The notes beneath the pieces are model-generated. The model saw only the letters and a program-made list of their open reading frames with translations. It was not told the DNA's origin and made no database searches. A stretch of 64,000 nt of DNA from a virus, in the IMG/VR virus record IMGVR_UViG_3300031715_000003, positions 1 to 64,000 of that record. The stretch is one strand, 5' to 3'. Shown in pieces: positions 1-64,000 of the stretch (positions are counted from its first letter, which is position 1; every line of letters begins with the position of its first letter). The translations under genes were made by a program, and so were the position numbers.

Positions 1-2
1 GG

Positions 3-185
3 TCCAACTCGAATGGACAGATAGCAACCGAGGATGCCGATACGCTGGCGGCGTTTCAAGCGGCGCTCAAGAGCACGCAGTACTTGGCGCTGACATTCGG
101 CGGCGGCTGTTACTACGGGCATGGTGTCAACGTGAGCGGAGGGACCGCGGAGTTCACGCTTCTGACTTACGGATTATTTAAATGA
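3..185 (+). CDS. 3' end of an unidentified protein (partial)
   Basis: An open frame enters from the left edge and runs 60 residues to a TGA at 183-185. It is glycine- and threonine-rich and ends in EFTLLTYGLFK. The stop overlaps the ATG of the next gene (ATGA), so the two belong to one operon. A tail or virion-associated protein is plausible from position only. I do not recognise a family. Confidence 0.6.
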   Translation, partial: SNSNGQIATEDADTLAAFQAALKSTQYLALTFGGGCYYGHGVNVSGGTAEFTLLTYGLFK

Positions 186-3100
186 TGAAACTAGCCACTC
201 TTCTGCTGATTCTCGTCGCGCCCTCGTGGGCGACGAACTACTACATCAACGGCAGCACCGGAAACGACGGTAATCCTGGAACGCTCTCGCTTCCGTGGCA
301 GACCATAACTAGGGTCAACTCTGGAACGTACTCGCCTGGTGATAGCATCAATTTCTCAGGTGGCCAGACCTTTTCAGGTAATGCAGTATTCACTACGGGA
401 AGTTGCGGAACTCAGTCTAACCCCATCACGATCACGTCCTACGGATCTGGTTACGCCACGATTAACGGCGGCACTGGTAGCGCAATTGAAATCTACGAGT
501 GCGGTGGATACACAGTCAATAACCTCATCACGGTCGGATCTGGAAACACTACAAACACCGGCGTGGGCGTATTCGCATATCTGGACTTGGCCAACACTAC
601 TCTATACGGTATCACTTTCGGGCCAAATCTTACATCCAGCGGATTCAATTACGGCTTTGGTATCGGCTCATTCAATGGAGCTAGTGGGTATACCAATGTT
701 CTCATCCAAGGTGTCAATGCCTTCGGAAATAATGAGGGCCTTGGGATATATGGAGACAACAGTCCGACAAACGCCTATTTCTGTCACACCAACCTAAACG
801 TTATAAACTCCACGTTCCACGACAATCCAGGGACATCCGGAGGCGGTAACGGAATGTTTATGTCCTCCGTAAATGGTGGCAGCATTAAATATAGCTTGGC
901 ATACAATAACGCCTCTAACGCCAACGGAGGAGTCGGTTTCGAAATCTACGAAGCTCAGAATATAGTACTAGAATATAACGAGTCACACCACAATCACACC
1001 AATGGTGTCAATGATGGCGACGGATTTGACTGCGATGGAGGGTCCGTCAACTGCACGATGCAGTATAACTATTCGCACGACAATGACGGGGCTGGATTCT
1101 TGGACTACGCTTATGGAGGGGGGCCGAACACGACCGGCACGACTATCCGTTACAACGTTTCCCAAAACGATGGTCGCAAGAATGGAAATTCGTGCGTCAG
1201 GGTTGGTAATGGCAGCACAGCGGGCACTGGCCTGAGTGGGTCAGAGATTTATAATAATACATGCTACATCTCTGGAATAGCAAGCCAGTCGGTGGATGGC
1301 ATGGATATTCCATCTGGCAATAGTACCACAAATGTGCACTTTCGTAACAATATCATTGCGGTATCCGCTGGAACCGGAGGAACAGTTAATTTAGTAAATG
1401 TTCCCGGGTCTCACACTGGCCTGTTGTTTCAGAACAATGACTATTGGGCATACTCTGGAGCCACCAATTACAACTGGGGTGGAACCAACTACACCACTTT
1501 CGCGGCGTGGCAGACGGCTTCGGGCCAGGAGAAGATCGGCGGTACCAATGTCGGTCTCACGGAAGACCCCGGATTGGTCTCGCCCGGCAACGGACAAACG
1601 CTGGGACTGCTCGGCAACTCACAGCTTACGGCTTATCGCCTCGCCTCGGATTCGACCATTACATTCGCAGGTCAGAATATGCAGTCGGCCTTTAGCGTGA
1701 ATCCTGGAAATCAAGATTTCTGGGGATATGGCATCCCTTATATGGGAGGCTACAGCGTAGGGGCCAGTCAAGTGCCGTTCACGACTCCCGCAGCGCGAGC
1801 ATTCACGGTTTGCCCGAGCGGCTGCAATTACGCTGATCCAAACAGCGCTGAGTCCGCGCTCACCTCCCTCGCTCCGAACTGGCCGATCCTAGACGCTCCC
1901 TACATCTTCGAATGGACGGCTGGCGATACGTTCACGCAGACGGTGAACCTGCTCAGTCCGAACAATGGCCAGGGATACTTTACCTGCACAGAGACGAGCG
2001 GGAGCGCCGCATTGTCATGCCCGGTTATCCTAGATCCCCAGACGGCCGTCAAGGTAGTGACGGGAATGACAGTGGCGGGTCTAGGCGTGCCGACAGGCGT
2101 AACGGTTTCGTCTATCACCGGAACCGGCCCCTACACCGTTACCCTCACGAGTGCGCCGACGCTCGCGACTGCATATTGCAGTTCGGGAGCGTCACCATGC
2201 CAGACCTGCACTTGGAACGGATCGTCAGTCGTTTGTACCCAAGTCGGCGTGTTTTACTTCGGATCTGCGCAATGGGTAGTGCATCGATCAAGCGCGGAGT
2301 GCGCGCCCCCAGGCCAGCGGGCTGGCTCACAGAACACGACTTACGGACCCAGCGCAACAATCACGCCGGTAGCGGGCATGGCCCTCCTCATCACGCCGTC
2401 CGGGAGGAGCCCAGCTATTCAGGCTAACCCGACGAACGCTCCTGGCGCTCCGGGAGTAAGTTATCACCGCTTTGAATGCCTCGAACTTGCGGAGAGTACG
2501 GTAACAAACCAAGAGGTCTTTCAGGTCGTCCAACTTGGCAATCAACCTCCCGGTGGACAAGCATTGGTCGCACAGCAGGCCTCGGCGATGGCGCACCACA
2601 ATGCATTCAACCACATCTATTCTCATGCATATGTTGACCCGGCGAACAGTAACTTTGCCCATGCGTTCATAACGGACTCAGCCTATCTGGAGATAACAAA
2701 TAGTACCCTGATGGCCTTCCACACATCAGAGGAGGCCCACGGATTTGCTACTGACAATTCGATCGGACCATTCTATCTCAGAAACAACGAATTTGAATCT
2801 ACCGGCATAGGTACCATCTTTGGCGGGAATGCCCCAAATATGGGTGGGGCTAAGGTTACGGGCGCTCAGTTTATTGGGAACTACTATTACCGGCCATGGC
2901 TGTGGCGAGTCACCAGCGGCACGGCGACGCCCGCAAATACTTTCTCCCCATCGACGTGCCTGTACGATTCAAACGGAGGAGAGTCCTATTACGACGCTAC
3001 CAGCAACCACACGTACCTTTGTGTAGCGGGAACTTGGACTGACCAAGGAGCCGGTACTCCCGCGCAGCCCTATTGCAATACGGGCACGTGCACGGCAGGG

Positions 3101-4528
3101 GGCGCACCCAATCTAGTATGCACCACCACAGCGATGAGCACCGCGGTGACCTGCAACGACACGACTGGGGTATCGCCTGGGATGCTGATGTATGGCCCAG
3201 GACCAGCAACTCTCGGCACGGGTGCGTCGGTCTCGACGGTCAATAGCGGTACGTCACTCACGCTAAACGTTAATGCGAACTACACGGCGACCGGTACCGC
3301 CCAGTTCATTCTATCGAGCGGGTTCGGAGGGTCTTTTCCATATTGTGTCGATGGATGCAGCTTTGATAAAAACCAGGAAGAGTTCAAAGAAGTTTTCGGA
3401 GCGTTGAGCGATGGAAACTGGTGGCAGAATGGATGGGCGCCGGGGCTAGCCAGTCAAAGCGGGGAGTGCCTGCTGCAAAACAAAGTGGACTCCAATCTGG
3501 ACGACGTGGTGTCGTATGTCACCTATACTAACAATCGGTGTGATTCCACCCCACAGGGATTGGCGATCGGGCAAGCCGGAATTAATCCATACGTCCATGA
3601 GAACTCCAATTCCGTGTTGATAAACAATCTGTTTACCAACATCGGCCTACCGCAGATAACGCTGCCAGTTTTGGGAATCGGATCTGCCACGATGACATAC
3701 GTGGGCAACTTTGACCGCACCGTGTACCAGAACAATACGATGCTGCTGAACAATTCCCAATTTGGAATGCTCGGCAATGGTGTATTAACGTGCATGGGCA
3801 ACACCTATGGCTTCTTGGCATGGTCCAGCAACGTCGCCAACATCGGCTATGGAAGCTGGTACGACCAGTGTGATTCACTGGGATTCGGTAACAGTTCACC
3901 AGGATTTAACGTGCTAGCGAACGACTACGCCACTTCGGATCTAGGGCTCGGCACCATCATTGTAACGACTCAGTCCGCCTGCGAACCGGGCGCCTATCCG
4001 CCACCGTCTGGGAACTGCGGCCAGATAGGATGGGCGAACGGTGGCTGCAACGGATGCACCTACCCGACATCGCTATCCACGACGTTCCAATCGTACCCGG
4101 CCAATCTTGCCGTTGCGTCTGCGTATCAGGGGACGGGTTATTTGGGCTACGATCCCGGAGCCGATATCAACGTGGTGACGTGGAGCACGAATGGCAATTC
4201 GGGCTGTCCCGGCAGTACTCCATGCGGCGCACCGAATGCGTATTTGGATTTCAGGATAAAAGATCCGCTGGTCATGCCCACATCGGTCACGTGGTATTCA
4301 TATCGCGCGCTGGACACTGGGGCCTGCACCGTAACGATCGCAACACAGCCGCCGGCACCGGGCAGCACTACGCTGACGAGTGGGATCGTTTACGGGCCTA
4401 CCAGTGACGGCGGCGGCAATCCAGAACGGAGCCTGACCGTCACCGGCCTAACGGCCAAAACAGAATATTGGTACACGTTCGTCTGCACTGGAAGTGTGTA
4501 CCGAAGAGGGAATTTCAGCACTCCATGA
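182..4528 (+). CDS. secreted tandem right-handed beta-helix protein (tail spike or adhesin-like)
   Basis: The 1448-residue product starts with a Sec signal peptide (MMKLATLLLILVAPSWA, cleavage after residue 17). Residues about 19-520 begin with the YYINGSTGNDGNPGT signature of DUF1565/pectate-lyase-like parallel beta helices and continue as N-, G- and S-rich coils. A second helix-like block starts near residue 535 and continues to about 1370. The last 80 residues look like an FnIII or immunoglobulin-like domain ending in KTEYWYTFVCTG. Such proteins bind or cleave surface polysaccharide. No catalytic residues could be assigned. A signal peptide is unusual for a phage tail spike, so it could instead be exported by the infected host or lysogen. 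The start is the first ATG of an ATGATG pair overlapping the upstream stop. Confidence 0.75.
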   Translation: MMKLATLLLILVAPSWATNYYINGSTGNDGNPGTLSLPWQTITRVNSGTYSPGDSINFSGGQTFSGNAVFTTGSCGTQSNPITITSYGSGYATINGGTGSAIEIYECGGYTVNNLITVGSGNTTNTGVGVFAYLDLANTTLYGITFGPNLTSSGFNYGFGIGSFNGASGYTNVLIQGVNAFGNNEGLGIYGDNSPTNAYFCHTNLNVINSTFHDNPGTSGGGNGMFMSSVNGGSIKYSLAYNNASNANGGVGFEIYEAQNIVLEYNESHHNHTNGVNDGDGFDCDGGSVNCTMQYNYSHDNDGAGFLDYAYGGGPNTTGTTIRYNVSQNDGRKNGNSCVRVGNGSTAGTGLSGSEIYNNTCYISGIASQSVDGMDIPSGNSTTNVHFRNNIIAVSAGTGGTVNLVNVPGSHTGLLFQNNDYWAYSGATNYNWGGTNYTTFAAWQTASGQEKIGGTNVGLTEDPGLVSPGNGQTLGLLGNSQLTAYRLASDSTITFAGQNMQSAFSVNPGNQDFWGYGIPYMGGYSVGASQVPFTTPAARAFTVCPSGCNYADPNSAESALTSLAPNWPILDAPYIFEWTAGDTFTQTVNLLSPNNGQGYFTCTETSGSAALSCPVILDPQTAVKVVTGMTVAGLGVPTGVTVSSITGTGPYTVTLTSAPTLATAYCSSGASPCQTCTWNGSSVVCTQVGVFYFGSAQWVVHRSSAECAPPGQRAGSQNTTYGPSATITPVAGMALLITPSGRSPAIQANPTNAPGAPGVSYHRFECLELAESTVTNQEVFQVVQLGNQPPGGQALVAQQASAMAHHNAFNHIYSHAYVDPANSNFAHAFITDSAYLEITNSTLMAFHTSEEAHGFATDNSIGPFYLRNNEFESTGIGTIFGGNAPNMGGAKVTGAQFIGNYYYRPWLWRVTSGTATPANTFSPSTCLYDSNGGESYYDATSNHTYLCVAGTWTDQGAGTPAQPYCNTGTCTAGGAPNLVCTTTAMSTAVTCNDTTGVSPGMLMYGPGPATLGTGASVSTVNSGTSLTLNVNANYTATGTAQFILSSGFGGSFPYCVDGCSFDKNQEEFKEVFGALSDGNWWQNGWAPGLASQSGECLLQNKVDSNLDDVVSYVTYTNNRCDSTPQGLAIGQAGINPYVHENSNSVLINNLFTNIGLPQITLPVLGIGSATMTYVGNFDRTVYQNNTMLLNNSQFGMLGNGVLTCMGNTYGFLAWSSNVANIGYGSWYDQCDSLGFGNSSPGFNVLANDYATSDLGLGTIIVTTQSACEPGAYPPPSGNCGQIGWANGGCNGCTYPTSLSTTFQSYPANLAVASAYQGTGYLGYDPGADINVVTWSTNGNSGCPGSTPCGAPNAYLDFRIKDPLVMPTSVTWYSYRALDTGACTVTIATQPPAPGSTTLTSGIVYGPTSDGGGNPERSLTVTGLTAKTEYWYTFVCTGSVYRRGNFSTP

Positions 4529-4536
4529 GGGGCTAA

Positions 4537-4692
4537 ATGTGGAAAGAATTTGATCTTTGGATCGGCGGCCATAACGGCGTTCACCCGGTGTGGATGTGGC
4601 TGCCGACGATTGGGGAAGTGCTCTTTTTTGTGGCAGGCTGCGCCGTTGGAGTTGGCGCGCTGTGGCTCGCGAGGAAACTGTGGCACCGTTGA
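4537..4692 (+). CDS. small single-pass membrane protein
   Basis: A 51-residue frame between the two large beta-helix genes begins MWKEFDLWIGG and contains one hydrophobic helix (residues about 22-46) followed by basic RKLWHR. A GAGGGG sequence lies just upstream of the ATG. Its 3' end overlaps the GTG start of the next gene by 13 bases. Function unknown; the size and topology fit phage membrane or lysis accessory proteins, which is only a suggestion. Confidence 0.55.
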   Translation: MWKEFDLWIGGHNGVHPVWMWLPTIGEVLFFVAGCAVGVGALWLARKLWHR

Positions 4693-7664
4693 GGCTGTCG
4701 ATCGTCGCGGTCTGGACGCTGCTTGCGGCCTCGCTCTGCGCCCAGACGATGCAATCCGGGTCCGGAGCGCCCGGCGCTGGCGTAGGCGCTAATGGAGACC
4801 TCTATAACAGAACGGATACGCACTGGATCTATGGCCCCAAGGCCGGCGGGGCGTGGCCCTCAACCTACTCGGTCATCCTCGGGCGCGGCTGCACGACGGC
4901 GTTTCATATCGATTGGTACTGTACAGGGCGAGGAGTGGGTGGAGTTGATCCCAACATGATCCAGAGTCCTGTTGAGCCTAATCCGCTGTTCGGCGTTGAC
5001 GCCGGGCTGACTGGCAGCACACCGGATGGCACGGTTCACACGACGGCCCAAGTGTTGTCGAAGTACACAACGCCTGACGCCTTTTATGCAGCCGTAGGCT
5101 ATACCGGAATAACACATTACTGGGCCATCACCACCACAGGCAATGATGGCACATGCTCTCGTCAGACGACGGTTGCTCTGGCAGTTGCGAATGCGTGCGC
5201 GACATTTTCTGGAATAGGCGGCGCTCCGGCCGCGGGCGATGCCGTGATCATGCGGGCCGGAACTTATGCTACGAACTGGTCCCCTGGTACCAACGGAACG
5301 GCCGGCAATCCAATTTACGTTATCAATTACCCCGGAGAACACGCCATCATAGATACAGGTCCTCTGGGCGGCACAAACGGTATTTACGTGCCGTTTCTCT
5401 CGTATTACACGATCGACGGACTTGAGATGGTTAACTCCTCTGGCAGCTACGATGGGTCTGGCTGGGGCATCACCATCGGCTACGGTAGCGGAATGGTGAT
5501 TCGCAATTGCTGGATTCACGATTTTGGAGACGACATAATCTCCGGGGACGCCACTATCAACGTTCTGGTGGAAAGGAATGTAGGTAACAACGGAGGCACC
5601 GGGGACGGCCACGATTTCTACCTTGGATCTCGCTTCACGCCCTCGACTGGGGGGATAGTTCAAGACAACGTGATCTACAACGGCGACTCCGCCCCGATGC
5701 AATTCAATGGACGCTTCCCAGGTCTGCTCTTTACCAGGAACATAATCCACGACGGCCAGGGTCATGGGTTGGCTTTTTATAACGGCAGCACCGGCGCGAC
5801 AATCTCGAACAACATTATTTTCCAGGTCGAAAACGACGATATGTTGTGGCTGATATACGACGGCGGATGCAGCGCCATGCCGCCCACTGGTGTGTGTCCC
5901 TACGGATTTGCAAACGACATCATCGTGAACAACACGTTCGTGACGACCTCGGCCAGCGGAGGAGGTCCGGTAGGATACGTCAATGCGTGCAATACAGGTG
6001 GAATGTGTACGCCCACCACCGGCTTGGGGGGAGGGCCGCCATGGAGTTTCGGCAGCAACACATATTCGAACAATGTCATCGTAACCCTGACCGGAGCCTC
6101 AGCACCATTAAACTTTCAAGCAGGCACCATTACGGCAGATGTCAACAGCACCTACAGCAACGACATCTTTAACGGATTCGGAACGTTAGTCGTTGGAACT
6201 CTCAGCACCAACTATACCTGCGCCAGTCTGGCAGGCGTGGCCACGGTGTCCAACTGCGGTACCGCCGACCCGATGCTTATTTCCGCTAGCAATGGAGAGG
6301 CTACCAATAATTTCGACCTACATCTAAGTACAGGATCTCCTGGCATTGGGGCAGGCACCGCTACCAACGCTCCCGCCATTGATATCCAGTGGAACGCCAG
6401 GAACAATCCGCCATCAATCGGGGCCTACGAGTACGGTGGCACATCAGTCCTCACCATCGTATCGCCAACTTCTCTAAGTAATGCGCAGGTGGGGGTCGCC
6501 TATGGTCCGGTGCCTTTCATGGCGACTGGCGGAACAGCCATGGGCTATGTGTGGTCGGTGACATCCTCCTGTCTCCCGAGCGCTCTAAGTTTCTCCGCAG
6601 GGGGAATCCTCAGCGGAACTCCAGGTGGCGGCACGGCAGGGATGTATTCCTGCACCTACACCGTGACCGATTCTGGAAGCAACGTGGCGCACATCACGCT
6701 CAACCTCACGGTGGTTACGACTGCCCCGACGCTGACGAGCCTGTCCCCCAGCTCCACTACGGCCGGCGGTCCGACGTTCACCCTTACCGTGAACGGCAGT
6801 GGGTTCCTCAGCGGCGCTACGGCGTTCTGGAACAGTACGTCTCTAACGACGATGTTCGTGAATAGCGGACAGGTTACCGCGACCGTACCCTCAACTCTGA
6901 TCGCTTCGGCAGGCACCGCTGCCATCACGGCCACGAATCCAGGGAGCGCAGCATCAACCCCTCTCACGTTCACCATCAATCCCGCTCCTCCGCCCGGGTC
7001 TGGTGCCATGATGTTGGGGGGCGCCAAGATACTAAAGGGTACGCTCGAGGGCACCATCATCACGGCTGGAGCCATCACAAACCAACAGACGCCGACGACG
7101 TGCTTGGTTTCCGGGACAACCTGCACGTTTACTATATCGGCGACGACCGCGGGCAACACACTCGTCGTGCTGTTGGACTATCTGGGCGGGACCGTCACTC
7201 CGCCCGGTGGATGGACCCACATTCCCTCTGCTCTTTGCACGGGCACCCAGACCGTGGACGCCTACTACCAGCGAAACACCACCGGGGGGACCACGAGCAT
7301 AGTGTTTACTCAGAGTTCTAGCCTTTGGTACGCGGGAACCATCTACGAGCTACACTCTACAGCGGGCGCGAACTTCCCTCAATTGGACACCGCATCGTGC
7401 AACAACTCTTCGTCCAGCCTGACATCATTCACGGGACCTAATTTGACGCTTGCCGGCTCGGGTGAGGCGATCATCTCTGAAGGTCAGGCGAACAACGGCG
7501 GGGGGATGACTGGCGTAACCAATGCCGGATACAACGTAGTTCCGACGAGCGGAAATGGTGTGGCGACGGCGTATATCCTCAACACCGGGAACGGAACGGG
7601 TGTCACATGGAACTCGATGTCCGCCTCTACCAGGTGGGCCATCAATATGCTGGCGTTCAAATAA
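4680..7664 (+). CDS. secreted beta-helix protein with immunoglobulin-like repeats
   Basis: I choose the GTG at 4680, behind GAGGAAACT, because it gives a clean Sec signal peptide (MAPLRLSIVAVWTLLAASLCAQ). The frame is open back to an ATG at 4590, but that would bury the signal. The 994-residue product has a parallel beta-helix region (about 90-590 of the mature protein), then a putative He_PIG domain (SPTSLSNAQVGVAYG onward), an IPT/TIG-like repeat (LTSLSPSSTTAGGPTFTLTV) and a C-terminal glycine/serine/threonine-rich beta domain. These repeats are typical of Acidobacteria surface proteins. A role in receptor binding or polysaccharide degradation is inferred from fold and from the neighbouring beta-helix gene. 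Confidence 0.75.
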   Translation: MAPLRLSIVAVWTLLAASLCAQTMQSGSGAPGAGVGANGDLYNRTDTHWIYGPKAGGAWPSTYSVILGRGCTTAFHIDWYCTGRGVGGVDPNMIQSPVEPNPLFGVDAGLTGSTPDGTVHTTAQVLSKYTTPDAFYAAVGYTGITHYWAITTTGNDGTCSRQTTVALAVANACATFSGIGGAPAAGDAVIMRAGTYATNWSPGTNGTAGNPIYVINYPGEHAIIDTGPLGGTNGIYVPFLSYYTIDGLEMVNSSGSYDGSGWGITIGYGSGMVIRNCWIHDFGDDIISGDATINVLVERNVGNNGGTGDGHDFYLGSRFTPSTGGIVQDNVIYNGDSAPMQFNGRFPGLLFTRNIIHDGQGHGLAFYNGSTGATISNNIIFQVENDDMLWLIYDGGCSAMPPTGVCPYGFANDIIVNNTFVTTSASGGGPVGYVNACNTGGMCTPTTGLGGGPPWSFGSNTYSNNVIVTLTGASAPLNFQAGTITADVNSTYSNDIFNGFGTLVVGTLSTNYTCASLAGVATVSNCGTADPMLISASNGEATNNFDLHLSTGSPGIGAGTATNAPAIDIQWNARNNPPSIGAYEYGGTSVLTIVSPTSLSNAQVGVAYGPVPFMATGGTAMGYVWSVTSSCLPSALSFSAGGILSGTPGGGTAGMYSCTYTVTDSGSNVAHITLNLTVVTTAPTLTSLSPSSTTAGGPTFTLTVNGSGFLSGATAFWNSTSLTTMFVNSGQVTATVPSTLIASAGTAAITATNPGSAASTPLTFTINPAPPPGSGAMMLGGAKILKGTLEGTIITAGAITNQQTPTTCLVSGTTCTFTISATTAGNTLVVLLDYLGGTVTPPGGWTHIPSALCTGTQTVDAYYQRNTTGGTTSIVFTQSSSLWYAGTIYELHSTAGANFPQLDTASCNNSSSSLTSFTGPNLTLAGSGEAIISEGQANNGGGMTGVTNAGYNVVPTSGNGVATAYILNTGNGTGVTWNSMSASTRWAINMLAFK

Positions 7665-7699
7665 AGGGAGCCTTTACTGAGGATTGAATAGTGTGACGA

Positions 7700-7981
7700 A
7701 TGCCAGGAACACCGTGGGAGCCAGACCCGCAGACTCAATTTCTAACGCAGCTTCAGGCTGATCTTAAGTACGTCATGCGGACGCTAGACGAGATGCGGAC
7801 CGAGATGAAGGAGGACCGCGACAAAGCGGAACGGAACTTCGTAACCCGCGAAGAATTCAAGGCACTGGAGGAGCGCACCGCCCTCCTATGGAAACTGGTC
7901 TACGGCGTCGTGTCGGTCATAGGGCTATCCTTCCTGGGAGCGCTGGTGAATTCTGTCATGAAGCAGCCAGCGGTGAAATAG
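7700..7981 (+). CDS. XhlA-like coiled-coil membrane protein
   Basis: This 93-residue protein has a charged coiled-coil N-terminal half (about 15-60, heptads of L, M, E and K) and one C-terminal transmembrane helix (about 67-87). That is the architecture of the XhlA (PBSX) haemolysin/holin-accessory family, in which the protein anchors on the cytoplasmic membrane and assists holin or endolysin action. No endolysin was recognised next to it. Assignment rests on topology and length, not on conserved residues. Confidence 0.5.
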   Translation: MPGTPWEPDPQTQFLTQLQADLKYVMRTLDEMRTEMKEDRDKAERNFVTREEFKALEERTALLWKLVYGVVSVIGLSFLGALVNSVMKQPAVK

Positions 7982-7982
7982 C

Positions 7983-8432
7983 ATGAGGGAGGTCTTGAGG
8001 CAGTTGGTGTTCTGGTCCGCAGTCGTGATGTTGGGAATGTCGGGATTCTTTGCCGGGCTTTCAATTTTGTGGGGGCTGGCGCGGGCGTCCGACATCTTCA
8101 TATTCCGGGCCCCGATAGAGGTTTCGCTTAAGGCTGGTTACTTGTGGATCAAGATGGACTACTGCAAGCCAAAGTATACGCGGCCAGCCGACGTAAGGCT
8201 GGAATTTGACGATACGACGCGGGATTTTCAAGCCCTGATCCCTGAAACGTTTGTGTCGGAACTACCGGTGGGATGTCATGATTACACGGACTACATTCCA
8301 ATTCCACCCATTCTCCCCCCTGGCACGTACCGCGTTAGAATGATCCGCTCGTACCGGATTAACCCGTTCAAGACCATAACGGTCGAAAGTGTATCGAATG
8401 CGATCATGGTCTCGGAACCAAAAACGCAATAA
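7983..8432 (+). CDS. membrane-anchored beta-rich protein of unknown function
   Basis: A 149-residue product starts two bases after the preceding stop. One hydrophobic N-terminal segment (about 8-34) acts as signal anchor. The rest is beta-strand rich with two cysteines (CKPKYT and VGCHDYTDY) and a proline-rich IPIPPILPPGTYRV turn. Family not recognised. It is probably co-expressed with the XhlA-like protein upstream. Confidence 0.55.
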   Translation: MREVLRQLVFWSAVVMLGMSGFFAGLSILWGLARASDIFIFRAPIEVSLKAGYLWIKMDYCKPKYTRPADVRLEFDDTTRDFQALIPETFVSELPVGCHDYTDYIPIPPILPPGTYRVRMIRSYRINPFKTITVESVSNAIMVSEPKTQ

Positions 8433-8442
8433 AGGAGCCAAT

Positions 8443-8559
8443 ATGGAAGACGAACCGAAGCAGGAAGAAGATCACAAGCCGGAAGAACCTGAGGATCCGA
8501 AAGAGGAACCAGTTCTCGGTGGCCCCGGCGATGGTCCTCCCGGCGACCGCGGCAATTGA
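8443..8559 (+). CDS. short acidic proline/glutamate-rich peptide
   Basis: A 38-residue frame (MEDEPKQEEDHKPEEPEDP, then a glycine/proline tail) follows an AAAGGAGCC ribosome binding site. Composition is highly acidic and disordered. No family recognised. It is kept because of the strong binding site and its place in the plus-strand operon. Confidence 0.4.
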   Translation: MEDEPKQEEDHKPEEPEDPKEEPVLGGPGDGPPGDRGN

Positions 8560-8585
8560 TATAAATCAAAGAAAAAGCGTGCAGG

Positions 8586-8939
8586 ATGGACGATCAGAAA
8601 CGATGGGAACTCGGAGGTTCTCTCATAGTTGGGATAGGCGCTGCCCTAGCCCGGTTGTTTGGTGCCAGCGCTAAGCGTGGCGCTAGAGAGGATTTGTATG
8701 CTCGGCTTCAGAAAGATGTGGTATCGGTGAGGGCCGACCTGGATGACCTCCAGCGGCAGGGCGATATCGACCACGAAACGATCCGTGATCACGGGCGCCG
8801 GTTGGTGCGCGTTGAAATCAGTGTGGATCGGCTTGAGCAGCTCGAGCCAGAGTTGGAGGGCCTTCACGACTCTATCGGGAGGATTCTGGCGGGCCTGCGG
8901 GACAAGCGCCAGCGTGACCAATCGATCGGCTTAGAGTGA
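8586..8939 (+). CDS. coiled-coil protein with hydrophobic N-terminus
   Basis: The 117-residue product has a glycine/alanine hydrophobic stretch at about 10-28 (GGSLIVGIGAALARLFGAS) and a long charged coiled coil from 40 onward (RADLDDLQRQ...DRLEQLEPELEGLHDSIG). It resembles small phage holin-associated or spanin-like proteins in size and layout only. Its 3' end overlaps the convergent membrane protein gene by 68 bases. Confidence 0.5.
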   Translation: MDDQKRWELGGSLIVGIGAALARLFGASAKRGAREDLYARLQKDVVSVRADLDDLQRQGDIDHETIRDHGRRLVRVEISVDRLEQLEPELEGLHDSIGRILAGLRDKRQRDQSIGLE

Positions 8940-9534
8940 ACCACCACCACGCAACGCATCCGATGTGCACCGCCATCCGTGCGGCGTCCGCTTCGTAAAA
9001 GTGCCGCTGAGTCCATGGCGGCTTGGTGGCGGCGTTCGAAGTGAACCATAAGAGGAGTGCGCCGGAGTGCGCCATGGCACCCGGAAGAATCGTGCGACCC
9101 CATCCCCATGCCAGCGCCGCCACCAGCACACCAATTGCGTACAACGTTGTCCCAAAGCGAACGTAATAGGCCATGGGATCGCTTCCAGGATAAGGATCGG
9201 GATGTCCGAAGTACAGTGCGCCCGTTGCGAATAGTCCAAAACTGGCGATCCACCCACGGCGCGCGGATCGTTCTCCCTCCCCGCGTGGCCACGTAATCAG
9301 GCACATCGCCTCAAGAGCAGCCGCAACCTCCACGGAAGAGATGATCCATACGCGCCATCCCTGCCACAGCCGGGGAATGCCCCACTGGTAATCCAGCGTG
9401 GTGGAAGCGATCGCCAGGATGAGGAGCGCACGGAAGCAATAGCGGGGAGGACCGGAATGGGTCAGCATAAGCGCCAGCACGCCTACGGAGCCAAGCTGCA
9501 GCGCGATCGGGAGGACGAAGGTGGCGGCGAGCAA
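8872..9534 (-). CDS. polytopic membrane protein
   Basis: A 220-residue product with about six hydrophobic helices (for example residues 1-25, 33-50, 63-80, 93-110, 126-147 and 184-202) separated by short loops. No signature motif was recognised. It is the most distal gene of the long leftward transcript and runs convergently into the plus-strand lysis-like genes. A host-membrane modifying role is possible. Confidence 0.5.
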   Translation of the reverse strand: MLAATFVLPIALQLGSVGVLALMLTHSGPPRYCFRALLILAIASTTLDYQWGIPRLWQGWRVWIISSVEVAAALEAMCLITWPRGEGERSARRGWIASFGLFATGALYFGHPDPYPGSDPMAYYVRFGTTLYAIGVLVAALAWGWGRTILPGAMAHSGALLLWFTSNAATKPPWTQRHFYEADAARMAVHIGCVAWWWFTLSRSIGHAGACPAGPPESSR

Positions 9535-9552
9535 CAGCGTTATTCCTCCGGT

Positions 9553-10260
9553 TTAGCTTTTTGGCGCAGATGATGCGGCGACTTGAACGAAGGACCACTC
9601 CCCGCCGATACCCGCCATGCCTGCGGTGTAGACCGCCTGATACTTCGTGCCGCCGCTGGATTGATCCGCCACTATGGATCCATTCTGGTATGTCGTCTCC
9701 ATGTATGTGAAGCCGGTGGGTGTCTCATTGGTCACGCCTGGTCCTGGATAGCAAATCGTGGTTCCACCGACTTGGTAGCAGGCTTGCACCAGCACATTCG
9801 ACGGAGGAGGAGGTGGCGGTGGAGGGGGTGGGAACTTCGCGGCCACGGCCTCAAGGATAGTGCCAGGAGCTTGGTAGTCATACGTCTCAGGATTCCACTG
9901 CTCAGAAGGAACAAAGCCGGCCGCAGTCGCCAATTGGCCGGCGTATATCAACGCCGTCGCGGGATTGGCGTCTGGCACAGGAGCATTAGTTTGCGCCAGT
10001 ATAAAGTCTTGGCCCTCTCCGATGGCTTCCTGGTAGAGTGCGGCCGGCGAATTGTCGCCTTGGTTGTCGAGCGATAGGATGCTCTGGTTCTCGACGGTCG
10101 CCACCCACCCAGCCATGAAGGACGCCATAGTCGGCATCATTACGGGGAAGCCGTTCATCGACGTCAGCACCCATCCCTGTGGCACAACGGGGCCGACCGT
10201 AGCCATTGCCTTAACCGCCGCTTTAGCCCTGCGGGCCAATCTCTGATGTATCGTAGACAA
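9553..10260 (-). CDS. proline-stretch protein, unknown function
   Basis: I choose a TTG start at 10260 because AAAGGAG lies 6 bases upstream. The product is about 235 residues: basic N-terminus (STIHQRLARRAKAAVKAM), a methionine-rich GFPVMMPTMASFM segment, an alanine-rich middle, a run of 10 prolines near residue 152, then a beta-rich C-terminal domain with two cysteines (ACYQVGGTTICYPG). The polyproline run probably is a linker. Family not recognised. A virion or cell-surface role is possible from the neighbours, which carry signal peptides. Confidence 0.55.
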   Translation of the reverse strand: MSTIHQRLARRAKAAVKAMATVGPVVPQGWVLTSMNGFPVMMPTMASFMAGWVATVENQSILSLDNQGDNSPAALYQEAIGEGQDFILAQTNAPVPDANPATALIYAGQLATAAGFVPSEQWNPETYDYQAPGTILEAVAAKFPPPPPPPPPPSNVLVQACYQVGGTTICYPGPGVTNETPTGFTYMETTYQNGSIVADQSSGGTKYQAVYTAGMAGIGGEWSFVQVAASSAPKS

Positions 10261-10317
10261 TTTATTTCTCCTTTGATTTAGAGTGTTGAGGGGCCGCACG
10301 ACGGCGGCCCCACGCTT

Positions 10318-10512
10318 TCAGAACGGATAGCACCCGTAAGTGTCCGCAAAATCTTGCGGAGACCAATAGTATCCGTACACATCTGGCTGGAAGAACGTCA
10401 TGTAGACGGCCCATCCCATTGGTGAGCAGATAGGCCAATTCGGGCCGGATTGCGCCAGGGCGGTCAACGCCGCCACTGCGCTCAACACTACAACTGCGAT
10501 TAGCTTTTTCAT
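10318..10512 (-). CDS. small secreted protein
   Basis: A 64-residue protein with a textbook signal peptide (MKKLIAVVVLSAVAALTALA, cleavage before QSGP) and a 44-residue aromatic mature part with two cysteines. AAAGGAGCCT precedes the ATG. Unknown function. It sits in a run of exported proteins. Confidence 0.6.
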   Translation of the reverse strand: MKKLIAVVVLSAVAALTALAQSGPNWPICSPMGWAVYMTFFQPDVYGYYWSPQDFADTYGCYPF

Positions 10513-10588
10513 AGGCTCCTTTTAGAGGGAACCTGCCCGGCTTCCCAGATGCTGGACGCAGACGGCGCAATGTCCAGCGAAAATTGAA

Positions 10589-11356
10589 CTACTCCTCTGC
10601 GTCTGATCCGCCGATAATTTGCACCAAGTCTTCTGATCCGCCGATTACCTTCGGCTTGGGCATCTTGTCCATGGCTTTTCTGGTTAGCCCTCGCATGATC
10701 TCCTTGGTGCCGGAGGACAGCCCTGTACTAAGCTGGGGGCGATTCGCAGGGACGCCGTAAATATTAGACCATTCGGGTCCGTTGCTGACCGTGTTGATCA
10801 CCACGTAACAGAGGGATCCGTCGACCTCAACATAGGCGCTTCCGCCCTGCCCGATGAAGGCGTAATCCCAGATACACGTCCCGTCAGATTGCCACCCGCA
10901 TACCCAAAATGTCACGTTCGGGCTGGCCAGCGTACTGGTCGAAACTCCGGCCCACGGCGGTTGGGGTTCGCTGCCTACTGTGTACCCCAATACAAAGCTG
11001 GCCCCTACTCTTCCGATGTCGGGCGAGCCCTTAAACGTAATGCGCTGGTTCACCTCGTCGCACGCGGATATGGTCAGCGTCCAATTTGGTATCACCACGG
11101 CCGGATATCCTGGAGGCGGCTGCGGGACCGCGAATTCAAAACCCAACAAAACCGTACCTCCGACGGCGACCTCGAAGTTCTCCAGCAGACCTCCGGCTGC
11201 CAGCGGAGAGATAACCGCAGCCGGATTGACGTTGCTGTCGATCCCCGGCTGAAACGTGATCGGGCCTATCACTGGCTGACCGACCAAATTACTGCACTGT
11301 TGCTGCGCGACGGCGCAACAGGCAGATGCCAAAACGAGCATTACGACGTGTTTCAT
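10589..11356 (-). CDS. secreted protein, unknown function
   Basis: A 255-residue product with signal peptide MKHVVMLVLASACCAVA and a beta-rich mature domain containing at least five cysteines (CSNLVG, SACDEV, CGWQSDGTCIWDY, SLCYVV). The C-terminal 50 residues are charged and may be exposed. A GGAGAAACT site lies before the ATG. No family recognised. Confidence 0.6.
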   Translation of the reverse strand: MKHVVMLVLASACCAVAQQQCSNLVGQPVIGPITFQPGIDSNVNPAAVISPLAAGGLLENFEVAVGGTVLLGFEFAVPQPPPGYPAVVIPNWTLTISACDEVNQRITFKGSPDIGRVGASFVLGYTVGSEPQPPWAGVSTSTLASPNVTFWVCGWQSDGTCIWDYAFIGQGGSAYVEVDGSLCYVVINTVSNGPEWSNIYGVPANRPQLSTGLSSGTKEIMRGLTRKAMDKMPKPKVIGGSEDLVQIIGGSDAEE

Positions 11357-11366
11357 AGTTTCTCCT

Positions 11367-11750
11367 TTACGTTTCTCTGGACTTCTTGCCCATCCGATTG
11401 TGGTACTTCACGGTCTTGCGCCGCTTGATTTCGCGTTTCCACTTCTTCTTCTGCTGCCGCTTGATCATTAGCTGGCCGTCAACGTCCCGCGATCCATCCT
11501 TGCGTGACTCTCTTAGAAAAGAGCACAAAGCACTAGAGGCCATCCATAGAGCGCATAGAACGGCTCCAGCAAGCATTGGCACACATACGTTAAAATCAAT
11601 CCACGTGAAGACATTCGTTCTGCTTTCGTCCTGTGTAATTCCAAAGATGGGATACCACCAGACGTGAGCAGTGGTATGAATTGCAAATAGCGTGAATATG
11701 ATAGCCAGTATCGCCATGAACACAGAGGCCGTGCACGCCGCCTTTCTCAC
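11367..11750 (-). CDS. two-helix membrane protein with very basic tail
   Basis: Start taken as the GTG at 11750 because it overlaps the upstream stop as GTGA, the commonest junction here. The 127-residue product has two transmembrane segments (about 8-28 and 52-75) and a strongly basic cytoplasmic tail (KRQQKKKWKREIKRRKTVKYH). The tail could contact nucleic acid or membrane phosphates. Unknown family. Confidence 0.5.
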   Translation of the reverse strand: MRKAACTASVFMAILAIIFTLFAIHTTAHVWWYPIFGITQDESRTNVFTWIDFNVCVPMLAGAVLCALWMASSALCSFLRESRKDGSRDVDGQLMIKRQQKKKWKREIKRRKTVKYHNRMGKKSRET

Positions 11751-12286
11751 CGTTGCGCTCCGATCACACCTTGCCAGCATGAACTGGCCTGCAGGGGATA
11801 GCTTGCGGCCGGGTCCACCAGCCCAGCCAGGATTGCGGTGGGGTCGGGAGCCCGCCCTTGGATCTGGCTTGCCAGCGCCACAAGGCTTCCGGTGAGGACC
11901 ACGCCAGCCGTCTCCCACTTCGATTTGTTACGCTCCGCGATATTGATTACGCCAGAAGTCGCGGCTCCGGTAGCGGCTCCCGACAGTATGGGAGTTCCCC
12001 ATCCGAACCACTTGCGCCAGTCATCTGCCGCAGCGTGCTGCATCGCGGCCTTTACCGCTGGCGGGATCAGCGTCACGTATCCCGCGGAGAATGCCTGCCG
12101 ATACAGATCTCCCCCCGATTGCGTTGCCGGCGTAGTCCCCGCACACACCGTCACCGACAGGAGTTGCAGATGCTTCATTGGACGCCCGGTCGCCGTCTTG
12201 AGAACGTCGGCAGACTGCGGGGAGAACGTTGCTGGCAGAAGCTGCGCCGACAGTGGGAGCGCGGCGAAAATAAGGAACCATTTCAC
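11747..12286 (-). CDS. secreted protein, unknown function
   Basis: The GTG at 12286 (GTGA overlap with the upstream stop) gives a signal peptide MKWFLIFAALPLSAQ. The 179-residue product has alanine/glycine-rich hydrophobic stretches near 95-135 that may be a membrane hairpin (GAATGAATSGVI, GVVLTGSLVALAS). No family recognised. Part of the exported-protein run. Confidence 0.5.
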   Translation of the reverse strand: MKWFLIFAALPLSAQLLPATFSPQSADVLKTATGRPMKHLQLLSVTVCAGTTPATQSGGDLYRQAFSAGYVTLIPPAVKAAMQHAAADDWRKWFGWGTPILSGAATGAATSGVINIAERNKSKWETAGVVLTGSLVALASQIQGRAPDPTAILAGLVDPAASYPLQASSCWQGVIGAQR

Positions 12287-12948
12287 TTGGAAGGCCCTGC
12301 TCCAATTCGATACGGTGGCGGGATCCCGTGATCCACTTTCGTATACGGAATGTCCCCGCATAGTTTCCACCCGATGGTAGTTTTGCACCATTTCTGAGAA
12401 TCTGAGTGAACAACGAAGTTATCGATGAAACGATCATCCACCCACTCAGGCTCCATGTGCGGCTCTCCAAGCTCCAGATGGTAATCCCAGTGGCCCTGAA
12501 TTTCCTCTCCCCACTTTCCGACTAGCCTCACGGTGGATTGCTGTTCCAGCAAGAAGTGCCGCTTGCAGTAGAAGGTTCGAGCGAAGCTCATGTAGCCGTC
12601 GAAATTGGCTTCCCCTCCCACTGATCTCCATTCCGAGTCCTTCTGCTCTGGTGCGACGGTTTCACAATCGCGATAAACCTGAGAGCTTTCTTGAGGCAGA
12701 CCAAAATTTACGATCTCTCCAAACCACATGTCCCCGTACTCCGCGACGTATTTGAAGCCGTGGATATCGATCTTGCGCTCGAATTGCCCGCGTAATTCGA
12801 TCACGCCTTCGCGGCAGTGGAACCATTTCTCGACAGAATTCTCAACTACCCGTCGAGCCACTATCGTACAGTCGTGGTACTCAGCAGAGTATGAACCAGA
12901 GGTTTGCCCGACCAGCGGAAGCGCGAGGAGTGCGATGAGGAGCTTCAC
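12283..12948 (-). CDS. secreted protein, unknown function
   Basis: GTG start at 12948 overlapping the upstream stop. Signal peptide MKLLIALLALPLVGQTSG, then about 200 residues rich in aromatic and charged residues with five cysteines (HDCTIV, HCREG, RDCET, YCKRH, WCKTT...LCGD). Possibly disulfide-bonded after export. Family not recognised. Confidence 0.55.
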   Translation of the reverse strand: MKLLIALLALPLVGQTSGSYSAEYHDCTIVARRVVENSVEKWFHCREGVIELRGQFERKIDIHGFKYVAEYGDMWFGEIVNFGLPQESSQVYRDCETVAPEQKDSEWRSVGGEANFDGYMSFARTFYCKRHFLLEQQSTVRLVGKWGEEIQGHWDYHLELGEPHMEPEWVDDRFIDNFVVHSDSQKWCKTTIGWKLCGDIPYTKVDHGIPPPYRIGAGPSK

Positions 12949-13454
12949 TCTGCTGATTCCTGTGCAGTGGCACGCTTGGTCTTGCCGTTCTTGGGGGAGT
13001 CTGTTTCGGGAAGTTCCATCTGTTCCTCAGCGTTGAACGTGATCTTTAGTTGTGCCTTGGAATCGGATGGCCCCACGGATTTGATCCACTCCCATACGGC
13101 AGGCATCGCTCCATCGTCCACGGTCGTCACGATGAAGGTGAGTTCCCGACGTTTGGTTTTGCCATCCTCCACATGGGCCTTATGTTTGAAGGCGTGGACT
13201 TTGGAGATGGGGATGTCGAAACGGTAGGGCTTCAGATCCTTCCCGTTTGGCTCGCACATCATGCTGATGCCCGCGAGACTCCCATCGAGCGACCCAGATC
13301 CGTCTCCCTCGCGCTCGAACACCCATCCGAAGGCTTCGCAAACGGGTTGCGTCCACGCAGAGGAGAAACTGATTTCCGCAGTTCTTTGGCCTGCGCTGTT
13401 GCAATAGAAGAGGCACTGCTCAATTGCAGCACCCCGAATCAAAATGCTCGACAT
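12945..13454 (-). CDS. unknown protein of about 169 residues
   Basis: An acidic product with a beta-rich centre (RRELTFIVTTVDDG, AQLKITFNAEEQ) and a charged C-terminus containing ETDSPKNGKTKRA. The codons for TDSPKN are the first copy, from the left, of the dispersed GGGGGAG motif (in antisense). Preceded by GGGAGGTTTC. No family recognised. Confidence 0.5.
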   Translation of the reverse strand: MSSILIRGAAIEQCLFYCNSAGQRTAEISFSSAWTQPVCEAFGWVFEREGDGSGSLDGSLAGISMMCEPNGKDLKPYRFDIPISKVHAFKHKAHVEDGKTKRRELTFIVTTVDDGAMPAVWEWIKSVGPSDSKAQLKITFNAEEQMELPETDSPKNGKTKRATAQESAE

Positions 13455-13463
13455 GAAACCTCC

Positions 13464-13574
13464 CTACCTTTTAAGTTTGTCTATTTCTCGCAGAACGAAG
13501 ACTATCCCGGTAATAATCAATATCGCCAGCGCAACAAACATGAGTCCGATATCGTCCGTCGTAGCGCACGTCAT
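13464..13574 (-). CDS. small transmembrane protein
   Basis: A 36-residue frame starting MTCATTDDIG, with one transmembrane helix (LMFVALAILIITGIVFVL) and a basic C-terminus (REIDKLKR). The ATG overlaps the stop of the HNH frame upstream (ATGA). The next gene starts 10 bases later. Function unknown. Confidence 0.5.
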   Translation of the reverse strand: MTCATTDDIGLMFVALAILIITGIVFVLREIDKLKR

Positions 13575-13750
13575 CCCCCATGCTCCTCTCGATGGCACGC
13601 GCCAGCGAATCCTGTGCACAGAACCGCAAGATTGGCGATCCGGTCGTCTCGCCCTTTAGAGCGGTGCTGAATGTGGTGGCCCTCCCCGCATCCCTGGAGG
13701 TCGCGCCCGCACTTTGCGCAGCGTGGGGAATTATATACTACCGTATACAT
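13571..13750 (-). CDS. N-terminally shortened HNH endonuclease
   Basis: The 59-residue frame reads C-A-K-C-G near residue 11, then GEGHHIQHRSKGRDDRIANL, AVLC and CHREEHG. That is the zinc CxxC, the HH of the beta-beta-alpha-metal fold and the final CH..H of phage HNH nucleases. The usual 30-50 residues before the CxxC are missing, and the frame begins inside the 3' end of tnpB. This looks like a gene cut by arrival of the TnpB element and now starting at an ATG supplied by it. A short functional nuclease is possible but less likely. Confidence 0.55.
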   Translation of the reverse strand: MYTVVYNSPRCAKCGRDLQGCGEGHHIQHRSKGRDDRIANLAVLCTGFAGACHREEHGG

Positions 13751-14841
13751 TCTGAAGAACCTTTCAGTCCCGCAAGGCTCTTCCCGAGCCTAAGAACATT
13801 GATCGATGCATTATGATCGCGATCCAAGTTCGTCCCGCATTCGCAAATATGGCGCCGCTCCTTCAGCGTCTTCCGCACATCTGCACCGCAGTTTGAACAG
13901 CGGATCGATGTGCCCCTGGAGTTAACTGGTATGGCCCATCGCCCGGCACTTTCAGCCTTGTACGATATTTGCCAAATCAGTTCTCCCCATGCGGCATCGA
14001 GGATGGATTTGGCAAGTTTGCCGTGCACCATCCTAGCGATGTTCAGTTTTTCAAAAGCGATCAGGTCGTAGTTGGACACCAACCACTTGCTGACATGATG
14101 GATAAAATTGCGTCTGGCGTCGGCCGCACGCTGGTGCGCACGACGTAATGCCTCTTTGGCGCGGACACGGTTGTTTGACCGCTTTTTCTTTAGCGCTAGA
14201 CGCCGATTTGCCGCCGCGATCTTAGCCTCATGCTTGCGCGTCCAGCGCGGATTATCTATCGAGCGTCCATCGGAAAGAGTCACGAAATTGATTAATCCGA
14301 CATCAATACCGACGGCGCTTGACACCACGACCTTTTCTGGTGCGGCCCCGATATCGCAGCACAGGCTGATTTGCCACCGTTCACCGCGGCGCTTAACTGT
14401 GGCCGTGCGCGGTGTGCCGATAATCAACTGGCTCGACTTGAATTTGAACCAGCCCAGATCTGGAATCCTAATTTTGTTGTCAAGTATCCGCACCTTGCCG
14501 AACAGGAATGAATTGTAACGATGTCTCGAACGGAATCGTGGAAACCCCGGATTTTCACCGCGCTTGCAGCGACGGAAGAAATTCTTAAAGGCTCGCTCTA
14601 GCCGACGTAGGGGCTCCCGCTGAATGTCCACTGCAATCCTGGCGAACTGTGAATCTTTGCGTAGTTCCGTAAGTTCGGCCTGTTGGTCGTAAAGTCCGAT
14701 GTGCTTTCGCTCTAGCTTCCATGCTTCCTTGCGTTCCTGGAGTGCTGCATTGTAGGTCTCCGCGCTATCGCGAAGGATGTCCTCGAAAGCAGCAAGTTGA
14801 GCTTGGTTCGGTCGGAGGCGAAGTGTGTACGTCCGGAACAT
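13738..14841 (-). CDS. tnpB: TnpB, IS200/IS605-family RNA-guided nuclease
   Basis: The 367-residue product (ATG at 14841; a longer frame would overlap the upstream gene) has an OrfB N-terminal helix-turn-helix (YTLRLRPNQAQL), and a RuvC domain with Asp in GIDVGLINF, Glu in IAFEKLNIARM and Asp in LDRDHNAS, bracketing a zinc ribbon (CSNCGADV...CECG). All three catalytic acids are present. TnpB uses an RNA from the 3' end of its own element to cut donor-joint DNA. No TnpA is present. The stop at 13738 lies beside a hairpin-prone GC-rich end that could hold the guide RNA scaffold. Confidence 0.9.
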   Translation of the reverse strand: MFRTYTLRLRPNQAQLAAFEDILRDSAETYNAALQERKEAWKLERKHIGLYDQQAELTELRKDSQFARIAVDIQREPLRRLERAFKNFFRRCKRGENPGFPRFRSRHRYNSFLFGKVRILDNKIRIPDLGWFKFKSSQLIIGTPRTATVKRRGERWQISLCCDIGAAPEKVVVSSAVGIDVGLINFVTLSDGRSIDNPRWTRKHEAKIAAANRRLALKKKRSNNRVRAKEALRRAHQRAADARRNFIHHVSKWLVSNYDLIAFEKLNIARMVHGKLAKSILDAAWGELIWQISYKAESAGRWAIPVNSRGTSIRCSNCGADVRKTLKERRHICECGTNLDRDHNASINVLRLGKSLAGLKGSSECIR

Positions 14842-14845
14842 GAAA

Positions 14846-15208
14846 CTAATCTCTACGCTCCTGGGTCGATTGGTAGCGGGCATAATGCTCCTCCGCTAAT
14901 TGCTTCATGTTGACCACGTATCGTTTCTCAAATGCTTTTCGTCCGGCGTCGTATTCGCGATGGTAGGCGCGTTCCAGGGGAACGCACGAGGAATCTGGTC
15001 CTTTGCTTCCCATCCCGTTGTTTTGCGTATGAGCGGGATCAATTATCGCTCGCCTCCAAAGCCCACTCCCGGAAACTATCCAAGTATCCCCCTTTATCCC
15101 GGATACGACGCATGGTTGCTCGCAGCACCATTGTCGATAACCGACGTCTCTCATCGGCCCGCGACGAGGTTTCGCGCGCTTCTGCGGAATCCGGCTGCGG
15201 ACCTTCAT
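14846..15208 (-). CDS. DUF968-type HNH nuclease
   Basis: A 120-residue protein with a basic N-terminus, WCCEQPCVVSG, an H in IIDPAHTQNNGMGSKGPDS, CVPLERAYHREYD and a helical tail. This order of Cys, His, GMGSKGPD and HREYD is typical of the phage DUF968/YbcO-like HNH-fold nucleases of replication and recombination modules. Its ATG overlaps the preceding stop (ATGA). Its stop is only 4 bases before the tnpB start. Confidence 0.65.
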   Translation of the reverse strand: MKVRSRIPQKRAKPRRGPMRDVGYRQWCCEQPCVVSGIKGDTWIVSGSGLWRRAIIDPAHTQNNGMGSKGPDSSCVPLERAYHREYDAGRKAFEKRYVVNMKQLAEEHYARYQSTQERRD

Positions 15209-15432
15209 GCGAAAATTCCTTTATCTCTCTTCTGGCGCGCTCGGGATATCGCTTCATGCATGTCGCGTAGTGCTTGGGGGAGTCTGCTTTTGGTGATCGA
15301 CATCATCACGAACGCTTCGTCGGTTTCGCCGTCGTGCGTTATGAGCGCAAAGAGGCCGCCCGGATCAAGTCGAACCTCAATCTCGCAGCCGGTTACCTGG
15401 AAGATTCTGCGTACCAAGCGCTCTGGCGTCAT
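15205..15432 (-). CDS. small unknown protein
   Basis: A 75-residue protein (MTPERLVRRIFQVTG...) with an alpha-beta pattern and a basic C-terminus. Start set by the ATGA overlap with the upstream stop at 15429. It contains an antisense copy of the dispersed motif at about 15276-15291. No family recognised. Confidence 0.5.
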   Translation of the reverse strand: MTPERLVRRIFQVTGCEIEVRLDPGGLFALITHDGETDEAFVMMSITKSRLPQALRDMHEAISRARQKRDKGIFA

Positions 15433-15671
15433 TCTGCACTCCCATCTAGTGGCACGGCAAAGAAGTACGCCACGGTACCATGCATCTGAACGCACACAGC
15501 GTGAGAAAGTTTCCGCGCTGTACTGATCGCCGATGCTGTCTCGTGGTCTAAGTTGCAATGACCGATCTGGACTCCTGGAAACTCTTCGGCATAGGCAGAG
15601 CGTCGGCGACTCTCATCCGCTTCTAACTTGAGGAGGCGCTTCCTCATGGCCTGCTGCTCGCGCCGGCTCAC
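15429..15671 (-). CDS. small unknown protein with charged N-terminal helix
   Basis: 80 residues from a GTG overlapping the upstream TGA. GGGGGAGAACGCAA immediately before the GTG is both the end of the previous gene and the only plausible ribosome binding site. The N-terminal 25 residues are a basic helix (SRREQQAMRKRLLKLEADES). The remainder is an alpha/beta segment. Unknown function. Confidence 0.5.
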   Translation of the reverse strand: MSRREQQAMRKRLLKLEADESRRRSAYAEEFPGVQIGHCNLDHETASAISTARKLSHAVCVQMHGTVAYFFAVPLDGSAE

Positions 15672-15898
15672 TTGCGTTCTCCCCCCTGCTTCGGCTCCCA
15701 CACTGGGCAATTCTCGTAGTCCGGCCAGATGTACCTTCGACTGTACATTGAGGATTCCAGGCTGATAGCAACCACCGGAAGCTTTGGAATCGGCCAGGAG
15801 CACTCTCCATGCTGGCCCTTAATCGGACGCGGCTTGGAATGCTTGGTCATGCTGAACTTTGCCCATCGGCAGGTTGTGCATTTCCCGTGGCCCGTCAC
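15668..15898 (-). CDS. small cysteine-containing protein
   Basis: 76 residues from GTG (GTGA overlap). CTTCRWAKFS near the start, GECSWP and ENCPVWE further on could form a single zinc site. The C-terminus is GGERK, encoded by the dispersed motif. Family not recognised. Confidence 0.5.
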   Translation of the reverse strand: MTGHGKCTTCRWAKFSMTKHSKPRPIKGQHGECSWPIPKLPVVAISLESSMYSRRYIWPDYENCPVWEPKQGGERK

Positions 15899-16077
15899 TT
15901 GCGTTCCCCTTCACGAAAGAGCCACTGCATGATGGCCGCGAGCGTTCTCCCATCCATCATTTCGCCATTCTCGATTCGGCACAGCGTAGAGGCGGCGATG
16001 CCCATATCCTTCGCCACGTCCCGCACCGTCAGTTCCGACCACCCGCGCCACTTCTTGAGAACCTCTCCGAGTTTCAC
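15895..16077 (-). CDS. XRE-family helix-turn-helix regulator (Cro/CI-like)
   Basis: The 60-residue protein is one XRE domain: LGEVLKKWRGWSELTVRDVAKDMGIAASTLCRIENGEMMDGRTLAAIMQWLF. The recognition helix is IAASTLCRIENG. It lacks a dimerisation or cleavage domain, so it resembles Cro more than CI. A 16-bp perfect inverted repeat and a TTGACA box lie just upstream of its start, consistent with autoregulation. It leads a short leftward group of small genes that runs into the nuclease and TnpB genes. Confidence 0.8.
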   Translation of the reverse strand: MKLGEVLKKWRGWSELTVRDVAKDMGIAASTLCRIENGEMMDGRTLAAIMQWLFREGERK

Positions 16078-16089
16078 TAGGACCTCAGC

Positions 16090-16116
16090 GTATCATAGCT
16101 GATACAGCGATGTCAA
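16090..16116 (-). promoter_or_regulatory. promoter with palindromic operator for the XRE gene
   Basis: On the minus strand TTGACA (16116-16111) is followed by the perfect inverted repeat GTATCAGCTATGATAC (16105-16090), which includes TATGAT and TGATAC as candidate -10 boxes. Spacing to TATGAT is short (13) and to TGATAC 15, so the exact -10 is uncertain. The palindrome overlapping the promoter and the adjacent XRE gene make it the likely operator of that regulator. Confidence 0.6.
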
Positions 16117-16125
16117 CCGCGATTT

Positions 16126-16401
16126 TCAGTCGCACGCTTCTATCTCGAATAGCCTGGGAGGATGGTTTCGAAACTCTGGCTTGCTTCGAAAACTCCGATG
16201 GCCTCCCATAGCCAGCATCCGGCGGTGCTGGCGCATGTAATCCTCCAAGGTGACTTGGCGCAGCACGCGCACTGGAATCCCGTCTATGTGCAGAACATCT
16301 CCTACTTGCGGTAGCCGGTTCCAGCACTCTAGGATGATCGTGCCGCCAAGAAGACGCGCGTCTTCAATCCATCCCTTGTCGTCGCAGGTTTCTGATCTCA
16401 T
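16126..16401 (-). CDS. unknown small protein downstream of DnaB
   Basis: 91 residues, ATGA overlap with the dnaB stop. The middle (WNRLPQVGDVLHIDGIPVRVLRQV) looks like a small beta barrel. The C-terminus is basic. Translational coupling suggests a replication-related role, but no family was recognised. Confidence 0.5.
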   Translation of the reverse strand: MRSETCDDKGWIEDARLLGGTIILECWNRLPQVGDVLHIDGIPVRVLRQVTLEDYMRQHRRMLAMGGHRSFRSKPEFRNHPPRLFEIEACD

Positions 16402-17765
16402 TCTCCAATGTCCTCCGCGCGATTCTCAAACCTTGTGAATTGTCCCAGGAAGCGCAAGGGGACAACGCCCGTGGGTCCGTTCCGCTGTTTCGCCACGATC
16501 AGGTCTGCCAGCCCCTTCAGATCCTCCCGGTCGCGTTTATACAGTTCCTCGCGGAAGATGAACAGCACGGTGTCGGCGTCGGCTTCTATTTTGCCAGAAT
16601 CTAGCAAATCGCTCAGCATTGGCCGTTTGTCGCCCGGACGCTTTTCGTTCGCCCGGCTCAACTGCGAGAGGAGGATGATGGGGATGCCCAACTCCATCGC
16701 GAGCCACTTTGTCTGGGTCGTTATGCGGCCAACTTCAATGTTACGATTTTCCGATTTCTCTTTAGACGCCAGTAGTTGAAGGTAATCGATCCCCACCAGC
16801 CCGATTTGCTTCCGCATCTTGCGGGCTACCCGTTGAATCTCCGGCACCCCGATGCCGCTCTTGTCGCATATCCACAGCGGAGCATTCGCGAGCCTATCGA
16901 GAGCTTCCTGTAGCCGCCTGCGGTCCTCTTGGTTCAGGTAGCCGCCGCGGAACTTGTGTTGATCAACGCGCGCCGCCGCGCACACCATCCTGGCCAACAG
17001 GCTGGCACCCGACATCTCAAGGGAGAACACCAGCGCTCCAGTGCCGGCCAGCACCACGTTGGCCACAATGTTCATCAAAAGACTAGACTTTCCTTGTGAT
17101 GGCCTGGCGGCCAAAATTATCAACTCTTCGGGCCGGAAGCCTCCTCCCATCATTTCGTCCAGCTTGCGGTACTTCGTCGCCAGCGTTTCCTGCCGCTGGC
17201 TTGGATCCAGGAACGAAGAGATGCCGCCCGGGTACTGCTCTACGATCTCCATGGGGCTGCGGGCGAGGATTTCGTGCGCCGGCCTGATCTCCTGTAGTTC
17301 TGTTTCGGCGGCTCTGGCGATCTCGGACGCTTCCGTGTTCCCTTCGAGGGCTGCGAGGAAGGCTTTCTTTGCCGAGAGCGCTATAGCCCGCAGATTCGCT
17401 TTCTCCAGCACAATGCGGACGTAGCCCGGCAGGTTGGTGATGTCGGGGAGTTCGGCCGTGATGTCGGCCAGGTAGAGCAAGCCCCCTATGGATTCGAGAT
17501 GGCCGCGCCGCACCAATTCTTCCACCACCATGATGCGGTCCGGGGATTCCCCTCGCTCATGCAGCGCCTGCATCGAGGCAAAGATGCGGCGATGCGGTTC
17601 ATTGCTGAAAGCGTGCTCCCCCAGGGACTCGATTTCGTCCCAACGTGAGCCGTTGAGGAGAACGGTCCCCAGGACTAGCCGTTCTGTTTCAGGACTGGCG
17701 GGGAGCCCGGTTTGGAGCGCGACGGCTCCAGGGTCGAATTGTGGAACAGCGCGGTTGCGTGGCAG
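16398..17765 (-). CDS. dnaB: replicative DNA helicase DnaB
   Basis: The first ATG (17573) would give 391 residues and cut off a conserved part. The frame is open upstream through ETERLVLGTVLLNGSRWDEI and EHAFSNEPHRRIFASM, the standard DnaB N-terminal domain, back to a CTG at 17765 that follows TAGGAGG. That gives 455 residues, the normal family length. No ATG, GTG or TTG is available in that 64-codon stretch, so a CTG start is the best reading. Walker A is ARPSQGKSS (about 221), Walker B LVGIDYLQLL (about 323). Two motif copies lie in the N-terminal part. It would load as a hexamer at the phage origin. Confidence 0.88.
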   Translation of the reverse strand: MPRNRAVPQFDPGAVALQTGLPASPETERLVLGTVLLNGSRWDEIESLGEHAFSNEPHRRIFASMQALHERGESPDRIMVVEELVRRGHLESIGGLLYLADITAELPDITNLPGYVRIVLEKANLRAIALSAKKAFLAALEGNTEASEIARAAETELQEIRPAHEILARSPMEIVEQYPGGISSFLDPSQRQETLATKYRKLDEMMGGGFRPEELIILAARPSQGKSSLLMNIVANVVLAGTGALVFSLEMSGASLLARMVCAAARVDQHKFRGGYLNQEDRRRLQEALDRLANAPLWICDKSGIGVPEIQRVARKMRKQIGLVGIDYLQLLASKEKSENRNIEVGRITTQTKWLAMELGIPIILLSQLSRANEKRPGDKRPMLSDLLDSGKIEADADTVLFIFREELYKRDREDLKGLADLIVAKQRNGPTGVVPLRFLGQFTRFENRAEDIGE

Positions 17766-17772
17766 GTGCCTC

Positions 17773-19293
17773 CTATGCGGGGAACTCGCGGACGCGGAGA
17801 TTGCTCGGAAAATCTTCTATGTGGCCGCCCTTGCTGTCACTCATGATCCACGGATCTTCTCCGTCAAAACAGTTGGAGCCGCCCTGTTTCATGAAAAAGC
17901 TGGTACCTGCGGTGCGGCATTGATCGCGCACGGCCTCGGCCCATTCCCAATGGAAAGGGCGAGCGCCGGGCCCGCTCTCCCCTCCTACGATTACTTGCGA
18001 AATTCCGCGCAGGTCCAATTCGCCGATGTCCTCCAATAGCGGCTCAATCGAAAGGAATCGGATGGCGGCTGGGGTCTCCCGAAGTACATCAATGCGATCC
18101 TTGCGCGCTTGATCCTCCACGGAGCACCCCGCCCAGCAATTTACGAGCGGCCATTCTATCGGCGCGTCCATATTGCCTTGACGTCCCCGTGCGATATTCC
18201 TAACCTGCGTCGCAGAGACTCCAAAATGATGGGCCAGGGCTTCGCCAGTCTCTCCTCGGGAATGCCTGCGCCTGATCTCGGATACGTCACTCTCGGTTAG
18301 TTTCGAATAGCGGCGATGGTTTCCGTGGCGTTTACTGTCCTCCCAGTTATCGCCTTGAGTACCCCAGCGCAAATTGGCGATGTGGTTATTGGTAGCGTTG
18401 CCGTCCCTATGGCAACCCTGCTCCTCGGCGACGGCAGGCCGATCAAATGCAGTTAGAACCAATCGATGAACCAGTTCTCTATACTGAACGCCATCCTTGT
18501 AAAGCATAACCCTCTGATGGCCCTGATCGCCCTCGTCGGGCGACATTCGTACCAACTTACCAGCAAATCGTGGTTCGTGCCCGACGCGCCGGTGATAGCA
18601 AGCGTTTTGCTTACATTGCTTGCTGCAGTATGATTTAGTTGCGATTCCATCGACTGGCTTACCGCAATATAAACATTCGGAACTGCCATGAGAACTAAGC
18701 ACAAATCCAAGGTTCGAAATGAAATATCCAGGATAGGATTCGATTGGCCTAATCTCTTCCGTTACATGCGTCATTTCCTGAGCGACAGATACGACATCCA
18801 TCTGCTTGGCGATTCTAAAAGGCGTGCGGACCTCTGAGCAATATGTCAGCATCCTACCGGGCCGCTTTGTTAGCACTTGAAACGTGTGCTGAGGACATAG
18901 CGCCATAACCGCGAAAATCCGGTCTATCGCTTCATCTGGCAGCGCTTCGTGGAATAGATCCGACATCGAATTGACGAAGATGCGGCAGGGCTTGCACCAG
19001 TGAAGCGGTTCCATGAGCTTGGATTCGATCAGTTCTACTTTGCCTGTCCACTGAGGATGACCGTTGGCGATGCGGACAAAGCCGTTGAACTTTCCAGCCT
19101 TCTGGATCTTCCCAAATAAATCACCATCTCCTGGGGGTTCGTAATCTGGGGCTTGTGAAAAGCGCGCTGCGATGCGTTCTGCATAACAGTGAACGCAGCC
19201 GGGAGAAACTCGGCTACAACCACGGGTCGGGTTCCACGTTTTACCTTCCGACCCATCTTCCCCGCGCGTCCATTCGATGCTAGTCTTTCCCAT
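17773..19293 (-). CDS. DUF5131 (Gp37/Gp68) protein with in-frame HNH insertion
   Basis: Residues 1-170 and 373-506 match the DUF5131 family: IEWT...TWNPTRGC, the three-cysteine cluster C26/C33/C36 ending in HCYAE, LTKRPGRML, then SVEDQARKD, IRFLSIEPLLEDIG and GGESGPGARP. The family resembles radical-SAM enzymes and is common in phages; the reaction is not known to me. Between them sits about 195 residues of a homing endonuclease: NUMOD4-like IESYPGYFISNLG (about 185), a CLYCGK...YCSKQC zinc site, HNH_3 motif CHRDGNATNNHIANLRW (294-310) and a helix-turn-helix (about 331-371). No stop interrupts it, and intein end motifs are absent. GGGGAGAACGA before the ATG is the ribosome site. Confidence 0.8.
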   Translation of the reverse strand: MGKTSIEWTRGEDGSEGKTWNPTRGCSRVSPGCVHCYAERIAARFSQAPDYEPPGDGDLFGKIQKAGKFNGFVRIANGHPQWTGKVELIESKLMEPLHWCKPCRIFVNSMSDLFHEALPDEAIDRIFAVMALCPQHTFQVLTKRPGRMLTYCSEVRTPFRIAKQMDVVSVAQEMTHVTEEIRPIESYPGYFISNLGFVLSSHGSSECLYCGKPVDGIATKSYCSKQCKQNACYHRRVGHEPRFAGKLVRMSPDEGDQGHQRVMLYKDGVQYRELVHRLVLTAFDRPAVAEEQGCHRDGNATNNHIANLRWGTQGDNWEDSKRHGNHRRYSKLTESDVSEIRRRHSRGETGEALAHHFGVSATQVRNIARGRQGNMDAPIEWPLVNCWAGCSVEDQARKDRIDVLRETPAAIRFLSIEPLLEDIGELDLRGISQVIVGGESGPGARPFHWEWAEAVRDQCRTAGTSFFMKQGGSNCFDGEDPWIMSDSKGGHIEDFPSNLRVREFPA

Positions 19294-19348
19294 TCGTTCT
19301 CCCCTCGGTTTCGAGCCACGTCACCGCTACCGCCGCAGGCGAGTTCAT
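19280..19348 (-). CDS. 22-residue peptide frame bridging two genes
   Basis: ATG at 19348 overlaps the upstream stop (ATGA) and reads MNSPAAVAVTWLETEGRTN, ending inside the start of the DUF5131 gene. It may only serve to carry ribosomes to the next start. Its 3' end is the GGGGAGAACG motif. Confidence 0.3.
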   Translation of the reverse strand: MNSPAAVAVTWLETEGRTNGKD

Positions 19349-19623
19349 AGCGTCCTCACAAGGGGAGAACGCTTTCGATCATCCCATCTGTGCACCAGTT
19401 TGCGGCAGTTTGGTGGCGCGATAAAGTTCTGCATGGTTTCCATTTCCGCACTCCCCGGCCATGCATTGGATTTCACTTGACACAGCACGAAATCTGTTGA
19501 TCCAACTCCGACGATGTCCCACGCGCCAAGGGATGCCGCAGATTTCGTGCAGGCATATCCAGCGGCTTCCAGTAGCCGCATACTACGATACTCGTTTCTA
19601 CTTCCCTTTTTTTTGGTGTTCAT
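19345..19623 (-). CDS. PD-(D/E)XK resolvase-like nuclease
   Basis: 92 residues starting MNTKKKGSRNEYRSMRLLEA. The series RNEYRSMRLLE, GAWDIVGVGS and VLCQVKSN supplies the E, D and QxK of the PD-(D/E)XK fold, as in Holliday-junction resolvase-like (Hjc/VRR-NUC) proteins. NCRKLVHRWDDR is a conserved tail of this group. It probably acts on recombination or replication intermediates. The C-terminal DRKRSPLV is encoded by an antisense copy of the dispersed motif. A GTG 12 bases upstream is an alternative start. Confidence 0.65.
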   Translation of the reverse strand: MNTKKKGSRNEYRSMRLLEAAGYACTKSAASLGAWDIVGVGSTDFVLCQVKSNAWPGSAEMETMQNFIAPPNCRKLVHRWDDRKRSPLVRTL

Positions 19624-19753
19624 CAGGGGCCTCACCTCTCAGAGGACATTGGCGACAACGCGTGTCGTCGGTGGGATAATCACGCGGAGGGCAATCGCTG
19701 CATAGTTCTTCCGATTGCGTACTCCCTGGATCTATGGCGATTACGGTCGGCAT
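19598..19753 (-). CDS. small zinc-ribbon protein
   Basis: 51 residues starting MPTVIAIDPGSTQS, with CSDCPPRDYPTDDTRCRQCP as a four-cysteine knuckle. Start overlaps the previous stop by 13 bases. The IDPGST sequence superficially recalls RuvC-like folds, but the protein is too short for one. Confidence 0.5.
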   Translation of the reverse strand: MPTVIAIDPGSTQSEELCSDCPPRDYPTDDTRCRQCPLRGEAPDEHQKKGK

Positions 19754-20121
19754 CGTTTCTGTGCTCCCTCGGTCGGCTTCCTGCGCCGTTGCTCGGTGGC
19801 CTGTGGACTTACACCGGCTTGGCCTTCGCCGTCGCAGAGCAGCGCGCCGTGCTGCGAGCACGTCCCCGTCTGTCCATGAGTGTTCAGAGCCTCTTGATTG
19901 AGGTTGGCCGATTCGGGGAGCACAGAATCTTTGCGCTTGTCCTCGCGCGTCAGTTTTCCAGTTTCGCAATAGACTTGCTTTTCGCGGCCGACATCCCCGT
20001 GGCGCGGACACTTGTCCTGCTTGAGATAGTACCAGCACCTTCCCACTAGCACTCCATCGGCTGTGGCTTCGATGATGGGGCAATTGTTCGAAAAAGCTGG
20101 GAGAACGGTTTTGGTTGTCAT
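19741..20121 (-). CDS. unknown protein with cysteine/histidine sites
   Basis: About 126 residues from MTTKTVLPAFSNN, behind GAGGATTGCGT. CPIIEATADGVLVGRCWYYL, DKCPRHGDV and YCETGKLTRED suggest a small metal-binding fold. The C-terminal half is polar and probably disordered. Unknown function in the replication operon. Confidence 0.5.
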   Translation of the reverse strand: MTTKTVLPAFSNNCPIIEATADGVLVGRCWYYLKQDKCPRHGDVGREKQVYCETGKLTREDKRKDSVLPESANLNQEALNTHGQTGTCSQHGALLCDGEGQAGVSPQATEQRRRKPTEGAQKRCRP

Positions 20122-20137
20122 ACGCAATCCTCGAACT

Positions 20138-20560
20138 TCACAGGGCATCGGAATCCTCCTTCGGCTCTACCAGCATTTTCATTTTCTTGATGATGTCGCC
20201 AGCGGGAAGCATCTTTTCCTCCCGCGCTGGCTCCTCCAGTTTCTTCTTCGCCTCCAGTTCGGCCAAGTATGCCGCTTCGGAATCATCAGCCGTGAATCCA
20301 GGGGTCTCCAGGCAACTGGCCTCAATTCCATCCGCCGGCGGCCAGCGCCAGCAGAACAGTCCCCGGAACTCTACTGTCCCGCGCCACTCCCCTACTCGGT
20401 CGATCATGGTGCCGATGAGCCAATCGAGTTGCTCTTTGGTCGCCACCATCCGCTGAACCAGCCGCATTACCTCCGCTCGTCCTCCCTCGTCTCCGGGGAA
20501 GTACCGGAGCGCAGCTAAGCGCTCAACTGCTTTTTGGATTTCCATGGGCGTCGGTTTCAT
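20138..20560 (-). CDS. unknown protein coupled to the DUF1376 replication protein
   Basis: 140 residues, all-helical N-terminal domain (AVERLAALRYFPGD...EVMRLVQRMVATKEQLDWLIG) followed by WRGTVEFRGLFCWRWPPADG and a charged helical tail. ATGA overlap with the gene upstream. Position between a DUF1376 protein and the nuclease genes suggests a helicase-loading or replication accessory role, which is unproven. Confidence 0.5.
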   Translation of the reverse strand: MKPTPMEIQKAVERLAALRYFPGDEGGRAEVMRLVQRMVATKEQLDWLIGTMIDRVGEWRGTVEFRGLFCWRWPPADGIEASCLETPGFTADDSEAAYLAELEAKKKLEEPAREEKMLPAGDIIKKMKMLVEPKEDSDAL

Positions 20561-21684
20561 TGCGGCTGATCCCTCATGAACAATTCGAAGGCTTTGGCGT
20601 TCGTGGTCTCGCTGTGGCTCGCCGATTTATCACGCCCATTCACAATGGCTTTGCGCTCCCATTGTCGCTCCCGCAAGTAGTTCCAAGGGCGTGGGACGAA
20701 CTTCACGGCGCGCTGGGACCACTCTGCAGATTGGAACCGCACGTTTCCCAAGCACGCTATACGCGCACCCATGTCCAGCGCAACCCACTCGGCGGCGCAT
20801 TTTTTCATGTCGTTCTCGGATAACGCAACACCGAGGCTCAGAAATACCCCTATCACGGTTTCAAAATGGCCGTCGTTCTGCGCGAGCATTGCTTCTTGAG
20901 CGGCAGGAGGATCAGCGGTTCTTGCGATAGAGTCCAACCATGCAACGGGGTTTGAGAGAAAAAGATCAATCGGGGAGTGAATTTTTGGAGGTTTTTGGAT
21001 CCTCTGATACAGACGTTCGAGTCCCGCCTGGAGGGTCGGGATGTCGGCTGGAAACGGCCTGAATCGCTCATGGAGCTTTGTGCGATCGCTCCCTCGCAAC
21101 CGTGGCAATCCGCTGGTGCGCCATTCGCGCTCCACGTCGAAGGCGTCGATAGTTTGCTCTGGCGCTACGCTGGCGGGAGCGTTCTCCCCCGATGTGTCTG
21201 GTTTTTCTTCTCGCGCGCGCGTAGAGGTTTTTTCTGTAGTTCTACTCTGAGAAGAACCAGATATAGAATCAGAATCAGAATCAAACGCGCGTGTTCGAAC
21301 ATTGTTCGAACATTGCTCAGAGGAGAACACGCCTGTTTTCTCTTGGTTAGCTCTCCTCGTCTGTCCAGATCGTTTTCCGGACCGCACACGCCGCGCATGT
21401 TTTTCCTCGATGGATGCGCGTTCGCGCTCTTGTCGCGGATTACGTCTTTTGCCGTCCTCCCCCAGGGGGAAACACGGCTCCACTCGGGCCCACTTTTTGG
21501 CGAAAGCCGTCGGCTCATCGCGGAAGCAACGTCTGATCTCCTCTGGGTCGGCCGGCAGGCCGTCGTTCATCCAAGCGTGGTTGAGGCAGCGGACGTAAAG
21601 GCCGAGTTCGCAGTCCTCCATAACGCGAACGCGCACATCTCCATCGAAATCGGCCGGGTACATCGGGTAGTATGGCAGGCTCAT
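20557..21684 (-). CDS. DUF1376-type phage replication protein
   Basis: The N-terminus (LPYYPMYPADFDGDVRVRVMEDCELGLYVRCLNHAWMNDGLP) is the DUF1376 pattern found in phage replication-initiation or primosome proteins. A basic, arginine-rich region follows (about 85-115), then a long serine/acidic linker (125-180) and a helical C-terminal domain (about 190-350). 375 residues is in the usual range. It probably binds the origin and recruits DnaB, encoded downstream in the same operon. An antisense motif copy lies at about 21180. Confidence 0.65.
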   Translation of the reverse strand: MSLPYYPMYPADFDGDVRVRVMEDCELGLYVRCLNHAWMNDGLPADPEEIRRCFRDEPTAFAKKWARVEPCFPLGEDGKRRNPRQERERASIEEKHARRVRSGKRSGQTRRANQEKTGVFSSEQCSNNVRTRAFDSDSDSISGSSQSRTTEKTSTRAREEKPDTSGENAPASVAPEQTIDAFDVEREWRTSGLPRLRGSDRTKLHERFRPFPADIPTLQAGLERLYQRIQKPPKIHSPIDLFLSNPVAWLDSIARTADPPAAQEAMLAQNDGHFETVIGVFLSLGVALSENDMKKCAAEWVALDMGARIACLGNVRFQSAEWSQRAVKFVPRPWNYLRERQWERKAIVNGRDKSASHSETTNAKAFELFMRDQPQ

Positions 21685-22121
21685 ACGGCTGCGCCTTCCT
21701 TTTCGAGCGAGAGTGCTTCCAGTTCGGCGTTTCGATTGAACTTTTTACCAGATCGGATCATCTCCGCAATAACCTCCGTGTGCAAGAGATACAGGTTTTT
21801 CATACCGATTCCAGGTCTTTGAACGGAGAGTATCCCCAAACGTTCCAGGATTTCTATATTGGCCATGACCTTTTCGGCGGTGGAAATCCCCAACAGCCTG
21901 TAGCAGATCAGGTTTACAGGAGCCTCTACCCACGGCTGGGATGTATCTACAGAGGCTTTCAGGGCGCGCATTTTCCGATTTGTAGCGCATTCGAAAACGT
22001 ACAAAATGGCCGCTAATCCGACGTCTCCGTAGAACAGGTCCATATAATCCTTCAGGATCACTGCGTACCTGTTTGTGCCTCGTTCGATGCAGGATTTTCT
22101 TACGCTTCTTCTCGAACTCAC
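21681..22121 (-). CDS. winged-helix-like protein, first gene of the replication operon
   Basis: 146 residues from a GTG with AAAGGAGCG 8 bases upstream. The centre (APVNLICYRLLGISTAEKVMANIEILERLGILSVQRPG) has the helix-helix-wing look of replication or plasmid-initiator winged helices. It is the first coding gene after the 22.3-kb promoter and a 200-base leader. It may sense or initiate replication. Family not firmly recognised. Confidence 0.5.
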   Translation of the reverse strand: MSSRRSVRKSCIERGTNRYAVILKDYMDLFYGDVGLAAILYVFECATNRKMRALKASVDTSQPWVEAPVNLICYRLLGISTAEKVMANIEILERLGILSVQRPGIGMKNLYLLHTEVIAEMIRSGKKFNRNAELEALSLEKEGAAV

Positions 22122-22139
22122 GGACGCTCCTTTTTCATG

Positions 22140-22316
22140 GCATCCAGTCCGATTGTTGAACTCCCTCGAAGTTTGGGATTGCGGAAGGGATCGGGGAACC
22201 TTTATAATTATAAAAGGTTCCGTCGGTCGGTCGGCTTCCGTTACAAGCCCAACGACTTCGAAGGGCGATCAGGTTTGGCCCTGGTTGCCCTTCCCGTTTT
22301 TAGCGGGAACATCCAA
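22140..22316 (-). ncRNA. structured untranslated leader of the replication operon
   Basis: About 180 bases between the 22.3-kb promoter and the first gene hold three inverted repeats: CCCG-N7-CGGG near 22295; an AGGGC/GCCCT plus CAGG/CCTG nested pair at about 22260-22290; and a near-perfect AT-rich palindrome at 22195-22221. No convincing coding frame lies in the leftward direction. It could be a regulatory leader, an attenuator or part of a replication origin. Confidence 0.4.
22195..22221. repeat. 27-base near-perfect inverted repeat
   Basis: Arms GGAACCTTTATAA and TTATAAAAGGTTCC match with one extra base. The AT-rich centre ATAATTATA is easily melted. Possible operator, cruciform or origin element upstream of the replication genes. 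Confidence 0.6.
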
Positions 22317-22317
22317 C

Positions 22318-22346
22318 AGTTTAAGCCCTTGTCATTACTCTGTCAA
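22318..22346 (-). promoter_or_regulatory. sigma70-like promoter of the replication operon
   Basis: On the minus strand TTGACA (22346-22341), a 17-base spacer, then TAAACT (22323-22318). The start site would fall near 22311, about 190 bases before the first gene at 22121. It is the best leftward promoter between 16 and 30 kb. Confidence 0.75.
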
Positions 22347-22364
22347 GATCCATCTTGGGGGAGT

Positions 22365-22466
22365 TCACTTTTGCTTCCATTCCCGAAGCAGCACGCCGGC
22401 GAAGGGAACGCGCTCGAGTAGTTCAGCATCGGCTTCATCCCACGCGATGAGGCACACCTGTCGCAT
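22365..22466 (-). CDS. 33-residue peptide
   Basis: MRQVCLIAWDEADAELLERV and a helical C-terminus ending LLREWKQK, starting 13 bases after the previous stop. Ends TGAACTCCCCC, with the stop codon fused to an antisense copy of the dispersed motif. Last gene before the next promoter. Unknown function. Confidence 0.45.
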   Translation of the reverse strand: MRQVCLIAWDEADAELLERVPFAGVLLREWKQK

Positions 22467-22479
22467 CCGGTAGGTCGAT

Positions 22480-22728
22480 TCACCAGCGTGTCCTCACCAT
22501 TGGCTCACTGGCGTAGCGTGTTATGCCGCCATCTGGGTTAACCAGAGCCACCATACCCTGACGCATAGAAGCCTCGATCTTGTCAAAGCGGGCGTCGGCG
22601 CTGGCGAAGCCTTCCTGTGGCCAAGATGCGACTACCCGCACGGGCGCGGAGGGACGACCACGGCGAACTACGCGCCACCTGCCGAACAGCCTCATGGCTA
22701 GGATTTCGCGAACGTCTATTTCCCTCAT
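22480..22728 (-). CDS. small unknown protein
   Basis: 82 residues, ATGA overlap upstream. Begins MREIDVREILAMRLFGRWRV and is basic in the centre (RRGRPSAPVRVV). A nucleic-acid binding role is possible. No family recognised. Confidence 0.45.
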   Translation of the reverse strand: MREIDVREILAMRLFGRWRVVRRGRPSAPVRVVASWPQEGFASADARFDKIEASMRQGMVALVNPDGGITRYASEPMVRTRW

Positions 22729-22901
22729 GATCGAGCCGTCTCCAGGTACTTCCGGCATATCTCCAAGCACTCATCGCAGATTCCGATTTTGTTGTCCAGC
22801 GGCGAGAAAAACAGGTAGTCGACGTCGTGCTGCAGCGCCCGGCAAAAGCTGCACATGGGTTCTTCGCCGTCTTCACGAGGGGAGAGCGTTGTTGGAGTCA
22901 T
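22725..22901 (-). CDS. ClpX-type C4 zinc-finger protein
   Basis: 58 residues: CSFC near position 17 and CDECLEICRKYL at the end give the C4 zinc knuckle of the ClpX N-terminal domain (zf-C4_ClpX), with FFSPLDNKIGICDEC matching its second half. In ClpX this module dimerises and binds substrates and adaptors. A free-standing copy in a phage could bind or distract the host protease, which is inference. TGATG overlap with the preceding gene. Confidence 0.65.
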   Translation of the reverse strand: MTPTTLSPREDGEEPMCSFCRALQHDVDYLFFSPLDNKIGICDECLEICRKYLETARS

Positions 22902-23134
22902 CAGAACTCCAAGCAGTTGTCGTATGCTTGCACGAATTTGTAACGGTCCGCTTCTTTCGCTGGCTTTGGGGTGAATCGCCTCTCGCGGTATGTGTTCCCC
23001 CTGCCGCAGACCGGGCATTCGTGAATCTCGGTCATGTACCAATCCCGGCGGGGCGCGTCGGAGTCTGGGATCGACCCATCCGAATCGCGCCCCTTTTCAC
23101 CGTTGCCTATTGTGGCGTGGTGGTCTCGCGTCAC
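22901..23134 (-). CDS. small zinc-knuckle protein
   Basis: 77 residues from a GTG overlapping the upstream stop. CPVCGRGNTYRERRF gives one CxxC. The rest is charged. No family recognised. Confidence 0.45.
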   Translation of the reverse strand: MTRDHHATIGNGEKGRDSDGSIPDSDAPRRDWYMTEIHECPVCGRGNTYRERRFTPKPAKEADRYKFVQAYDNCLEF

Positions 23135-23331
23135 GGCAGCACTCCTTGGGGGAGTTCCAGCAGAGCGTCACGCTCCGCAACTGCCTCTTCTAACTCGTGC
23201 TCATCTTCGAACGGCTCGCCGTTTTCTTTCACGACTCCGCAGCCTCCACAGGAAGGGCACTCCGAGCGGCCATAGTAGTACGCCACGCATTCCGTGTAGC
23301 CGTACCCGTGGCAGTCGGGGCACTTCTTCAC
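23131..23331 (-). CDS. DnaJ-type CxxCxGxG zinc-finger protein
   Basis: 66 residues. Start is the GTG at 23331, seven bases after GGGGAG and overlapping the preceding stop. CPDCHGYGYTEC and CPSCGGCGVV are two DnaJ-like CxxCxGxG half-sites that would bind zinc, followed by an acidic helix. The C-terminus ELPQGVLP is encoded by an antisense motif copy. Confidence 0.6.
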   Translation of the reverse strand: MKKCPDCHGYGYTECVAYYYGRSECPSCGGCGVVKENGEPFEDEHELEEAVAERDALLELPQGVLP

Positions 23332-23411
23332 GGTCGAACTCCCCAGCGGCCCATCAGCACGCCAAGCCACAACAGGCAGGCGTCCACCATACTGCGCATC
23401 GTGTGTTTCAT
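23328..23411 (-). CDS. 27-residue hydrophobic peptide
   Basis: MKHTMRSMVDACLLWLGVLM then GRWGVRP. ATGA overlap at its start and GTGA overlap at its end. The last codons (GGGGAGTTCGACC) are the ribosome site of the next gene. A small membrane peptide or a coupling frame. Confidence 0.4.
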   Translation of the reverse strand: MKHTMRSMVDACLLWLGVLMGRWGVRP

Positions 23412-23707
23412 GGTCGTTGATGTCCGATCATGCCGTCCAGAGCCGCGTTGACGCGCTCCTCCGACAGAACTCCCGTTCCTTTGCATGGGCTGCACCGAAT
23501 GCGAAAGTCTCCTCCAGGGATCTCCCCTGAGCCTTGGCAGTCCGGACACGCCGAGTACGGATGCATGCTGCCCTGAACCCATGGTCTCGCTTTTTTGGCA
23601 GTCGCTAGGTTGGAGAAGCGGTTCAGGCTCCCGTCGGGGTGCCGCACGATGATGGGGTGACGCTGTTCGAATGTCATGGGGGAGTTCGCTCCTGAGTTTA
23701 TCATCAT
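23408..23707 (-). CDS. zinc-finger protein with DnaJ-like repeats
   Basis: 99 residues (ATG 23707, or 89 from the ATG at 23677 behind AGGAGCGAACTCCCCC). CPDCQGSGEI and CSPCKGTGVL form two CxxCxGxG units. Similar to its neighbour at 23131, with different surroundings. Probably a small zinc-dependent binding protein. Confidence 0.55.
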   Translation of the reverse strand: MMINSGANSPMTFEQRHPIIVRHPDGSLNRFSNLATAKKARPWVQGSMHPYSACPDCQGSGEIPGGDFRIRCSPCKGTGVLSEERVNAALDGMIGHQRP

Positions 23708-23979
23708 AATGACAGCGCGGCCATGCGCTCCAACTCGCGCTTGTCCTGCGCCTCCTCCGCAAGCATGATCCCGAGGACGATTCCTTGAGATACCGCAGTA
23801 GCTATGACGGAAACCTGGAGTGCGTTATCGATCCCAATGAAGTCCGTGAAGCATTTCTGGACAAATCCTATGGCCACCCGGCGCACGTCATCAGGGTTAT
23901 GGAATTTCGGAGGCGGAGGTACTCCACGGTCGAGCCATCCCTGGGCGACAGCGGCCATTTCCTCTTTGGTGGTTCTCAT
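23704..23979 (-). CDS. small helical protein, paralogue of the gene at 24239
   Basis: 91 residues with an amphipathic helical C-terminal half (VSVIATAVSQGIVLGIMLAE) that resembles the GLSVLAAAYASGLISGIEMA segment of the gene two positions upstream. ATGA overlap. Tandem duplication and divergence is likely. Function unknown. Confidence 0.45.
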   Translation of the reverse strand: MRTTKEEMAAVAQGWLDRGVPPPPKFHNPDDVRRVAIGFVQKCFTDFIGIDNALQVSVIATAVSQGIVLGIMLAEEAQDKRELERMAALSL

Positions 23980-24242
23980 CGTGTAGTGAACTCCTTTTTG
24001 GGTTTTACGATCATGGCGTGGAACGCTCTCCCCACTGAATTAGCATCCCGTATTGCCTCATGTTCCTGGGGGAGAACGTCTTGGTACACGTATGTGGTTT
24101 TGCCGTGTCCCCTGAAACTGCATTTCTCGCAGGCCGCCCCTTTACACTCGGGACAGGCGAAGCGAGCCTCAAGCGTTCTCCCCTCGGGATCGTAGGCGAG
24201 GGAGAACACATTCGAACTTTTAACGCGCTCGTGCTGGATCAT
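23976..24242 (-). CDS. zinc-ribbon protein
   Basis: 88 residues with CPECKGAACEKCSFRGHGK, a compact CxxC-x4-CxxC zinc site in the centre. Two motif copies flank it in the coding sequence (sense and antisense). No family recognised. Confidence 0.5.
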   Translation of the reverse strand: MIQHERVKSSNVFSLAYDPEGRTLEARFACPECKGAACEKCSFRGHGKTTYVYQDVLPQEHEAIRDANSVGRAFHAMIVKPKKEFTTR

Positions 24243-24523
24243 TTGGAAAACGATTCCTCCATTTCTCGTGTGGTGATGATGTGCTCGGCCATCTCAATGC
24301 CAGAGATAAGCCCGCTAGCGTAAGCCGCCGCCAGTACTGAGAGTCCATTTGTAAACATATCGGCTATCAGCCGTGGAAACATCTCCTTCATTAGACCGCT
24401 TTCCGCTATCGCCATGTGCCACTGGCGGCCCACATCCTCAGAATGCCCCCATGAACCCTCTGGAGCAGTTTCGGAAAATGCCAAGCACTTCTTGAACTCC
24501 TCAATGCTGATTGGCTTTACCAT
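24239..24523 (-). CDS. small helical protein
   Basis: 94 residues. N-terminal VKPISIEEFKKCLAFSE, C-terminal helical hydrophobic block related to the protein encoded at 23704. Overlaps the upstream gene by 23 bases. Function unknown. Confidence 0.45.
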   Translation of the reverse strand: MVKPISIEEFKKCLAFSETAPEGSWGHSEDVGRQWHMAIAESGLMKEMFPRLIADMFTNGLSVLAAAYASGLISGIEMAEHIITTREMEESFSK

Positions 24524-24728
24524 TCATCCTCCCCCTAGACCTGGGATACTCTACGATAACGCGCACCTTTACAACCTCCGAAGCCCCGTCTTCCAGAGCG
24601 CCTCGTTCTGCCTGTGCCCTTGTGTTGTACAGATCGGGCTTGCCGTTTTTACCAGTCACGTAAGCCCGTCCCTGCTTGTCTATTAGGCCCCACATATAAG
24701 CCTTTGCCGTCAACACCTTGTTGCTCAT
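24501..24728 (-). CDS. small unknown protein
   Basis: 75 residues from the ATG at 24728 (TAATG overlap). MSNKVLTAKAYMWGLIDKQG and RVIVEYPRSRGRMNGKANQH give a basic alpha/beta product. No family recognised. Confidence 0.4.
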   Translation of the reverse strand: MSNKVLTAKAYMWGLIDKQGRAYVTGKNGKPDLYNTRAQAERGALEDGASEVVKVRVIVEYPRSRGRMNGKANQH

Positions 24729-25606
24729 TACCATTCGTCCTCCGGTATGGCTTGCGTCTTCGCTGATATCCGCGTTCCAAAATCCCGTTTGCCCACGGCA
24801 CCCTTGATTCCCAAGTCCACCGATTGCCGCTGCTTGGCCCAAGCAGTGAGAAGCGACTGCGCGGCCTCGCGCATCCTCCCCAGACCTTCATCTGGAAACA
24901 GTTCGGGATGATCCGCGATCGAGCGTAAAGCATCTCGAAGATCCGTAATCTCGGCTACCCAGGGCCGCGACGTGGAGAAGCCGGCGAGCCGTGGCGTAGT
25001 GGCGGGCAGGTTTTGGGGGAGTTCAAATTCAGCTTCCTGGATGATGGCTTCGGCTTTGATAGCGGCCTCCTGAACCATGAGGCGAGCTTCCCGGACTTCA
25101 CCTTGCCTCTTTTTCTTCGCGGCTTCCTCTGCGGCTTCGCGCTGGATTCGGGCCGCTTCCTCGCGGGCCTGGCGATCGCGCTCAGCTTGCTCGCGGAGGA
25201 TGCGCCGTTCCTCCTCATGCTGCTCGCGCTCCAGACGTTCCTGGTAGCGCTGGATTTTGAGGTCGAGTCCGGTACATGCGGGCCCGTGCTTCGCTCCTCC
25301 CTTGCAACCAGGAGCATCGGAACACCGCACCCGCATCGCCGCTTTGCAGTCGTCCATCAGCCCCAGGATCATCTTCCACGTCTTGTGGGCCGATTCCCGC
25401 ACTTCTCCGAGGCGCGAGTTGTCCACGATGGCTTCCCAGGCGGCTTGCCGCTGGCACATCTGAACGGCAATTTCGTAAGAGGTTTGGTCCTTCACTTCCA
25501 GCCGATGAGCAGTGTCGATAAAGTCCGGTGCATCCAGGGGGAGTTCGGGCGCTACGGTTAGGTCCAGAACCACCTTTGCGGGAGCGGTGTAACTAGGCAC
25601 GAGCAT
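24728..25606 (-). CDS. long coiled-coil protein next to the RecB-like nuclease
   Basis: About 292 residues. N-terminal alpha/beta region, a cysteine cluster (CSDAPGCKGGAKHGPACTG, about 98-116), a long E/R/A-rich coiled coil (about 117-195) and a C-terminal helical domain (AEITDLRDALRSIADHPELFPDEG). ATG 25606 and an upstream TTG 25615 are both possible starts. In layout it recalls phage recombination-associated helical proteins, but no family was recognised. Confidence 0.5.
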   Translation of the reverse strand: MLVPSYTAPAKVVLDLTVAPELPLDAPDFIDTAHRLEVKDQTSYEIAVQMCQRQAAWEAIVDNSRLGEVRESAHKTWKMILGLMDDCKAAMRVRCSDAPGCKGGAKHGPACTGLDLKIQRYQERLEREQHEEERRILREQAERDRQAREEAARIQREAAEEAAKKKRQGEVREARLMVQEAAIKAEAIIQEAEFELPQNLPATTPRLAGFSTSRPWVAEITDLRDALRSIADHPELFPDEGLGRMREAAQSLLTAWAKQRQSVDLGIKGAVGKRDFGTRISAKTQAIPEDEW

Positions 25607-26048
25607 ACTCCCCAACGGCCTCTACCGTGGCCTGACGTGCGCGTCCACGTCGGCGCATCTCTGCCAGCACCATCGGGATGATGCGATAGAGGCGCGCGCG
25701 GCCTTGCGTTTCCTCTCTGAGATCGTGCTGGCAGAGCCCCAACCTATTGAAGGCCCGCTCTGCGTCCACCGCTCCAGGTAAGAGCCTAGCCTCAGTATAG
25801 TGGTTGGACGTACCGCAACCATCAAACCCTGCCCTAAGGGAATGGTCAGCCGTGACGATTCCTATGAAGCAGCAGCAGGAATTGAAATGTAGCCGTCCGC
25901 TGCGTGCGTGTGCCAGTAGCCACGTAAGCCGCTCATCAGTGTAAATGTACTCCCCGTCAGCATGGCGCTGCTGCATAAAGGCGCGAAGTATCTGCTTCTG
26001 CTCTCGTAGCCATTCTCGTCGAGTTGTCATCATCATTCGGTCGGTCAT
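25593..26048 (-). CDS. unknown protein of 151 residues
   Basis: MTDRMMMTTRREWLREQKQI is a basic helix. The centre has a CCCFIG stretch and the C-terminus an arginine-rich helix (IIPMVLAEMRRRGRARQA). ATGA overlap upstream. May bind nucleic acid. Not recognised. Confidence 0.45.
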   Translation of the reverse strand: MTDRMMMTTRREWLREQKQILRAFMQQRHADGEYIYTDERLTWLLAHARSGRLHFNSCCCFIGIVTADHSLRAGFDGCGTSNHYTEARLLPGAVDAERAFNRLGLCQHDLREETQGRARLYRIIPMVLAEMRRRGRARQATVEAVGEYARA

Positions 26049-26299
26049 ATTATGCTTTTCTGTGTACTTGTCGTGGATCTAGACGCTTTGTGTTGCTTAG
26101 TGCAAATCGGGCAGACTTCGCGTCTTGGGCTGACGCATGCTCGGCAACGTGGGCATATCCATCCGACTTCTTGGCCTGCTATCGTCTCCAGTTTTGCTCC
26201 GCATCTTGTGCAAAACTTGGGAACGTACGGTAGCCGTAGGGAACTAGATTTACCGCAGCGCTGACACGGGTATTCTACGAAGTCTCGTTCATTACTCAT
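26045..26299 (-). CDS. double zinc-ribbon protein
   Basis: 84 residues. CQRCGKSSSL...CTRCGAKL is one ribbon and CPRCRACVSPRREVCPIC a second. AGGAGAACC precedes the ATG. Basic tail. Similar proteins in host genomes are unnamed zinc ribbons. Confidence 0.6.
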   Translation of the reverse strand: MSNERDFVEYPCQRCGKSSSLRLPYVPKFCTRCGAKLETIAGQEVGWICPRCRACVSPRREVCPICTKQHKASRSTTSTQKSII

Positions 26300-26312
26300 A
26301 ATTTAGGTTCTC

Positions 26313-26480
26313 CTATTGTGCCGTTTCCTGTGTCATCCGCAATGCCTCCACGACTTGGGAAGCGTCTAATACGAGAGCATCGCCAGTCATCGCGATAAGT
26401 CTTTCGGTGCTGATGTCTGGCTCGGCGGCCTCTATCTCGTCCCACTTGGCCCGCACGCGTTCGGCAGTCTTCAATTTCAT
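26313..26480 (-). CDS. small helical protein
   Basis: 55 residues from MKLKTAERVRAKWDEIE. Its ATG overlaps the stop of the nuclease gene, and GGGGGAGAACGGGA, the last codons of that gene, is the ribosome site. Function unknown. Confidence 0.45.
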   Translation of the reverse strand: MKLKTAERVRAKWDEIEAAEPDISTERLIAMTGDALVLDASQVVEALRMTQETAQ

Positions 26481-27196
26481 TCCCGTTCTCCCCCTGATAG
26501 TTGTGCGTATCCCGGGCCCGTCAATCCGTACTCCATGCGGGCGTTGTAGCAATTCAATGCGCTCCTGAACAGCGTAGTCCAGTAGGTATCATCATACGGC
26601 CTCCCCTTGGGCGTCTCATAAAACGGCTTGTATCGCCCGTCCTTCGACAGTCGCAGCGCCATTTTCTTTAGCACCACGCCAGGGCTCACAAGCGGATGCA
26701 GGGAGTAGCCCTTGCACGGTTTACCTCGCCTAATGAGGAGTTCGTAACCGGCCAATTGTGCGCCCACCAGTACGGGCACCTCGCCAGACTTTATATCCAC
26801 TAGCCGCATGATTGGATCGTCCCCGCAGAAACCAAGACAGTCCAACATCCCGGCAAATCCCCATATAGGATCGATCAGGGCTACTTCCCAGCAGATTCCG
26901 CGAAACTTTTCTTTGCGGCAGAAATCAGAGAACGCTGGCCAGTAGCCTGTCTCAATGTCGTGCGCGGCCTCTAGGATTTCCTCGGCGGGGTTGGGGGGGA
27001 GTTCCAAAGTGGGCTCCCCCCCCCCGTCTATCACGGCGCATCCATCGTGCACGGCTTTGCCGCGGTAGCGATGGACAGGCTCCGCGAAACTGTAGTCGCT
27101 GTAGAGCCCCATGTGGCGCAGGATTTCGGTGTTGGACGGAAGCGCTCTTCCATCCGCAAGGTAGTCGTGCCGCACGGGATCAAATACGAGGGTCAT
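26477..27196 (-). CDS. RecB/Cas4-like PD-(D/E)XK exonuclease
   Basis: 239 residues from the ATG at 27196 (ATATGA overlap). The start MTLVFDPVRHDYLADGR and PSNTEILRHMGL is the usual opening of phage RecB-type nucleases. The active site is GFAGMLDCLGF (Asp), LVDIKSG (D-x-K) and a following QLAGYELL helix. It likely resects double-stranded ends during recombination or concatemer formation. An upstream in-frame ATG at 27346 is rejected because it overlaps the previous gene by 150 bases. Confidence 0.75.
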   Translation of the reverse strand: MTLVFDPVRHDYLADGRALPSNTEILRHMGLYSDYSFAEPVHRYRGKAVHDGCAVIDGGGEPTLELPPNPAEEILEAAHDIETGYWPAFSDFCRKEKFRGICWEVALIDPIWGFAGMLDCLGFCGDDPIMRLVDIKSGEVPVLVGAQLAGYELLIRRGKPCKGYSLHPLVSPGVVLKKMALRLSKDGRYKPFYETPKGRPYDDTYWTTLFRSALNCYNARMEYGLTGPGYAQLSGGERE

Positions 27197-27417
27197 ATGC
27201 GCGTGTGGAACTTCGGATATATCAACTTCTCCCAGATGGGACCCGCTGAGCACTTCTGATGCCCGTTTCCCTTCCGCCAAACGTGCGTCATCCCCTGAAA
27301 TACAGGCATCCATTCCGGCTTGTCCCCGGCAGCACAATACGAGCACATGACCGCCGCAGCGTCCCGCAGAATGCGTTCTTGTTCCGAAATCGTAACGTTG
27401 GGGACTTGGTTGCTCAT
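27193..27417 (-). CDS. small cysteine/histidine protein
   Basis: 74 residues: VMCSYCAAGDKPEWM and HQKCSAGPIWEKL supply three cysteines and several histidines. It ends HTRI with the stop overlapping the nuclease start. It may be a metal-binding accessory of the nuclease. Unrecognised. Confidence 0.45.
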   Translation of the reverse strand: MSNQVPNVTISEQERILRDAAAVMCSYCAAGDKPEWMPVFQGMTHVWRKGNGHQKCSAGPIWEKLIYPKFHTRI

Positions 27418-27659
27418 CGCTCCCTCCTCGCCCTATCCAAATGCTCAGGCCAGCGATTCAGCCGCAAGCGTGCTCCCCCGCAGCAGTCCACCACCTGGAA
27501 CACGGCAGCACGCCGGTAGTCCACTCCACGGCTCAACAACCGCAGGGTAGAACGCTTCCAACTCTTATGCGCGATCGCTACCAGGCCGGTGAGCCCGAGG
27601 AGCGCCAGCAATGGCCTGGCTCCGGACCAAAGGATTTCGAGAAACGTTCGGTCGCTCAT
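27414..27659 (-). CDS. small membrane-anchored basic protein
   Basis: 81 residues with an N-terminal transmembrane helix (LLALLGLTGLVAIAH) and an arginine-rich remainder containing one CC pair. ATGA overlaps at both ends. Unknown. Confidence 0.4.
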   Translation of the reverse strand: MSDRTFLEILWSGARPLLALLGLTGLVAIAHKSWKRSTLRLLSRGVDYRRAAVFQVVDCCGGARLRLNRWPEHLDRARRER

Positions 27660-27811
27660 TTCGTGGTAGCCTTCTTGCGCCTTCTCCGCTCACGCTGGTA
27701 GTCGCGCATTGCTTGACGGCACGGTTCACAGGCGCATCCGCTGGTGTATCCGGTGATGGTCCCGTGGTGCCTAGCGTTGAAACGCTTGAACGATCTGTAG
27801 GGAGTTTTCAT
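27656..27811 (-). CDS. 51-residue zinc-knuckle protein
   Basis: MKTPYRSFKRFNARHHGTIT, then GYTSGCACEPCRQAMRDYQRERRRRKK. The HGTxxGYxxGCxCxxCRxAxxxY pattern recurs in small phage proteins of actinobacterial and soil phages. It is strongly basic and probably binds nucleic acid. ATGA overlaps on both sides. Confidence 0.6.
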   Translation of the reverse strand: MKTPYRSFKRFNARHHGTITGYTSGCACEPCRQAMRDYQRERRRRKKATTK

Positions 27812-28746
27812 TTTGCCGTGACCGTCTTCCCCTTGGGAATCAACTTAAGCGCTTCTTCGGCGGAAGTGTTCTCCCAGTCAATAGCGACCTCCCTCATGGA
27901 TACGCCACAGTCGCGGAGTGCGGCAGCGCAATCTTTGGACAGTCGACAAGCCTTGAGAAATGCCAGCATATCGGGCGCATCGCATTCTGGCAGAAACTCA
28001 ATCAAATCCACGGCGCAATCGCTGTATTGCTGTTCGGCGGCTGCTATTGCGGCTTCCTTAAGTTCGTTGCGTCCTTCCGGCCATGTGGCCAATTTCTTCA
28101 TCAGTTTGGCCCAGCCCTGTCGCACTTCTTTGCCGAACTTCCTCTGCTCCTCAAGGATTCTCCCACTATGCAATTCGATTAATGGGGGGAGAAGCCTCAG
28201 CACCTTGTCGTAGCGCGTATCTGGCGGTTTGACAAACTCGTCCCCGCCCATAAGCCCCGTTAAAAACTCCTGGAAGCGCTGGCGTATTTCAGCCCGATCC
28301 ATCTTGCGATTCTGGCCCATAAAGGTGACGTACTCCGATAGGGCTGCTGCTTGAGTCGAGGGGGAGTCCGCTTTTACCACGAAAGGATTGCCCGGTTTTT
28401 CGCCCTCCACCGGGCCGGAGGTAGGAGGTGCACCGTTCGCCGAATGGGCTTCAGCGGACGGGCCCCGCGAACTCGCTACATTGCGTTGCGCCTGTTGCCG
28501 GAACGCGGCATCGGATCGGTCTCCGCGCTCCTCGGCCCGCACATTGGCACCAGAGCGGTAGTCCTCGATGTCGCGCTCCACGTCGCGCAGGCACATGGCG
28601 TAGAGTTCCAGACCGATCTCCTCTTCCTCGGCTTTGGAGCATTGCGTCTTGCGCGAAGAGAATACGTCGGCGGTCTGGTAGTTGCCCAGGTTGAGCTTGC
28701 GCGAGAATGAGCGCGTCACTTCGATGTAGGCATCTTGGGGGATCAT
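27808..28746 (-). CDS. unknown 312-residue protein
   Basis: Start is the ATG at 28746 (ATGA overlap). An acidic N-terminal domain with a helical stretch (EEEEIGLELYAMCLRDVERDIEDY) is followed by a disordered S/P/G-rich linker (about 85-130) and a helical C-terminal domain (about 145-312). No motif recognised. It lies two genes upstream of the nuclease cluster and could be a single-strand annealing or repair partner, but nothing in the sequence proves this. Confidence 0.45.
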   Translation of the reverse strand: MIPQDAYIEVTRSFSRKLNLGNYQTADVFSSRKTQCSKAEEEEIGLELYAMCLRDVERDIEDYRSGANVRAEERGDRSDAAFRQQAQRNVASSRGPSAEAHSANGAPPTSGPVEGEKPGNPFVVKADSPSTQAAALSEYVTFMGQNRKMDRAEIRQRFQEFLTGLMGGDEFVKPPDTRYDKVLRLLPPLIELHSGRILEEQRKFGKEVRQGWAKLMKKLATWPEGRNELKEAAIAAAEQQYSDCAVDLIEFLPECDAPDMLAFLKACRLSKDCAAALRDCGVSMREVAIDWENTSAEEALKLIPKGKTVTAK

Positions 28747-29132
28747 CGCCAATCTTCTCTCCAATCTGGTTCCTGCGCGGTTCCTTTCGATTGCGTTCTC
28801 CCCTCATATTTGGCCCAGCCACGATTGGGGAGTAAGTTTCCATCCTCGGTCTTGCGCTTCGCGAACAAGCCGCCTCCGTGTCGCAATTGCCCGAAGCTCA
28901 GCCGTGCTCCACACTCGCCACATCCGAGTTCGTAGTAATCGCAGTCCTCTCCCTTTTTGTCTTTAGCAACGCGGTGGCGGTACTGGAGATTGGTTTTGTT
29001 GCACATTCCACAGGCGGAATCAGCCCCGAAAGTGGCTTCCAGTTCCGCGATCTGTTTCCACAGGGCTTTGTGAGTTTCGCCCGTTACCTGGAAGACGATT
29101 CTCCCATTGGAGGTTTTGTAAGTGGCGGTCAT
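28743..29132 (-). CDS. zinc-ribbon protein
   Basis: 129 residues: CGMCNKTNLQYRHRV...CGECGARLSFGQL form a four-cysteine ribbon in the middle, preceded by an alpha/beta segment and followed by a basic, W-rich tail. Start overlaps the previous stop. The bases just upstream of the ATG are GAACTCCCCCG, an antisense motif copy. Confidence 0.55.
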   Translation of the reverse strand: MTATYKTSNGRIVFQVTGETHKALWKQIAELEATFGADSACGMCNKTNLQYRHRVAKDKKGEDCDYYELGCGECGARLSFGQLRHGGGLFAKRKTEDGNLLPNRGWAKYEGRTQSKGTAQEPDWREDWR

Positions 29133-29305
29133 CGGGGGAGTTCCTTTTCTAGTAGCTTGACCACACCTCTCATAACATCGCTGATGTGGCACATCGTGAG
29201 GATAAATAATACCATCATCATGAACGCAAGCAAAGTGAACGCTAAGGACGTGTCTGATGGTGTCGTGCAAGTATCCGCATTGGAGAGGAGTATTAAAAGG
29301 GACAT
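29129..29305 (-). CDS. single-pass membrane protein
   Basis: 58 residues: SLLILLSNADTC, a transmembrane helix (LAFTLLAFMMMVLFILTM) and the C-terminus KLLEKELPR encoded by the motif. Overlaps the upstream gene by 13 bases. Function unknown. Confidence 0.45.
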   Translation of the reverse strand: MSLLILLSNADTCTTPSDTSLAFTLLAFMMMVLFILTMCHISDVMRGVVKLLEKELPR

Positions 29306-29931
29306 GCATCTTCCTCCAGTGGTTGCGGCACCCGCACCGCGACGTTGATAGTGTCCATTCTCGTGCTCCCATCTTCGTTCACGCAAAATGAACACGCGGG
29401 ATCGGAATCCTCGACGTAGCAGCGGTTAGGCGTCTCGTCACCTTCCCAGTGACCGCCTCGAAGCTGCGCTGGTTCTCCCCCGGTGCGCCCGCAGTTGGGA
29501 CACGGCTTGGGCACTCCGCAAAAGTTGCACAGACCTCCGGTACTGACTTCGGCACCGCAGCGATAACAGACTACATTTACCGGAACTTGGGGCTGGTGTA
29601 CGCCAGCCCCTTCCGCCACGACAAGTTCGGCCGGCGTTCGCGCGTACAGTGTTTCCGGCACCCCTGCCGCAGAACTTTGTGCCGAGCCCGCACTTATGGA
29701 GGAAGAAGTTGCGGGCCCGGCCGTACAGGGGAGAGCGCACTCCCCTGAAGTCGCTTCCCGCAGAGCATCCGCCACCTTTTCGGCTAGGTGGCCGTACGGG
29801 AGAAATAGTTGCACAGAATCGCCGTGTTTCCCCGTGATATAGACAGCGGAGAACGGATGGTTGCAATCCGGGAAGTGGGTTACGGTGATGTCCGCAGCGT
29901 CCACGTTGAGGTACACATTGGTCGAAGTCAT
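29293..29931 (-). CDS. multi-zinc-ribbon protein
   Basis: 212 residues from MTSTNVYLNVDAADI. The N-terminal 60 residues are beta-rich. An S/A/G-rich linker follows, then CYRCGAEVSTGGLCNFCGVPKPCPNCGRTGG, three adjacent zinc knuckles, and CSFCVNED. A perfect inverted repeat built from two opposed motif copies lies within the gene at 29726-29747. Protein- or RNA-binding role likely. Confidence 0.55.
   Translation of the reverse strand: MTSTNVYLNVDAADITVTHFPDCNHPFSAVYITGKHGDSVQLFLPYGHLAEKVADALREATSGECALPCTAGPATSSSISAGSAQSSAAGVPETLYARTPAELVVAEGAGVHQPQVPVNVVCYRCGAEVSTGGLCNFCGVPKPCPNCGRTGGEPAQLRGGHWEGDETPNRCYVEDSDPACSFCVNEDGSTRMDTINVAVRVPQPLEEDACPF
29726..29747. repeat. hairpin of two opposed motif copies inside a gene
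   Basis: CAGGGGAG, six bases, CTCCCCTG: a perfect 8-bp stem with both copies also fitting the GGGGAGNGC motif. It is coding in the minus-strand gene around it. Confidence 0.6.
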
Positions 29932-30134
29932 GCGCAGCACCTCGCAAATACTATTTGCTCCGTCATGAGGGCAGCCTTAGCCATTGCGCTGGCCGCATCC
30001 GTTGGGATTCCTTCGGCAATGGCCTGAAGTACTTCTATGTGAAGATCGTCCGCGAGAGAATGCGCGATTTCGTCGTCGTGTTTCTTTTTCCGGATCTCCT
30101 CTACGGCTTTTTCTATTTCTTCTAGCGTAATCAT
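29928..30134 (-). CDS. small helical protein
   Basis: 68 residues, MITLEEIEKAVEEIRKKKHD then an alanine-rich amphipathic helix (DAASAMAKAALM). ATGA overlaps. Resembles in style the alanine-rich helices encoded at 23704 and 24239. Function unknown. Confidence 0.45.
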   Translation of the reverse strand: MITLEEIEKAVEEIRKKKHDDEIAHSLADDLHIEVLQAIAEGIPTDAASAMAKAALMTEQIVFARCCA

Positions 30135-30316
30135 GGTTTTGTCTCCTGGACGGCAGGAGCGCACTCCCCTCGGTGATGTCGCGGCTTATTCTTCTCAGCG
30201 AACTCCTTAGTGTACTTGCCGCAGGGACAGCGCTCCGTCCGTCTTTTTCGTCCTGGTCTCTTCCGTAGGGAGGCCAGATACCGAGCGGCCTCGCTACGTT
30301 TTTGCTTTTTCGTCAT
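30131..30316 (-). CDS. basic protein with CPCGKY motif, first gene after a promoter
   Basis: 61 residues, very basic (TKKQKRSEAARYLASLRKR, RPGRKRRTERCPCGKYTKEF). Probably nucleic-acid binding. The ATG is preceded by a GTG one codon earlier. It lies about 10 bases after the expected start of the 30.3-kb promoter transcript. Confidence 0.5.
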   Translation of the reverse strand: MTKKQKRSEAARYLASLRKRPGRKRRTERCPCGKYTKEFAEKNKPRHHRGECAPAVQETKP

Positions 30317-30330
30317 CACGTTCCTTAGAT

Positions 30331-30359
30331 AACATATCGCTTTTTTATCCGCTAGTCAA
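30331..30359 (-). promoter_or_regulatory. sigma70-like promoter, copy 1 of a duplicated promoter
   Basis: TTGACT (30359-30354), 17-base spacer, TATGTT (30336-30331) on the minus strand. The spacer GCGGATAAAAAAGCG and the downstream TTATCT are shared with the promoter at 36.33 kb. Drives the leftward small-gene block from 30.3 kb. Confidence 0.8.
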
Positions 30360-30373
30360 GATGGGATACGCTT

Positions 30374-30598
30374 TTATTTTTTGTCCCCGACTGGCGTTTC
30401 TGGTTGCCACCATTGGATGCTCTGGATGGAGTCGATCTGAAGTAGTCTCCGGGGATTGGTTCCGTTAAGAGCTTCTGAGATCAGCGTGCCCGCTGCTTCG
30501 AGTTCGCTAATGTACGAAATCGCCTTTGCGTCCGATAGCGCATCGAAAGCCAAATAGATTCCGCGCATTTGGTCAACGCAAGTGGTGAAGATTTTCAT
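30374..30598 (-). CDS. small unknown protein
   Basis: 74 residues: MKIFTTCVDQMRGIYLAFDA and a helical region, last gene before the 30.3-kb promoter. ATGA overlap upstream. No family recognised. Confidence 0.45.
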   Translation of the reverse strand: MKIFTTCVDQMRGIYLAFDALSDAKAISYISELEAAGTLISEALNGTNPRRLLQIDSIQSIQWWQPETPVGDKK

Positions 30599-30849
30599 TC
30601 CGTGCTCTTCTCGGGGAGAACCCTTTCGGATCTCTTGTTCGTGCGGATCTTCTCCAGTGCGGCCATGGCGTATTCGGCACCCGCATGGAAGGCGTCGTTG
30701 AGGATATCGGCTTCGTGCTCTGCGTCGTCCAGGGACTCGTAGGACGTGCTCCCGCAGATTCCATCGGGACGGCGCACCATCCATGACTTACCCGCGCCAC
30801 AATGCTTGCATCCGGGTTTATCCACAACAACGGTATAGGGCTGTCTCAT
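30595..30849 (-). CDS. small zinc-knuckle protein
   Basis: 84 residues: GCKHCGAGKSW and a later single cysteine, then an acidic helix (YESLDDAEHEADILNDAF). C-terminal RVLPEKSTE is encoded by an antisense motif copy. Unknown. Confidence 0.45.
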   Translation of the reverse strand: MRQPYTVVVDKPGCKHCGAGKSWMVRRPDGICGSTSYESLDDAEHEADILNDAFHAGAEYAMAALEKIRTNKRSERVLPEKSTE

Positions 30850-31298
30850 TTCATCGGACTCCTCTCCATCTGAATCTCGTTTCGTGCGGCGCAGAGCCGC
30901 GTGTACACGGGGAGTTCCGCGCCGTCTCCGGGTTGGTACTCCCCGCAAATCTCCGTGAACAGCGCATCGCTTCCACTCAACCACTCGAGATGCTGGCGAA
31001 TCTCTTGAAACCGTTCTCCCCAGCTCGAAACAGCGTATTGCAGAACCCCGGTTGTGGGCTTGCGCTGGCGGGGAGAACGGGCCTGACGGACAACGGGCTC
31101 CCTCCAGCGCTTGCGCTTGGCATCCCATACGGGCTCGGGGCGGATACTGGGGTCCAGGATGCTGGCCAGCCGCCAATCCGCAGTCCACCACTCGCGCGCC
31201 TTCTTGTCCCAACGGAAGCCAGCGGATTTGACTTGTGCGTTTTGAGACATCGATGCGCACGCCACGTAGCGTTCTCCCCGGTGGATTACGGGAATCAT
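30846..31298 (-). CDS. protein with DUF5710-like GFRWD..WWT module
   Basis: 150 residues from MIPVIHRGERYVACASMSQN. The stretch VKSAGFRWDKKAREWWTADW matches the short module (A..GxRWDxxxxxWW) found at the ends of DNA-metabolism proteins and in DUF5710. A basic middle (RKRWREPVVRQARSPRQRK) and helical C-terminus follow. Possibly DNA-binding. TGATG overlap. Confidence 0.5.
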   Translation of the reverse strand: MIPVIHRGERYVACASMSQNAQVKSAGFRWDKKAREWWTADWRLASILDPSIRPEPVWDAKRKRWREPVVRQARSPRQRKPTTGVLQYAVSSWGERFQEIRQHLEWLSGSDALFTEICGEYQPGDGAELPVYTRLCAARNEIQMERSPMK

Positions 31299-31939
31299 CA
31301 CCCGATTGTCAGGAGTGCGGGATTCAGTACGCCGCCGCTTTCGTTGGCCTTCTCTCCCTCTGTTCCGATCTGGGTCTTTAAGTTGTGCCAACGACGAAGG
31401 GCTTCCCCATGAATCCAACATTTTGCCAGCATTGCGACAGCGGCCCCGAACATAAATCCGGTGATACCCTCGTCGTCCGCAATGTGCGATGCGTCGTTCG
31501 CACAATTCTCCAAAGTGTCGCCGTTGGAGATTCTCGCTTCCATTAAGCGCGCCCATTTATCGGCGTAGCGAACCACTCCAGATCCGTAAGGATCGGTGTT
31601 TTTGGCGACCCAGGAAGCCCATAATTCGGGATCGCGCAACGTCAACGTGCCCGGTGCTGTCAATAGCGCTCCTTTTAAAGCGGCATCCTTGCGGCGCTGG
31701 TCCTCCTCATACTGGCGCTGTTGCTCTGCGTATTCCGGCGAAGCCAACCATTTCTGGTGGCGTGTGTCGGACTCAGAGTCGTAAAAATTGACGATCTTGT
31801 CCACGGTATCACCGGGCCAAGCTGTCAGTTCTATATCATTGAATTTAGTGGTGACGGCGCTTTTGGACTCATCCGCAAGCGCGATTATGGCTTCGGCGCA
31901 TTCGCGTATATGCTGGCCTGCCTTTGATTCGTAAGTCAT
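31298..31939 (-). CDS. unknown 213-residue helical protein
   Basis: MTYESKAGQHIRECAEAIIA, mostly helical, with an acidic glutamine-rich middle (YAEQQRQYEEDQRRKDAALK) and an alanine-rich hydrophobic segment (GFMFGAAVAMLAKCWIHGEAL). AGGAGAATT precedes the ATG. No family recognised. Confidence 0.5.
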   Translation of the reverse strand: MTYESKAGQHIRECAEAIIALADESKSAVTTKFNDIELTAWPGDTVDKIVNFYDSESDTRHQKWLASPEYAEQQRQYEEDQRRKDAALKGALLTAPGTLTLRDPELWASWVAKNTDPYGSGVVRYADKWARLMEARISNGDTLENCANDASHIADDEGITGFMFGAAVAMLAKCWIHGEALRRWHNLKTQIGTEGEKANESGGVLNPALLTIG

Positions 31940-32052
31940 TCAATTCTCCTTTTTTTCTGAGCAAATTCGCTCGCTAGTGGCGTCCCACAGGAGAGCCGTC
32001 TCCCCCGAGATTGGTCTCCCCCAAAGGAACGCCCTAAGCGCGAGAATCAGCC

Positions 32053-32157
32053 CTACTGTCCTCGCAAGCCTGTTGGCGGGTAGCACACGGCCATGAGCCG
32101 GCGCTCCACGCGGCGCCGGATGCGCCACACGCGGATCTTACGCAATATCCACTTCAT
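32053..32157 (-). CDS. 34-residue very basic peptide
   Basis: MKWILRKIRVWRIRRRVERR then LMAVCYPPTGLRGQ. AAAGGAGGGAAACT before the ATG is the strongest ribosome site in this part. Amphipathic and cationic; membrane or nucleic-acid binding both fit. Confidence 0.5.
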   Translation of the reverse strand: MKWILRKIRVWRIRRRVERRLMAVCYPPTGLRGQ

Positions 32158-32567
32158 AGTTTCCCTCCTTTCCGCAGGTTTAGTGCGAATCGAGCGCGCT
32201 TGCCGATTGCGCCGGGGAGTTTGGCCGCGGCGCGAAGTTTTCGTGCGGGGAGTTCGCTTCCGGCCGGAACTCCCAAATCGCGATGAAGCTGGCCCGGCGT
32301 CAACTTCGACGAAGCAACCTTGCGGAGCCACTCGCGCGCTACTTCGGACTCCTCGGAGCCGTCATCGTAACCGACTCGCCTGAAGACGTTCGCGCTTGCG
32401 AACCCACCGTACATGCGCGCATTCCACGCGGTGACTGCGGCCTTGGGTGTGGCCGCCACAATCATGGCGGGGCATCCCGAGCACCTGACTCCACCACAGG
32501 TCGCGACGCTGCGGATACGTTTGGCCTCACTGCCGCAAAACGGACACGGCAGAAGTTTGGTCTTCAT
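32154..32567 (-). CDS. Lar-type zinc ribbon fused to a LGVP helical module
   Basis: 137 residues. Residues 1-50 (LLPCPFCGSEAKRIRS...VRCSGCPAMIV...AVTAWNAR) fit the Lar restriction-alleviation family, in which such ribbons relieve host type I restriction. Residues about 82-135 (KLTPGQLHRDLGVPAGSELP, ARKLRAAAKLPGAIGKRAR) match the complete 60-residue protein encoded at 48926. The fusion shows that the second module is an independent domain. Start fixed by ATGA overlap. Whether restriction is affected is untested. Confidence 0.65.
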   Translation of the reverse strand: MKTKLLPCPFCGSEAKRIRSVATCGGVRCSGCPAMIVAATPKAAVTAWNARMYGGFASANVFRRVGYDDGSEESEVAREWLRKVASSKLTPGQLHRDLGVPAGSELPARKLRAAAKLPGAIGKRARFALNLRKGGKL

Positions 32568-32791
32568 CGTTCTACCCTCCTTGCCGTGCGTTCCCGCCGG
32601 CGCGCAGCGGCGGCGTTCTCCGCGCCCAGCTTCCACAGTTGGTCATACGTTGCGGTGTAGGAATGCCTGGTTCCTTTGAGCCTGATGGTGATGTAGGTGG
32701 CGGCCAGCTCGATTACGATGGGTCGTATCTTGCCGCGCTCCCGCACCGATTGCAGCGTTTCGCGTTTGATGGGCTTGAGTGTGGTGGTCAT
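32564..32791 (-). CDS. small basic protein
   Basis: 75 residues: KPIKRETLQSVRERGKIRPI, a beta hairpin (IVIELAATYITIRLKGTRHSY) and an arginine-rich tail. ATGA overlaps at both ends. Possibly nucleic-acid binding. Confidence 0.45.
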   Translation of the reverse strand: MTTTLKPIKRETLQSVRERGKIRPIVIELAATYITIRLKGTRHSYTATYDQLWKLGAENAAAARRRERTARRVER

Positions 32792-33132
32792 CGCGCGCGC
32801 TCCCGTGGCTTCCAGTGCACGTCATAGAACCAGAGCGACATCAGATAGGCGCAAGCAGCTTCCTTATGCTCATGTTGCGGCTGAAACGATCGCGCAATGG
32901 CTTGAACGTGGTTGAACGCCTTCACTGTGTCGATCCCTACTTTAGGCGTGAACCTGACATCCTCTACTCCAAAGAAAAACATATCACTAAAGAAGCCATT
33001 CCAGAGCGTACGGCCGTGCTTGAACTCCTCTGGGATGGCTTCGAAGGCAGGCATGAGCGAAAACACATCCGCTGGCCCGAAGGCCATATCCAGCCCGGTT
33101 ACTTCGGTGGGAGCAGTGAAATCTGTCGTCAC
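32788..33132 (-). CDS. small unknown protein
   Basis: 114 residues from a GTG (GTGA overlap). Aromatic-rich (LWNGFFSDMFFFGVEDVRF), helical C-terminus. Family not recognised. Confidence 0.45.
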   Translation of the reverse strand: MTTDFTAPTEVTGLDMAFGPADVFSLMPAFEAIPEEFKHGRTLWNGFFSDMFFFGVEDVRFTPKVGIDTVKAFNHVQAIARSFQPQHEHKEAACAYLMSLWFYDVHWKPRERAR

Positions 33133-33647
33133 TTCGCAACCTCCTGCGGGAGTTCGCTTTCAGCCGATTCCGTTCTCCCCGTCAGCCAGAATTTATTGCC
33201 GTCTACAATTGCTTGGCAGATGATGCGGAGTCGGTCGCGAGCGGATGCCGGGCGTTCTTCCTCGAATGGCCACGGATATCTCATAGGGCTCCATCCTTCG
33301 AAGATCGCCTCGACGCGCGTTCGGCTTGCTTTGTCTAGTGGTAGACGCGGAAGATAGATGTTGTCCTCAATGTAGAGGTATCCATTGGTGCGGAAATTGA
33401 GGTCAATTGCGTCCTCCCGAATGGCTTGGGCAACGAGAAATGCCCCGAGCGCGCAGACGTGGCACTCCACGCCCGACAATGCGAGCTGCTGAAGGTCGAT
33501 AGGGCCATCGCCCTCCCATTGCTCAACCCGCACGTAACTTATTTCCGTGAGTTCGAGTTTTACCGGCCCCTTGTAGTCGTGGTCCAGGTATCGCAGCACG
33601 TCGGCTGCAAGCATTTCGATGGTCAGTGGTTGTTGTTCTTCGGACAT
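33129..33647 (-). CDS. unknown protein of 172 residues
   Basis: Start is the ATG at 33647, 12 bases after the AATAGGAGG of repeat cassette A. The product is acidic alpha/beta (VLRYLDHDYKGPVKLELTEI, GVECHVCALGAFLVAQAIRE) and ends ESELPQEVAK, encoded by the motif. No family recognised. Confidence 0.5.
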   Translation of the reverse strand: MSEEQQPLTIEMLAADVLRYLDHDYKGPVKLELTEISYVRVEQWEGDGPIDLQQLALSGVECHVCALGAFLVAQAIREDAIDLNFRTNGYLYIEDNIYLPRLPLDKASRTRVEAIFEGWSPMRYPWPFEEERPASARDRLRIICQAIVDGNKFWLTGRTESAESELPQEVAK

Positions 33648-33656
33648 CAGTTGTTT

Positions 33657-33725
33657 GAGCCTCCTATTGCTCACCCGAGGGGAGCACGGTCGCGGGTGTG
33701 CTCCCCTTCGGCGCGCATCAGGAAA
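33657..33725 (-). repeat. gene-junction cassette A
   Basis: In minus-strand order: GTTTCCTGATGCGC, a 30-base hairpin AGGGGAGCAC/GTGCTCCCCT (33679-33708), then TGAGCAATAGGAGGCTC containing the ribosome site of the next gene. The same frame of sequence recurs at B, C and D, with different hairpins. It would supply a transcript-processing or termination hairpin plus a strong ribosome site. Confidence 0.75.
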
Positions 33726-34068
33726 CGTCTTTCACAACACGCAAAGCGACATCGTAAAGGCCAGGATTAGCGAAGTCTCCAAGATTGGCCTCGGATGAAT
33801 GCTTGTTCGTCAGATGCATTCTGGCTTCCGAGACGTGCGCGTAAACTGCGCCGGAGCCTGGCCCTTCCCGCTCAATAGTCTTATCGCGCTGGTTGACCAG
33901 CATGTGAATCCAATACGATCCGTCGGTGCAGCGCTCAATATCGATCTCCCCGCCAGGGAACTTGACTCGGAAGCTGTCGTGTTCCGGCTTGCGCGGATTG
34001 CCCTCCAATTCGACACCAACGACGCTATCCCCAAAGGATTTGATTCTCAGGTGTTCGCCTGTTTTCAT
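33718..34068 (-). CDS. unknown protein of 116 residues
   Basis: MKTGEHLRIKSFGDSVVGVE, beta-rich (SFRVKFPGGEIDIERCTDGSYWIHML) with a helical end. Start 10 bases after AATAGGAGG of cassette B. Stop lies in the conserved GTTTCCTGA of cassette A. Not recognised. Confidence 0.5.
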   Translation of the reverse strand: MKTGEHLRIKSFGDSVVGVELEGNPRKPEHDSFRVKFPGGEIDIERCTDGSYWIHMLVNQRDKTIEREGPGSGAVYAHVSEARMHLTNKHSSEANLGDFANPGLYDVALRVVKDVS

Positions 34069-34075
34069 AGTTTGT

Positions 34076-34167
34076 GAGCCTCCTATTGCTCGATGGCCGC
34101 CGTCTCCGCGCGGAAAAGATAGGAGACTTGGGAATCTTGCCCCACGGCGGCCGTCGCGCACCAGGAA
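34076..34167 (-). repeat. gene-junction cassette B
   Basis: Same ends as A (CTTCCTGGTGCGC and GAGCAATAGGAGGCTC) around a longer hairpin whose arms are GACGGCCGCCGT and ACGGCGGCC. The replaced inner arm shows that the ends, not the hairpin sequence, are conserved. Confidence 0.7.
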
Positions 34168-34195
34168 GCTGGCGCGCGCCCGCATTAGCCGGGTT

Positions 34196-34465
34196 TCATG
34201 CGATTATCCCGGCGAGTTTGTCGCGCAAGATGTCCAGGTGCAACTCGAACATCCGAACCGCTTCCTTGCGGGTCTTGAGGAGCCCAGGGCCGAACTTGCT
34301 GCGGTAGCTCCAAGTCCAGTGATAGCGGCCAACCTTGCGGATGGGATAGCCGTCGCTTCCAAAGTGGTCAACGTGCGTCAGGATGAAAGCCTCGTCCTCA
34401 TCGAGCCGTCCGGCGCTGCGGGTGACTAGTCCGCCGTAATCAGTAAAGGATTGGGGGGAGTTCAT
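34196..34465 (-). CDS. unknown protein of 89 residues
   Basis: Starts MNSPQSFTDY. ATGAACTCCCCCC fuses the upstream stop, this start and an antisense motif copy. A basic aromatic centre (RKVGRYHWTWSYRSKFGPG) and helical C-terminus. Not recognised. Confidence 0.5.
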   Translation of the reverse strand: MNSPQSFTDYGGLVTRSAGRLDEDEAFILTHVDHFGSDGYPIRKVGRYHWTWSYRSKFGPGLLKTRKEAVRMFELHLDILRDKLAGIIA

Positions 34466-34698
34466 TGTCGGATCTCCTCTGTGCGGACGAAAGGGCCATT
34501 ACCGAACTCCCTGATGTTGCGGTGGGCCTCGCACCTATTGGCGCGCGATAGTCCATCGGGTGATGGGATCACGCCCAGGCCGAGCAAGGCTTGGCGGGTA
34601 CTTTCCGTTCTGGTGGTTATCAGGACGTTGGTAGCGGGGTCTCCGCATTCGTGCCCATAGGTTCCGGGAGCGGCGAACTGGCATTTGGGGGAGTTCAT
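34462..34698 (-). CDS. unknown protein of 78 residues
   Basis: Starts MNSPKCQFAAPGTYGHECGD, again with the ATGAACTCCCCC start. Cysteine pairs (KCQF, HECGD, NRCEAH) suggest a zinc site. Same junction style as its neighbour. Confidence 0.5.
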   Translation of the reverse strand: MNSPKCQFAAPGTYGHECGDPATNVLITTRTESTRQALLGLGVIPSPDGLSRANRCEAHRNIREFGNGPFVRTEEIRQ

Positions 34699-34943
34699 TT
34701 CTGGCCCTCTTTCTGCGCCCAAGCGTTCTTTGCTCCCTTGGTGCTTTTGCTCTTGTAGCAGATGGCGCACGGCTTCAGCTCGTGCTGTTCAGCGTCTTTG
34801 CGATCGGCGTGGAGCACGTTCTTGGTTTTGCTCAGGTGCTCGCACTGAGAAGATGCGTGGTACGTCTTCCCATTGGGCGAGAAGTACACGGTTTCGGCCA
34901 GCAGCATCCCCGAAGCCAGAACGAAAGCGATGAGCTTATTCAT
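34695..34943 (-). CDS. secreted Ada-like metal-binding protein
   Basis: 82 residues with signal peptide MNKLIAFVLASGMLLAE, then YFSPNGKTYHASSQCEHLSK...HELKPCAICYKS, the YHxxxxCxxL...PCxxC zinc module found at the ends of host nucleases and surface proteins. The ribosome site is GGGGGAGCACGCTA from the end of the upstream gene. Probably a small periplasmic zinc domain. Confidence 0.6.
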   Translation of the reverse strand: MNKLIAFVLASGMLLAETVYFSPNGKTYHASSQCEHLSKTKNVLHADRKDAEQHELKPCAICYKSKSTKGAKNAWAQKEGQK

Positions 34944-35113
34944 TAGCGTGCTCCCCCAATGACCGTCCCCTTAACCAGTGAGGCAATGTCATGGACAACG
35001 GACGTGCGCCAAATCCAGGCCAAGCCGATATTGTCGGTCCATTCATCTCCGTCCTCCCCGCAGCGGTAGTAATGGCCGTCCTCATTGACCACAAGGAAAA
35101 GATTGTGTTTCAT
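34943..35113 (-). CDS. 56-residue unknown protein
   Basis: MKHNLFLVVNEDGHYYRCGE, then DEWTDNIGLAWIWRTSVVHD and the C-terminus VIGGAR encoded by the motif. Start 11 bases after AATAGGAGG of cassette C. Its stop overlaps the next start (TAATG). Not recognised. Confidence 0.5.
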   Translation of the reverse strand: MKHNLFLVVNEDGHYYRCGEDGDEWTDNIGLAWIWRTSVVHDIASLVKGTVIGGAR

Positions 35114-35121
35114 GCTATTTT

Positions 35122-35183
35122 GAGCCTCCTATTGCTCATTGGGGGAGCACGTTAGCGGACTCCCCCAAGGCGCACCAGGAAAC
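35122..35183 (-). repeat. gene-junction cassette C
   Basis: GTTTCCTGGTGCGCC, a hairpin of opposed motif copies TTGGGGGAG/CTCCCCCAA with a 12-base loop, then TGAGCAATAGGAGGCTC. The hairpin arms are two full GGGGGAGNNCG motif copies. Confidence 0.75.
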
Positions 35184-35247
35184 AGGCTCCGAATCCCCAC
35201 CGCTCGGAGCAACACGGTTCGCACGTTCGCCTGCAGCCCGGAGACAT
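35152..35247 (-). CDS. 31-residue cysteine-rich peptide (possible)
   Basis: MSPGCRRTCEPCCSERWGFG and ACFLVRLGGVR. Five cysteines in 31 residues fit a small zinc knuckle. Its 3' third runs through cassette C. A 50-residue frame from an ATG at 35277 overlaps it in another phase, so the real coding frame is uncertain. Confidence 0.3.
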   Translation of the reverse strand: MSPGCRRTCEPCCSERWGFGACFLVRLGGVR

Positions 35248-35271
35248 CAGGTGCGAGCGATGTTGGGGTAA

Positions 35272-35559
35272 TCAGGCGCATTGAGCGTAATCCACGCCGC
35301 CGAGAGGCGTCATTTTGGCGCTCGCGCGCATCACGATCTCGCCGTCCTGGTATTCCTCTGCGGTTAGATGGACGACGATGGAGCGCTCACCGGAGTCCGC
35401 ATAATCATATGAGTCAGCGAAATCCTCGAGCGCCTCAATGAGCGTGTCGCCCTCGGCCAGATCGTAGTAGTAGCCCATGACTTCATCGGCGATGCGGATC
35501 TCGCGCCCGGTGCCGGCTAGTTCGCTTTTATAGTTGTGCTGGTAAGTTCCGTTTGCCAT
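35272..35559 (-). CDS. unknown acidic protein of 95 residues
   Basis: MANGTYQHNYKSELAGTGRE, acidic (EGDTLIEALEDFADSYDYAD), one C-terminal cysteine. GAGGCGAAAT precedes the ATG. Not recognised. Confidence 0.5.
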   Translation of the reverse strand: MANGTYQHNYKSELAGTGREIRIADEVMGYYYDLAEGDTLIEALEDFADSYDYADSGERSIVVHLTAEEYQDGEIVMRASAKMTPLGGVDYAQCA

Positions 35560-35567
35560 ATTTCGCC

Positions 35568-35828
35568 TCAAAGCTGAACCAGAACGCGGTTAACGTCGTT
35601 CTCGAACGTGTAGACTTGGTCGCCGTTCTCCAGACCACCTTTCATGAGCGGTCCAGCCCATCCGAACTTCCGGCAGAGCGCGATGGCGGCTCCATCGTGG
35701 GCTTTGTCGGCGCTGTCGAACTGGCTGACCTTGACGGTGACGCGGTTCTTGGGATGGCCGGTTGTGGCGGAAACCGTTGATGGTTTGGTCACGTCGGCGC
35801 CGTGGTATCGGGTAATGATTGCTTTCAT
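35568..35828 (-). CDS. unknown protein of 86 residues
   Basis: MKAIITRYHGADVTKPSTVS, beta-rich with a helix (ADKAHDGAAIALCRKFGW). Start 10 bases after AATAGGAGG of cassette D. Similar short alpha/beta proteins are common and unnamed in phages. Confidence 0.5.
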   Translation of the reverse strand: MKAIITRYHGADVTKPSTVSATTGHPKNRVTVKVSQFDSADKAHDGAAIALCRKFGWAGPLMKGGLENGDQVYTFENDVNRVLVQL

Positions 35829-35835
35829 TTTGTGC

Positions 35836-35901
35836 GAGCCTCCTATTGCTCAGCCAGGGGAGAAGACCGAAAGCGTTCTCCCCTGAAGCGCACTAGGAAA
35901 C
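35836..35901 (-). repeat. gene-junction cassette D
   Basis: GTTTCCTAGTGCGC, a hairpin CAGGGGAGAA/TTCTCCCCTG (opposed motif copies, one carrying the full GGGGAGAACGCTTTCGG), then TGAGCAATAGGAGGCTC. The TAG in the first element is the stop of the gene upstream. Confidence 0.75.
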
Positions 35902-36297
35902 CACAGGGTCGGAGTTGAAGGACCAGCGCAGCTCGGTCACTTTGCCACGGACAAAACAACGGCCGTCCTGATGGCCTGAACGAGTGGAGCCGCAATTCAG
36001 GCATTTTTCCAGTTGCCGATCTCCCGACATGGCTTCTTGAGCTTCCATAGTCAGAACCAAATGCGTCACTCCAGGCAGTGCGATATCGGCCATTGGGCAG
36101 AACACCGAATAGCTGGCGGCGAGTTTCGTCCACCCGTCCGTTACGCTAGCGGCATCGGTGTATTCCACAAATGCATCCAGCCCATCTAACCGGATTCGCA
36201 GTTTCACCTTAAATCCGTTCTGGTCCGGAAGAATACCGTGGCCTAGCAGCCGTGCGCGACGGCTTGTGCCTTGCTCCACAAATTCCCTCAAGTTCAT
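35893..36297 (-). CDS. zinc-ribbon protein, first gene of the 36.3-kb transcript
   Basis: 134 residues. N-terminal alpha/beta region, then CLNCGSTRSGHQDGRCFVRG, a zinc knuckle near 98-117. AATAGGAGCC precedes the ATG, a weaker version of the cassette ribosome site. First gene after the promoter, so probably early expressed. Confidence 0.5.
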   Translation of the reverse strand: MNLREFVEQGTSRRARLLGHGILPDQNGFKVKLRIRLDGLDAFVEYTDAASVTDGWTKLAASYSVFCPMADIALPGVTHLVLTMEAQEAMSGDRQLEKCLNCGSTRSGHQDGRCFVRGKVTELRWSFNSDPVVS

Positions 36298-36329
36298 TGT
36301 TTCCAGGGCTCCTATTTCCCTGTGGAGAT

Positions 36330-36359
36330 AAGATACCGCTTTTTTATCCGCAGTGTCAA
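36330..36359 (-). promoter_or_regulatory. sigma70-like promoter, copy 2 of a duplicated promoter
   Basis: TTGACA (36359-36354), 18-base spacer, TATCTT (36335-36330), minus strand; GTATCT at 17 is an alternative. Shares GCGGATAAAAAAGCG and TTATCT with the 30.3-kb promoter, and ATCTTGAC with both that one and the 22.3-kb promoter. Starts the outer leftward operon, divergent from the terminase small-subunit gene. Confidence 0.8.
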
Positions 36360-36429
36360 GATTTATTTTTGTTCTCCCCGCAAGTTTCAGAAAATGCTAC
36401 CATAAAACCGAAAGCGTTCTCCCCTTAGT

Positions 36430-37044
36430 ATGTTGGTAGCACCAGAAAACGGGCGCATTCGAGGCAAGCGAGACATCCTCAGCAACCCAGAGCGGAAATT
36501 CGCGGATGCCATTGCTCAGGGCAAATCGAAAGAGGACGCCCTCGCAGCCGCTGGCTACAGTTCCAAGTGCGGTAAATCCCAAGCCTGGAAACTCCTTTCG
36601 CGCAAGCGCGTGATCGACCGCATTGCGGAAACCAACATCGAAATTGCCCGCCAAGTGGCCGTCTACAGCGCGCGCTCCCTTAGCGAGATCCCAAACTTGG
36701 CTGAAGTCACCCTGAATAGAACCCGTATCGTGTCTTTCCTTGTGGTGGTGGCTCAGGAAGCAAGAAAAGCCGGGCAGTATGCATCAGCGATAACTGGAAT
36801 GGTTCAAGCGGCTAAAGTTTCTGGCGCTTATGTTGAGCGAACAGAGCAAGCTGTTGAGTTTCAACTGCTTGAGAAGGCAGCGGCGGGCAACATGAGCGAG
36901 TTGACGGATGATCAGGTGGAGCGGATGACGCGGGCGCTGGAAGTGATGGCGTGGGGCTCGGATAGAGCACGCATCGAAGCCGAAAGACGGAAACAAGGCA
37001 TCATAGAAGCCAGCGCGGAAGCCGTTGAAACGAAAGATAGTTAG
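36430..37044 (+). CDS. terS: terminase small subunit-like protein
   Basis: 204 residues. NPERKFADAIAQGKSKEDALAAAGYS, KCGKSQAWKLLSRKRVIDRI is the Terminase_2 helix-turn-helix pattern (repeated A.AAGY followed by LL....V...I). The C-terminal half is helical, as needed for the oligomeric ring. It would bind the packaging site and feed DNA to the large subunit at 49.3 kb, an unusually large separation. GAAAGCGTTCTCCCC directly upstream is an antisense motif copy. Confidence 0.65.
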   Translation: MLVAPENGRIRGKRDILSNPERKFADAIAQGKSKEDALAAAGYSSKCGKSQAWKLLSRKRVIDRIAETNIEIARQVAVYSARSLSEIPNLAEVTLNRTRIVSFLVVVAQEARKAGQYASAITGMVQAAKVSGAYVERTEQAVEFQLLEKAAAGNMSELTDDQVERMTRALEVMAWGSDRARIEAERRKQGIIEASAEAVETKDS

Positions 37045-37075
37045 ATTTCCTACGAACAATTACCTTATTTCCTTG

Positions 37076-37081
37076 TATAAT
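37076..37081 (+). promoter_or_regulatory. -10 element TATAAT close to a start codon
   Basis: TATAAT ends 7 bases before the ATG at 37089, so a transcript from it would be nearly leaderless. No good -35 is visible 16-18 bases upstream, so it may need an activator. Confidence 0.4.
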
Positions 37082-37088
37082 AGGCTGC

Positions 37089-37415
37089 ATGAGAAGCCAT
37101 TTGTTACAAGAAACTCTGCCAGAGATCAAGAAGCGCGGACGCCCACAGCGTATTGTTCGATGCGACTGTGGCGACCGAATGCCCTCGTTCGAGTTCCAGC
37201 ACCACTATTCAGGCTGCGATGCGTTCTGGAAAAAGCACGGCGCCGTGGAGACGGATCAGGATATTTCGGTTCGTTGTTACGTGAAGCACGGAGTCAGCCT
37301 GATGAAGTGGTGCGAGGAGAACGTTGAAGGCTGGTCCAGCGCCTCATGGCAGGAGAAAGAGGAGGTTCTGGAAGCTGAGCACGCGCGGATCGATGAGATT
37401 CAGTTCTCGTTGTGA
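37089..37415 (+). CDS. unknown protein of 108 residues
   Basis: MRSHLLQETLPEIKKRGRPQ resembles an AT-hook-like basic N-terminus (KRGRPQ). C-D-C-G, H-H-Y-S-G-C and a later cysteine suggest a zinc site. The C-terminal half is acidic helical. Not recognised. Confidence 0.5.
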   Translation: MRSHLLQETLPEIKKRGRPQRIVRCDCGDRMPSFEFQHHYSGCDAFWKKHGAVETDQDISVRCYVKHGVSLMKWCEENVEGWSSASWQEKEEVLEAEHARIDEIQFSL

Positions 37416-37439
37416 GCCGGCTTGGATCGCGCGGCGGGC

Positions 37440-37535
37440 CTGGCTTCCGGCTTCGGCCCCTCCCTTCCTTCCCGACCACCCCACCCCACAGTACCCTCGC
37501 CCCCCCCACCCCCCACCCCCCCCTTCGATTTAATT
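37440..37535. other. pyrimidine/C-tract in a 226-base intergenic region
   Basis: The plus strand has C-runs of 7 to 9 within CCTTCC, CACCCC and similar blocks. No gene is visible. Such tracts can form triplex or i-motif structures and are hard to sequence, so exact run lengths are uncertain. Confidence 0.6.
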
Positions 37536-37551
37536 CACCGATCAGCACGAA

Positions 37552-37590
37552 GTTGATTCTGGAAAGAAGGCCACCGGCCTAAGAATCAAC
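37552..37590. repeat. 39-base double inverted repeat upstream of a promoter
   Basis: Outer arms GTTGATTCT and AGAATCAAC are perfectly complementary. An inner AGGCC/GGCCT pair lies between them. It ends 15 bases before the -35 of the next promoter. It may be an operator for the HTH protein encoded immediately downstream, or a terminator of the gene before. Confidence 0.6.
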
Positions 37591-37604
37591 GATATAAAAT
37601 ATAG

Positions 37605-37634
37605 TTGACACCGTGCTCAGTGCCGATGTAAACT
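37605..37634 (+). promoter_or_regulatory. sigma70-like promoter of the coat-fragment/HTH gene
   Basis: TTGACA (37605-37610), 18-base spacer, TAAACT (37629-37634). The start site falls at about 37641, so the message is leaderless for the ATG at 37642. The -10 is the same as at 22.3 kb. Confidence 0.7.
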
Positions 37635-37641
37635 TAACGCA

Positions 37642-38205
37642 ATGGAACGGAAGAGATATTGGGCGCATGTGGATGGAGCGGGGCAAGCGGGTACGGAGTT
37701 GATCACTTCAGGGTGGGGCGAATGGATGCCGGAGGCTGGCGACATCTTCACGATCGATGGAGTCTATGGAGTGAATCCTGATGGCGAAAGCTGGACAGGA
37801 CGGCTCCAGTATTTTGCGATGCAGGAAAGTCCGAAGAAACTAGCCACTAATGGTAATGCGGTTTTGACCATCGCGCCCGCGATCATCCCAAGTGGGAAGT
37901 TCAGGACGGTAACGAACTCGCCGGCGAACGGGGCACGGATTCAACCGGTTGATCCTATACTCTTTGGAAGCGACCTCCCTAAGGGGAGAACGGTTTTGAA
38001 GACTAAGGAATTGAAGGAGTTAAGGAAAGCGCTGTCACAACAGCACGGGGCGATGGCCAAGATTGCTAGGTCGCTTGGGATCTCGAGGACGGCTGTATCG
38101 TTGGTGCTGAATGGGGTGAGCAAGAGCGAGAGGGTGTTGAAGGCTTGTAAGGCAGCGGTGAGGGGAGAACGCTTTGGAAACCAAGGTCCGCGGGTGGATA
38201 ATTAA
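37642..38205 (+). CDS. coat-protein fragment fused to a LacI-type helix-turn-helix
   Basis: 187 residues. Residues about 14-104 resemble residues 228-325 of the coat protein encoded at 58957: AGDIFTIDGVYGVNP against LGDIVQFAGVYKVNP, TGRLQYF against TGLLQNF, and an identical TVTNSPANGA. Residues about 135-175 (GAMAKIARSLGISRTAVSLV, LNG) form a LacI-like HTH. No sugar-binding domain. It has its own promoter with a large inverted repeat upstream. Inference: a DNA-binding regulator that carries a coat-assembly or coat-mimicking domain, so that coat levels could tune its activity or it could interfere with assembly. I know of no described protein of this design. Confidence 0.8.
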   Translation: MERKRYWAHVDGAGQAGTELITSGWGEWMPEAGDIFTIDGVYGVNPDGESWTGRLQYFAMQESPKKLATNGNAVLTIAPAIIPSGKFRTVTNSPANGARIQPVDPILFGSDLPKGRTVLKTKELKELRKALSQQHGAMAKIARSLGISRTAVSLVLNGVSKSERVLKACKAAVRGERFGNQGPRVDN

Positions 38206-38725
38206 GAACCGGTCGGATGGAACTGGATCGGCGAAGTTCAGTGAGTGCGAGCGCTATCGCTACACTCTGACCAGGAGTTTTGCGCCTGGGATAGTGATGC
38301 CGCGGCACGTGAACTTCATTATGCTGAACCCGTCGACCGCCGACCATAACCAGAACGATCCGACGGTGGAGCGGTGCGAGCGCCGGGCACGCGCTTGGAG
38401 ATTTGACGGGCTGACGGTGACGAATCTATTCGCGTGGAGGGCGACCGATCCGTCTGAACTACTCAAAGTGGCGGATCCCGTCGGGCCAGACAACGATTGG
38501 AATTTAGTGCACGAGGCCAAAATGGGAGCTGATTTAGTCGTATGCGGATGGGGCGGAAATAGCCGGTTCACACGCAACAGAGCCATCCATGTCGTTAGTC
38601 TCCTGTTGAATGCGGCCGTGCCGCTGACGTATTTGCGACTGTCGCAGAGGACTGGACAGCCTTGTCATCCTCTTTACTTGCCGTACTCCGAGTTGCCTAA
38701 AGTCTGGTGGGACGAGCGCGTCTAG
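38174..38725 (+). CDS. DUF1643 family protein
   Basis: 183 residues from a TTG preceded by GGGGAGAACGCT. FIMLNPSTADHNQNDPTVER, TNLFAWRATDPSELL, DPVGPDND, VCGWGGN and GQPCHPLYL are the DUF1643 signatures, in order. The function of the family is not known; it is frequent in phages and defence islands. It overlaps the HTH gene by 32 bases, so the pair is co-translated. Confidence 0.85.
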   Translation: METKVRGWIIKNRSDGTGSAKFSECERYRYTLTRSFAPGIVMPRHVNFIMLNPSTADHNQNDPTVERCERRARAWRFDGLTVTNLFAWRATDPSELLKVADPVGPDNDWNLVHEAKMGADLVVCGWGGNSRFTRNRAIHVVSLLLNAAVPLTYLRLSQRTGQPCHPLYLPYSELPKVWWDERV

Positions 38726-38736
38726 GGAGAACGGAT

Positions 38737-38838
38737 TTGGCGAACAACCGGCTTCATTTCACTTTGCGGCTCATTGGCGCTATTATGGCGGGCGGCATCA
38801 CGGGAGTGGTGTTGGGCTGGCTGACCTATCGAAACTGA
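38737..38838 (+). CDS. 33-residue membrane peptide
   Basis: TTG start 6 bases after GGGAGAACG. ANNRLHFTLRLIGAIMAGGI then TGVVLGWLTYRN: one transmembrane helix with basic ends. Unknown. Confidence 0.5.
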   Translation: MANNRLHFTLRLIGAIMAGGITGVVLGWLTYRN

Positions 38839-38856
38839 GGGGAGAACGATAGCGAA

Positions 38857-39249
38857 ATGATCAAAAAAATGGAACAAGCGGACGGGCAGAGTTGCTGGAA
38901 TAAGGCTCATGAGGAAGAAATGGTTTTCGTGCTGCTCGAGCGCGATCTAGCCGCCCCCTATGCGATACGGGAGTGGGCCAAGAAGCGGATAGAACTTGGC
39001 AAGAACACCACGGACGATCATCAGATCAAAGAGGCGTTGGGCGCCGCGCTCTTCATGGAGAGACGAGATAAATCCGCAGAACTTTTGCCGAACGAGGCAA
39101 AACGACATACTTGGGAGTATGTCCATATGTCCGACGGACGGCGCGTCAAAAGATGCAGCCTCTGCTGGTGCGCCTACGAGTTTGGATACGACTTGCCCTG
39201 TACAGCAAAGCCGAAAGAGCTGCTTAGGGAGAATGAACCAGGCTGTTGA
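38857..39249 (+). CDS. unknown protein with zinc knuckle
   Basis: 130 residues. Helical N-terminal two thirds, then KRCSLCWCAYEFGYDLPCTA, which can bind one zinc. GGGGAGAACGATAGCGAA precedes the ATG. Not recognised. Confidence 0.5.
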   Translation: MIKKMEQADGQSCWNKAHEEEMVFVLLERDLAAPYAIREWAKKRIELGKNTTDDHQIKEALGAALFMERRDKSAELLPNEAKRHTWEYVHMSDGRRVKRCSLCWCAYEFGYDLPCTAKPKELLRENEPGC

Positions 39250-39291
39250 CGTACTCCCCCAAAGAGGCGCATAATCCAATCATCACGGGCC

Positions 39292-39504
39292 ATGACGGAA
39301 GAAGAAAAGCGCGCGCTTATTGCTGAGTTTCTTAAAGCGCTCTCCCCTGATGAGCGTGCACGTGTAGTGTGCGGGGCCAGCGGGGAGAACGCTTCTGAAC
39401 CCGTTAAAGAAATCCAGAAAATTCCGGATCCGCGCTACCAATATAGACCACAGATCCCGGCTGACTACACGGTGCCGCCCAAGCCGGCAGGCTGGCTGAA
39501 ATGA
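39292..39504 (+). CDS. small unknown protein
   Basis: 70 residues. TEEEKRALIAEFLKALSPDE is helical. ALSPDE and SGENASEP are encoded by an antisense and a sense motif copy 40 bases apart. Proline/tyrosine-rich C-terminus. Not recognised. Confidence 0.5.
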   Translation: MTEEEKRALIAEFLKALSPDERARVVCGASGENASEPVKEIQKIPDPRYQYRPQIPADYTVPPKPAGWLK

Positions 39505-39737
39505 AATGCTGCGACTGCGGTGCCATCAACGTTCCGGGCAACCATCTCGGCACAGTACAGCGTTGCCGCCGCTGTCTCGACCGGCTACTGATCCGGACGC
39601 TTCGGCCCCACGTTCTTAAATCTCCGCTGCTGCGAAAATGGAACCAGGAGATTGAGGCAGTTCTGCCAAAACGGCTCTCCCGTGAAGAAAAGGAGGGGAG
39701 AGCGATATTGATCATGAAGGCTAGCAATGGAACCTGA
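39501..39737 (+). CDS. zinc-ribbon protein
   Basis: 78 residues, ATGA overlap. CCDCGAINVPGNHLGTVQRC and RRCLDRLL form a four-cysteine ribbon, followed by a basic helical region. Probably nucleic-acid or protein binding. Confidence 0.55.
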   Translation: MKCCDCGAINVPGNHLGTVQRCRRCLDRLLIRTLRPHVLKSPLLRKWNQEIEAVLPKRLSREEKEGRAILIMKASNGT

Positions 39738-39888
39738 ACAAAGACTCCCTGCGATAAACGGGACCAATGCTGGAGAATGGAACCACTCTGAGGTAGAGTA
39801 CAATGCCTGCCAGAGCACCAATGGACCGATGAAGGATTGCCCGTCGTGCGGTGGGACTGGTAAGATTTCAGAAAGCGCACTACCATGA
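39727..39888 (+). CDS. 53-residue protein with CxxCxGxG motif
   Basis: MEPEQRLPAINGTNAGEWNH, then KDCPSCGGTGKI, a half DnaJ zinc site, near the C-terminus. Overlaps the genes on both sides. Unknown. Confidence 0.45.
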   Translation: MEPEQRLPAINGTNAGEWNHSEVEYNACQSTNGPMKDCPSCGGTGKISESALP

Positions 39889-40001
39889 AAAGGCTCTTCT
39901 CCATCACCGGATGGGAGTACAAGTGGATCTTTGAAATTCGGCGTGGACCCTTCCGATCGTTTCACCTCATGATCAGACGTGAACTAAAGAGGTGGCTATG
40001 A
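39885..40001 (+). CDS. 38-residue basic aromatic peptide
   Basis: MKRLFSITGWEYKWIFEIRR, GPFRSFHLMIRRELKRWL. ATGA overlaps at both ends. Amphipathic and cationic. Unknown. Confidence 0.4.
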   Translation: MKRLFSITGWEYKWIFEIRRGPFRSFHLMIRRELKRWL

Positions 40002-40213
40002 CGGTACTCCTCTCACGTCCTTATCGTCCCGCCATGGCTTGTGAAGCGTGTTGCTTCGGGGGGAGTACGCACGCGGTCTGGTGCAGCAAAGCCCAAAGTT
40101 TCATGGAGGCGTGGGATGCTGTTACGTGGCTCCCTGGATCGCCACGTGCCGCCAGAGAAGCCGCTATGCACCCGGCGTCTCACTCTCCACCGAAAGTGAA
40201 CTCCCCCCAATGA
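39998..40213 (+). CDS. small cysteine-containing protein
   Basis: 71 residues from the ATG at 39998 (ATGA). ACEACCFGGSTHAVWCSKAQ holds four cysteines and a histidine; the GGST is encoded by a motif copy. C-terminal KVNSPQ is encoded by an antisense copy that runs into the next start. Confidence 0.45.
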   Translation: MTVLLSRPYRPAMACEACCFGGSTHAVWCSKAQSFMEAWDAVTWLPGSPRAAREAAMHPASHSPPKVNSPQ

Positions 40214-40788
40214 ATACTGAACAGCAAACTCCAGAAGCCACATGCGATGAAATCGTAGCGGCCGTGTGCGATCTCCCCGAAATACCCAAGATAGGATGGA
40301 CCGTCGCAATACGGCGGCGACTTCCATTCGATGCTCTCGGGAAGTGTCCCATGACCCAGCAAATTCCAGTCGTCCTCGAACCAGAACTCTGGGCCAAGGT
40401 CATCGCCTGCATCATGATGAATCCGAAAATCAAAGCTACGGCCAGATGGCTGAATCCTACGTCCGCCTCTAAACATTCGGGCCGAACTCCTCCCGTAACA
40501 TTGGCCGACGCCATAAATCTAGCGCGGATGCTCGAGAAGTCTTTCCACGGGTGGCTGGCCGGAGTCTACGGCTCGGTTCTCAATGGGGAGGGCCGCGACG
40601 GAGATATCCTATTGACTCCGTGGCGAGAGGTTGCGATACCGCTGGTAGAGTTCGTGGAGAGCGCCACCAGCATGAAGATGTTGAAATCTGAGGCAGGGTT
40701 GATGGCGCACTCATATCTTATGATGGATCGGGACGGCAGGATCTTCGACCTTCGCTGGACGTATCCGTACTCTCCGAGGTACCAATGA
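40210..40788 (+). CDS. unknown protein of 192 residues
   Basis: Start at the ATGA overlap (40210). TPEATCDEIVAAVCDLPEIP, then an alpha/beta region with LADAINLARMLEKSFHGWLA and LLTPWREVAIPLVEFVE. No motif recognised. Confidence 0.5.
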   Translation: MNTEQQTPEATCDEIVAAVCDLPEIPKIGWTVAIRRRLPFDALGKCPMTQQIPVVLEPELWAKVIACIMMNPKIKATARWLNPTSASKHSGRTPPVTLADAINLARMLEKSFHGWLAGVYGSVLNGEGRDGDILLTPWREVAIPLVEFVESATSMKMLKSEAGLMAHSYLMMDRDGRIFDLRWTYPYSPRYQ

Positions 40789-41111
40789 GTCCCAAAGAAT
40801 CAACTCCCCTGATGGAGGCGTGGGCCAAAGAACTGGCGCGCCAGATGCTGGAGCCACGCGATGGCGACTCTTCCGAATCCGTTCTCCTACGAGTCGCGAT
40901 CGCGCTCGTACAGGCTCGAGCAAAAGAAGCGCGGCATCTGGCCGGCGCATTCACCATCAAGAGCACCGACCCACATAATCCCCTCTGGGAATTTCACCGC
41001 TCCCTCGCGCGGCACCTAACGGACCGCGAGCATCTACTGGAGCAGTTCGCCCTGGACATGGCTGGCTTTAAAGAGGAGACGGCGATCGAACTCCCCGGAA
41101 TGCTTCAATAA
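40785..41111 (+). CDS. helical protein of 108 residues
   Basis: MSPKESTPLMEAWAKELARQ, helical throughout with a C-terminal AIELPGMLQ encoded by an antisense motif. ATGA overlap. Not recognised. Confidence 0.5.
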   Translation: MSPKESTPLMEAWAKELARQMLEPRDGDSSESVLLRVAIALVQARAKEARHLAGAFTIKSTDPHNPLWEFHRSLARHLTDREHLLEQFALDMAGFKEETAIELPGMLQ

Positions 41112-41129
41112 CAGACATAATTTTCTGCC

Positions 41130-41159
41130 TTGACTTTGTAGGGTATTCCGCCGTAAGAT
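41130..41159 (+). promoter_or_regulatory. possible sigma70-like promoter
   Basis: TTGACT (41130-41135), 18 bases, TAAGAT (41154-41159) in a 217-base gap after the helical gene. Would transcribe the small membrane gene at 41329. The gap also holds a GCAACGC repeat at 41214-41232. Confidence 0.5.
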
Positions 41160-41328
41160 GGCCTTGCATCTCTCGTCGGGTCTGCTCCTGGCATGTCATC
41201 ACGCAGCGCTACACGGCAACGCGACGCAACGCAAGGAAATCGCACTGGGGGATAACAAACCAGAAATCGAACTCCCCCAGGGCTAAATGGTTCAGTGATT
41301 CCGATAAAATGCAAGCAGGGAGAACACC

Positions 41329-41496
41329 ATGGCGATCCTATCCTTTATACTTCTGGTTTTCGCATTTGTGCTTTTCGTTCTGGCGGGCTTGGGCCTCCCC
41401 AGTCCTCCAGTGCCGCGCGGCAACCTGATCGGCTGGGGGCTGGCGTGTTGGGTTCTAGCGGAGATCCTAATGCACACCCCGCCATTGATTCACTGA
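41329..41496 (+). CDS. two-helix membrane protein
   Basis: 55 residues: MAILSFILLVFAFVLFVLAG, a GLPSPPVPRG turn, then LIGWGLACWVLAEILM. CAGGGAGAACACC precedes the ATG. Holin-like in size and topology, but without lysis neighbours. Confidence 0.55.
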   Translation: MAILSFILLVFAFVLFVLAGLGLPSPPVPRGNLIGWGLACWVLAEILMHTPPLIH

Positions 41497-41587
41497 ACGA
41501 ACGGACGCGATACAATAGCGGACATCGGGTCGGGCTCCGAAAGGAACCCGAAAATCAAACCCAACAATTTACCCTGTAAAAGGGGAG

Positions 41588-41635
41588 ATCAACAACTGAA
41601 GCGGTAGAGAGCCGGGGGCGACCTCGGCTCTTTCC
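41588..41635 (+). terminator. hairpin that may end the small membrane-gene transcript
   Basis: AGAGCCG, a nine-base loop, CGGCTCT, followed by TTCCGTT, in the 213-base gap between the genes at 41329 and 41710. The T-tract is poor. Upstream, TCGGG/CCCGA form another short stem. Confidence 0.4.
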
Positions 41636-41668
41636 GTTATCCCCACCGAAACGTTACAATCTTGTGCA

Positions 41669-41697
41669 TTGCAATCCATAAGATCTTGCGCTACACT
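41669..41697 (+). promoter_or_regulatory. sigma70-like promoter of the Phd-like gene
   Basis: TTGCAA (41669-41674), 17-base spacer, TACACT (41692-41697), ending 12 bases before the ATG. The transcript would have a very short leader. Confidence 0.6.
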
Positions 41698-41709
41698 TGT
41701 CCTTAAAGA

Positions 41710-41931
41710 ATGCCAGAAGATCTGCCGGTTTTCGACGAACGCGTGGAGTTTCAGGGCACAACATACCTGCGGGAGTTAACATCCGATGCTCTCCGAACTC
41801 TCGGCAGGATGGGCAAAGTAGTGATCCTTAGAGATGGGACGGAGCGATTGTCTGCCCTCATTCCTTACGATCAATACGTCAAGCTTAATGAGATGGCCTT
41901 CGGTAAATCGAAGGAAGTTAAGAGCCAATGA
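41710..41931 (+). CDS. Phd/YefM-like antitoxin-type protein
   Basis: 73 residues. YLRELTSDALRTLGRMGKVV, ILRDGTERLSALIPYDQYVK follows the Phd fold: an N-terminal LR.LTS..L segment, vviLRDG and ALIPYDQY. Phd-type proteins bind DNA and neutralise toxins. No toxin gene is adjacent; the next gene is a papain-like protein. It may act alone as a regulator. Medium-low certainty. Confidence 0.45.
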   Translation: MPEDLPVFDERVEFQGTTYLRELTSDALRTLGRMGKVVILRDGTERLSALIPYDQYVKLNEMAFGKSKEVKSQ

Positions 41932-41962
41932 CCGGTAGAGTCGGGGGAGAAAGAACACAACA

Positions 41963-42742
41963 ATGGAAGTTAAGATAACAGGAAAGCGGCTCGGGAAGCG
42001 TGCTCCTCGCTTGGATCCACGCACCCCACAGCTTAAGAACTATATCCGAGTTACGCCTCCCATTCCGCCTCCCGAGGTCAGTTGGATCACCAAGGCAACC
42101 GCTGCGGAACCATGGCCCATGCTAGCCAACGACACGCTTGGGGATTGTGTTGAGGCCGCCCAACTCCATATGATCGAGCAGTGGATCTACTACGGATCTG
42201 GGACGGTCCAACAGGCCCACAACAACGATGCCATCAAGCTATACGAAGCCGAGGGCGGATACGTGCCGGGGGATCCCAATACGGACAACGGAACCGACAT
42301 GCTGACGGCCCTTAACTATTGGAAAAACACCGGTGCCAAAATAGGGACCGTAGTTCATAAGATCGCGGGATACGTGAAGGTGGATCCCACCAACGACACC
42401 GAAGTCCAGATGGCCATCTGGGTATTCGGAAATCTCTTCACCGGGATACAACTGCCTTTGTCGGCCCAAGTCCAGACGTCTTGGACTGTACCGGCCGGCG
42501 GACCGTACGGGGATGGGTCACCGGGGTCGTGGGGGGGGCATTGCGTCCCGATAATGGCCCGCTCTCCCGAAAGCTGCACCTGCATTACGTGGGGTTCGGT
42601 ACTGAAGATGAGCCACAATTTCTTCAGCGATTACGTCGACGAGTGCTACGCAGTTCTGGCCCCCGATTGGCTCAATGCCGCTTCCGTATCACCCGGTGGT
42701 CTTGATCTGGCGCAACTACAGGCAGACCTCGCGGCACTTTAG
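41963..42742 (+). CDS. papain-like cysteine peptidase fold protein
   Basis: 259 residues. ANDTLGDCVEAAQLHMIEQW gives the Cys helix, WGGHCVPIMARS the His strand, and CITWGSVLKMSHNFFSDYVD the downstream Trp/Asn-like region, as in C1/C39-type folds common in Acidobacteria and phage genomes. N-terminal region basic (MEVKITGKRLGKRAPRLDPR). Could be a peptidoglycan or protein amidase. It is the best candidate here for a lysis or processing enzyme, but this is unproven. Confidence 0.55.
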   Translation: MEVKITGKRLGKRAPRLDPRTPQLKNYIRVTPPIPPPEVSWITKATAAEPWPMLANDTLGDCVEAAQLHMIEQWIYYGSGTVQQAHNNDAIKLYEAEGGYVPGDPNTDNGTDMLTALNYWKNTGAKIGTVVHKIAGYVKVDPTNDTEVQMAIWVFGNLFTGIQLPLSAQVQTSWTVPAGGPYGDGSPGSWGGHCVPIMARSPESCTCITWGSVLKMSHNFFSDYVDECYAVLAPDWLNAASVSPGGLDLAQLQADLAAL

Positions 42743-42753
42743 GAGAAGCCCAA

Positions 42754-42984
42754 ATGTGGATGACGGATTACATCAGAGAAGTAAAAAAGCAGTTTCGGGA
42801 TCTGTACGGGTTCAAACCCACAGATGACTGCTCGCCGGATGATCCAGTCTACGAAGAGGGGAAGGTCCCGGACGGAGTCTACCCGATGATCATCGAAGGG
42901 AAGATGGACTTTTTGGAAATTAAGTGCGGCAAAATTAACTGCTGCAACGAGAAACCAAAAGGACCGTTGCAGTACGTAGGATAG
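42754..42984 (+). CDS. small unknown protein
   Basis: 76 residues: MWMTDYIREVKKQFRDLYGF, acidic centre, then LEIKCGKINCCNEKPKG with three cysteines. Starts 11 bases after the previous stop. Not recognised. Confidence 0.45.
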   Translation: MWMTDYIREVKKQFRDLYGFKPTDDCSPDDPVYEEGKVPDGVYPMIIEGKMDFLEIKCGKINCCNEKPKGPLQYVG

Positions 42985-42988
42985 GCAA

Positions 42989-44092
42989 GTGACTCCTGTC
43001 GCCCATCCCAACGTTCATCGCCCATGGTCTCAATGGAGCGAAGAGCAGAAACTTCACGTCGCGACCTGCTATTCCAACCCCTTTCGATGGAGGACGCGGC
43101 GGGAACTGGCGGACGATTTTCGCCGGCACATGGAGCAGTCTCCCAACGTCATGCTTCACTTCGGGGAACTCGCTTATGGAGAACGCCCGTTTGAGGTCAC
43201 GGGAGAAGATCCGCGGGACGTGCAACTGCGAACCCACCACGAATTATTCCACAAAGAAAACATCCTCAATGCCGTAATCCGGCGCTTTCCTCCAGACTGG
43301 CAATACGGAGCCTGGATCGATGCGGACTTCCATTTCACACGCCACGATTGGGCCCTTGAGGCAATCCACCAACTCCAGCACTACGATTTCGTTCAGTTGT
43401 TCTCAAGCTACTCCGATGTGACCGGAAGAACTTACGGGCAAGGGCATCTGCCGACGCGCGTCAACACTGGCTTTGCATTCAACTATGTCCAGCGCGGCTG
43501 CGCCATGCCGGAGGGATTCCGGGATGGTGGCTGGACCATTGCAAAAGAGAAAGGAGAAGGCTACGACGACGTAACCAAGAAATCCTCCATGCTCTCTCCC
43601 GGTGGCTGGGGACGGGTTCGGGATGGCGTTGGGGCCACGGGCGGAGCTTGGGCGTTTAGGCGGTCCGCGTTCGATACCGTCGGGGGGCTCCTCGACAAAT
43701 GCATCCTGGGACACGGCGACTGGTTCATGACGTTCGGGCTGGTGGGACAGACAGCTCCCGATATGCACCATGAGCAGTACACCGATGATTACAGGAATGT
43801 GATCGTTAGCTGGCAGCAAAACGCCGCCCGGCTACACAAGAACATCGGGTACGTGGATTGCTTTGCGGTCCATCATTTCCATGGGTCTAAGATCAAACGC
43901 GCCTATTCCCATCGTGATCTGATTCTTGCACAACACAGGTTCCGCCCATCAACTGATTTGGTTCAGGACTGGCAGGGCATCTATCAACTTTCTCCACACC
44001 GGCCAGAATTGCGGGATGCCATTAGGGCTTACTTCATCAGCCGCAACGAAGACGATCCTAATTTGTACGGCGGGGAAAAGACGCTGGTATGA
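42989..44092 (+). CDS. GT-A type glycosyltransferase
   Basis: 367 residues from a GTG. YGAWIDADFHFTRHDWALEA carries the DxD metal site, and VGATGGAWAFRRSAFDTVGG with GHGDWFM is the acceptor/product region of family-2-like and galactosyltransferase-domain enzymes. It could glucosylate phage DNA bases, virion proteins or host surface sugars; the sequence does not decide. It lies in an operon with small membrane and zinc proteins. Confidence 0.7.
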   Translation: MTPVAHPNVHRPWSQWSEEQKLHVATCYSNPFRWRTRRELADDFRRHMEQSPNVMLHFGELAYGERPFEVTGEDPRDVQLRTHHELFHKENILNAVIRRFPPDWQYGAWIDADFHFTRHDWALEAIHQLQHYDFVQLFSSYSDVTGRTYGQGHLPTRVNTGFAFNYVQRGCAMPEGFRDGGWTIAKEKGEGYDDVTKKSSMLSPGGWGRVRDGVGATGGAWAFRRSAFDTVGGLLDKCILGHGDWFMTFGLVGQTAPDMHHEQYTDDYRNVIVSWQQNAARLHKNIGYVDCFAVHHFHGSKIKRAYSHRDLILAQHRFRPSTDLVQDWQGIYQLSPHRPELRDAIRAYFISRNEDDPNLYGGEKTLV

Positions 44093-44229
44093 TCTGGCAA
44101 AACTGGGTTGGTCTTGGAATTGAGGCGGTGTGCGTAATGCTATTCCTCTGGAAAGAGGAAGATGGCGGGAAGCGAATTTTTTCCCTACTGCTGAACATCA
44201 TTATTGCCGCTATGCTTTTGTGGAGATGA
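44089..44229 (+). CDS. 46-residue membrane protein
   Basis: Two hydrophobic segments (NWVGLGIEAVCVMLFLW and IFSLLLNIIIAAMLLW) around a charged EEDGGKR turn. ATGA overlap with the glycosyltransferase. It may tether or accompany that enzyme at the membrane. Confidence 0.5.
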   Translation: MIWQNWVGLGIEAVCVMLFLWKEEDGGKRIFSLLLNIIIAAMLLWR

Positions 44230-44366
44230 AGCCAATGGACATACCGGAACGTTGTAAGTTATGCGGCTGCAAACTAACTTTGGTGCAGGAGCATGCGGTA
44301 GATTTCGAATGCGGATCCAGATTCTACCGGGAAACGGGAAACTGGTACCGTGGTACTTCCTCATGA
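44226..44366 (+). CDS. 46-residue zinc-ribbon protein
   Basis: MKPMDIPERCKLCGCKLTLV, then FECGSRFYRETGNWYRGTSS. Three to four cysteines in ribbon spacing. ATGA overlaps at both ends, directly before the GroES-like gene. Confidence 0.5.
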   Translation: MKPMDIPERCKLCGCKLTLVQEHAVDFECGSRFYRETGNWYRGTSS

Positions 44367-44908
44367 GCCTAAAGTACCGGGAGTCCATCGTCGACCTCCA
44401 CCAGGAACTCAAGTTCCCCATCGAGCAACTCAAACTGCAGAAGGATCGCGTCATTATCCGCGACCTCCAGGAAGAAGAAAAAGTCGGCTCGATCTGGATT
44501 CCCGAAGTCAGCCGTGACCAGTCGCGATTGCGCTGGGGCATCGTGGTGGCGGTTGGGCCGGGCGAAACATACATTGAGCGCGTCATTAGCCGCTACACCA
44601 CGACTCCTGATGGATATCCAGAGACCCATAGAATCCCCATCATGTGCAGCAAATGCAGGGGAGGACGCTTTGTGCGGATTCCGCCACGTCAAAGTCAGCA
44701 GGGCCTGGAACCGGGAGCCAGCCTCCCCTGCGAAAAGTGCCGGGGTACCGGTCGTGGGCGTCTTCCCCTGGACGTAAAGGTGGGGGACAAGGTACTGTAC
44801 GACCGGCGCAGGGAAGCCGAGTTCTTCTGGCAAGGACAGCGCTACAACATCGTGTACGAGGAACAAGCGATAATAGGAATCTATACGGGGAGTTCGGATG
44901 GCGGTTAA
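44363..44908 (+). CDS. GroES-like co-chaperonin with a zinc-finger insertion
   Basis: 181 residues. Cpn10 features: KDRVIIRDLQEEEKVGSIWI, GIVVAVGPGE, LDVKVGDKVLYDRR, and a C-terminal YNIVYEEQAIIGIY. Between the GPGE turn and LDVKVGD, where GroES has a short loop, are about 70 residues with CSKCRGGRF and CEKCRGTGRG, two DnaJ-like zinc half-sites. GroES-type phage proteins (T4 gp31) adapt GroEL for capsid folding. The insertion could give substrate binding to the cap. GGGGAGTTCG ends the gene. Confidence 0.75.
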   Translation: MSLKYRESIVDLHQELKFPIEQLKLQKDRVIIRDLQEEEKVGSIWIPEVSRDQSRLRWGIVVAVGPGETYIERVISRYTTTPDGYPETHRIPIMCSKCRGGRFVRIPPRQSQQGLEPGASLPCEKCRGTGRGRLPLDVKVGDKVLYDRRREAEFFWQGQRYNIVYEEQAIIGIYTGSSDGG

Positions 44909-45194
44909 AGTTTCCGATGTAGAGAGCATGAAAGACATGGCTGGAATACCGGTTCATCCGGGAGACCGCGTTCTATGTTTCAATGCCGTCCCTTCAGGCT
45001 GGACCATGGATCAAGTCCGCGCTAAGATCAGAGGGGAATTGGAGCACCCGGGAGTACCTGGCGTGCTATTTGAGAAAAACGGCTTGCTGTACATTCGCCA
45101 CTCCGATGGAGGAACCACTGGGTGCGATCCAAGTGATCCAGACTTCGGCGTCCGAGTTTTGACGCCATCAATGGGGAGTACGCATGCCGATTGA
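44898..45194 (+). CDS. unknown protein of 98 residues
   Basis: ATG 5 bases after GGGGAGTTCG, the end of the GroES-like gene. MAVKVSDVESMKDMAGIPVH, HPGDRVLCFNAVPSG and a beta-rich second half. Ends TPSMGSTHAD, encoded by a motif copy that serves the next start. Confidence 0.5.
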   Translation: MAVKVSDVESMKDMAGIPVHPGDRVLCFNAVPSGWTMDQVRAKIRGELEHPGVPGVLFEKNGLLYIRHSDGGTTGCDPSDPDFGVRVLTPSMGSTHAD

Positions 45195-45582
45195 TTGGAC
45201 AGCGCCGCTCGAATTCGCCACCAGAGAAGATCGGGCCATTTGGCCCAACGTGAAACTGCTCCACACGCTCTCCGGGGATTATCTACCAAGAGTTGTCGTA
45301 GCGGCCGATAGCAAAGGTAGGGATGCTGTCCTGTTTTTTTCTGAAGACGGAACGGGTGACCGCGGGACTCTGCGCAATGTTCCGGGCAACGCTCTGGGTA
45401 GGGCTGCGTTTTTCGGCTACCATAAACAGCGGCAGCGCGCGTTCGATGATTATAAGATAGCGGTCGATTGGGCTGAAGCCAACCAGAATCTTTGGATCGC
45501 CGCAGCCTGGGCCGCCATCAAAGAATACGAAAGTTCTGAGGGGAGTTCAGAAGCAGACTCCCCCGCAAAGGAGAAAACATGA
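45184..45582 (+). CDS. unknown protein of 132 residues
   Basis: ATG behind GGGGAGTACGC. PIDWTAPLEFATREDRAIWP, alpha/beta, helical C-terminus (AVDWAEANQNLWIAAAWAAI). A hairpin of opposed motif copies (GGGGAGT/ACTCCCC) lies in the last codons at 45540-45563. Not recognised. Confidence 0.5.
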   Translation: MPIDWTAPLEFATREDRAIWPNVKLLHTLSGDYLPRVVVAADSKGRDAVLFFSEDGTGDRGTLRNVPGNALGRAAFFGYHKQRQRAFDDYKIAVDWAEANQNLWIAAAWAAIKEYESSEGSSEADSPAKEKT

Positions 45583-46322
45583 AACACAGACTGTTGGCAT
45601 CCGCACTCCTCACGGCGTGCATGGCCTTTGGACAAACCAGCACATGGGTGGGCAGCACTTTGGTAGCTGGTTCAAATTGCTTAATTATGAACGGCGTACC
45701 TGCGGGGACATTCGTTTGCGACCCAGCAGGCAGCATTCCGGCGAAGCCACAAAAGCCACGGCTTCCCAACTTCACCAAGGCGCAACTCCTCGCCTCAGTC
45801 CATATAATCCCGGCCGCCAGCATCGCCGGTCCAGAGTATATGAAGGTGGCGAAAGCGATCTCCCTGAAGTCTGCCGCTACCGACGAATCGCAGATGGGAG
45901 AACTGCTCAATCGGCATGGCTTCAAGATCTTCGACTTCGACAAAGTCGATACCTACCTGTACAACAAGGCGCTACAGCAAAAGGCGGGAACCAGATGGGT
46001 TTGGAAGCCGCTCCGCACCCGCGACCATGACTGGCTCCAGAATACCGGCCTAACGTATCGGCAATTTGATGGATTTGGATACGTCGATAACGTCAAGTAC
46101 GTGCATGCGATTCCCGAAAAGACTCTTGATAAAATAGCCTGCCTGATTGACGAGATGCCCGAAGCCCTTTTTCTGGTGAGCGATTACGAAGTCATCAAGC
46201 CCGATCCATTCCTCGCCGTGACGACTGCCGATATGCTAGAAGCCCATCGGCTATTCATCATCGACATGTGGGATGAGCCGGGCTTCGGGGAGAACGCTCC
46301 CAGTATCGTGGCTAGCAGGTGA
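45579..46322 (+). CDS. secreted protein of 247 residues
   Basis: Signal peptide MKHRLLASALLTACMAFGQ, then an alpha/beta mature part with two cysteines near the front (SNCLIMNG, FVCDPAG). FGENAPSIVASR at the C-terminus is encoded by a sense motif copy. AAAGGAGAAAAC precedes the ATG. Family not recognised. Confidence 0.55.
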   Translation: MKHRLLASALLTACMAFGQTSTWVGSTLVAGSNCLIMNGVPAGTFVCDPAGSIPAKPQKPRLPNFTKAQLLASVHIIPAASIAGPEYMKVAKAISLKSAATDESQMGELLNRHGFKIFDFDKVDTYLYNKALQQKAGTRWVWKPLRTRDHDWLQNTGLTYRQFDGFGYVDNVKYVHAIPEKTLDKIACLIDEMPEALFLVSDYEVIKPDPFLAVTTADMLEAHRLFIIDMWDEPGFGENAPSIVASR

Positions 46323-46326
46323 CGCA

Positions 46327-46659
46327 ATGGAGCCAACTAACTATTCCGGAGTAGGGTTGCAGCCGCAATATGTTGGGCCGGGAGCTTCGCTTGGTCAGCA
46401 AGTCAACAACGCTACCGCTCAGCCGGTCGAGCCGAACCTAGCCAAAAAGTTGGAAGAGGCCCAGGGATACCTTATGCAACTCCACGACATTCTTGGAAGC
46501 ATCGAGGAATCGCTACAGGGGCCGCAACCCAACAAGAATGGCACGGCTGGTTCCACTGTTGATCGCGTTCTTTCAATCAACGAGCGCGCGGCCATCATCT
46601 CGAAACTTGCGGCCAACGCCGTCGGCTGGGCCGGCACCATCAAAGCGAAGCTATCATAA
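46327..46659 (+). CDS. unknown helical protein of 110 residues
   Basis: MEPTNYSGVGLQPQYVGPGA, then a helical C-terminal half (LAKKLEEAQGYLMQLHDILG, SINERAAIISKLAANAV). Could be a small virion or scaffold-associated protein. Followed by GCGTTCTCCCCCGATGATG, an antisense motif at the next start. Confidence 0.5.
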   Translation: MEPTNYSGVGLQPQYVGPGASLGQQVNNATAQPVEPNLAKKLEEAQGYLMQLHDILGSIEESLQGPQPNKNGTAGSTVDRVLSINERAAIISKLAANAVGWAGTIKAKLS

Positions 46660-46672
46660 GCGTTCTCCCCCG

Positions 46673-46837
46673 ATGATGCCCCACCTCCTCATTGCTGTCG
46701 GCGCGTTTTACTGCGGATTCCTCTGTGCGGTCGCGGAGGTATATCGCCGTGAGCGCACAAAGCACGGGTGGGAGGAACTGGAGCGCTGGCGCCGCAAATA
46801 CATCCTCGGTCCAGGAGGGGTCGGAGAACGTCCATGA
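46673..46837 (+). CDS. single-pass membrane protein
   Basis: 54 residues: MMPHLLIAVGAFYCGFLCAV then a basic helix (EVYRRERTKHGWEELERWRR). Starts directly after the antisense motif and overlaps the next gene by ATGA. Unknown. Confidence 0.5.
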   Translation: MMPHLLIAVGAFYCGFLCAVAEVYRRERTKHGWEELERWRRKYILGPGGVGERP

Positions 46838-47133
46838 TCGCGCGCTTCGTACTTATATTTCTGCTGGCGTGGGGCGCAATGGCGTGGCAGGATCGTCCTA
46901 TCCCGGACTATCCAGGGGACGACAATCCCCAACACAATGGCCAACCGATGTGGTGCCAAGCGCGTGACGAGAACGGTCACAAGAAGAACTGCGGCGTGTG
47001 CGACATGCACTGCAGCCAGGATGGAACGCCTATCGAGTCTAACAAATGCCGGGTATATTGTCGGCATGGGGCCTGCCGCTGTCATCGTCCGTGCATCACC
47101 AGCACTCCCAAGGGGGAGCACGGTCGCAGTTAA
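46834..47133 (+). CDS. secreted cysteine-rich protein
   Basis: 99 residues. Signal peptide MIARFVLIFLLAWGAMAW, then a mature part with ten cysteines, among them CGVCDMHCSQDG, NKCRVYCRHGACRCHRPC. Disulfide-bonded or metal-binding mini-protein in the periplasm. Ends KGEHGRS, encoded by a motif copy that also supplies the next ribosome site. Confidence 0.55.
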   Translation: MIARFVLIFLLAWGAMAWQDRPIPDYPGDDNPQHNGQPMWCQARDENGHKKNCGVCDMHCSQDGTPIESNKCRVYCRHGACRCHRPCITSTPKGEHGRS

Positions 47134-47134
47134 T

Positions 47135-47338
47135 ATGCAAACCATGACGCGTGCAGAATGGGACATTTTAGCTGTAGCGACGGACGCCTTTGACGACAAG
47201 TTGAAAGCCAAACGTTGGCTAGATCAGCCGAGCATTGAACTCGGTAATAAGCGCCCCATAGACATGGTCAACACCGTGGCGGGATACCGCGCGGTGGCGC
47301 ATGTGCTCAACAACATCAAGTGGGGTATCCCTGCCTGA
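47135..47338 (+). CDS. MbcA/ParS-type antitoxin-domain protein
   Basis: 67 residues (ATG 47135, or 47144). ATDAFDDKLKAKRWLDQPSI, LGNKRPIDMVNTVAGYRAV, HVLNNIKWG fits the DUF2384 toxin-binding domain (WLxxPxxxLGxxxPxDxxxTxxG). That domain usually pairs with a RES toxin, but no RES protein follows and the usual N-terminal HTH is missing. It may be an anti-toxin shield against host systems, or a regulator. Confidence 0.55.
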   Translation: MQTMTRAEWDILAVATDAFDDKLKAKRWLDQPSIELGNKRPIDMVNTVAGYRAVAHVLNNIKWGIPA

Positions 47339-47901
47339 TGCGGGCGCACGACGTCTTCCACCAAAACGATGGAGAGGTCACCAAGCAGTACTACGCCGAC
47401 CTCTGCAAGTTAGGACCATTGGGGGAGATCGCCGTAGCGTTGTTCCGCGCGCAGAAGCGCTCCAGCCGGGCGAAGGATTACCGGCGCGGCCGTTTCAGGA
47501 GAGCGGCCTACGATGTGAAGTCCTGGAGCATGCAACAACTCTGCGGTCTGCTGGCCCTGCACGGCGGGGAGTTCAGATGGGGCTGGAAAGAAGATCCCGA
47601 TGTACTGTTCGGACAAGACGCTTCGTTCGTGCTATACGTCGATCTCCCCCAAGGATTCGGCCAAGTCTCATTTCACTCTCCCAGCCGCATGGATGGTCCA
47701 GAGTACGTGGGCGAGTGGGACGGCCATAAAGGGATGAGCGAGGAGCGCATCATTGCGTTCTGCGATTGGGTAGAAAATGGCGTGTGGGCTACCCCCGTAA
47801 AGTTGAGCGTGCCGGAGATACAGGAGCAGTATAATCAGCACCTGTCGGTGATGATCGAAACCCAGATGTCACTTCTGGAATTGAGGACCTCCGATGAATG
47901 A
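47338..47901 (+). CDS. conserved hypothetical protein downstream of the MbcA-like gene
   Basis: 187 residues, TGATG overlap. GEIAVALFRAQKRSSRAKDY, YDVKSWSMQQLCGLLALHGG, FRWGWKEDPDVLFG, LYVDLPQGFGQVSFHSPSRM and RIIAFCDWVENG are the conserved blocks of an unnamed phage and soil bacterial family I recognise by sight but cannot name. Pairing with the antitoxin-like gene suggests co-regulation; a toxin role is speculative. Confidence 0.55.
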   Translation: MRAHDVFHQNDGEVTKQYYADLCKLGPLGEIAVALFRAQKRSSRAKDYRRGRFRRAAYDVKSWSMQQLCGLLALHGGEFRWGWKEDPDVLFGQDASFVLYVDLPQGFGQVSFHSPSRMDGPEYVGEWDGHKGMSEERIIAFCDWVENGVWATPVKLSVPEIQEQYNQHLSVMIETQMSLLELRTSDE

Positions 47902-48295
47902 TCCCCGCACCCGTGCTCAACGATGCTCCGATGCCGTAGCCCGGTTCTGCGGTTCGTGGTCCTTCATCATCGTCTTCACCGTGATCGTTCTCCTCTGGAT
48001 CGGCGTCAACACCCTATGGCTGATATTTCGTGCGGTCTTCGACCCATATCCATTCATCGCCCTGAACCTGTTCCTCACTATCATTAGCACCTTCCAGGGA
48101 CCGCTCATCATGATGAGCCAGAACCGGCAGGCAGAGCGCGAGCACGAGGCCACGCTGAAAATTTTAGAGGAGATTCATAACGCTCTGTACAGCCTTCCGC
48201 CGAGCGTTGAACGTGCGGACGTTCTCTACGGAGGACACCTTCAGGATCATCCGTCATTGCGAGCGTCCTCCCCCTCTGATAACCTGAAGCCATAA
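47894..48295 (+). CDS. DUF1003 membrane protein
   Basis: 133 residues. DAVARFCGSWSFIIVFTVIV, WIGVNTLWLIFRAVFDPYPF, IALNLFLTIIST and GPLIMMSQNRQAEREHE are diagnostic of DUF1003 (two transmembrane helices and the MSQNRQ signature). Function of the family is unknown. Common in bacteria, rare in phages, so likely host-derived. Confidence 0.85.
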   Translation: MNDPRTRAQRCSDAVARFCGSWSFIIVFTVIVLLWIGVNTLWLIFRAVFDPYPFIALNLFLTIISTFQGPLIMMSQNRQAEREHEATLKILEEIHNALYSLPPSVERADVLYGGHLQDHPSLRASSPSDNLKP

Positions 48296-48326
48296 ACGCC
48301 ACCACGAAAGTTGGAGGAATTGTTTT

Positions 48327-48410
48327 ATGGCCGAAAAATGGATAGCGGGTGCGATTAAACACGGCAGCAGTGGTTTCGGGTGCGTGAAATTTCCACGCCA
48401 GAAGCGATGA
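48327..48410 (+). pseudogene. broken 5' end of the LGVP-module gene
   Basis: MAEKWIAGAIK then HGSSGFGCVKFPRQKR and a stop. The first ten codons mirror the intact gene at 48926 (MAEKWIQKANIK). Homology ends exactly where the minus-strand LAGLIDADG gene begins (its stop codon is at 48355-48357). GGAGGAATTGTTTT precedes the ATG. Interpreted as the original gene, interrupted by homing-endonuclease insertion. Confidence 0.65.
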
Positions 48411-48882
48411 GTAGCGTGCGGAATCGGCCATGAAATCCTGGTTTGTATCCGAGTTGCTTACCGATGCAGCGCAGGCTGTGGCCCGCGCGGTAAAGTTCCT
48501 GGATACGCGGGAGCAGTTTCTCCCCGACAGTAGGACGATTAATCCATTCCATTATCTGCTTCAACCTAGCTGCCTTTTCTGGAGCCATGAACCCAACCTT
48601 TTCTGCGTAGATCCTAATGCTGTCTGCCCTGCAGATGTGCAGTGTCCGGCAGGGCTTACGGTTTCTTCTCCGTCTGATGGACCATTCGGAAAATTCGATG
48701 CCGAGCATCGCCAGGTATTCCTGGCATGTATCCATGAGGAGCGCATCAGTGTTGGTCACCGTAAGGTAGTAGGCCGTGTGCTTGCGTCCACTGGATTCCT
48801 TTCGAAAAGAAACCGAACCTTCGCCGTCAAAGAACCCGCGAAGCCAACCGGCCATGAAGTCTTTGGATACTTTTCGCAACAT
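48355..48882 (-). CDS. LAGLIDADG homing endonuclease
   Basis: 175 residues, the only sizeable minus-strand gene among plus-strand genes from 36.4 to 54.9 kb. FMAGWLRGFFDGEGSVSFRK is the LAGLIDADG helix with catalytic Asp/Glu. One motif only, so it would act as a dimer. C-terminal helices LPRIQELYRAGHSLRCIGKQ, LGYKPGFHGRFRTLL look like a DNA-binding helix-turn-helix. It lies between a broken and an intact copy of the same small gene, as expected after homing. Confidence 0.85.
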   Translation of the reverse strand: MLRKVSKDFMAGWLRGFFDGEGSVSFRKESSGRKHTAYYLTVTNTDALLMDTCQEYLAMLGIEFSEWSIRRRRNRKPCRTLHICRADSIRIYAEKVGFMAPEKAARLKQIMEWINRPTVGEKLLPRIQELYRAGHSLRCIGKQLGYKPGFHGRFRTLLIASGVEISRTRNHCCRV

Positions 48883-48925
48883 GCCTTATATAGTAGCACT
48901 TGTAATCCAACTAAAGGAGTAGAAA

Positions 48926-49108
48926 ATGGCTGAAAAATGGATTCAGAAGGCCAACATCAAAAAGGGCGCCCTTCACCGGCAACTTGGAGTCCCGCAGGGA
49001 GAAAAGATCCCAGCCAAGAAACTAGCTGCCGCCGCAAAGAAGGGCGGCACACTTGGGCACCGGGCGAGGCTGGCCCAGACGCTCAAGGGTATGGCGAACC
49101 AAAAGTAG
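48926..49108 (+). CDS. LGVP-module protein (intact copy)
   Basis: 60 residues: MAEKWIQKANIKKGALHRQL, GVPQGEKIPAKKLAAAAKKG and RARLAQTLKG. Same module as the C-terminal half of the Lar fusion at 32154. Basic, two-helix, probably DNA-binding; often seen in phages as a free small protein. AAAGGAGTAGAAA precedes the ATG. Confidence 0.6.
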   Translation: MAEKWIQKANIKKGALHRQLGVPQGEKIPAKKLAAAAKKGGTLGHRARLAQTLKGMANQK

Positions 49109-49338
49109 TGGCGAGCGAACTCCCCATCTGCAAGACCTGCGGAGCATCGCTTGATGGATGCCCTGTGGTCATTACTGAGGGGAACACGTTCCACAGATTC
49201 TGGACGGACTGCCGCAGAACCAATGAACGTCTGAGGACCAGCGCAGCCGATCTCCTCGAAGAGAACCAGCAGTTGCGCGGACTCCTAAAGGCAGCGATAA
49301 AAACCGCAGAAGACAATGACCGCCGCAGGAAGCGATAG
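49108..49338 (+). CDS. small zinc-knuckle coiled-coil protein
   Basis: 76 residues from a GTG overlapping the upstream TAG. ASELPICKTCGASLDGCPVV, a further cysteine, then a coiled coil (RLRTSAADLLEENQQLRGLL). The TAGTG junction joins it to the terminase gene. Possibly a terminase accessory. Confidence 0.5.
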   Translation: MASELPICKTCGASLDGCPVVITEGNTFHRFWTDCRRTNERLRTSAADLLEENQQLRGLLKAAIKTAEDNDRRRKR

Positions 49339-50906
49339 TGGCAGCCCTCAACCAAGAATCCGTAGAGAAGAGCGCGAGCGCATTCCAAGCGGAACTAGCG
49401 CGGCGCCGGGAATCTCGCCCTGAGAACCTCACCCGCTTCAAGGAAGACCCACTGGGCTTTATCCGGTGGGATTTCCCATGGGGGAGACCTGGGCCGCTCG
49501 AACGGTTCGAAGGCCCCGACGTATGGCAGGTGGACTTCCTCACGGAACTGGGGGAACTCATTCGGAAGCGCGAGTTCGACGGAGTCAACTCTGTTGCGCC
49601 CATCAGGATGACGCGCACTGCTGGCAAGGGCGTGGGGAAGTCGGTAATGGCCGCCTTCCTCACCAGTTTCCTTTTGAAGTGTTGGAAACTCTCCAAGGGG
49701 ACCGTCACGGCCAACACCTACGTCCAACTTGAAACCAAGACGTGGGCGACCATCAGCCAGTGGCTCAGAATGTCGCGATCGTCCTCCCCCTTTGAAATTC
49801 GCGACTCCGGCGTCTACCACAGAGTGGAGCGCAAGGCGTGGTCTTGCACTCCCCAGACATCGGACGAAAAGAACAAGGAAGCGTTCGCCGGCCAGCACGC
49901 CGCCACCTCAGTACAGTACTACATTTTTGATGAGTCCTCGGCCATAGCCGATACCATCTTCAAGGAAGCCGAGCGCGGACTTGTGGATGGTATGCCCATG
50001 ATATTCGTGTTTGGGAACCCGACCAAATCCACCGGTACGTTCTTCCGTATCAATTTCGGAGACGAGAAGGAACGATGGAACCACGGCATCATCGATTCCC
50101 GAACCTGTAAGATTCCCAACAAACAGGAACTCGAAGACACCATCAGGCTGGCCCCGGGCGGGGAGGACGATGACGACGTCCGCGTCTATATCCGCGGACT
50201 TCCGCCATTGTCGAACCCATCGATGCAGGTCATCGATCCTCAGCGAGTCTACGACGCGCAGAAACGGACTCCCGAAGTCCTGGATGACGAACCGCTAGTG
50301 GCGGGCGTCGACCTGTCGCGCGGCGGCGGCGACCCGGCCGTCGTCCGCTTCCGCCGTGGCAATGACGCGCGTAGCATTGCGCCTCGAAAGCTTTCTCCCC
50401 AGGAGACGCGCGATTCCATGCAGGTGGTAGGGTACTTGTCTGATTTGGCGAAGCATTCCTTTGGGGGGAGGAAGGTGGCGGCGTTCTTTATTGACGGGGG
50501 CTCCATGGGCGGCCCCATCATTGATCGTCTGCACCAGCTCGGGCTGAATCAATTCATCGAAGTGCAGTTCGGAGGCGGAGCCCCGCAGCCGGATCGCTAC
50601 GCAAACATGCGGGCCTGGATGTGGTTTCAATTGGCTGAGGCGCTGGGGAGTCGGCTCGCGATTGACAAGGACCCCGTTCTGGAATTGGACTTGACGTCAG
50701 TGGCACCAGGCAGGCGCGACAAAAAGAACCGATTTGTTTTGGAATCGAAGGAATCTATGAAAGCGCGGGGATTGGCCTCCCCCAATGACGGTGATGCGCT
50801 GGCCCTCACTTACGCGCGGACGGTAGGACCGCAGCGCCCAGAGCGCATTCCACCGAAAAGGAACTACAACATCAAGCCCGAGGCTGGTTCCTGGATGGGG
50901 CTATAA
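49338..50906 (+). CDS. terL: terminase large subunit
   Basis: 522 residues. ATPase: TRTAGKGVGKSVMAAFLTSF is the Walker A, QYYIFDESSAI the Walker B with catalytic Glu, and FVFGNPTKSTG the coupling motif. Nuclease: VAGVDLSRGGGD, AAFFIDGGSMGG and ASPNDGDALALTYA supply the RNase H-like acids. It packages DNA into the P22-type procapsid. GTG start overlaps the upstream stop. The motif is scarce inside this gene. Confidence 0.92.
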   Translation: MAALNQESVEKSASAFQAELARRRESRPENLTRFKEDPLGFIRWDFPWGRPGPLERFEGPDVWQVDFLTELGELIRKREFDGVNSVAPIRMTRTAGKGVGKSVMAAFLTSFLLKCWKLSKGTVTANTYVQLETKTWATISQWLRMSRSSSPFEIRDSGVYHRVERKAWSCTPQTSDEKNKEAFAGQHAATSVQYYIFDESSAIADTIFKEAERGLVDGMPMIFVFGNPTKSTGTFFRINFGDEKERWNHGIIDSRTCKIPNKQELEDTIRLAPGGEDDDDVRVYIRGLPPLSNPSMQVIDPQRVYDAQKRTPEVLDDEPLVAGVDLSRGGGDPAVVRFRRGNDARSIAPRKLSPQETRDSMQVVGYLSDLAKHSFGGRKVAAFFIDGGSMGGPIIDRLHQLGLNQFIEVQFGGGAPQPDRYANMRAWMWFQLAEALGSRLAIDKDPVLELDLTSVAPGRRDKKNRFVLESKESMKARGLASPNDGDALALTYARTVGPQRPERIPPKRNYNIKPEAGSWMGL

Positions 50907-50948
50907 TGATGGACGGGTTAAGCATTAGAGCTTCCTATCAATCGACTT

Positions 50949-50986
50949 GGGGGGAGTACGGCGACAGACGTTCTCCCCCCGTTTTT
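50949..50986 (+). terminator. rho-independent terminator after terL
   Basis: GGGGGGAG and CTCCCCCC form an 8-bp stem around a GTACGGCGACAGACGTT loop that extends the pairing by CG/CG. GTTTTT follows. The stem arms are two opposed copies of the dispersed motif. Separates the terminase from the accessory operon. Confidence 0.8.
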
Positions 50987-51080
50987 CCTTGCGTTGCGAT
51001 GCTATGCGCCGACGAGATTTGCGGAGACGAGATACGCCAGGCTCCGACGAGCGCCGACATGCCGTGACTTCCTTACGACT

Positions 51081-51098
51081 ATACCAAGATTATGGTAT
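51081..51098. promoter_or_regulatory. inverted repeat upstream of a new operon
   Basis: ATACCA, six bases, TGGTAT, perfectly complementary, 23 bases before the ATG at 51121. Contains TATGGT as a possible -10. Candidate operator/promoter of the 51-55 kb small-gene operon. The 214-base gap before it also holds CCGACGAG-type short repeats. Confidence 0.4.
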
Positions 51099-51120
51099 CT
51101 TCTGAAGCAGGAGATTCCTG

Positions 51121-51396
51121 ATGACGAGTGCCAGCGGCAAGAGGCCCACACGGCCTGAAAAACGCAAAGTGCTTCACTTCCATGGAGAGCCAGCGCAAAA
51201 CGGTTTTCTCATTCATCACAGATTGGAGCCCCGGAAAATTCCACGCGCTGGCGGAGGGAGTATGCCGGCAATGGATGACGTGGATCCGAAACCCTATATG
51301 GCCACCGACAAGCAGTCCGCGCTCGATCACATCAGCGGATTGATGGATCAAATGGGGCCGTCCGATCAGAGTCCGGACCAAGCCGTCGCAGGGTGA
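51121..51396 (+). CDS. unknown protein of 91 residues
   Basis: MTSASGKRPTRPEKRKVLHF, basic N-terminus, acidic C-terminus (ALDHISGLMDQMGPSDQSPD). AGCAGGAGATTCCTG precedes the ATG. Not recognised. Confidence 0.5.
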   Translation: MTSASGKRPTRPEKRKVLHFHGEPAQNGFLIHHRLEPRKIPRAGGGSMPAMDDVDPKPYMATDKQSALDHISGLMDQMGPSDQSPDQAVAG

Positions 51397-51620
51397 AATT
51401 CCCGCTGACCATGACCCGCATCGATCCAGTATTGCTCCTGCTCTTCCTCGGGATGCTGGTCTTCACCGGGTTGTTGCTCCTCATCTCTAAGTGGAGTCCC
51501 AACGATGGCCAGACCTTCCAGGTAATTTCCGGCTTGCTCACCGCCTTCTCTGGCGCATTCTTTCTCCGCATCAAGCCCAAAACCGAAGATAAGACACCAC
51601 CGGAACCGCCGGGGCAGTAG
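51393..51620 (+). CDS. two-helix membrane protein
   Basis: 75 residues from a GTG. IDPVLLLLFLGMLVFTGLLL and VISGLLTAFSGAFFLRI are two membrane spans with a proline-rich tail. Holin-like topology, unproven. Confidence 0.5.
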   Translation: MKFPLTMTRIDPVLLLLFLGMLVFTGLLLLISKWSPNDGQTFQVISGLLTAFSGAFFLRIKPKTEDKTPPEPPGQ

Positions 51621-51632
51621 AATAGAGGGAGC

Positions 51633-52070
51633 ATGAACGGTCTCCTCTGTCCTCGATGCGAAAAGCCGCTCTCGAAGCATCATGAGGGGGAGTGCCCTCG
51701 CCACCACGTCAGTCGGCGCTTCTTTTTGGGATTTTTGGGAACCGCATTTGGAGCCGCAGCGGCCGCAAGCGTTCTCCCCAATGTAGAACTAGATGCGCCC
51801 CAAGGCGACGGGATACTCGTAACGGCAACGCCCAAGATTCACTCTGGTGCCACCATCACGGCTGAGCATTGGGGAAATTGGTACTGGATGGGGACGTCCT
51901 CAGATCCGCGCGCTAGGGCGATGTGCGAGGACGCCAAGCAGATTGCCGCCCGTCGCCACCGCTCCGTAATCGTGAGGAACAATGGTCAGGTGGTATGCCA
52001 TGTGGACTTCGACAAAAATGGGAAGATGGTGGTGACGGAATATCCCACCGAAGGAGATCGGCTTTTGTGA
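51633..52070 (+). CDS. zinc-knuckle protein with Tat-type signal
   Basis: 145 residues. CPRCEKPLSKHHEGECPRHH is a zinc knuckle, followed by SRRFFLGFLGTAFGAAAAAS, a twin-arginine export signal, then a beta-rich domain (IHSGATITAEHWGNWYWMGT). Cysteines before a Tat signal are unusual. Perhaps the start should lie at the SRRFF segment. Unknown function. Confidence 0.5.
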   Translation: MNGLLCPRCEKPLSKHHEGECPRHHVSRRFFLGFLGTAFGAAAAASVLPNVELDAPQGDGILVTATPKIHSGATITAEHWGNWYWMGTSSDPRARAMCEDAKQIAARRHRSVIVRNNGQVVCHVDFDKNGKMVVTEYPTEGDRLL

Positions 52071-52327
52071 AAGCGACGTTCGTTATCGAAGTGGACAACA
52101 TCTCGGTTGGCGCGATCCCACAACTTCAGCGCTACCTAGAGCGTCAGGTGGAACTGATCAGTTGGCCGGGAGGTCCATCCGGAAGTGTGCGGCGCTGCGA
52201 ACGTGCTGCCTACAAGTTGGCGGAAATGTGCTCTGGCGCAGATATGGCGAACCAGACTCAGGGGGCATGCTTGGCACCTGGCCAGAGTCTTGAGGAGTTC
52301 TGCGACCTCTACGGGAGGTTTGCATGA
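52067..52327 (+). CDS. unknown protein of 86 residues
   Basis: GTG start (GTGA overlap). KATFVIEVDNISVGAIPQLQ, RYLERQVELISWPGG, RCERAAYKLAEMCSGAD. Alpha/beta with four cysteines. Not recognised. Confidence 0.45.
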   Translation: MKATFVIEVDNISVGAIPQLQRYLERQVELISWPGGPSGSVRRCERAAYKLAEMCSGADMANQTQGACLAPGQSLEEFCDLYGRFA

Positions 52328-52620
52328 TAACGCGAAGAGGACTGATTGCGGCAATCGCGGCGGTGTTTCTGCCGAGCCGCAAGCGTACTCCCCCAAATAC
52401 GCTGTACTGGCGAAAGCCTATCCTGGTCCCCGTTACCCACGGCGACTGGCCATGGCTACAGCCGGTTTCAGAGCCAGAACTGGAGACTGAATCTGTCTGC
52501 CTTCTCACAAACCGCGCCATCGTCGGAGAAATGCTCGATGTCCTTCATCGGGACATAGTGATAGCCAAAAAGGTAAATCGCAGGTACGAACAGAGATTAG
52601 GAGCATCATGGCCAAGTTAA
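52324..52620 (+). CDS. Tat-signal protein ending in a coat N-terminal arm
   Basis: 98 residues. TRRGLIAAIAAVFLPSRKRT is a short twin-arginine-type hydrophobic segment. Residues about 59-93 (LLTNRAIVGEMLDVLHRDIV, IAKKVNRRYEQRLG) align with residues 4-38 of the coat protein encoded at 58957 (SFLTIGMVTYEMLMVLHNLV, VAAKKANRNYEKQFA), with about 16 identities in 33. In P22-type coats this arm threads into the neighbouring subunit. Inference: it could cap or compete with coat assembly. ATGA overlap upstream. Confidence 0.7.
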   Translation: MITRRGLIAAIAAVFLPSRKRTPPNTLYWRKPILVPVTHGDWPWLQPVSEPELETESVCLLTNRAIVGEMLDVLHRDIVIAKKVNRRYEQRLGASWPS

Positions 52621-52838
52621 GCAGCAAGCCATCCGAGGGTACGATTGAATCTCCCCCCACAGCGCAGCGCCGGGCCGCGTTCAACACGGAGATGGGAATC
52701 CAGAACCGGCGAGTCACGGGGGTGACACGGAATCTCTTGCGCGCCTACCAGCAGTCGCCCGGGAGGTTCCTACCCAAGACCAAGGCCCTGGACGTGCTGG
52801 CCAATATGCGGAAGCCCGGCGAGAAGGGGGCGGTATGA
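52608..52838 (+). CDS. unknown basic protein of 76 residues
   Basis: MAKLSSKPSEGTIESPPTAQ, then basic helices (RRVTGVTRNLLRAYQQSPGR, ALDVLANMRKPGEKG). Overlaps the coat-arm gene by 13 bases. Not recognised. Confidence 0.45.
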   Translation: MAKLSSKPSEGTIESPPTAQRRAAFNTEMGIQNRRVTGVTRNLLRAYQQSPGRFLPKTKALDVLANMRKPGEKGAV

Positions 52839-53020
52839 GGCTTGTCGGCCTGTACGTGCGCGCGCATCGTACTGACAGAATCATGCTTAATCCGACAGGG
52901 CGAGGTCTCTACCGTCAGTTCCGCATCGGGTCGAACCAGAACATCGATTGGTTTGAACGTCGCCATCCCAAGGCATTCGTTTTCCCTGACAGGTGGCACT
53001 GGAGGGGAGCACGCTCTTGA
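52835..53020 (+). CDS. unknown basic aromatic protein
   Basis: 61 residues, ATGA overlap: RLVGLYVRAHRTDRIMLNPT, YRQFRIGSNQNIDWFERRHP. Ends RWHWRGARS, encoded by GGGGAGCACGCTCT, the ribosome site of the next gene. Confidence 0.45.
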   Translation: MRLVGLYVRAHRTDRIMLNPTGRGLYRQFRIGSNQNIDWFERRHPKAFVFPDRWHWRGARS

Positions 53021-53286
53021 AGCACAAGGAGTTGTACTTGCATTCACACCGATGGGTGAAGCATTCTGGGAGTAGAACGCACTCCTATTGGGTATCGCCG
53101 CACAACGGCAAGATTTACATCAGGGCGTTCGCGGTCCAGATCCAACGTGGTTACGACAAGAGGGCCATTTGTGAATCGCTCAAAAAAGAAGCAATGAAAC
53201 AAAAATCGGCGCCACCGTGTGCGGCGCAAACAGAACCGCCAAAAGATGTGTCTGCCCCAGCGGCCGAAGGGGCGACTCTAGCGTGA
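53017..53286 (+). CDS. unknown protein of 89 residues
   Basis: TTG start (TTGA overlap) behind GGGGAGCACGC. KHKELYLHSHRWVKHSGSRT, YWVSPHNGKIYIRAFAVQIQ, then a lysine-rich, proline-rich tail. Histidine-rich front could bind metal. Not recognised. Confidence 0.45.
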   Translation: MKHKELYLHSHRWVKHSGSRTHSYWVSPHNGKIYIRAFAVQIQRGYDKRAICESLKKEAMKQKSAPPCAAQTEPPKDVSAPAAEGATLA

Positions 53287-53287
53287 C

Positions 53288-53485
53288 GTGCCGCAAAACG
53301 GCGATATCGTTCTCATTAGGCAATCGATAGGGGGCAAGACCCACTACTTCATGATCGATAACGTGAGCCCCGAGCGATATGATCGCACCGCCATCCAGGA
53401 GGAGGACGGAATCGCTAGGCTTGCCGTGCAGCACGCTTCTACAATTTCCGCCGACGTGATGGAGGAAGAAAGCAGGCTCCCCTAG
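53288..53485 (+). CDS. small unknown protein
   Basis: 65 residues from a GTG. PQNGDIVLIRQSIGGKTHYF and EEDGIARLAVQHASTI suggest a small beta barrel. Next start overlaps as TAGTG. Confidence 0.45.
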   Translation: MPQNGDIVLIRQSIGGKTHYFMIDNVSPERYDRTAIQEEDGIARLAVQHASTISADVMEEESRLP

Positions 53486-53748
53486 TGGAACAACAACTCC
53501 CGCGATACCGCTGCCACAAAGAAGTGCGGTCCTTCAAGATCGACCAGATCAATCCTGGGAGACTGGACGGCCAAGGCCCTGGTGCCACACTCGTCTCGTT
53601 GACGATTCCATTGTCCATTTCCGTTGGAGAAGAGTATCTCCACAAGCATGACCCTGAGCCGGGTGGATATTACGTCCGGTACGCTGACGGATACGAATCG
53701 TTCTCCCCATGCGCTGCATTTGAGGAAGGCTATACGCTGATATCCTGA
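53485..53748 (+). CDS. small unknown protein
   Basis: 87 residues from a GTG. EQQLPRYRCHKEVRSFKIDQ, beta-rich (ATLVSLTIPLSISVGEEYLH), C-terminal FSPCAAFEEGYTLIS where FSPC is encoded by an antisense motif. It resembles small phage proteins that carry a KVRALKI-type strand, not named. Confidence 0.45.
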   Translation: MEQQLPRYRCHKEVRSFKIDQINPGRLDGQGPGATLVSLTIPLSISVGEEYLHKHDPEPGGYYVRYADGYESFSPCAAFEEGYTLIS

Positions 53749-53945
53749 TGCCAGAATTCCTCGAGCAAAAACTTCGCTCCGAATACGCCGCCAAAGGGAA
53801 GAAGGGGAGAGCGCTCGACGCGGTGGTATACGGCACTCTGAACACCATCGGGGCGATGAGGGGCAATAAAATTACAAAAAAAGGGCGAGCCATGGAGCGC
53901 AAGCACGAGCGTGATACCATTTCCTCTATGGCCAATCGAAAATGA
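53748..53945 (+). CDS. small basic protein
   Basis: 65 residues, TGATG overlap. LEQKLRSEYAAKGKKGRALD, AVVYGTLNTIGAMRGNKITK: lysine-rich helices. GRALD is encoded by a sense motif (GGGGAGAGCG). Such phage proteins are usually unnamed. Confidence 0.45.
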   Translation: MPEFLEQKLRSEYAAKGKKGRALDAVVYGTLNTIGAMRGNKITKKGRAMERKHERDTISSMANRK

Positions 53946-54331
53946 CACCAGCGAACCAACTGCAAGGAATCCCGGAAGGCGTGGAGGTCATCGACTACTT
54001 GCCAGCCAGCTCCGATGATTTCGAACTCCTCCGCTTCTTCGATGACCCCATCATCATCAAGGGAGGGCGCCCGCACGCTTCGATCTCGATCCGGGTTAAG
54101 CCAGCGCAAGGCTATTGCTTCATCGAGGGGAAACTCCTCCAGCAGGCCGATATCAGGGCGCTCGGCACGACGACGCTGCAAACATATTCGGCCACGAAGG
54201 TTCTCCCTCCGACCGTCATTATGGCAACCATCAAGTTTTCGGTGGAGAACGCTATCGATCAGGCAGCGGTGGAGCAGGCGCTGGAAGGGTTGCGCCAAGT
54301 GCGGGGATTCAATTCGTTGGAGAAGGCATGA
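53942..54331 (+). CDS. unknown protein of 129 residues
   Basis: ATGA overlap. EGVEVIDYLPASSDDFELLR, beta-rich centre, then TKVLPPTVIMATIKFS (antisense motif) and a helical end. Not recognised. Confidence 0.45.
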   Translation: MTPANQLQGIPEGVEVIDYLPASSDDFELLRFFDDPIIIKGGRPHASISIRVKPAQGYCFIEGKLLQQADIRALGTTTLQTYSATKVLPPTVIMATIKFSVENAIDQAAVEQALEGLRQVRGFNSLEKA

Positions 54332-54537
54332 ATATGGCAGAACTAAATCCGATTACTGACGTAGAACGTTATATCGACGCCAAACTTCAAGAAGGATTGA
54401 CGGCGCTGGAAATCAAGATCAAGATTGCGATCGCCGTGGAGGATGCGCGCATCGCGCTAGCCCGTGCCCTTCAACTCGATGATGATCCGAAGAACAAAGC
54501 CAACTACAGCGCGGCACTGACGGCTCTGGGGGAATAG
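54328..54537 (+). CDS. small helical protein
   Basis: 69 residues, ATGA overlap. ITDVERYIDAKLQEGLTALE, IKIKIAIAVEDARIALARAL. One long amphipathic helix, acidic. Next gene overlaps as TAGTG. Confidence 0.45.
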   Translation: MNMAELNPITDVERYIDAKLQEGLTALEIKIKIAIAVEDARIALARALQLDDDPKNKANYSAALTALGE

Positions 54538-54770
54538 TGGACTTCGAGCGATATCTCCTTAAAGCCCTCGGTGGTGCCGATGATGGATTGCTCTCCCTGA
54601 GGGTGGAACCGCTGGAAGACGGATCTGGCCACTACGTTTACGTGGACCCACTGGGCGATAAGGAAGTCTTTATGCTGAAAGGCAACGAGCTGGTCCCATT
54701 CGGATTTTTCGATCCCGCCGAAAGACCAAAAGCGTTCTCCCCCGATGAGTCACCGCTTCAAACGTCCTAA
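54537..54770 (+). CDS. small unknown protein
   Basis: 77 residues from a GTG. DFERYLLKALGGADDGLLSL, beta-rich centre, C-terminal RPKAFSPDESP encoded by GCGTTCTCCCCCGATGAG, the antisense motif that contains the next start codon. Confidence 0.45.
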   Translation: MDFERYLLKALGGADDGLLSLRVEPLEDGSGHYVYVDPLGDKEVFMLKGNELVPFGFFDPAERPKAFSPDESPLQTS

Positions 54771-55029
54771 GCAGTTCCTCAATCAGGGAACTCCCCTGGC
54801 GAGACTGCGGAAGCACGTAGAGCAGATCCAGACTCAGGAGCAGTTCGACGCCTTCCTGGAAAAGCTCAGACCTGATATTCGTGCCGCCGGACTCCCCATG
54901 ATCGAATCCTGGCTAAAGTTTGCTCCTCGAAACCTTGCTACCAAGGCCAACGCATCACGCGCTGCCGAGTTAGCCGTTAGCGAGGGGGAGTACGCTGTAG
55001 AAATTGAGACCGGGCCTTTATTCTCCTAA
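54745..55029 (+). CDS. small helical protein
   Basis: 94 residues starting at the ATG of that antisense motif. RFKRPKQFLNQGTPLARLRK, HVEQIQTQEQFDAFLEKLRP, then SEGEYAVEIETG (sense motif). Convergent overlap with the minus-strand gene. Not recognised. Confidence 0.45.
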   Translation: MSHRFKRPKQFLNQGTPLARLRKHVEQIQTQEQFDAFLEKLRPDIRAAGLPMIESWLKFAPRNLATKANASRAAELAVSEGEYAVEIETGPLFS

Positions 55030-55249
55030 GGCGGCCCACCACGGCAAACAATCGCCCTAGATTGGTATGCTTGTGTCCGATGTGCCAGCCTCCGCACTCC
55101 TCGCATTCGTAAGGAGTCATCCCGCCGTACCCCTTTTTGGTCATAGCGCGGCAAGCGTTCGATGCGGTTTCCCGATGCCGGTACCGAACCTTTCCCGTGG
55201 CTTCGCACGTCATCTCTCCCCTGCTGGGCCCTCCCGGCGCACTTTCCAT
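54977..55249 (-). CDS. minus-strand zinc-knuckle protein
   Basis: 90 residues. TCEATGKVRYRHRETASNAC, then YECEECGGWHIGHK: the GKxRYxxxxxAxxAC...YxCxxCxxWHxG pattern of a small zinc family widespread in phages and actinobacteria. It points against its neighbours and may be an independently expressed early or lysogenic-type gene. Start at 55249 uncertain; ATGs at 55279 and 55213 also fit. Confidence 0.6.
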   Translation of the reverse strand: MESAPGGPSRGEMTCEATGKVRYRHRETASNACRAMTKKGYGGMTPYECEECGGWHIGHKHTNLGRLFAVVGRLRRIKARSQFLQRTPPR

Positions 55250-55273
55250 TTTAGACCAGTTCTCCCCCAACAT

Positions 55274-55303
55274 TTGCATTTCAAAACATTTCTGCTGTAT
55301 AGT
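55274..55303 (+). promoter_or_regulatory. promoter of the capsid operon
   Basis: TTGCAT (55274-55279), 18 bases, TATAGT (55298-55303), about 105 bases before the portal gene. A perfect hairpin GCGGGG-ACTT-CCCCGC lies at 55312-55327 in the leader, followed by a 70-base untranslated stretch with a GGGGGGAGTTC motif as the ribosome site. Confidence 0.6.
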
Positions 55304-55407
55304 GTGAATCAGCGGGGACTTCCCCGCCAATAAGAGAAGAACACCGCACCTGACCCGTCGTGATGACGGTGATGGTCGACCCCGGAAGTTTCGGGGGGAG
55401 TTCATAG

Positions 55408-57642
55408 ATGGATCCAAACTCCGTCACGGCGATGTCGCCGGCGCAGGTCCATTCGTGGCCTGTGCCGATGAATCCCCAATCCTATTCGGGCCAAATTTTT
55501 ACCGACGCCGACGCCGAAGACGCGTTCCTCAAAGAAGCGCTGGAGCGTTTCAAAACCGCCGAAGACGCCGAACGCAAGCTCCGCGAAGAGATGGAGGAAG
55601 ACCATCGCTTTGCCTGCGGAACCCAGTGGCCCCAAACCATCCAAGCACAGCGCCATGCCCAGGATCGACCCACCCTCTCGATCAACCGCGTCCCTGAATT
55701 CGTCTCCCACGCCGTAAATAACCTTCGTCAGAACCGGCCGATGATCAAGATCGTCCCAGTGGGGGACGGTGCCACCACCGACATCGCCAACCTTCGGCAG
55801 GGGCTGGTCCGCCACATCCAGCAGAAATCCAAGGCGGAGACAGTTTTTGACGAAACGGCCCACATGATGTTCGAAATGGGGTTGTCGTGGATCCGCGTGG
55901 TGGCCGATTGGGCCAATCCTGAATCTTTCGATCAGGAACTCTTTATCCGCTGGATCCGCAATCCCTTTACGGTCTACTGGGACCCGTTCTGCACGCAGCC
56001 GGACTGGTCCGACATGAAGTGGCTCTTCATCATCGAGGACCTTACCAAAGCGGAATTCCAGACACGCTTTGGGGAAGACGCACTAGCGATGAGTTGGCCC
56101 ACCACGGAAAGCGGAAACTCCACTCCCTCGTGGTTCCCGGAGGGCAAGATTCGGATTGCCGAGTACTTCCGGGTCAAGATCGTGGAGGACAAGCTCTGCC
56201 AGCTTGAGGACAAGACCACGCGGCTATTCTCGGAACTCCCCAAAGGCATGTATTTCGTGGCCGAGGTAGAGAACGGCAAACCCGGCGAACTCGGACTTTT
56301 TGAAGAAGAGACGAAAGCGTATGTCGGCAAAGCTCGCGAGACCAATGTACCAGAGGTCTGGCACTACCTGATGAGCGCCCGCAAGGTGCTGTCGAAGACG
56401 AGGTGGTTAGGGTCGCGCATTCCCGTTCTCCCCTGCATTGGACACCAGACGGAATTTGAAGGCGAACTCAGCGTGGAGGGCATGGTGCGGTGGGCACGGG
56501 AACCGCAGCGCATGTACAACTACATGTACTCCTCCTTTGTGGAAGCGGTGGCGCTTACGCCCAAGGCGCCGTTCATCGCGGAGGTGGATCAGATCCCGGA
56601 TGGCAATGCAGAAGAGTGGGAGAAGGCGAACCAAAAGCCGGTTGCCGTCCTGCGATACAAGGCCAGGTCAGAAGGCGGCCAACTTCTTCCTCCCCCCATG
56701 CGGCAACCCGCCACTCCCGATATCGCGGCGTTTAGCGCCGGGCTGCAGATGTCGGATGCCAACCTCAAAGCCGTCTTCCGAATCTACGATGCTTCGCTTG
56801 GACAGCGGGGCCCCCAGGAGTCTGGGCTTGCGATCAATGCCCGCAAGGTGGAGTCCGATACCGGGATTTTCAACTGGGGCGATAACTTCCTGAGGTGCCT
56901 CCACAACGTCGGCTGGGTCCTGAATGAACTCCTACCGTTCTACTACAACAGCCCGGGGAAGGTGATCCGCATCCTCCAGGATGATGACTCCCGCAAGGAA
57001 GTCGTAATGAACCAAGCATTCCTCGAACAGGGACAGAAAAGGATTTACGATCTCGAACAACAGGGGGAGTACGGAGTAGATATTTCGACCGGGCCATCCG
57101 TCCAGACGCTGCGGCAGGAGAAGGTCAAGGGCATGATCGAGTTTTTCCAACTGTACCCTGCAGGTCTCCAAGCCTGCGCCCATGTCCTGGTAAAAGAATT
57201 CGATTTCCCTGGAGCGGAGAAGATTTCGGCGCAACTCGAGAAGCTTCTCCCACCGGCCCTGCAGACGCCCGATCCGGACTCCCCGCCTGATCCCAATCAA
57301 CTTCAATCGCAGATCGGGATACTGACGCAGCAGAACCAGCAACTATTGGCGGCCCTCAAGGAAGCGAGCGACAAATTCAACCTCGAAGCCATGAAGCAGT
57401 TGCACGCCGATTGGCGCAACCAGCAGACCCAGGAAGTGCAATTGGCACTGGGGCTGAGCCGCACGGGCTCCGAGGAAATCAAGTTTTTATTCGACCGGAT
57501 GTTCAGCGAGATGGAGCAACTGCGCCAGCAAGTGGCGGCAGGCTCTCCGGGAACTCCGGCGACGCCGGGAGTGAACTCCCCTCCGGCGACTCCGACTTTA
57601 CCTCCAACGGCGGGAGGGCAGACGCCGTCCGTGGGTCCCTGA
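55408..57642 (+). CDS. P22-type portal protein
   Basis: 744 residues. FTDADAEDAFLKEALERFKT, EDHRFACGTQWPQTIQAQRH and RPTLSINRVPEFVSHAVNNL are typical of the P22 gp1 portal family, and the length matches P22 (about 725). C-terminal about 85 residues are Q-, P- and G-rich, with a coiled coil (QIGILTQQNQQLLAALKEAS). The portal forms the dodecameric ring through which terminase packs DNA. The motif GGGGGGAGTTC precedes the ATG by 8 bases. Confidence 0.9.
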   Translation: MDPNSVTAMSPAQVHSWPVPMNPQSYSGQIFTDADAEDAFLKEALERFKTAEDAERKLREEMEEDHRFACGTQWPQTIQAQRHAQDRPTLSINRVPEFVSHAVNNLRQNRPMIKIVPVGDGATTDIANLRQGLVRHIQQKSKAETVFDETAHMMFEMGLSWIRVVADWANPESFDQELFIRWIRNPFTVYWDPFCTQPDWSDMKWLFIIEDLTKAEFQTRFGEDALAMSWPTTESGNSTPSWFPEGKIRIAEYFRVKIVEDKLCQLEDKTTRLFSELPKGMYFVAEVENGKPGELGLFEEETKAYVGKARETNVPEVWHYLMSARKVLSKTRWLGSRIPVLPCIGHQTEFEGELSVEGMVRWAREPQRMYNYMYSSFVEAVALTPKAPFIAEVDQIPDGNAEEWEKANQKPVAVLRYKARSEGGQLLPPPMRQPATPDIAAFSAGLQMSDANLKAVFRIYDASLGQRGPQESGLAINARKVESDTGIFNWGDNFLRCLHNVGWVLNELLPFYYNSPGKVIRILQDDDSRKEVVMNQAFLEQGQKRIYDLEQQGEYGVDISTGPSVQTLRQEKVKGMIEFFQLYPAGLQACAHVLVKEFDFPGAEKISAQLEKLLPPALQTPDPDSPPDPNQLQSQIGILTQQNQQLLAALKEASDKFNLEAMKQLHADWRNQQTQEVQLALGLSRTGSEEIKFLFDRMFSEMEQLRQQVAAGSPGTPATPGVNSPPATPTLPPTAGGQTPSVGP

Positions 57643-57664
57643 GGGATCCGCAGAAAAGAGAACT

Positions 57665-58930
57665 ATGGCAATCAGAATGGACTCGAACACTCAAGAGGAT
57701 TTTCAGCAGGTCATCAAGCACTACGGGTTGGAAAACCTACCCGAAGCGCAGGCGGCTTCCGAAGAGACTCCAGTGTCGGAACCACCCTCCGAATCCAAGG
57801 AAGAGCCTGGCGGGGAACCCGCTGGGGAGCCCAAGGATAAAAGCGCGGCCCCTCCGGAGGAGGTCAAAACAGAAACAACGCAGGAGGCTCCTCCTGTAGG
57901 GGAAACCGAAGACGAAAAGAAGAGAAAGAGTGGATGGGCCCGCAAGGTCGAGAAACTAACGGCCCAAGTAGATGCGATTCGTGAGCAACTAGAGAGCGAA
58001 CGCGGCAACTCCCGTGGCCTCCAGGAACGCCTGGAGGAAGCGGAGCGACGACTTGCGGATGCGACGGGATCAGAACCGGAGCCTGAGGTAGAACAGGGCC
58101 CGGTTCGTCCCAAGCGTCCCAAGACGCCGACCCTGGCAGAGCACGACGGCGATTACGAGAAGTGGAGTGCGGCTATGGTGCAGCACGATGTCCTCCTCGA
58201 CAAATACGAGGAGGAGATGGAGCAGTACCGCACGCAAGTCACGGAACGGGCGATCGCTGAAAATAGTGCCAGGGCCGAACAACAACTCCGGGAAAACGAA
58301 ATTGTCCGCAGTTTCGTGGATCGCCGGGATGCCGGAAAGAAGATTCTGGCCGAATCCTTGGATTCCGAGGAAGTCTCATGGGCCGAACTATTCGGGGATG
58401 GCAACGGCAATCCCGGGATTGTCCGCGACAGCTTCATGGACGCTCCTGCCGACAATCCGCAAGGTGGTGCGGCGGCGGCCAGGGACTGGATCAATCGCAA
58501 ATCCAAGAATCCGGCTCTTTTGCTCTATCACTTCGGTCTTGATTCCATACACAGCGGCGCGGAGAACCAGCGCTTCCGCGATATGGATGCCTTCGATCAA
58601 ATCGTCGAACTCAAGGCGCTAGATGAGCGTTTGGGAGCGGAAATTGCGGCCAAGAAAAACGGCCGCACTGAAGCAGCCCCACCGCCAAGACAAGAGCGTA
58701 CTCCCCAGCAGGAACCTCCCGCAAGAACACAACCACGTCCCGCCCACAGGGTACCGGAACCTCCGATCCCAACCGTCGGTGGCCACTCCATACGAGCGAC
58801 CGCCGATTCAACGGCTCAACTGGCCAGACTCTACGAGGAAGGCCGTAAGACCGGGGATATGAGTGCCTACCGGCAAGCGCGGGAACAGCAGAGAGCTGCT
58901 GAAGTCGCGGCGGGGAGGATACGCCCTTAA
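57665..58930 (+). CDS. scaffolding protein
   Basis: 421 residues directly between portal and coat. Acidic, E-, P- and S-rich N-terminal half (SEPPSESKEEPGGEPAGEPK), a coiled coil at about 95-140 (KLTAQVDAIREQLESERGNS), a helical middle and a basic C-terminal helix-turn-helix (LARLYEEGRKTGDMSAYRQA), as in P22-type scaffolds that bind coat through a C-terminal helical pair. Identification rests on position and composition. Confidence 0.75.
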   Translation: MAIRMDSNTQEDFQQVIKHYGLENLPEAQAASEETPVSEPPSESKEEPGGEPAGEPKDKSAAPPEEVKTETTQEAPPVGETEDEKKRKSGWARKVEKLTAQVDAIREQLESERGNSRGLQERLEEAERRLADATGSEPEPEVEQGPVRPKRPKTPTLAEHDGDYEKWSAAMVQHDVLLDKYEEEMEQYRTQVTERAIAENSARAEQQLRENEIVRSFVDRRDAGKKILAESLDSEEVSWAELFGDGNGNPGIVRDSFMDAPADNPQGGAAAARDWINRKSKNPALLLYHFGLDSIHSGAENQRFRDMDAFDQIVELKALDERLGAEIAAKKNGRTEAAPPPRQERTPQQEPPARTQPRPAHRVPEPPIPTVGGHSIRATADSTAQLARLYEEGRKTGDMSAYRQAREQQRAAEVAAGRIRP

Positions 58931-58956
58931 GATCCCGGCCGGGAGAACAAAACCGA

Positions 58957-60207
58957 GTGGCTAATTCATTTCTCACCATCGGCATGGTCACATACGAAAT
59001 GCTGATGGTGCTTCACAACCTTGTGGTGGCGGCCAAGAAAGCGAACCGCAACTACGAGAAACAATTCGCGCGAGTGGGCGCCAAGATCGGACAACAGGTC
59101 CAGATCCGCAAGCCCCCGCTCTACACCGTCACGGATGGTCCTACGTTTGTCGCGCAGGATTACGCCGAAACCAGCGTCCCCTTGACGCTCAACAAGCACA
59201 AACAGGTGGGCGTTGAGTTCCTCAATGATGACCTCGTGCTCAGCATGGACGATTTCCGTGGTAGATTCCTCGAGCCCGCCATCGTTCCCCTTGCGAACAT
59301 TGTCGACACCGACATCATGTCGCTCTACACCATGGCTTGGGAATTCACCGGCACCCCCGGCGTCACCCCGGCCCAAGACCTGCCGTTCCTAGACGCCAAA
59401 ACCCTGATAACGGCCAATGCCGCCGGCGGAAGAATGTGGCCCATGATCGTCAGTTTGACCACTGACGCTCGCCTGTCCAGCGGCCTGGCTGGACGCTTCA
59501 ACCCCCAAAAGGACATCTCGGGTCTGTACCTTGAAGGTTCGATGGGGCCCGCTCTGGGATGGGACTTCTACAAGACTCAGAACGTCCAGATCTTCACCAC
59601 CGGAGCATGGTCGGCCAGCGTCCCTGCGACCGGCATCACGGTGAATCTCGCCGGACAAACCGGTTCCACCATCAACGTGACTGGGGCGACCGCTGGTGTC
59701 AACAACATCGGTCTCCTCGGCGATATCGTCCAGTTCGCTGGTGTCTACAAGGTCAACCCCGTAACGTACCTCAACACCGGGTTGCTCCAAAACTTCGTCC
59801 TCACGGCCAACGTAAATTCGGACGGCGGTGGCAACATCGCGCTCCCCATCAGCCCCCCGATCATCATCGTGGGCAAGGGCCAGACCGTAACGAACTCCCC
59901 GGCCAATGGCGCGCAGGTGCTGGTGTGGGGGAATCAGAACGTCGCGCAGGTGGCCAGCGTCACCTCCGCTCAGTGCATGGGATGGGCCTCGGAAGCCGTC
60001 ACCATGGCGATGGCCGATCTCAAGGTCTTCGGTGAAGGCGAGGGCGTAAAGTGCACCCGCATGGCCGACGACGATCTCGGGATGAGCGTGCTGTATACAC
60101 GCGGAGTGGACATTCGCGAATTCTCCGAGATTTCGCGCATGGACATCCTCTACGGCATGACCATGCCTCGTCCGGAACACGCCGTCAGGGTGGCGGCGAT
60201 GTCGTAA
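58957..60207 (+). CDS. P22-type major coat protein
   Basis: 416 residues from a GTG. N-arm FLTIGMVTYEMLMVLHNLVVAAKKANRNYEKQFA, E-loop-like region with VPLTLNKHKQVGVEFLNDDL, a PIVPLANIVD-like helix, and a C-terminal region LGDIVQFAGVYKVNP...VTNSPANGA match the P22 coat family. Two parts of it recur in other genes here: the N-arm at 52324 and the 228-325 region at 37642. It would polymerise on the scaffold into a T=7-type procapsid. Confidence 0.9.
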   Translation: MANSFLTIGMVTYEMLMVLHNLVVAAKKANRNYEKQFARVGAKIGQQVQIRKPPLYTVTDGPTFVAQDYAETSVPLTLNKHKQVGVEFLNDDLVLSMDDFRGRFLEPAIVPLANIVDTDIMSLYTMAWEFTGTPGVTPAQDLPFLDAKTLITANAAGGRMWPMIVSLTTDARLSSGLAGRFNPQKDISGLYLEGSMGPALGWDFYKTQNVQIFTTGAWSASVPATGITVNLAGQTGSTINVTGATAGVNNIGLLGDIVQFAGVYKVNPVTYLNTGLLQNFVLTANVNSDGGGNIALPISPPIIIVGKGQTVTNSPANGAQVLVWGNQNVAQVASVTSAQCMGWASEAVTMAMADLKVFGEGEGVKCTRMADDDLGMSVLYTRGVDIREFSEISRMDILYGMTMPRPEHAVRVAAMS

Positions 60208-60240
60208 GGGGGAGCGTACTCCCAAAGGAGAACCATAACC

Positions 60241-61110
60241 ATGAAAACCTTTAGACTGATCGCTCTCTTGTCTCTGGCCAGCGCCATTGGCTCTGCCCAA
60301 TTGAACGTGACATCGACCACGCTCGCGGCTGCCGTTACGTCGGCCAGTTGTCCGGCGGCTGGCTGCACCGTGACGCTTACCAGCGCCACTGGTGTCGTGG
60401 CCCAAGGTCCCAACAACCAAATCAATACCGTGCTCTACGTGGATCGCGAACTGATGTGGGTCACCAACTTCATCAGCGGCACCACTTACGGAGTGCAACG
60501 CGGCAAAAACCAAACGCGCCCGTGGACTCACTCCAGTGGCGCGACCGTCTACCTCGGACCTCCCACCAACAACTTCCTCGCTAACAATGGGACTTCGGCG
60601 GAGACTTGGGGGAGTTGCGTGGCGACCAACGAATACAGTCTCCCCAAGATCTATGTCACAACCGGAGACATCTTCCAGTGCTACAACGGTGCGAATGGAG
60701 GGAATTGGTTCTTGGTCGGGAGTGGCACCGGGGTGACGGTAGGGAAGTCTCTTTCGGCCTTCTGCACCGGAACGGTCGGTAGCGCCGAGACTGAATTCCT
60801 CAACGACGCGGCCTGCTCTGGAGCCACCGCAAACCTCGCGAAAAACGTAGTCGTAACCGGTGGAACGCTGGCAAACCTTAGGGTTTACAGCACTGCGGTC
60901 GCCGTCGGAGGAACCAACAAGGACGTGATGACCGTTTTCAAGAACGGCAGCGCCACCACCATCACCTGTACGATTGCGGCTTCGGCCGCGACGTGCTCTG
61001 ACTCGGGTCATTCCGTCATGACGGTACCGGGTGACGTCATATCGTTCCAATTCGTGACCGCCACTTCCGATACCGCCGCCAATATGGTGGCCTCAGTCGG
61101 TCTGTACTGA
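60241..61110 (+). CDS. exported protein following the coat gene
   Basis: 289 residues with a Sec signal peptide (MKTFRLIALLSLASAIGSA). The mature part is beta-rich with TTYGVQRGKNQTRPWTHSSG, CVATNEYSLPKIYVTTGDIF and repeated CTIAAS, GVAVGGT motifs. The position after the coat gene suggests a decoration or head-fibre protein; the signal peptide speaks against cytoplasmic assembly. AAAGGAGAACC precedes the ATG. Confidence 0.6.
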   Translation: MKTFRLIALLSLASAIGSAQLNVTSTTLAAAVTSASCPAAGCTVTLTSATGVVAQGPNNQINTVLYVDRELMWVTNFISGTTYGVQRGKNQTRPWTHSSGATVYLGPPTNNFLANNGTSAETWGSCVATNEYSLPKIYVTTGDIFQCYNGANGGNWFLVGSGTGVTVGKSLSAFCTGTVGSAETEFLNDAACSGATANLAKNVVVTGGTLANLRVYSTAVAVGGTNKDVMTVFKNGSATTITCTIAASAATCSDSGHSVMTVPGDVISFQFVTATSDTAANMVASVGLY

Positions 61111-61122
61111 CACACAAGGGGA

Positions 61123-61156
61123 CAGGGGGAAGACGCTTTCGAGCGTTCTCCCCCTG
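61123..61156 (+). terminator. hairpin of opposed motif copies
   Basis: CAGGGGGA and TCCCCCTG with further pairing of GACGC/GAGCG, loop TTTC. No T-tract follows, so it may be an RNA-processing or regulatory hairpin instead of a terminator. The right arm is a full antisense motif (GAGCGTTCTCCCCCTGAAGG). Confidence 0.5.
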
Positions 61157-61169
61157 AAGGGCCAAATAA

Positions 61170-61604
61170 ATGAAAATGCTGATGCGAATCTGGTGCGGTG
61201 CGTTGCTGGCCTTCATGTTATTTGTAGTGGGGGTATCGGCCGAGCCGCAGCAGGGCAGGATCATCACCATCACGGCGGGAACGGCCATCAGGCTGATTCT
61301 TAACCCCACCACCGTCAAGCCGGTGCTGGCCAACTCCATGCTGATCCAGGTGCAGCATGCAGGAAGTGGCCTCGTTTATGTCCTCAACGCCAACCCGCAG
61401 CAAACATGCGCCCTGGGGAATGCTACGACGACGGAGGTGGCGGAACTGGCCCCAGCTACATCGACAGAGCCCGGGGGATCATTCACGTTCCCTAGCAATG
61501 GGTCGGCAACCACCGGTTCCAGCGGGTTCGATGTCCGGTACTGGTGCGTCGATGGATCCAACAGCGGCGACACCGTGATTGTGTCGTGGGATGTAAGGAA
61601 TTGA
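61170..61604 (+). CDS. secreted beta-rich protein
   Basis: 144 residues: signal peptide MKMLMRIWCGALLAFMLFVV, then beta strands with IITITAGTAIRLILNPTTVK, two cysteines (TCALGN, YWCVDG). Resembles small adhesin or decoration modules in composition. Not recognised. Confidence 0.5.
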   Translation: MKMLMRIWCGALLAFMLFVVGVSAEPQQGRIITITAGTAIRLILNPTTVKPVLANSMLIQVQHAGSGLVYVLNANPQQTCALGNATTTEVAELAPATSTEPGGSFTFPSNGSATTGSSGFDVRYWCVDGSNSGDTVIVSWDVRN

Positions 61605-61617
61605 GAGGAGAACGTTC

Positions 61618-61893
61618 ATGAAAACAGGCAAGACGGCCCAGGATTATCGGGAGACGGGCTGGAAGAAGCAGCCCAAGCCGCCCGAAAAGAGGCTGCCAGA
61701 TCCCGGGAGCGAATTCCCCAAGCATGTCGTGTGCTTCGACGGAGCGAAGCGGACGGTTAACTCCGCGGAGGAGGAAGCACAGTGTACCAGAGCTGCGGAG
61801 GTTGAACCACTGCCAGCGGAAGAGAAGAAAGAGGAGTCGGCGGCCGCGCCGGAGCCACCCAAGGAGGAAACTCCGACGGAGCATGCGGCCTAG
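61618..61893 (+). CDS. acidic proline-rich small protein
   Basis: 91 residues. KTGKTAQDYRETGWKKQPKP, then an E/P/A-rich C-terminal half. GAGAGGAGAACGTTC precedes the ATG, a motif-derived ribosome site. Disordered. Unknown. Confidence 0.45.
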   Translation: MKTGKTAQDYRETGWKKQPKPPEKRLPDPGSEFPKHVVCFDGAKRTVNSAEEEAQCTRAAEVEPLPAEEKKEESAAAPEPPKEETPTEHAA

Positions 61894-61905
61894 CTGTTTC
61901 TGGGT

Positions 61906-62274
61906 ATGGCCGAGGAACTTCGTCCGCTGACATACGCGGAGCGCAAGCGCGAAGAGCGACGAGAGAAATGGGAGTTTGCTTTCGGCAAGGAACGGACAAT
62001 GCCATTAAGGGAAAATGCCACGCCACAGGAAGTCCATGAATACCCCAAGTGGGTTACGGACCGCCAGACTGGACTCCGCATCATCGTCCACAGCCGCGAG
62101 GAGGAGGAGAGGCGCGCGGAGGCTCCTTCTCCTTTTCCTCCCTCAAATGAGGCGCCAAAACAGGAAGCGGCCAAAACCGAACTCCCCCAGAAGAAGCGCC
62201 GGGGAGCACCGTTCCCGTTCCGCACCAATGCTGGATATGAAGAAATGAAACGAGCGCAGGACGCGGCCCAGTGA
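61906..62274 (+). CDS. unknown charged protein
   Basis: 122 residues. LTYAERKREERREKWEFAFG is a charged helix, then NATPQEVHEYPKWVTDRQTG. KTELPQKKRRGAPFPFRTN carries two motif copies. Upstream of the adaptor genes; could be a virion-associated or adaptor-loading protein. Confidence 0.45.
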   Translation: MAEELRPLTYAERKREERREKWEFAFGKERTMPLRENATPQEVHEYPKWVTDRQTGLRIIVHSREEEERRAEAPSPFPPSNEAPKQEAAKTELPQKKRRGAPFPFRTNAGYEEMKRAQDAAQ

Positions 62275-63029
62275 GCATCACGTTCATACAGCTAGCGTCC
62301 GATGCCTTGAGCGATATCAAGCAACTCGGTATCGGCCAAAGCCCCAGTCCGGAGCAAATTACGCAGGCGTTAAATTACGCCAACCGGATGCTCGGTAAGT
62401 GGAGCACGCAGCGGCTGTTCCTCTACACCGTTGCCAAGTTACCGTTCGCCGCGACAGCCAACGTCCAGGACTACACCATCGGGCCGTCCGGTGCTACCTT
62501 TACCGCTGTGCGACCGACATTCGTGGAAGCCGCCCAGGTGACGCCACCGGGGAGTTCCCTCTACCTTCCGCTGAGCATCCTGGACATAACCAAATGGGGA
62601 GCCATCAGGGATAAGGGCGCTACGTGTAGCGCGTCAGGCGTTCCACAGGACGTCTGGATTGAGTACGCCTATCCAAACCTCGGATTCCATCTGTGGACCA
62701 TTCCGTCCAACGCCTGCACCATCTACCTGTCGGCATGGCAACCCCTGCCACAATTCGTAACGGCCTTTGACGTTTTGAGCTTTCCGCTTGGGTATGAGGA
62801 AGCCATACAGAAAAATCTTGCCGTAGAATTAAGTCCGGCGTATGACATGCCCGTGGACCCTACTCTTGCGGCCCTAGCGATGGACGGAATGGCGAAAATA
62901 CAAGCCGTCAACCAGCAGAGCCTCGGTGGTGCGCTAGGCGATAGTCAACTCCTCACGGCCCCGAATCTTGCGAATCCAAATCCCACGGCGACAGCGGCCC
63001 CGCCGCCGGGCTCCCCCCAGAGGCAATAG
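62271..63029 (+). CDS. P22 gp4-like head-to-tail adaptor
   Basis: 252 residues from a GTG (GTGA overlap). FIQLASDALSDIKQLGIGQS, PSPEQITQALNYANRMLGKW, then LPLSILDITKWGAIRDKGA and a C-terminal YEEAIQKNLAVELSPAYDMP. This is the layout of P22 tail accessory factor gp4 and related adaptors, which join portal to tail. The C-terminal about 20 residues are proline-rich. Confidence 0.75.
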   Translation: MSITFIQLASDALSDIKQLGIGQSPSPEQITQALNYANRMLGKWSTQRLFLYTVAKLPFAATANVQDYTIGPSGATFTAVRPTFVEAAQVTPPGSSLYLPLSILDITKWGAIRDKGATCSASGVPQDVWIEYAYPNLGFHLWTIPSNACTIYLSAWQPLPQFVTAFDVLSFPLGYEEAIQKNLAVELSPAYDMPVDPTLAALAMDGMAKIQAVNQQSLGGALGDSQLLTAPNLANPNPTATAAPPPGSPQRQ

Positions 63030-63032
63030 CAC

Positions 63033-63848
63033 ATGGGGAACTACATCAGCCCTAGCGTCATCAGTCCCTCAAGCTACACTGTCACGGCTTGGACGCTACA
63101 GGACATGATCACGCAGGCCATGCGGATGGCCCACGCGCTGAAGATGCCAGGGCAAGGCGCCAGCCCCAGCGAACTTCAGGAGGGGCTGGACGTTTGCAAC
63201 CATATGGTAGACGGCTGGAAGCTGGAAAACCTCCTGATCCCGTTCTTCATCCGGACAGTTGTTTTGCTACAGACCAACCAGAAGACCTACGGCGTCGGGC
63301 CCGGTCAGGACTGGGACATCGAACGACCAGAGAAGATCCACTACGCCAGCTTCCTGATCAATCCGAGCACCAGCACGGAATGCGAAATCCCCATGGAAGT
63401 GGTGCTGACGTATCAGGAGTTCGCCGCCATCGTGGCGAAGAACGTTACGGCATCCATCCCGCTGGCTATCTATTACCAGAACACTCTCCCCTATGGGACG
63501 GCGCAACTGTGGCCGGTCCCGAGCGCCACCACGACCCAAGTAGCGCTATACACGCAGTGGGCTCTCCAGGAATTCAATACGGTGGACGACAATCTCGTGA
63601 CGCCCAAGGGATTCCGCGAGATGATCATGTACAACCTGGCGGTTCGGGTACGGCAACGCGCCAGCGAGACCAGAGTATTGGCGGTCCCGATGGACCCCAC
63701 GGTTTACCAGATGGCGCTTGAGACGAAACAGCGGGTGAAAAATCAGTTCATCAAGCCCATATACGTCGGGTCCGATCCGGCAGCGATCGGACGCCGGCAG
63801 GGCAGGTGGTACGGGGGCATGGCGCAAGCTTGGACGCCGTACAGTTAA
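63033..63848 (+). CDS. second gp4-like head-to-tail adaptor
   Basis: 271 residues. LQDMITQAMRMAHALKMPGQ, ELQEGLDVCNHMVDGWKLEN and GFREMIMYNLAVRVRQRASE repeat the same order of elements as the preceding gene: N-terminal helices, a beta domain, then a helical FREMIMYNLAVRV. A tandem duplication of the adaptor, starting 4 bases after the first gene's stop. Confidence 0.7.
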   Translation: MGNYISPSVISPSSYTVTAWTLQDMITQAMRMAHALKMPGQGASPSELQEGLDVCNHMVDGWKLENLLIPFFIRTVVLLQTNQKTYGVGPGQDWDIERPEKIHYASFLINPSTSTECEIPMEVVLTYQEFAAIVAKNVTASIPLAIYYQNTLPYGTAQLWPVPSATTTQVALYTQWALQEFNTVDDNLVTPKGFREMIMYNLAVRVRQRASETRVLAVPMDPTVYQMALETKQRVKNQFIKPIYVGSDPAAIGRRQGRWYGGMAQAWTPYS

Positions 63849-63859
63849 GAAAGGAACCT

Positions 63860-64000
63860 ATGGCTTGGATAGCGGTAGAGGCGGGTCGGCTCATCAACAC
63901 GGAATTCCTCTCGAACGTGGAGTTCAACCATCGTCTGAAGCACGGGCACTGCATGTCGGCTGGCGTGGTCATTGCGAGCGATAGCCGGATGGCCTACGAC
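63860..64000 (+). CDS. start of an unidentified structural-region gene (partial)
   Basis: ATG behind AAAGGAACC opens 47 residues (MAWIAVEAGRLINTEFLSNV, EFNHRLKHGHCMSAGVVIAS) and runs off the right edge. Position after the adaptors suggests a tail component. Not identified. Confidence 0.55.
   Translation, partial: MAWIAVEAGRLINTEFLSNVEFNHRLKHGHCMSAGVVIASDSRMAYD

What the first reader, a model, noticed from the sequence alone, without database searches (positions are those of the whole stretch)
13571..14841. Intact TnpB without TnpA, next to a truncated HNH gene
All three RuvC acids and the zinc ribbon are present, but there is no TnpA and almost no space upstream for a left end. The downstream HNH gene lacks its N-terminus. 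TnpB may be kept for its RNA-guided cutting, for example against rival phages, or it may be a recent insertion into the HNH gene.
Basis: partly seen in the sequence, partly recalled or inferred. Interest (0 to 1): 0.56.

Follow-up and report, generated by a model that had tools for sequence, protein, structure and literature searches.

The report
Phage TnpB aimed at HNH gene
This phage carries an apparently intact RNA-guided DNA cutter (TnpB) that has lost the left end needed for normal jumping but keeps its guide-RNA end, whose guide reads a neighbouring nuclease gene, so it probably survives by cutting relatives that lack it; the parts are of a known kind.

Summary
Confirmed: window 13738-14841 (-) encodes a 367-aa TnpB with D180/E264/D342, a four-cysteine zinc ribbon, no TnpA or serine recombinase in its 94-kb phage record, and no left end (LE). 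Added here: a 3' omegaRNA (13726-13814, -) shares covarying stems with 22 related 3' ends and stops at a conserved right-end motif; the next 20 nt (13725-13706), the presumed guide, are HNH-gene codons. The HNH domain is complete; only what preceded it is missing. TnpB therefore sits in, or at the edge of, an HNH gene whose 5' part is gone along with the LE. The family (23 distinct TnpBs, mostly phage contigs) keeps the catalytic residues in 23/23; 10/23 show no LE, with at least four changes on the tree. A parallel exists: TnpB in phage L067 broke a GIY-YIG nuclease gene, while TnpB-free relative L148 has that gene whole with a perfect 24-nt guide match after GGG. Best reading: a transposition-disabled TnpB kept by RNA-guided homing into, or exclusion of, TnpB-free relatives. 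No empty HNH site, no guide target elsewhere and no expression data were found, so activity is inferred. New member of a known kind.

The parts
13738..14841 (-). tnpB, 367 aa, RuvC D180/E264/D342, zinc ribbon C315/C318/C333/C335
14842..14883 (-). possible in-frame N-terminal extension of TnpB (ATG 14883, GGAGGAG upstream, overlaps the DUF968 3' end); may be the leftover start of the gene that was entered (inference)
13726..13814 (-). omegaRNA scaffold: stem 1 GGCTC/GAGCC (about 13791-13775), stem 2, stem 3 GUAUAC/GUAUAU, right end ...GTATATAATTCCC
   Evidence: model R1, 69.1 bits; this copy was in the model's training set; covariation; relatives outside the model found at about 1e-12 to 1e-14
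13706..13725 (-). predicted guide, first 20 nt after the right end, CACGCTGCGCAAAGTGCGGG, codons of the HNH gene
   Evidence: position by homology with the family right end
13571..13750 (-). HNH gene remnant: 59-aa frame with a complete HNH domain; its ATG lies in the tnpB 3' end
   Evidence: PF01844 E 4e-7; phrog_740 E 3e-6
14846..15208 (-). DUF968 (HNH-type) phage gene directly upstream of tnpB
   Evidence: PF06147 E 2e-6; relative L014 at 56%

Best explanation
A TnpB-only IS200/IS605-like element entered an HNH nuclease gene of this phage (or the gene's edge); with the event or afterwards the DNA to its left was deleted, taking the left end and the HNH N-terminus. TnpB is now read from phage signals (ATG 14841, or the stronger site at 14883). 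Its mRNA 3' end folds into an omegaRNA ending at 13726; the adjoining HNH codons are the guide. TnpB-omegaRNA would cut the same HNH sequence in phages with an unoccupied allele, so that the TnpB allele is copied across by recombination (homing) or the rival genome is lost. Without a left end it cannot be moved by TnpA. Shown: protein, catalytic residues, RNA fold by covariation, right end, guide position, absence of a recognisable left end. Inferred: cleavage, TAM, homing, order of events.
For: Covariation: 34 doubly changed cells against 12.1 expected, 0 of 500 shuffles. Family omegaRNA found in relatives outside the model. Left end, defined by matching each element's own right end or the family palindrome, found in 13 of 23 distinct members (L071 weakly), not in the window. 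D-E-D and four Cys in 25 of 25 TnpBs aligned, 23 family members and 2 outgroup rows. Codon-position differences 0.26/0.21/0.58 against sister L047. Parallel case L067/L148: GIY-YIG gene broken by the element, about 180 bp of it gone on the left, guide matches the TnpB-free relative over 24 nt after CAGGG. Deletion derivative L205 of L050 lost the left end and most of tnpB but kept omegaRNA and guide.
Against: No empty-site relative of the HNH gene. No target for the guide outside the locus at 0-1 mismatch. Sister L047 is also without a left end but sits elsewhere, so either the end was lost twice or such copies move. The single-sequence fold of the window omegaRNA is not unusually stable (z -1.2). 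L205 and L202 show that tnpB in this family does decay, so the window copy could be newly orphaned rather than maintained. TAM unproven.
Confidence: 0.6

Rival explanations
1. Dead-end relic: a TnpB element that lost its left end by deletion and simply has not decayed yet; no function for the phage now.
For: Deleted and decayed relatives exist (L205, L202); no guide target found.
Against: 10 of 23 members lack a left end, at least four changes on the tree, with no broken catalytic residue among them; third-position excess. But members were found by TnpB similarity, which favours intact genes.
Confidence: 0.25
2. Domesticated phage regulator or anti-rival weapon: TnpB with a guide kept for gene control or for exclusion of other phages, independent of spreading itself.
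For: Translation likely coupled to the phage operon; left end lost.
Against: Catalytic residues intact, unlike nuclease-dead TldR (recalled); the guide is the flank itself, as in an ordinary insertion; no matching rival sequence found.
Confidence: 0.1
3. Not an insertion into the HNH gene: TnpB landed between DUF968 and a short HNH gene whose natural start was just before the first CxxC.
For: HNH domain complete; some phage HNH proteins have only about 10 residues before CxxC (vir524 HNH).
Against: The only ATG of the remnant lies inside the family-conserved right end, so the original start was displaced; mycobacteriophage HNH relatives have about 50 residues before CxxC.
Confidence: 0.2

Closest known systems
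IS200/IS605 TnpB with reRNA/omegaRNA (ISDra2 TnpB; Karvelis 2021, PMC8612924, passages read)
   Same: Protein family, RuvC triad, zinc ribbon, omegaRNA overlapping the tnpB 3' end, guide from the flank
   Different: No TnpA in the record, no left end, sits in a phage gene; the right-end motif GTATATAA(G/T)TCCC is that of this subfamily
TnpB gene drive of IS in plasmids (Mears 2025, PMC11870625, abstract read)
   Same: Proposed logic: cut the unoccupied allele, favour the occupied one
   Different: Here phage-borne, without TnpA and without a left end; not tested experimentally
Phage-encoded TnpB loci (Thermus Lalka phages, PMC11437467, passages read; landfill viruses, PMC12607003, passages read)
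   Same: TnpB in phage genomes
   Different: Those are next to CRISPR or CRISPR-like arrays; none found here
Phage homing endonucleases (HNH, GIY-YIG; general knowledge)
   Same: Would spread by cutting empty alleles
   Different: RNA-guided; in two family cases it sits in or beside such a nuclease gene

Membership tests
IS200/IS605 TnpB RNA-guided nuclease | TnpB domains and RuvC D-E-D | tested here: met
IS200/IS605 TnpB RNA-guided nuclease | zinc ribbon CxxC..CxC | tested here: met
IS200/IS605 TnpB RNA-guided nuclease | structured omegaRNA across the tnpB 3' end | tested here: met
   (structure by covariation; transcription not tested)
IS200/IS605 TnpB RNA-guided nuclease | guide-dependent cleavage next to a TAM | not testable with these tools
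   GGG suggested only by L148 and by the GGG at 9 of the 12 left ends printed
complete, mobile IS200/IS605 element | left end | tested here: not met
   no family left end and no match to its own right end within 3 kb
complete, mobile IS200/IS605 element | right end | tested here: met
complete, mobile IS200/IS605 element | TnpA (Y1) in cis | tested here: not met
   none in the 94-kb record, which may be incomplete
IS607 element | serine recombinase TnpA | tested here: not met
   none in the record
TldR (nuclease-dead TnpB regulator) | loss of RuvC catalytic residues | tested here: not met
   definition recalled
Type V CRISPR-Cas | adjacent repeat-spacer array | tested here: not met
   no array in window 10500-18500

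The most novel reading that the evidence does not exclude
In this phage-associated family TnpB has become a homing-only, RNA-guided endonuclease gene: left ends are shed repeatedly while catalytic residues and the guide-RNA end are kept, because copying into unoccupied alleles needs the cut and flanking homology but no transposase. One-sided repair after the cut would explain losses of target DNA or element to the left of tnpB (L067, L205, and by inference the window), and dispensable rival nuclease genes (HNH, GIY-YIG) would be favoured landing sites.
Probability: 0.2. Interest if true: 0.68.

Novelty: new member of a known kind. Interest (0 to 1): 0.42.

Why it matters
If active, it is a natural phage case of RNA-guided homing without transposition, and the family supplies a ready test: L067 (TnpB present) and L148 (same gene whole, with a perfect guide match) can be compared in a laboratory strain. 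It would also show what remains under selection when a TnpB element can no longer jump.

Tried and rejected
Rejected or empty: HNH remnant in GenBank phages at E 0.01, no match; in IMG/VR, 58 pattern stretches, 0 confirmed; in 297 Acidobacteriota genomes, 1 weak match inside a 1877-aa frame. Guide 20-mer: 0 in IMG/VR; in 297 Acidobacteriota genomes only 2-mismatch places (26 listed, in 24 genomes; 9 for the reversed-pattern control by my count of the table), not taken as targets. Gene 12945-13454: no IMG/VR relatives. Rfam: no hit in the window. Y1 transposases in the L071 phage (G025) as a mobiliser in trans: their surroundings do not resemble the TnpB ends. Second omegaRNA in the window's record: none. 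L188 in the last scan is a chance motif match, with no TnpB and no model hit. dS between the window and its nearest relatives was saturated, so no dN/dS is given for it. Papers: searches listed no work on TnpB homing between phages in the held library; most subscription papers and preprints are not held.

Weak points of my own steps: the HNH frame was wrong (0 families) and was redone. The left-end label in the tree rests on motif searches; L071 is weak (27 against a shuffle maximum of 28), L053 and L063 rest on the palindrome and not on the self-match, and L016's match may be some other repeat; L074 was put among 'noLE' without a left-end search. Rows dropped: L068/L069 (near copies of L067), L058-L062 (copies of L057) and relatives under about 50% identity were left out of the 23; L016 was left out of the covariation alignment. 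Model R1 scores L065, L071 and L073 poorly (34, 24 and 29 bits) and misses L016 and L017.

Full report
Observation. The finding holds. On the minus strand of window 13738-14841 lies a 367-aa TnpB with the OrfB_IS605 and TNB domains, an NCBIfam guided_TnpB match of 256 bits and nearly full-length similarity to the solved ISDra2 TnpB. The RuvC residues D180, E264 and D342 and the cysteines C315, C318, C333 and C335 are in place. The record is an IMG/VR virus contig of 94,224 bp; it holds no Y1 transposase and no serine recombinase, and 4 bases lie between the upstream DUF968 stop and the TnpB ATG.

The HNH gene. Read from 13750 to 13571 the frame gives 59 aa with a complete HNH domain (PF01844; phrog_740). 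Its only ATG is inside the tnpB 3' end. So the domain is whole and what preceded it is missing. I found no intact ortholog (only weak matches at E up to 10), so the original N-terminus is unknown. A strong ribosome site and ATG at 14883 upstream of TnpB, in frame with TnpB, could be the old HNH start; joining it to the remnant moved the scores of HNH profiles only slightly, up for some and down for others, which I treat as no evidence.

The family. A profile of five TnpBs found 79 distinct viral loci and 32 loci in the bacterial and archaeal species collection. I studied 23 distinct members, at roughly 50-68% identity to the window protein: the window, 19 phage contigs and 3 Acidobacteriota MAG loci (L015, L016, L017). 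Counts are of what these scans return, not of nature.

The guide RNA. The 3' ends of the family share two hairpins inside the tnpB coding end, then a third, then GTATATAA(G/T)TCCC in about half of the members and looser endings in the rest. On 23 aligned 3' ends (22 TnpB genes; L070 has two copies, L016 left out) the two hairpins have 89% standard pairs, 7 pairs with changes on both sides and 34 doubly changed cells, against 12.1 in shuffles, 0 of 500 reaching it; slid structures do far worse. A covariance model from 12 sequences finds the window copy at 13725-13814 and no second copy in the record. The window was in the training set, but relatives outside it (L047, L048, L051, L055, L064, L066, L015) score 58-70 bits; L065, L071 and L073 score only 24-34 and L016 and L017 are missed. 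Against this, the window's own single-sequence fold is only z -1.2. The 20 nt after the right end, 13725-13706, are the presumed guide and read the HNH codons around the first CxxC.

The ends. In 9 of the 24 elements scanned (23 distinct plus L068), a stretch upstream of tnpB matches the element's own right end, inverted, better than any of 30 shuffles, for example 32 perfect bases in L048. A family palindrome (GGGAnTTATATAn..TAACTCCC) adds L052, L053, L057 and L063. L071 is weak. In all, 13 of 23 distinct members have a left end and 10 have none, the window among these (24 against a shuffle maximum of 26, nothing within 3 kb). On the tree the label changes at least four times on well supported branches, and the window's sister is L047 (100/97), also without a left end but at another place. 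All 25 TnpBs in that alignment keep D, E, D and four Cys. Codon positions differ 0.26/0.21/0.58 between the window and L047; L065/L071 give dN 0.09 and dS 1.9. This fits selection on the protein, but intact genes are also what a TnpB search finds.

A parallel with an empty relative. In L067 the element follows a GIY-YIG nuclease gene. A TnpB-free relative, L148, 89% identical over 767 bp on the left and 92% over 78 bp on the right, has the gene whole. L067 lacks about 180 bp of it directly left of the element; the guide of L067 is found in L148 over 24 nt without mismatch, after CAGGG. Since GGG also opens 9 of the 12 left ends printed, GGG is my candidate TAM; Nety et al. report that a small subset of TnpB TAMs is G-rich (PMC10278001, section read). 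That L148 shows the ancestral state of L067 is inference.

Left-side loss. L205 is 99.7% and 100% identical to L050 on the two sides of a 1.27-kb deletion that removes the left end, a small ORF and about 310 codons of tnpB, sparing omegaRNA and guide. L202 holds a decayed tnpB with a good omegaRNA. So left-side deletions occur in this family, and they are compatible both with relic decay and with the view that only the cut and the right side matter.

Mechanism and verdict. TnpB makes its guide from its own mRNA 3' end (Nety 2023, abstract read) and cuts the unoccupied allele, which favours the occupied one (Karvelis 2021, passages read; plasmid gene drive, Mears 2025, abstract read). Applied here: insertion in the HNH gene, loss of the left side, and continued RNA-guided action on phages with an intact HNH allele. 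Shown here are protein, RNA, ends and the L067/L148 pair. Cleavage, homing and benefit to the phage are inferred. No target was found for the window guide. The window element is a new member of a known kind; the repeated loss of the left end in phages is the part worth a test.

Noticed in passing
window 17773-19293 (-): DUF5131 protein apparently split by an in-frame insert with an HNH_3 match and an HTH-like tail: looks like a homing-nuclease insert inside a phage gene.
   Followed up: partly
L070 3105-3291: Two omegaRNA scaffolds in tandem behind one tnpB, about 10 nt apart, with different following sequence.
   Followed up: partly
L050, L053, L056, L070, between left end and tnpB: Small ORFs of about 47-70 codons between the left end and tnpB: zinc-finger-like (L053, below cut-off), ribbon-helix-helix/NikA-like (L070, above cut-off), no Pfam match for L056.
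   Followed up: partly
L205 and L202: Phage contigs with omegaRNA kept but tnpB mostly deleted (L205, near-identical sibling of L050, same guide) or decayed (L202).
   Followed up: yes
L017 1532-3304 (-) and 1350-2156 (-): Cas9- or IscB-like frames with RuvC-like and, in an overlapping frame, HNH-like motifs beside tnpB in an Acidobacteriota MAG; apparently frameshifted (naming by eye).
   Followed up: no
window 12987-13006 and 15270-15289: 20-nt direct repeat, 90% identical, 2283 bp apart, bracketing the TnpB region; may be chance.
   Followed up: no
G025 8410-8763 and 32953-33306: Two Y1 transposase genes, each followed by a TnpB-like frame (by eye), in the phage of L071, with surroundings unlike the ends of the family.
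   Followed up: partly

Follow-up and report, generated by a model that had tools for sequence, protein, structure and literature searches.

The replicative helicase gene dnaB of this tailed phage is probably translated from a CTG codon at position 17765, and we put the probability of this reading, which is drawn from the sequence and its comparison with relatives, at about 0.76. The window analyzed here comprises bases 1-64000 of a 94,224-bp IMG/VR virus record, and the phage has a P22-like portal, a terminase and a major head protein. A portal-protein scan of IMG/VR returned no close phage relatives. The features that bear on the dnaB start are as follows.

16398..17765, minus strand: dnaB replicative helicase, 455 aa if started at CTG (PF00772 83 bits, PF03796 281 bits, PHROG 19 317 bits)
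17403..17705, minus strand: DnaB N-terminal domain, residues 21-121 (PF00772 profile positions 2-103 of 103)
16422..17183, minus strand: DnaB RecA-like C-terminal ATPase domain, residues 195-448 (PF03796 profile positions 2-255 of 255)
17763..17765, minus strand: proposed CTG start codon of dnaB, the sole near-cognate codon ahead of the conserved region that has a strong Shine-Dalgarno (SD) sequence; it corresponds to the GTG start in the closest relative, L114
17769..17774, minus strand: Shine-Dalgarno AGGAGG read from the sequence, 3 nt before the CTG (-10.2 kcal/mol to the anti-SD)
17773..17775, minus strand: TAG that ends the upstream DUF5131 gene and overlaps the SD; the end of the protein matches the end of its homologue
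17571..17573, minus strand: first ATG, GTG or TTG in frame, not accepted as the main start (no SD, +1.9 kcal/mol; the product would miss profile positions 2-46 of the N-terminal domain)
17773..19293, minus strand: upstream DUF5131 gene with an in-frame HNH endonuclease insert (PF07505 and PHROG 2045 in two stretches, with HNH PHROGs between them)

On the minus strand, the dnaB frame stays open from 17816 down to its stop at 16398, with an in-frame TAG (17819-17817) immediately upstream. Its first ATG, GTG or TTG is the ATG at 17573, and the CTG (17765-17763) lies exactly 64 codons earlier. No ATG, GTG or TTG occurs in this frame between the stop at 17819 and ATG 17573, and from 17839 to 17700 there is no canonical start in any of the frames. 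An earlier note on this DNA had stated that the 64 codons before the first ATG lack such codons and encode a conserved DnaB N-terminal domain, and both statements hold. The Pfam DnaB_N profile (PF00772) scores 83.4 bits from the CTG (profile positions 2-103) as compared to 37.8 bits from ATG 17573 (47-103). The coordinates given in the note are right, with two refinements: the open frame reaches 17 codons further upstream than was described, and in the protein started at CTG the conserved domain itself begins only near residue 21. Both PF00772 and PF03796 (281 bits) are complete in a single frame from the CTG, and the ATPase residues, including Walker A and B, are intact and aligned with those of relatives (GKS 225-227, E250, D327, Q368, K426 and R428). 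When solved DnaB structures are compared with the CTG-started protein, the best match aligns from residue 22 and others from residues 3 or 9. Judged from its sequence, the stretch upstream of ATG 17573 is real coding sequence. Conservation is weak over residues 1-12, and likeness to the closest relative reaches residue 13; translation of dnaB must therefore start at or before 17729.

The protein shares its domain architecture and motifs with phage DnaB-like replicative helicases (PHROG 19; P1 Ban), at 35-38% identity. Unlike the window, none of those examined lacks an upstream ATG, GTG or TTG in frame. A canonical start precedes the anchor glycine in each of 140 distinct viral DnaB relatives; only four of the 140 carry a canonical start codon at exactly the offset of the CTG. 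We found no relative above ~46% identity over the full length of DnaB. The closest full-length relative (L114, 46% identity) has a GTG exactly at the CTG position, aligns with the window without gaps over 21 codons from the start to a shared PASPE motif, and has in common with it the pattern G-x-x-A-L-x-x-G-x-P-A-S-P-E from residue 13. The remaining relatives start mostly nearer the domain. A distant relative (L214, 33% identity) opens with ATG-Pro-Arg-Asn, where the window reads CTG-Pro-Arg-Asn; this agreement is suggestive and favours the CTG but does not amount to statistical proof. Alignment with other phage DnaB proteins had been proposed as a check on this start; L114 and L214 both have canonical starts at the corresponding place. 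One further sequence (L062), considered as a relative without a canonical start, was rejected, as its normal ATG had been shifted by an alignment gap. Two others (L200 and L073) represent one locus, where dnaB starts with TTG. In L114 itself (dnaB at 2489), the GTG directly follows an in-frame TGA, and its internal ATG at residue 21 is one at which gene callers would be inclined to cut that protein short as well.

The initiation signals point to the same codon. The CTG stands just behind TAGGAGG, as the earlier note had placed it, and AGGAGG has two bases (AG, 17774-17773) in common with the TAG stop of the upstream gene. From 17729 back to 17819, the one-base neighbours of ATG are AAG 17816, ATT 17813, ATC 17801, AGG 17774, AGG 17771 and CTG 17765. 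Among these, ATT 17813 and ATC 17801 represent weaker non-AUG alternatives in the open dnaB frame, with anti-SD pairing of -6.5 and -1.8 kcal/mol, respectively, as compared to -10.2 kcal/mol for CTG 17765. An SD as strong as or stronger than that of dnaB precedes 14 of 80 well-supported genes of this phage. AGGAGG stands at a comparable distance from only eight of the window's 2179 CTG triplets; together with the canonical starts of all 140 relatives, this makes the arrangement at dnaB more than a chance occurrence. A spacer of 3 nt is short by the standards of this phage (mode 4-7 nt; 7 of 64 genes at 2-3 nt), and mRNA structure around the start is ordinary (z = -0.20). Codon-usage scoring was too weak on this gene's strand to place the start. 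Taken together, the SD, the domain coverage and the canonical starts of two relatives point to CTG 17765, the start already put forward from the sequence. No convincing CTG start was seen in any other gene of this phage. As a separate observation, for the ORF at 33129-33674 (minus strand) the best ATG (33614) has no SD and a CTG at 33650 follows GGAGG by 9 nt, but this ORF could also use a GTG in frame at 33674.

The CTG start of dnaB is well supported; it is uncommon but belongs to a kind already known. CTG accounts for 0.024% of annotated starts in bacterial genes (PMC11497404, PMC11983097), in agreement with the rarity claimed at the outset, but precedents exist and include replication proteins. 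Expression from CUG is 0.86% of that from AUG in an E. coli reporter (PMC11497404). Mycobacteria show no enrichment of CTG as a start, even where an SD precedes it (PMC4633059), so the identity of the host matters. The nearest parallel is the rep gene of IncFIB (RepFIB), F-like plasmids, a replication gene with a CTG a few nucleotides behind GGAGG that is often misannotated at a downstream canonical codon (PMC11983097). Its CTG start (GGAGG-CTTT-CTG) is proven by N-terminal analysis and mutation, and CTC at that place kills replication (PMC11983097). In contrast to the present case, rep encodes a plasmid initiator rather than a phage helicase, its spacer is 4 nt rather than 3 nt, and its CTG is proven, while ours is read from the sequence. 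A phage ORF with a CTG start, ORF10 of Bacteroides phage phiB124-14, is known from annotation only (PMC3338817).

The main remaining doubt on the CTG start is a base error: the phage may have a canonical start here, with one wrong base in the consensus or with a minority or freshly mutated variant assembled. CTG is one base away from ATG, GTG and TTG, the homologous position holds GTG in L114 and ATG in L214, the SD spacer is one base below the common 4 nt, and the junction is known from one record only. A gapped exact pattern found no second copy of the DUF5131/dnaB junction in IMG/VR, and megablast and blastn of the region gave no match against phages. On the other hand, single frames give nearly full-length matches to the families of the portal, the major head protein and head closure, hence the assembly is not visibly error-ridden, and start codons would be a tiny target for random errors. 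Between closely related genomes, starts switch to CUG at 3.2e-5 from AUG, 2e-4 from GUG and 4e-4 from UUG (PMC5622118); we judge random consensus errors at this codon to be rarer still, which is an estimate and not a measurement. The earlier note had regarded a sequence error restoring another start as fatal to the CTG. Upstream, ATG 17844 belongs to the frame of DUF5131, and a stop follows GTG 17840; as no frame offers a canonical start from 17839 to 17700, an insertion or deletion there would reveal none. What is left is a one-base substitution, which we consider unlikely.

Initiation at another upstream non-AUG codon, for example ATT 17813 within the end of the DUF5131 gene, is improbable. 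Although the open frame contains both ATT and ATC, and the ATT has some anti-SD pairing, that pairing sits far upstream of the codon, and such a start would pass over the perfect AGGAGG beside the CTG; moreover, in L114 a stop directly before the GTG means that no protein reaches further upstream there. Even less probable is that only a shortened DnaB is made from ATG 17573 or that the gene is decaying. This ATG is the first canonical start and the one that a gene caller would report, but it would split the N-terminal domain midway, the conserved domain is still encoded in the 64 codons that would be skipped, and none of the ATPase motifs is damaged. A +1 frameshift fusing DUF5131 to DnaB, proposed earlier as a refutation, can practically be dismissed: the two frames do overlap (17816 to 17776), but DUF5131 stops at its homologous terminus, no slippery motif is evident, and in relatives dnaB stands apart as a gene with a start codon of its own.

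With dnaB starting at CTG 17765, the DUF5131 gene is its likely translationally coupled partner. The DUF5131 protein ends in RVREFPA in the window and in RVREFPR in a related record (56% identity in both halves), and it ends where its homologue ends; the TAG at 17775-17773 is therefore its natural end. From this TAG to the dnaB CTG is 7 nt, inside the range of -8 to +10 nt from an upstream stop that is taken as predictive of coupling by termination-reinitiation (PMC10666635). The HNH insert occupies about residues 153-381 of DUF5131; in L200, a related record, DUF5131 is uninterrupted and a separate HNH gene lies between DUF5131 and dnaB. Rfam gave no family between 9000 and 36500, which leaves that interval without any known class of intron or riboswitch.

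Ribosomes finishing DUF5131 at the TAG may pass to the overlapping SD, or new 30S subunits may bind it. Initiator fMet-tRNA would pair with CUG despite the first-position mismatch, and the product would be a 455-aa helicase beginning with Met. In this scheme the strong SD and coupling would offset the weak start codon, and, since few copies of a replicative helicase are required, a low output may be acceptable or even favoured. A more speculative proposal, which we find rather doubtful, is that selection maintains the CTG as a throttle. Initiation at this codon would be weak, and nothing but the strong SD and termination at the stop of DUF5131 would rescue it; helicase synthesis would in this way be tied to DUF5131 translation and kept low, comparable to the low expression proposed for IncFIB rep.

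With this case, a phage replication gene joins the small number of CTG starts that are well argued. As had been predicted, gene callers limited to ATG, GTG and TTG would truncate dnaB at ATG 17573, giving a helicase without nearly half of its N-terminal domain. This suggests systematic mining for conserved domains that extend upstream of a called start and are accompanied by an SD and an in-frame CTG. Elsewhere in the window, two very long ORFs (1448 and 1024 aa) at 182-7664 on the plus strand have no PHROG match, and an IS605-type TnpB/OrfB protein with a Cas12f1-like TNB domain is encoded at 13738-14883 (minus strand), in the phage early region.
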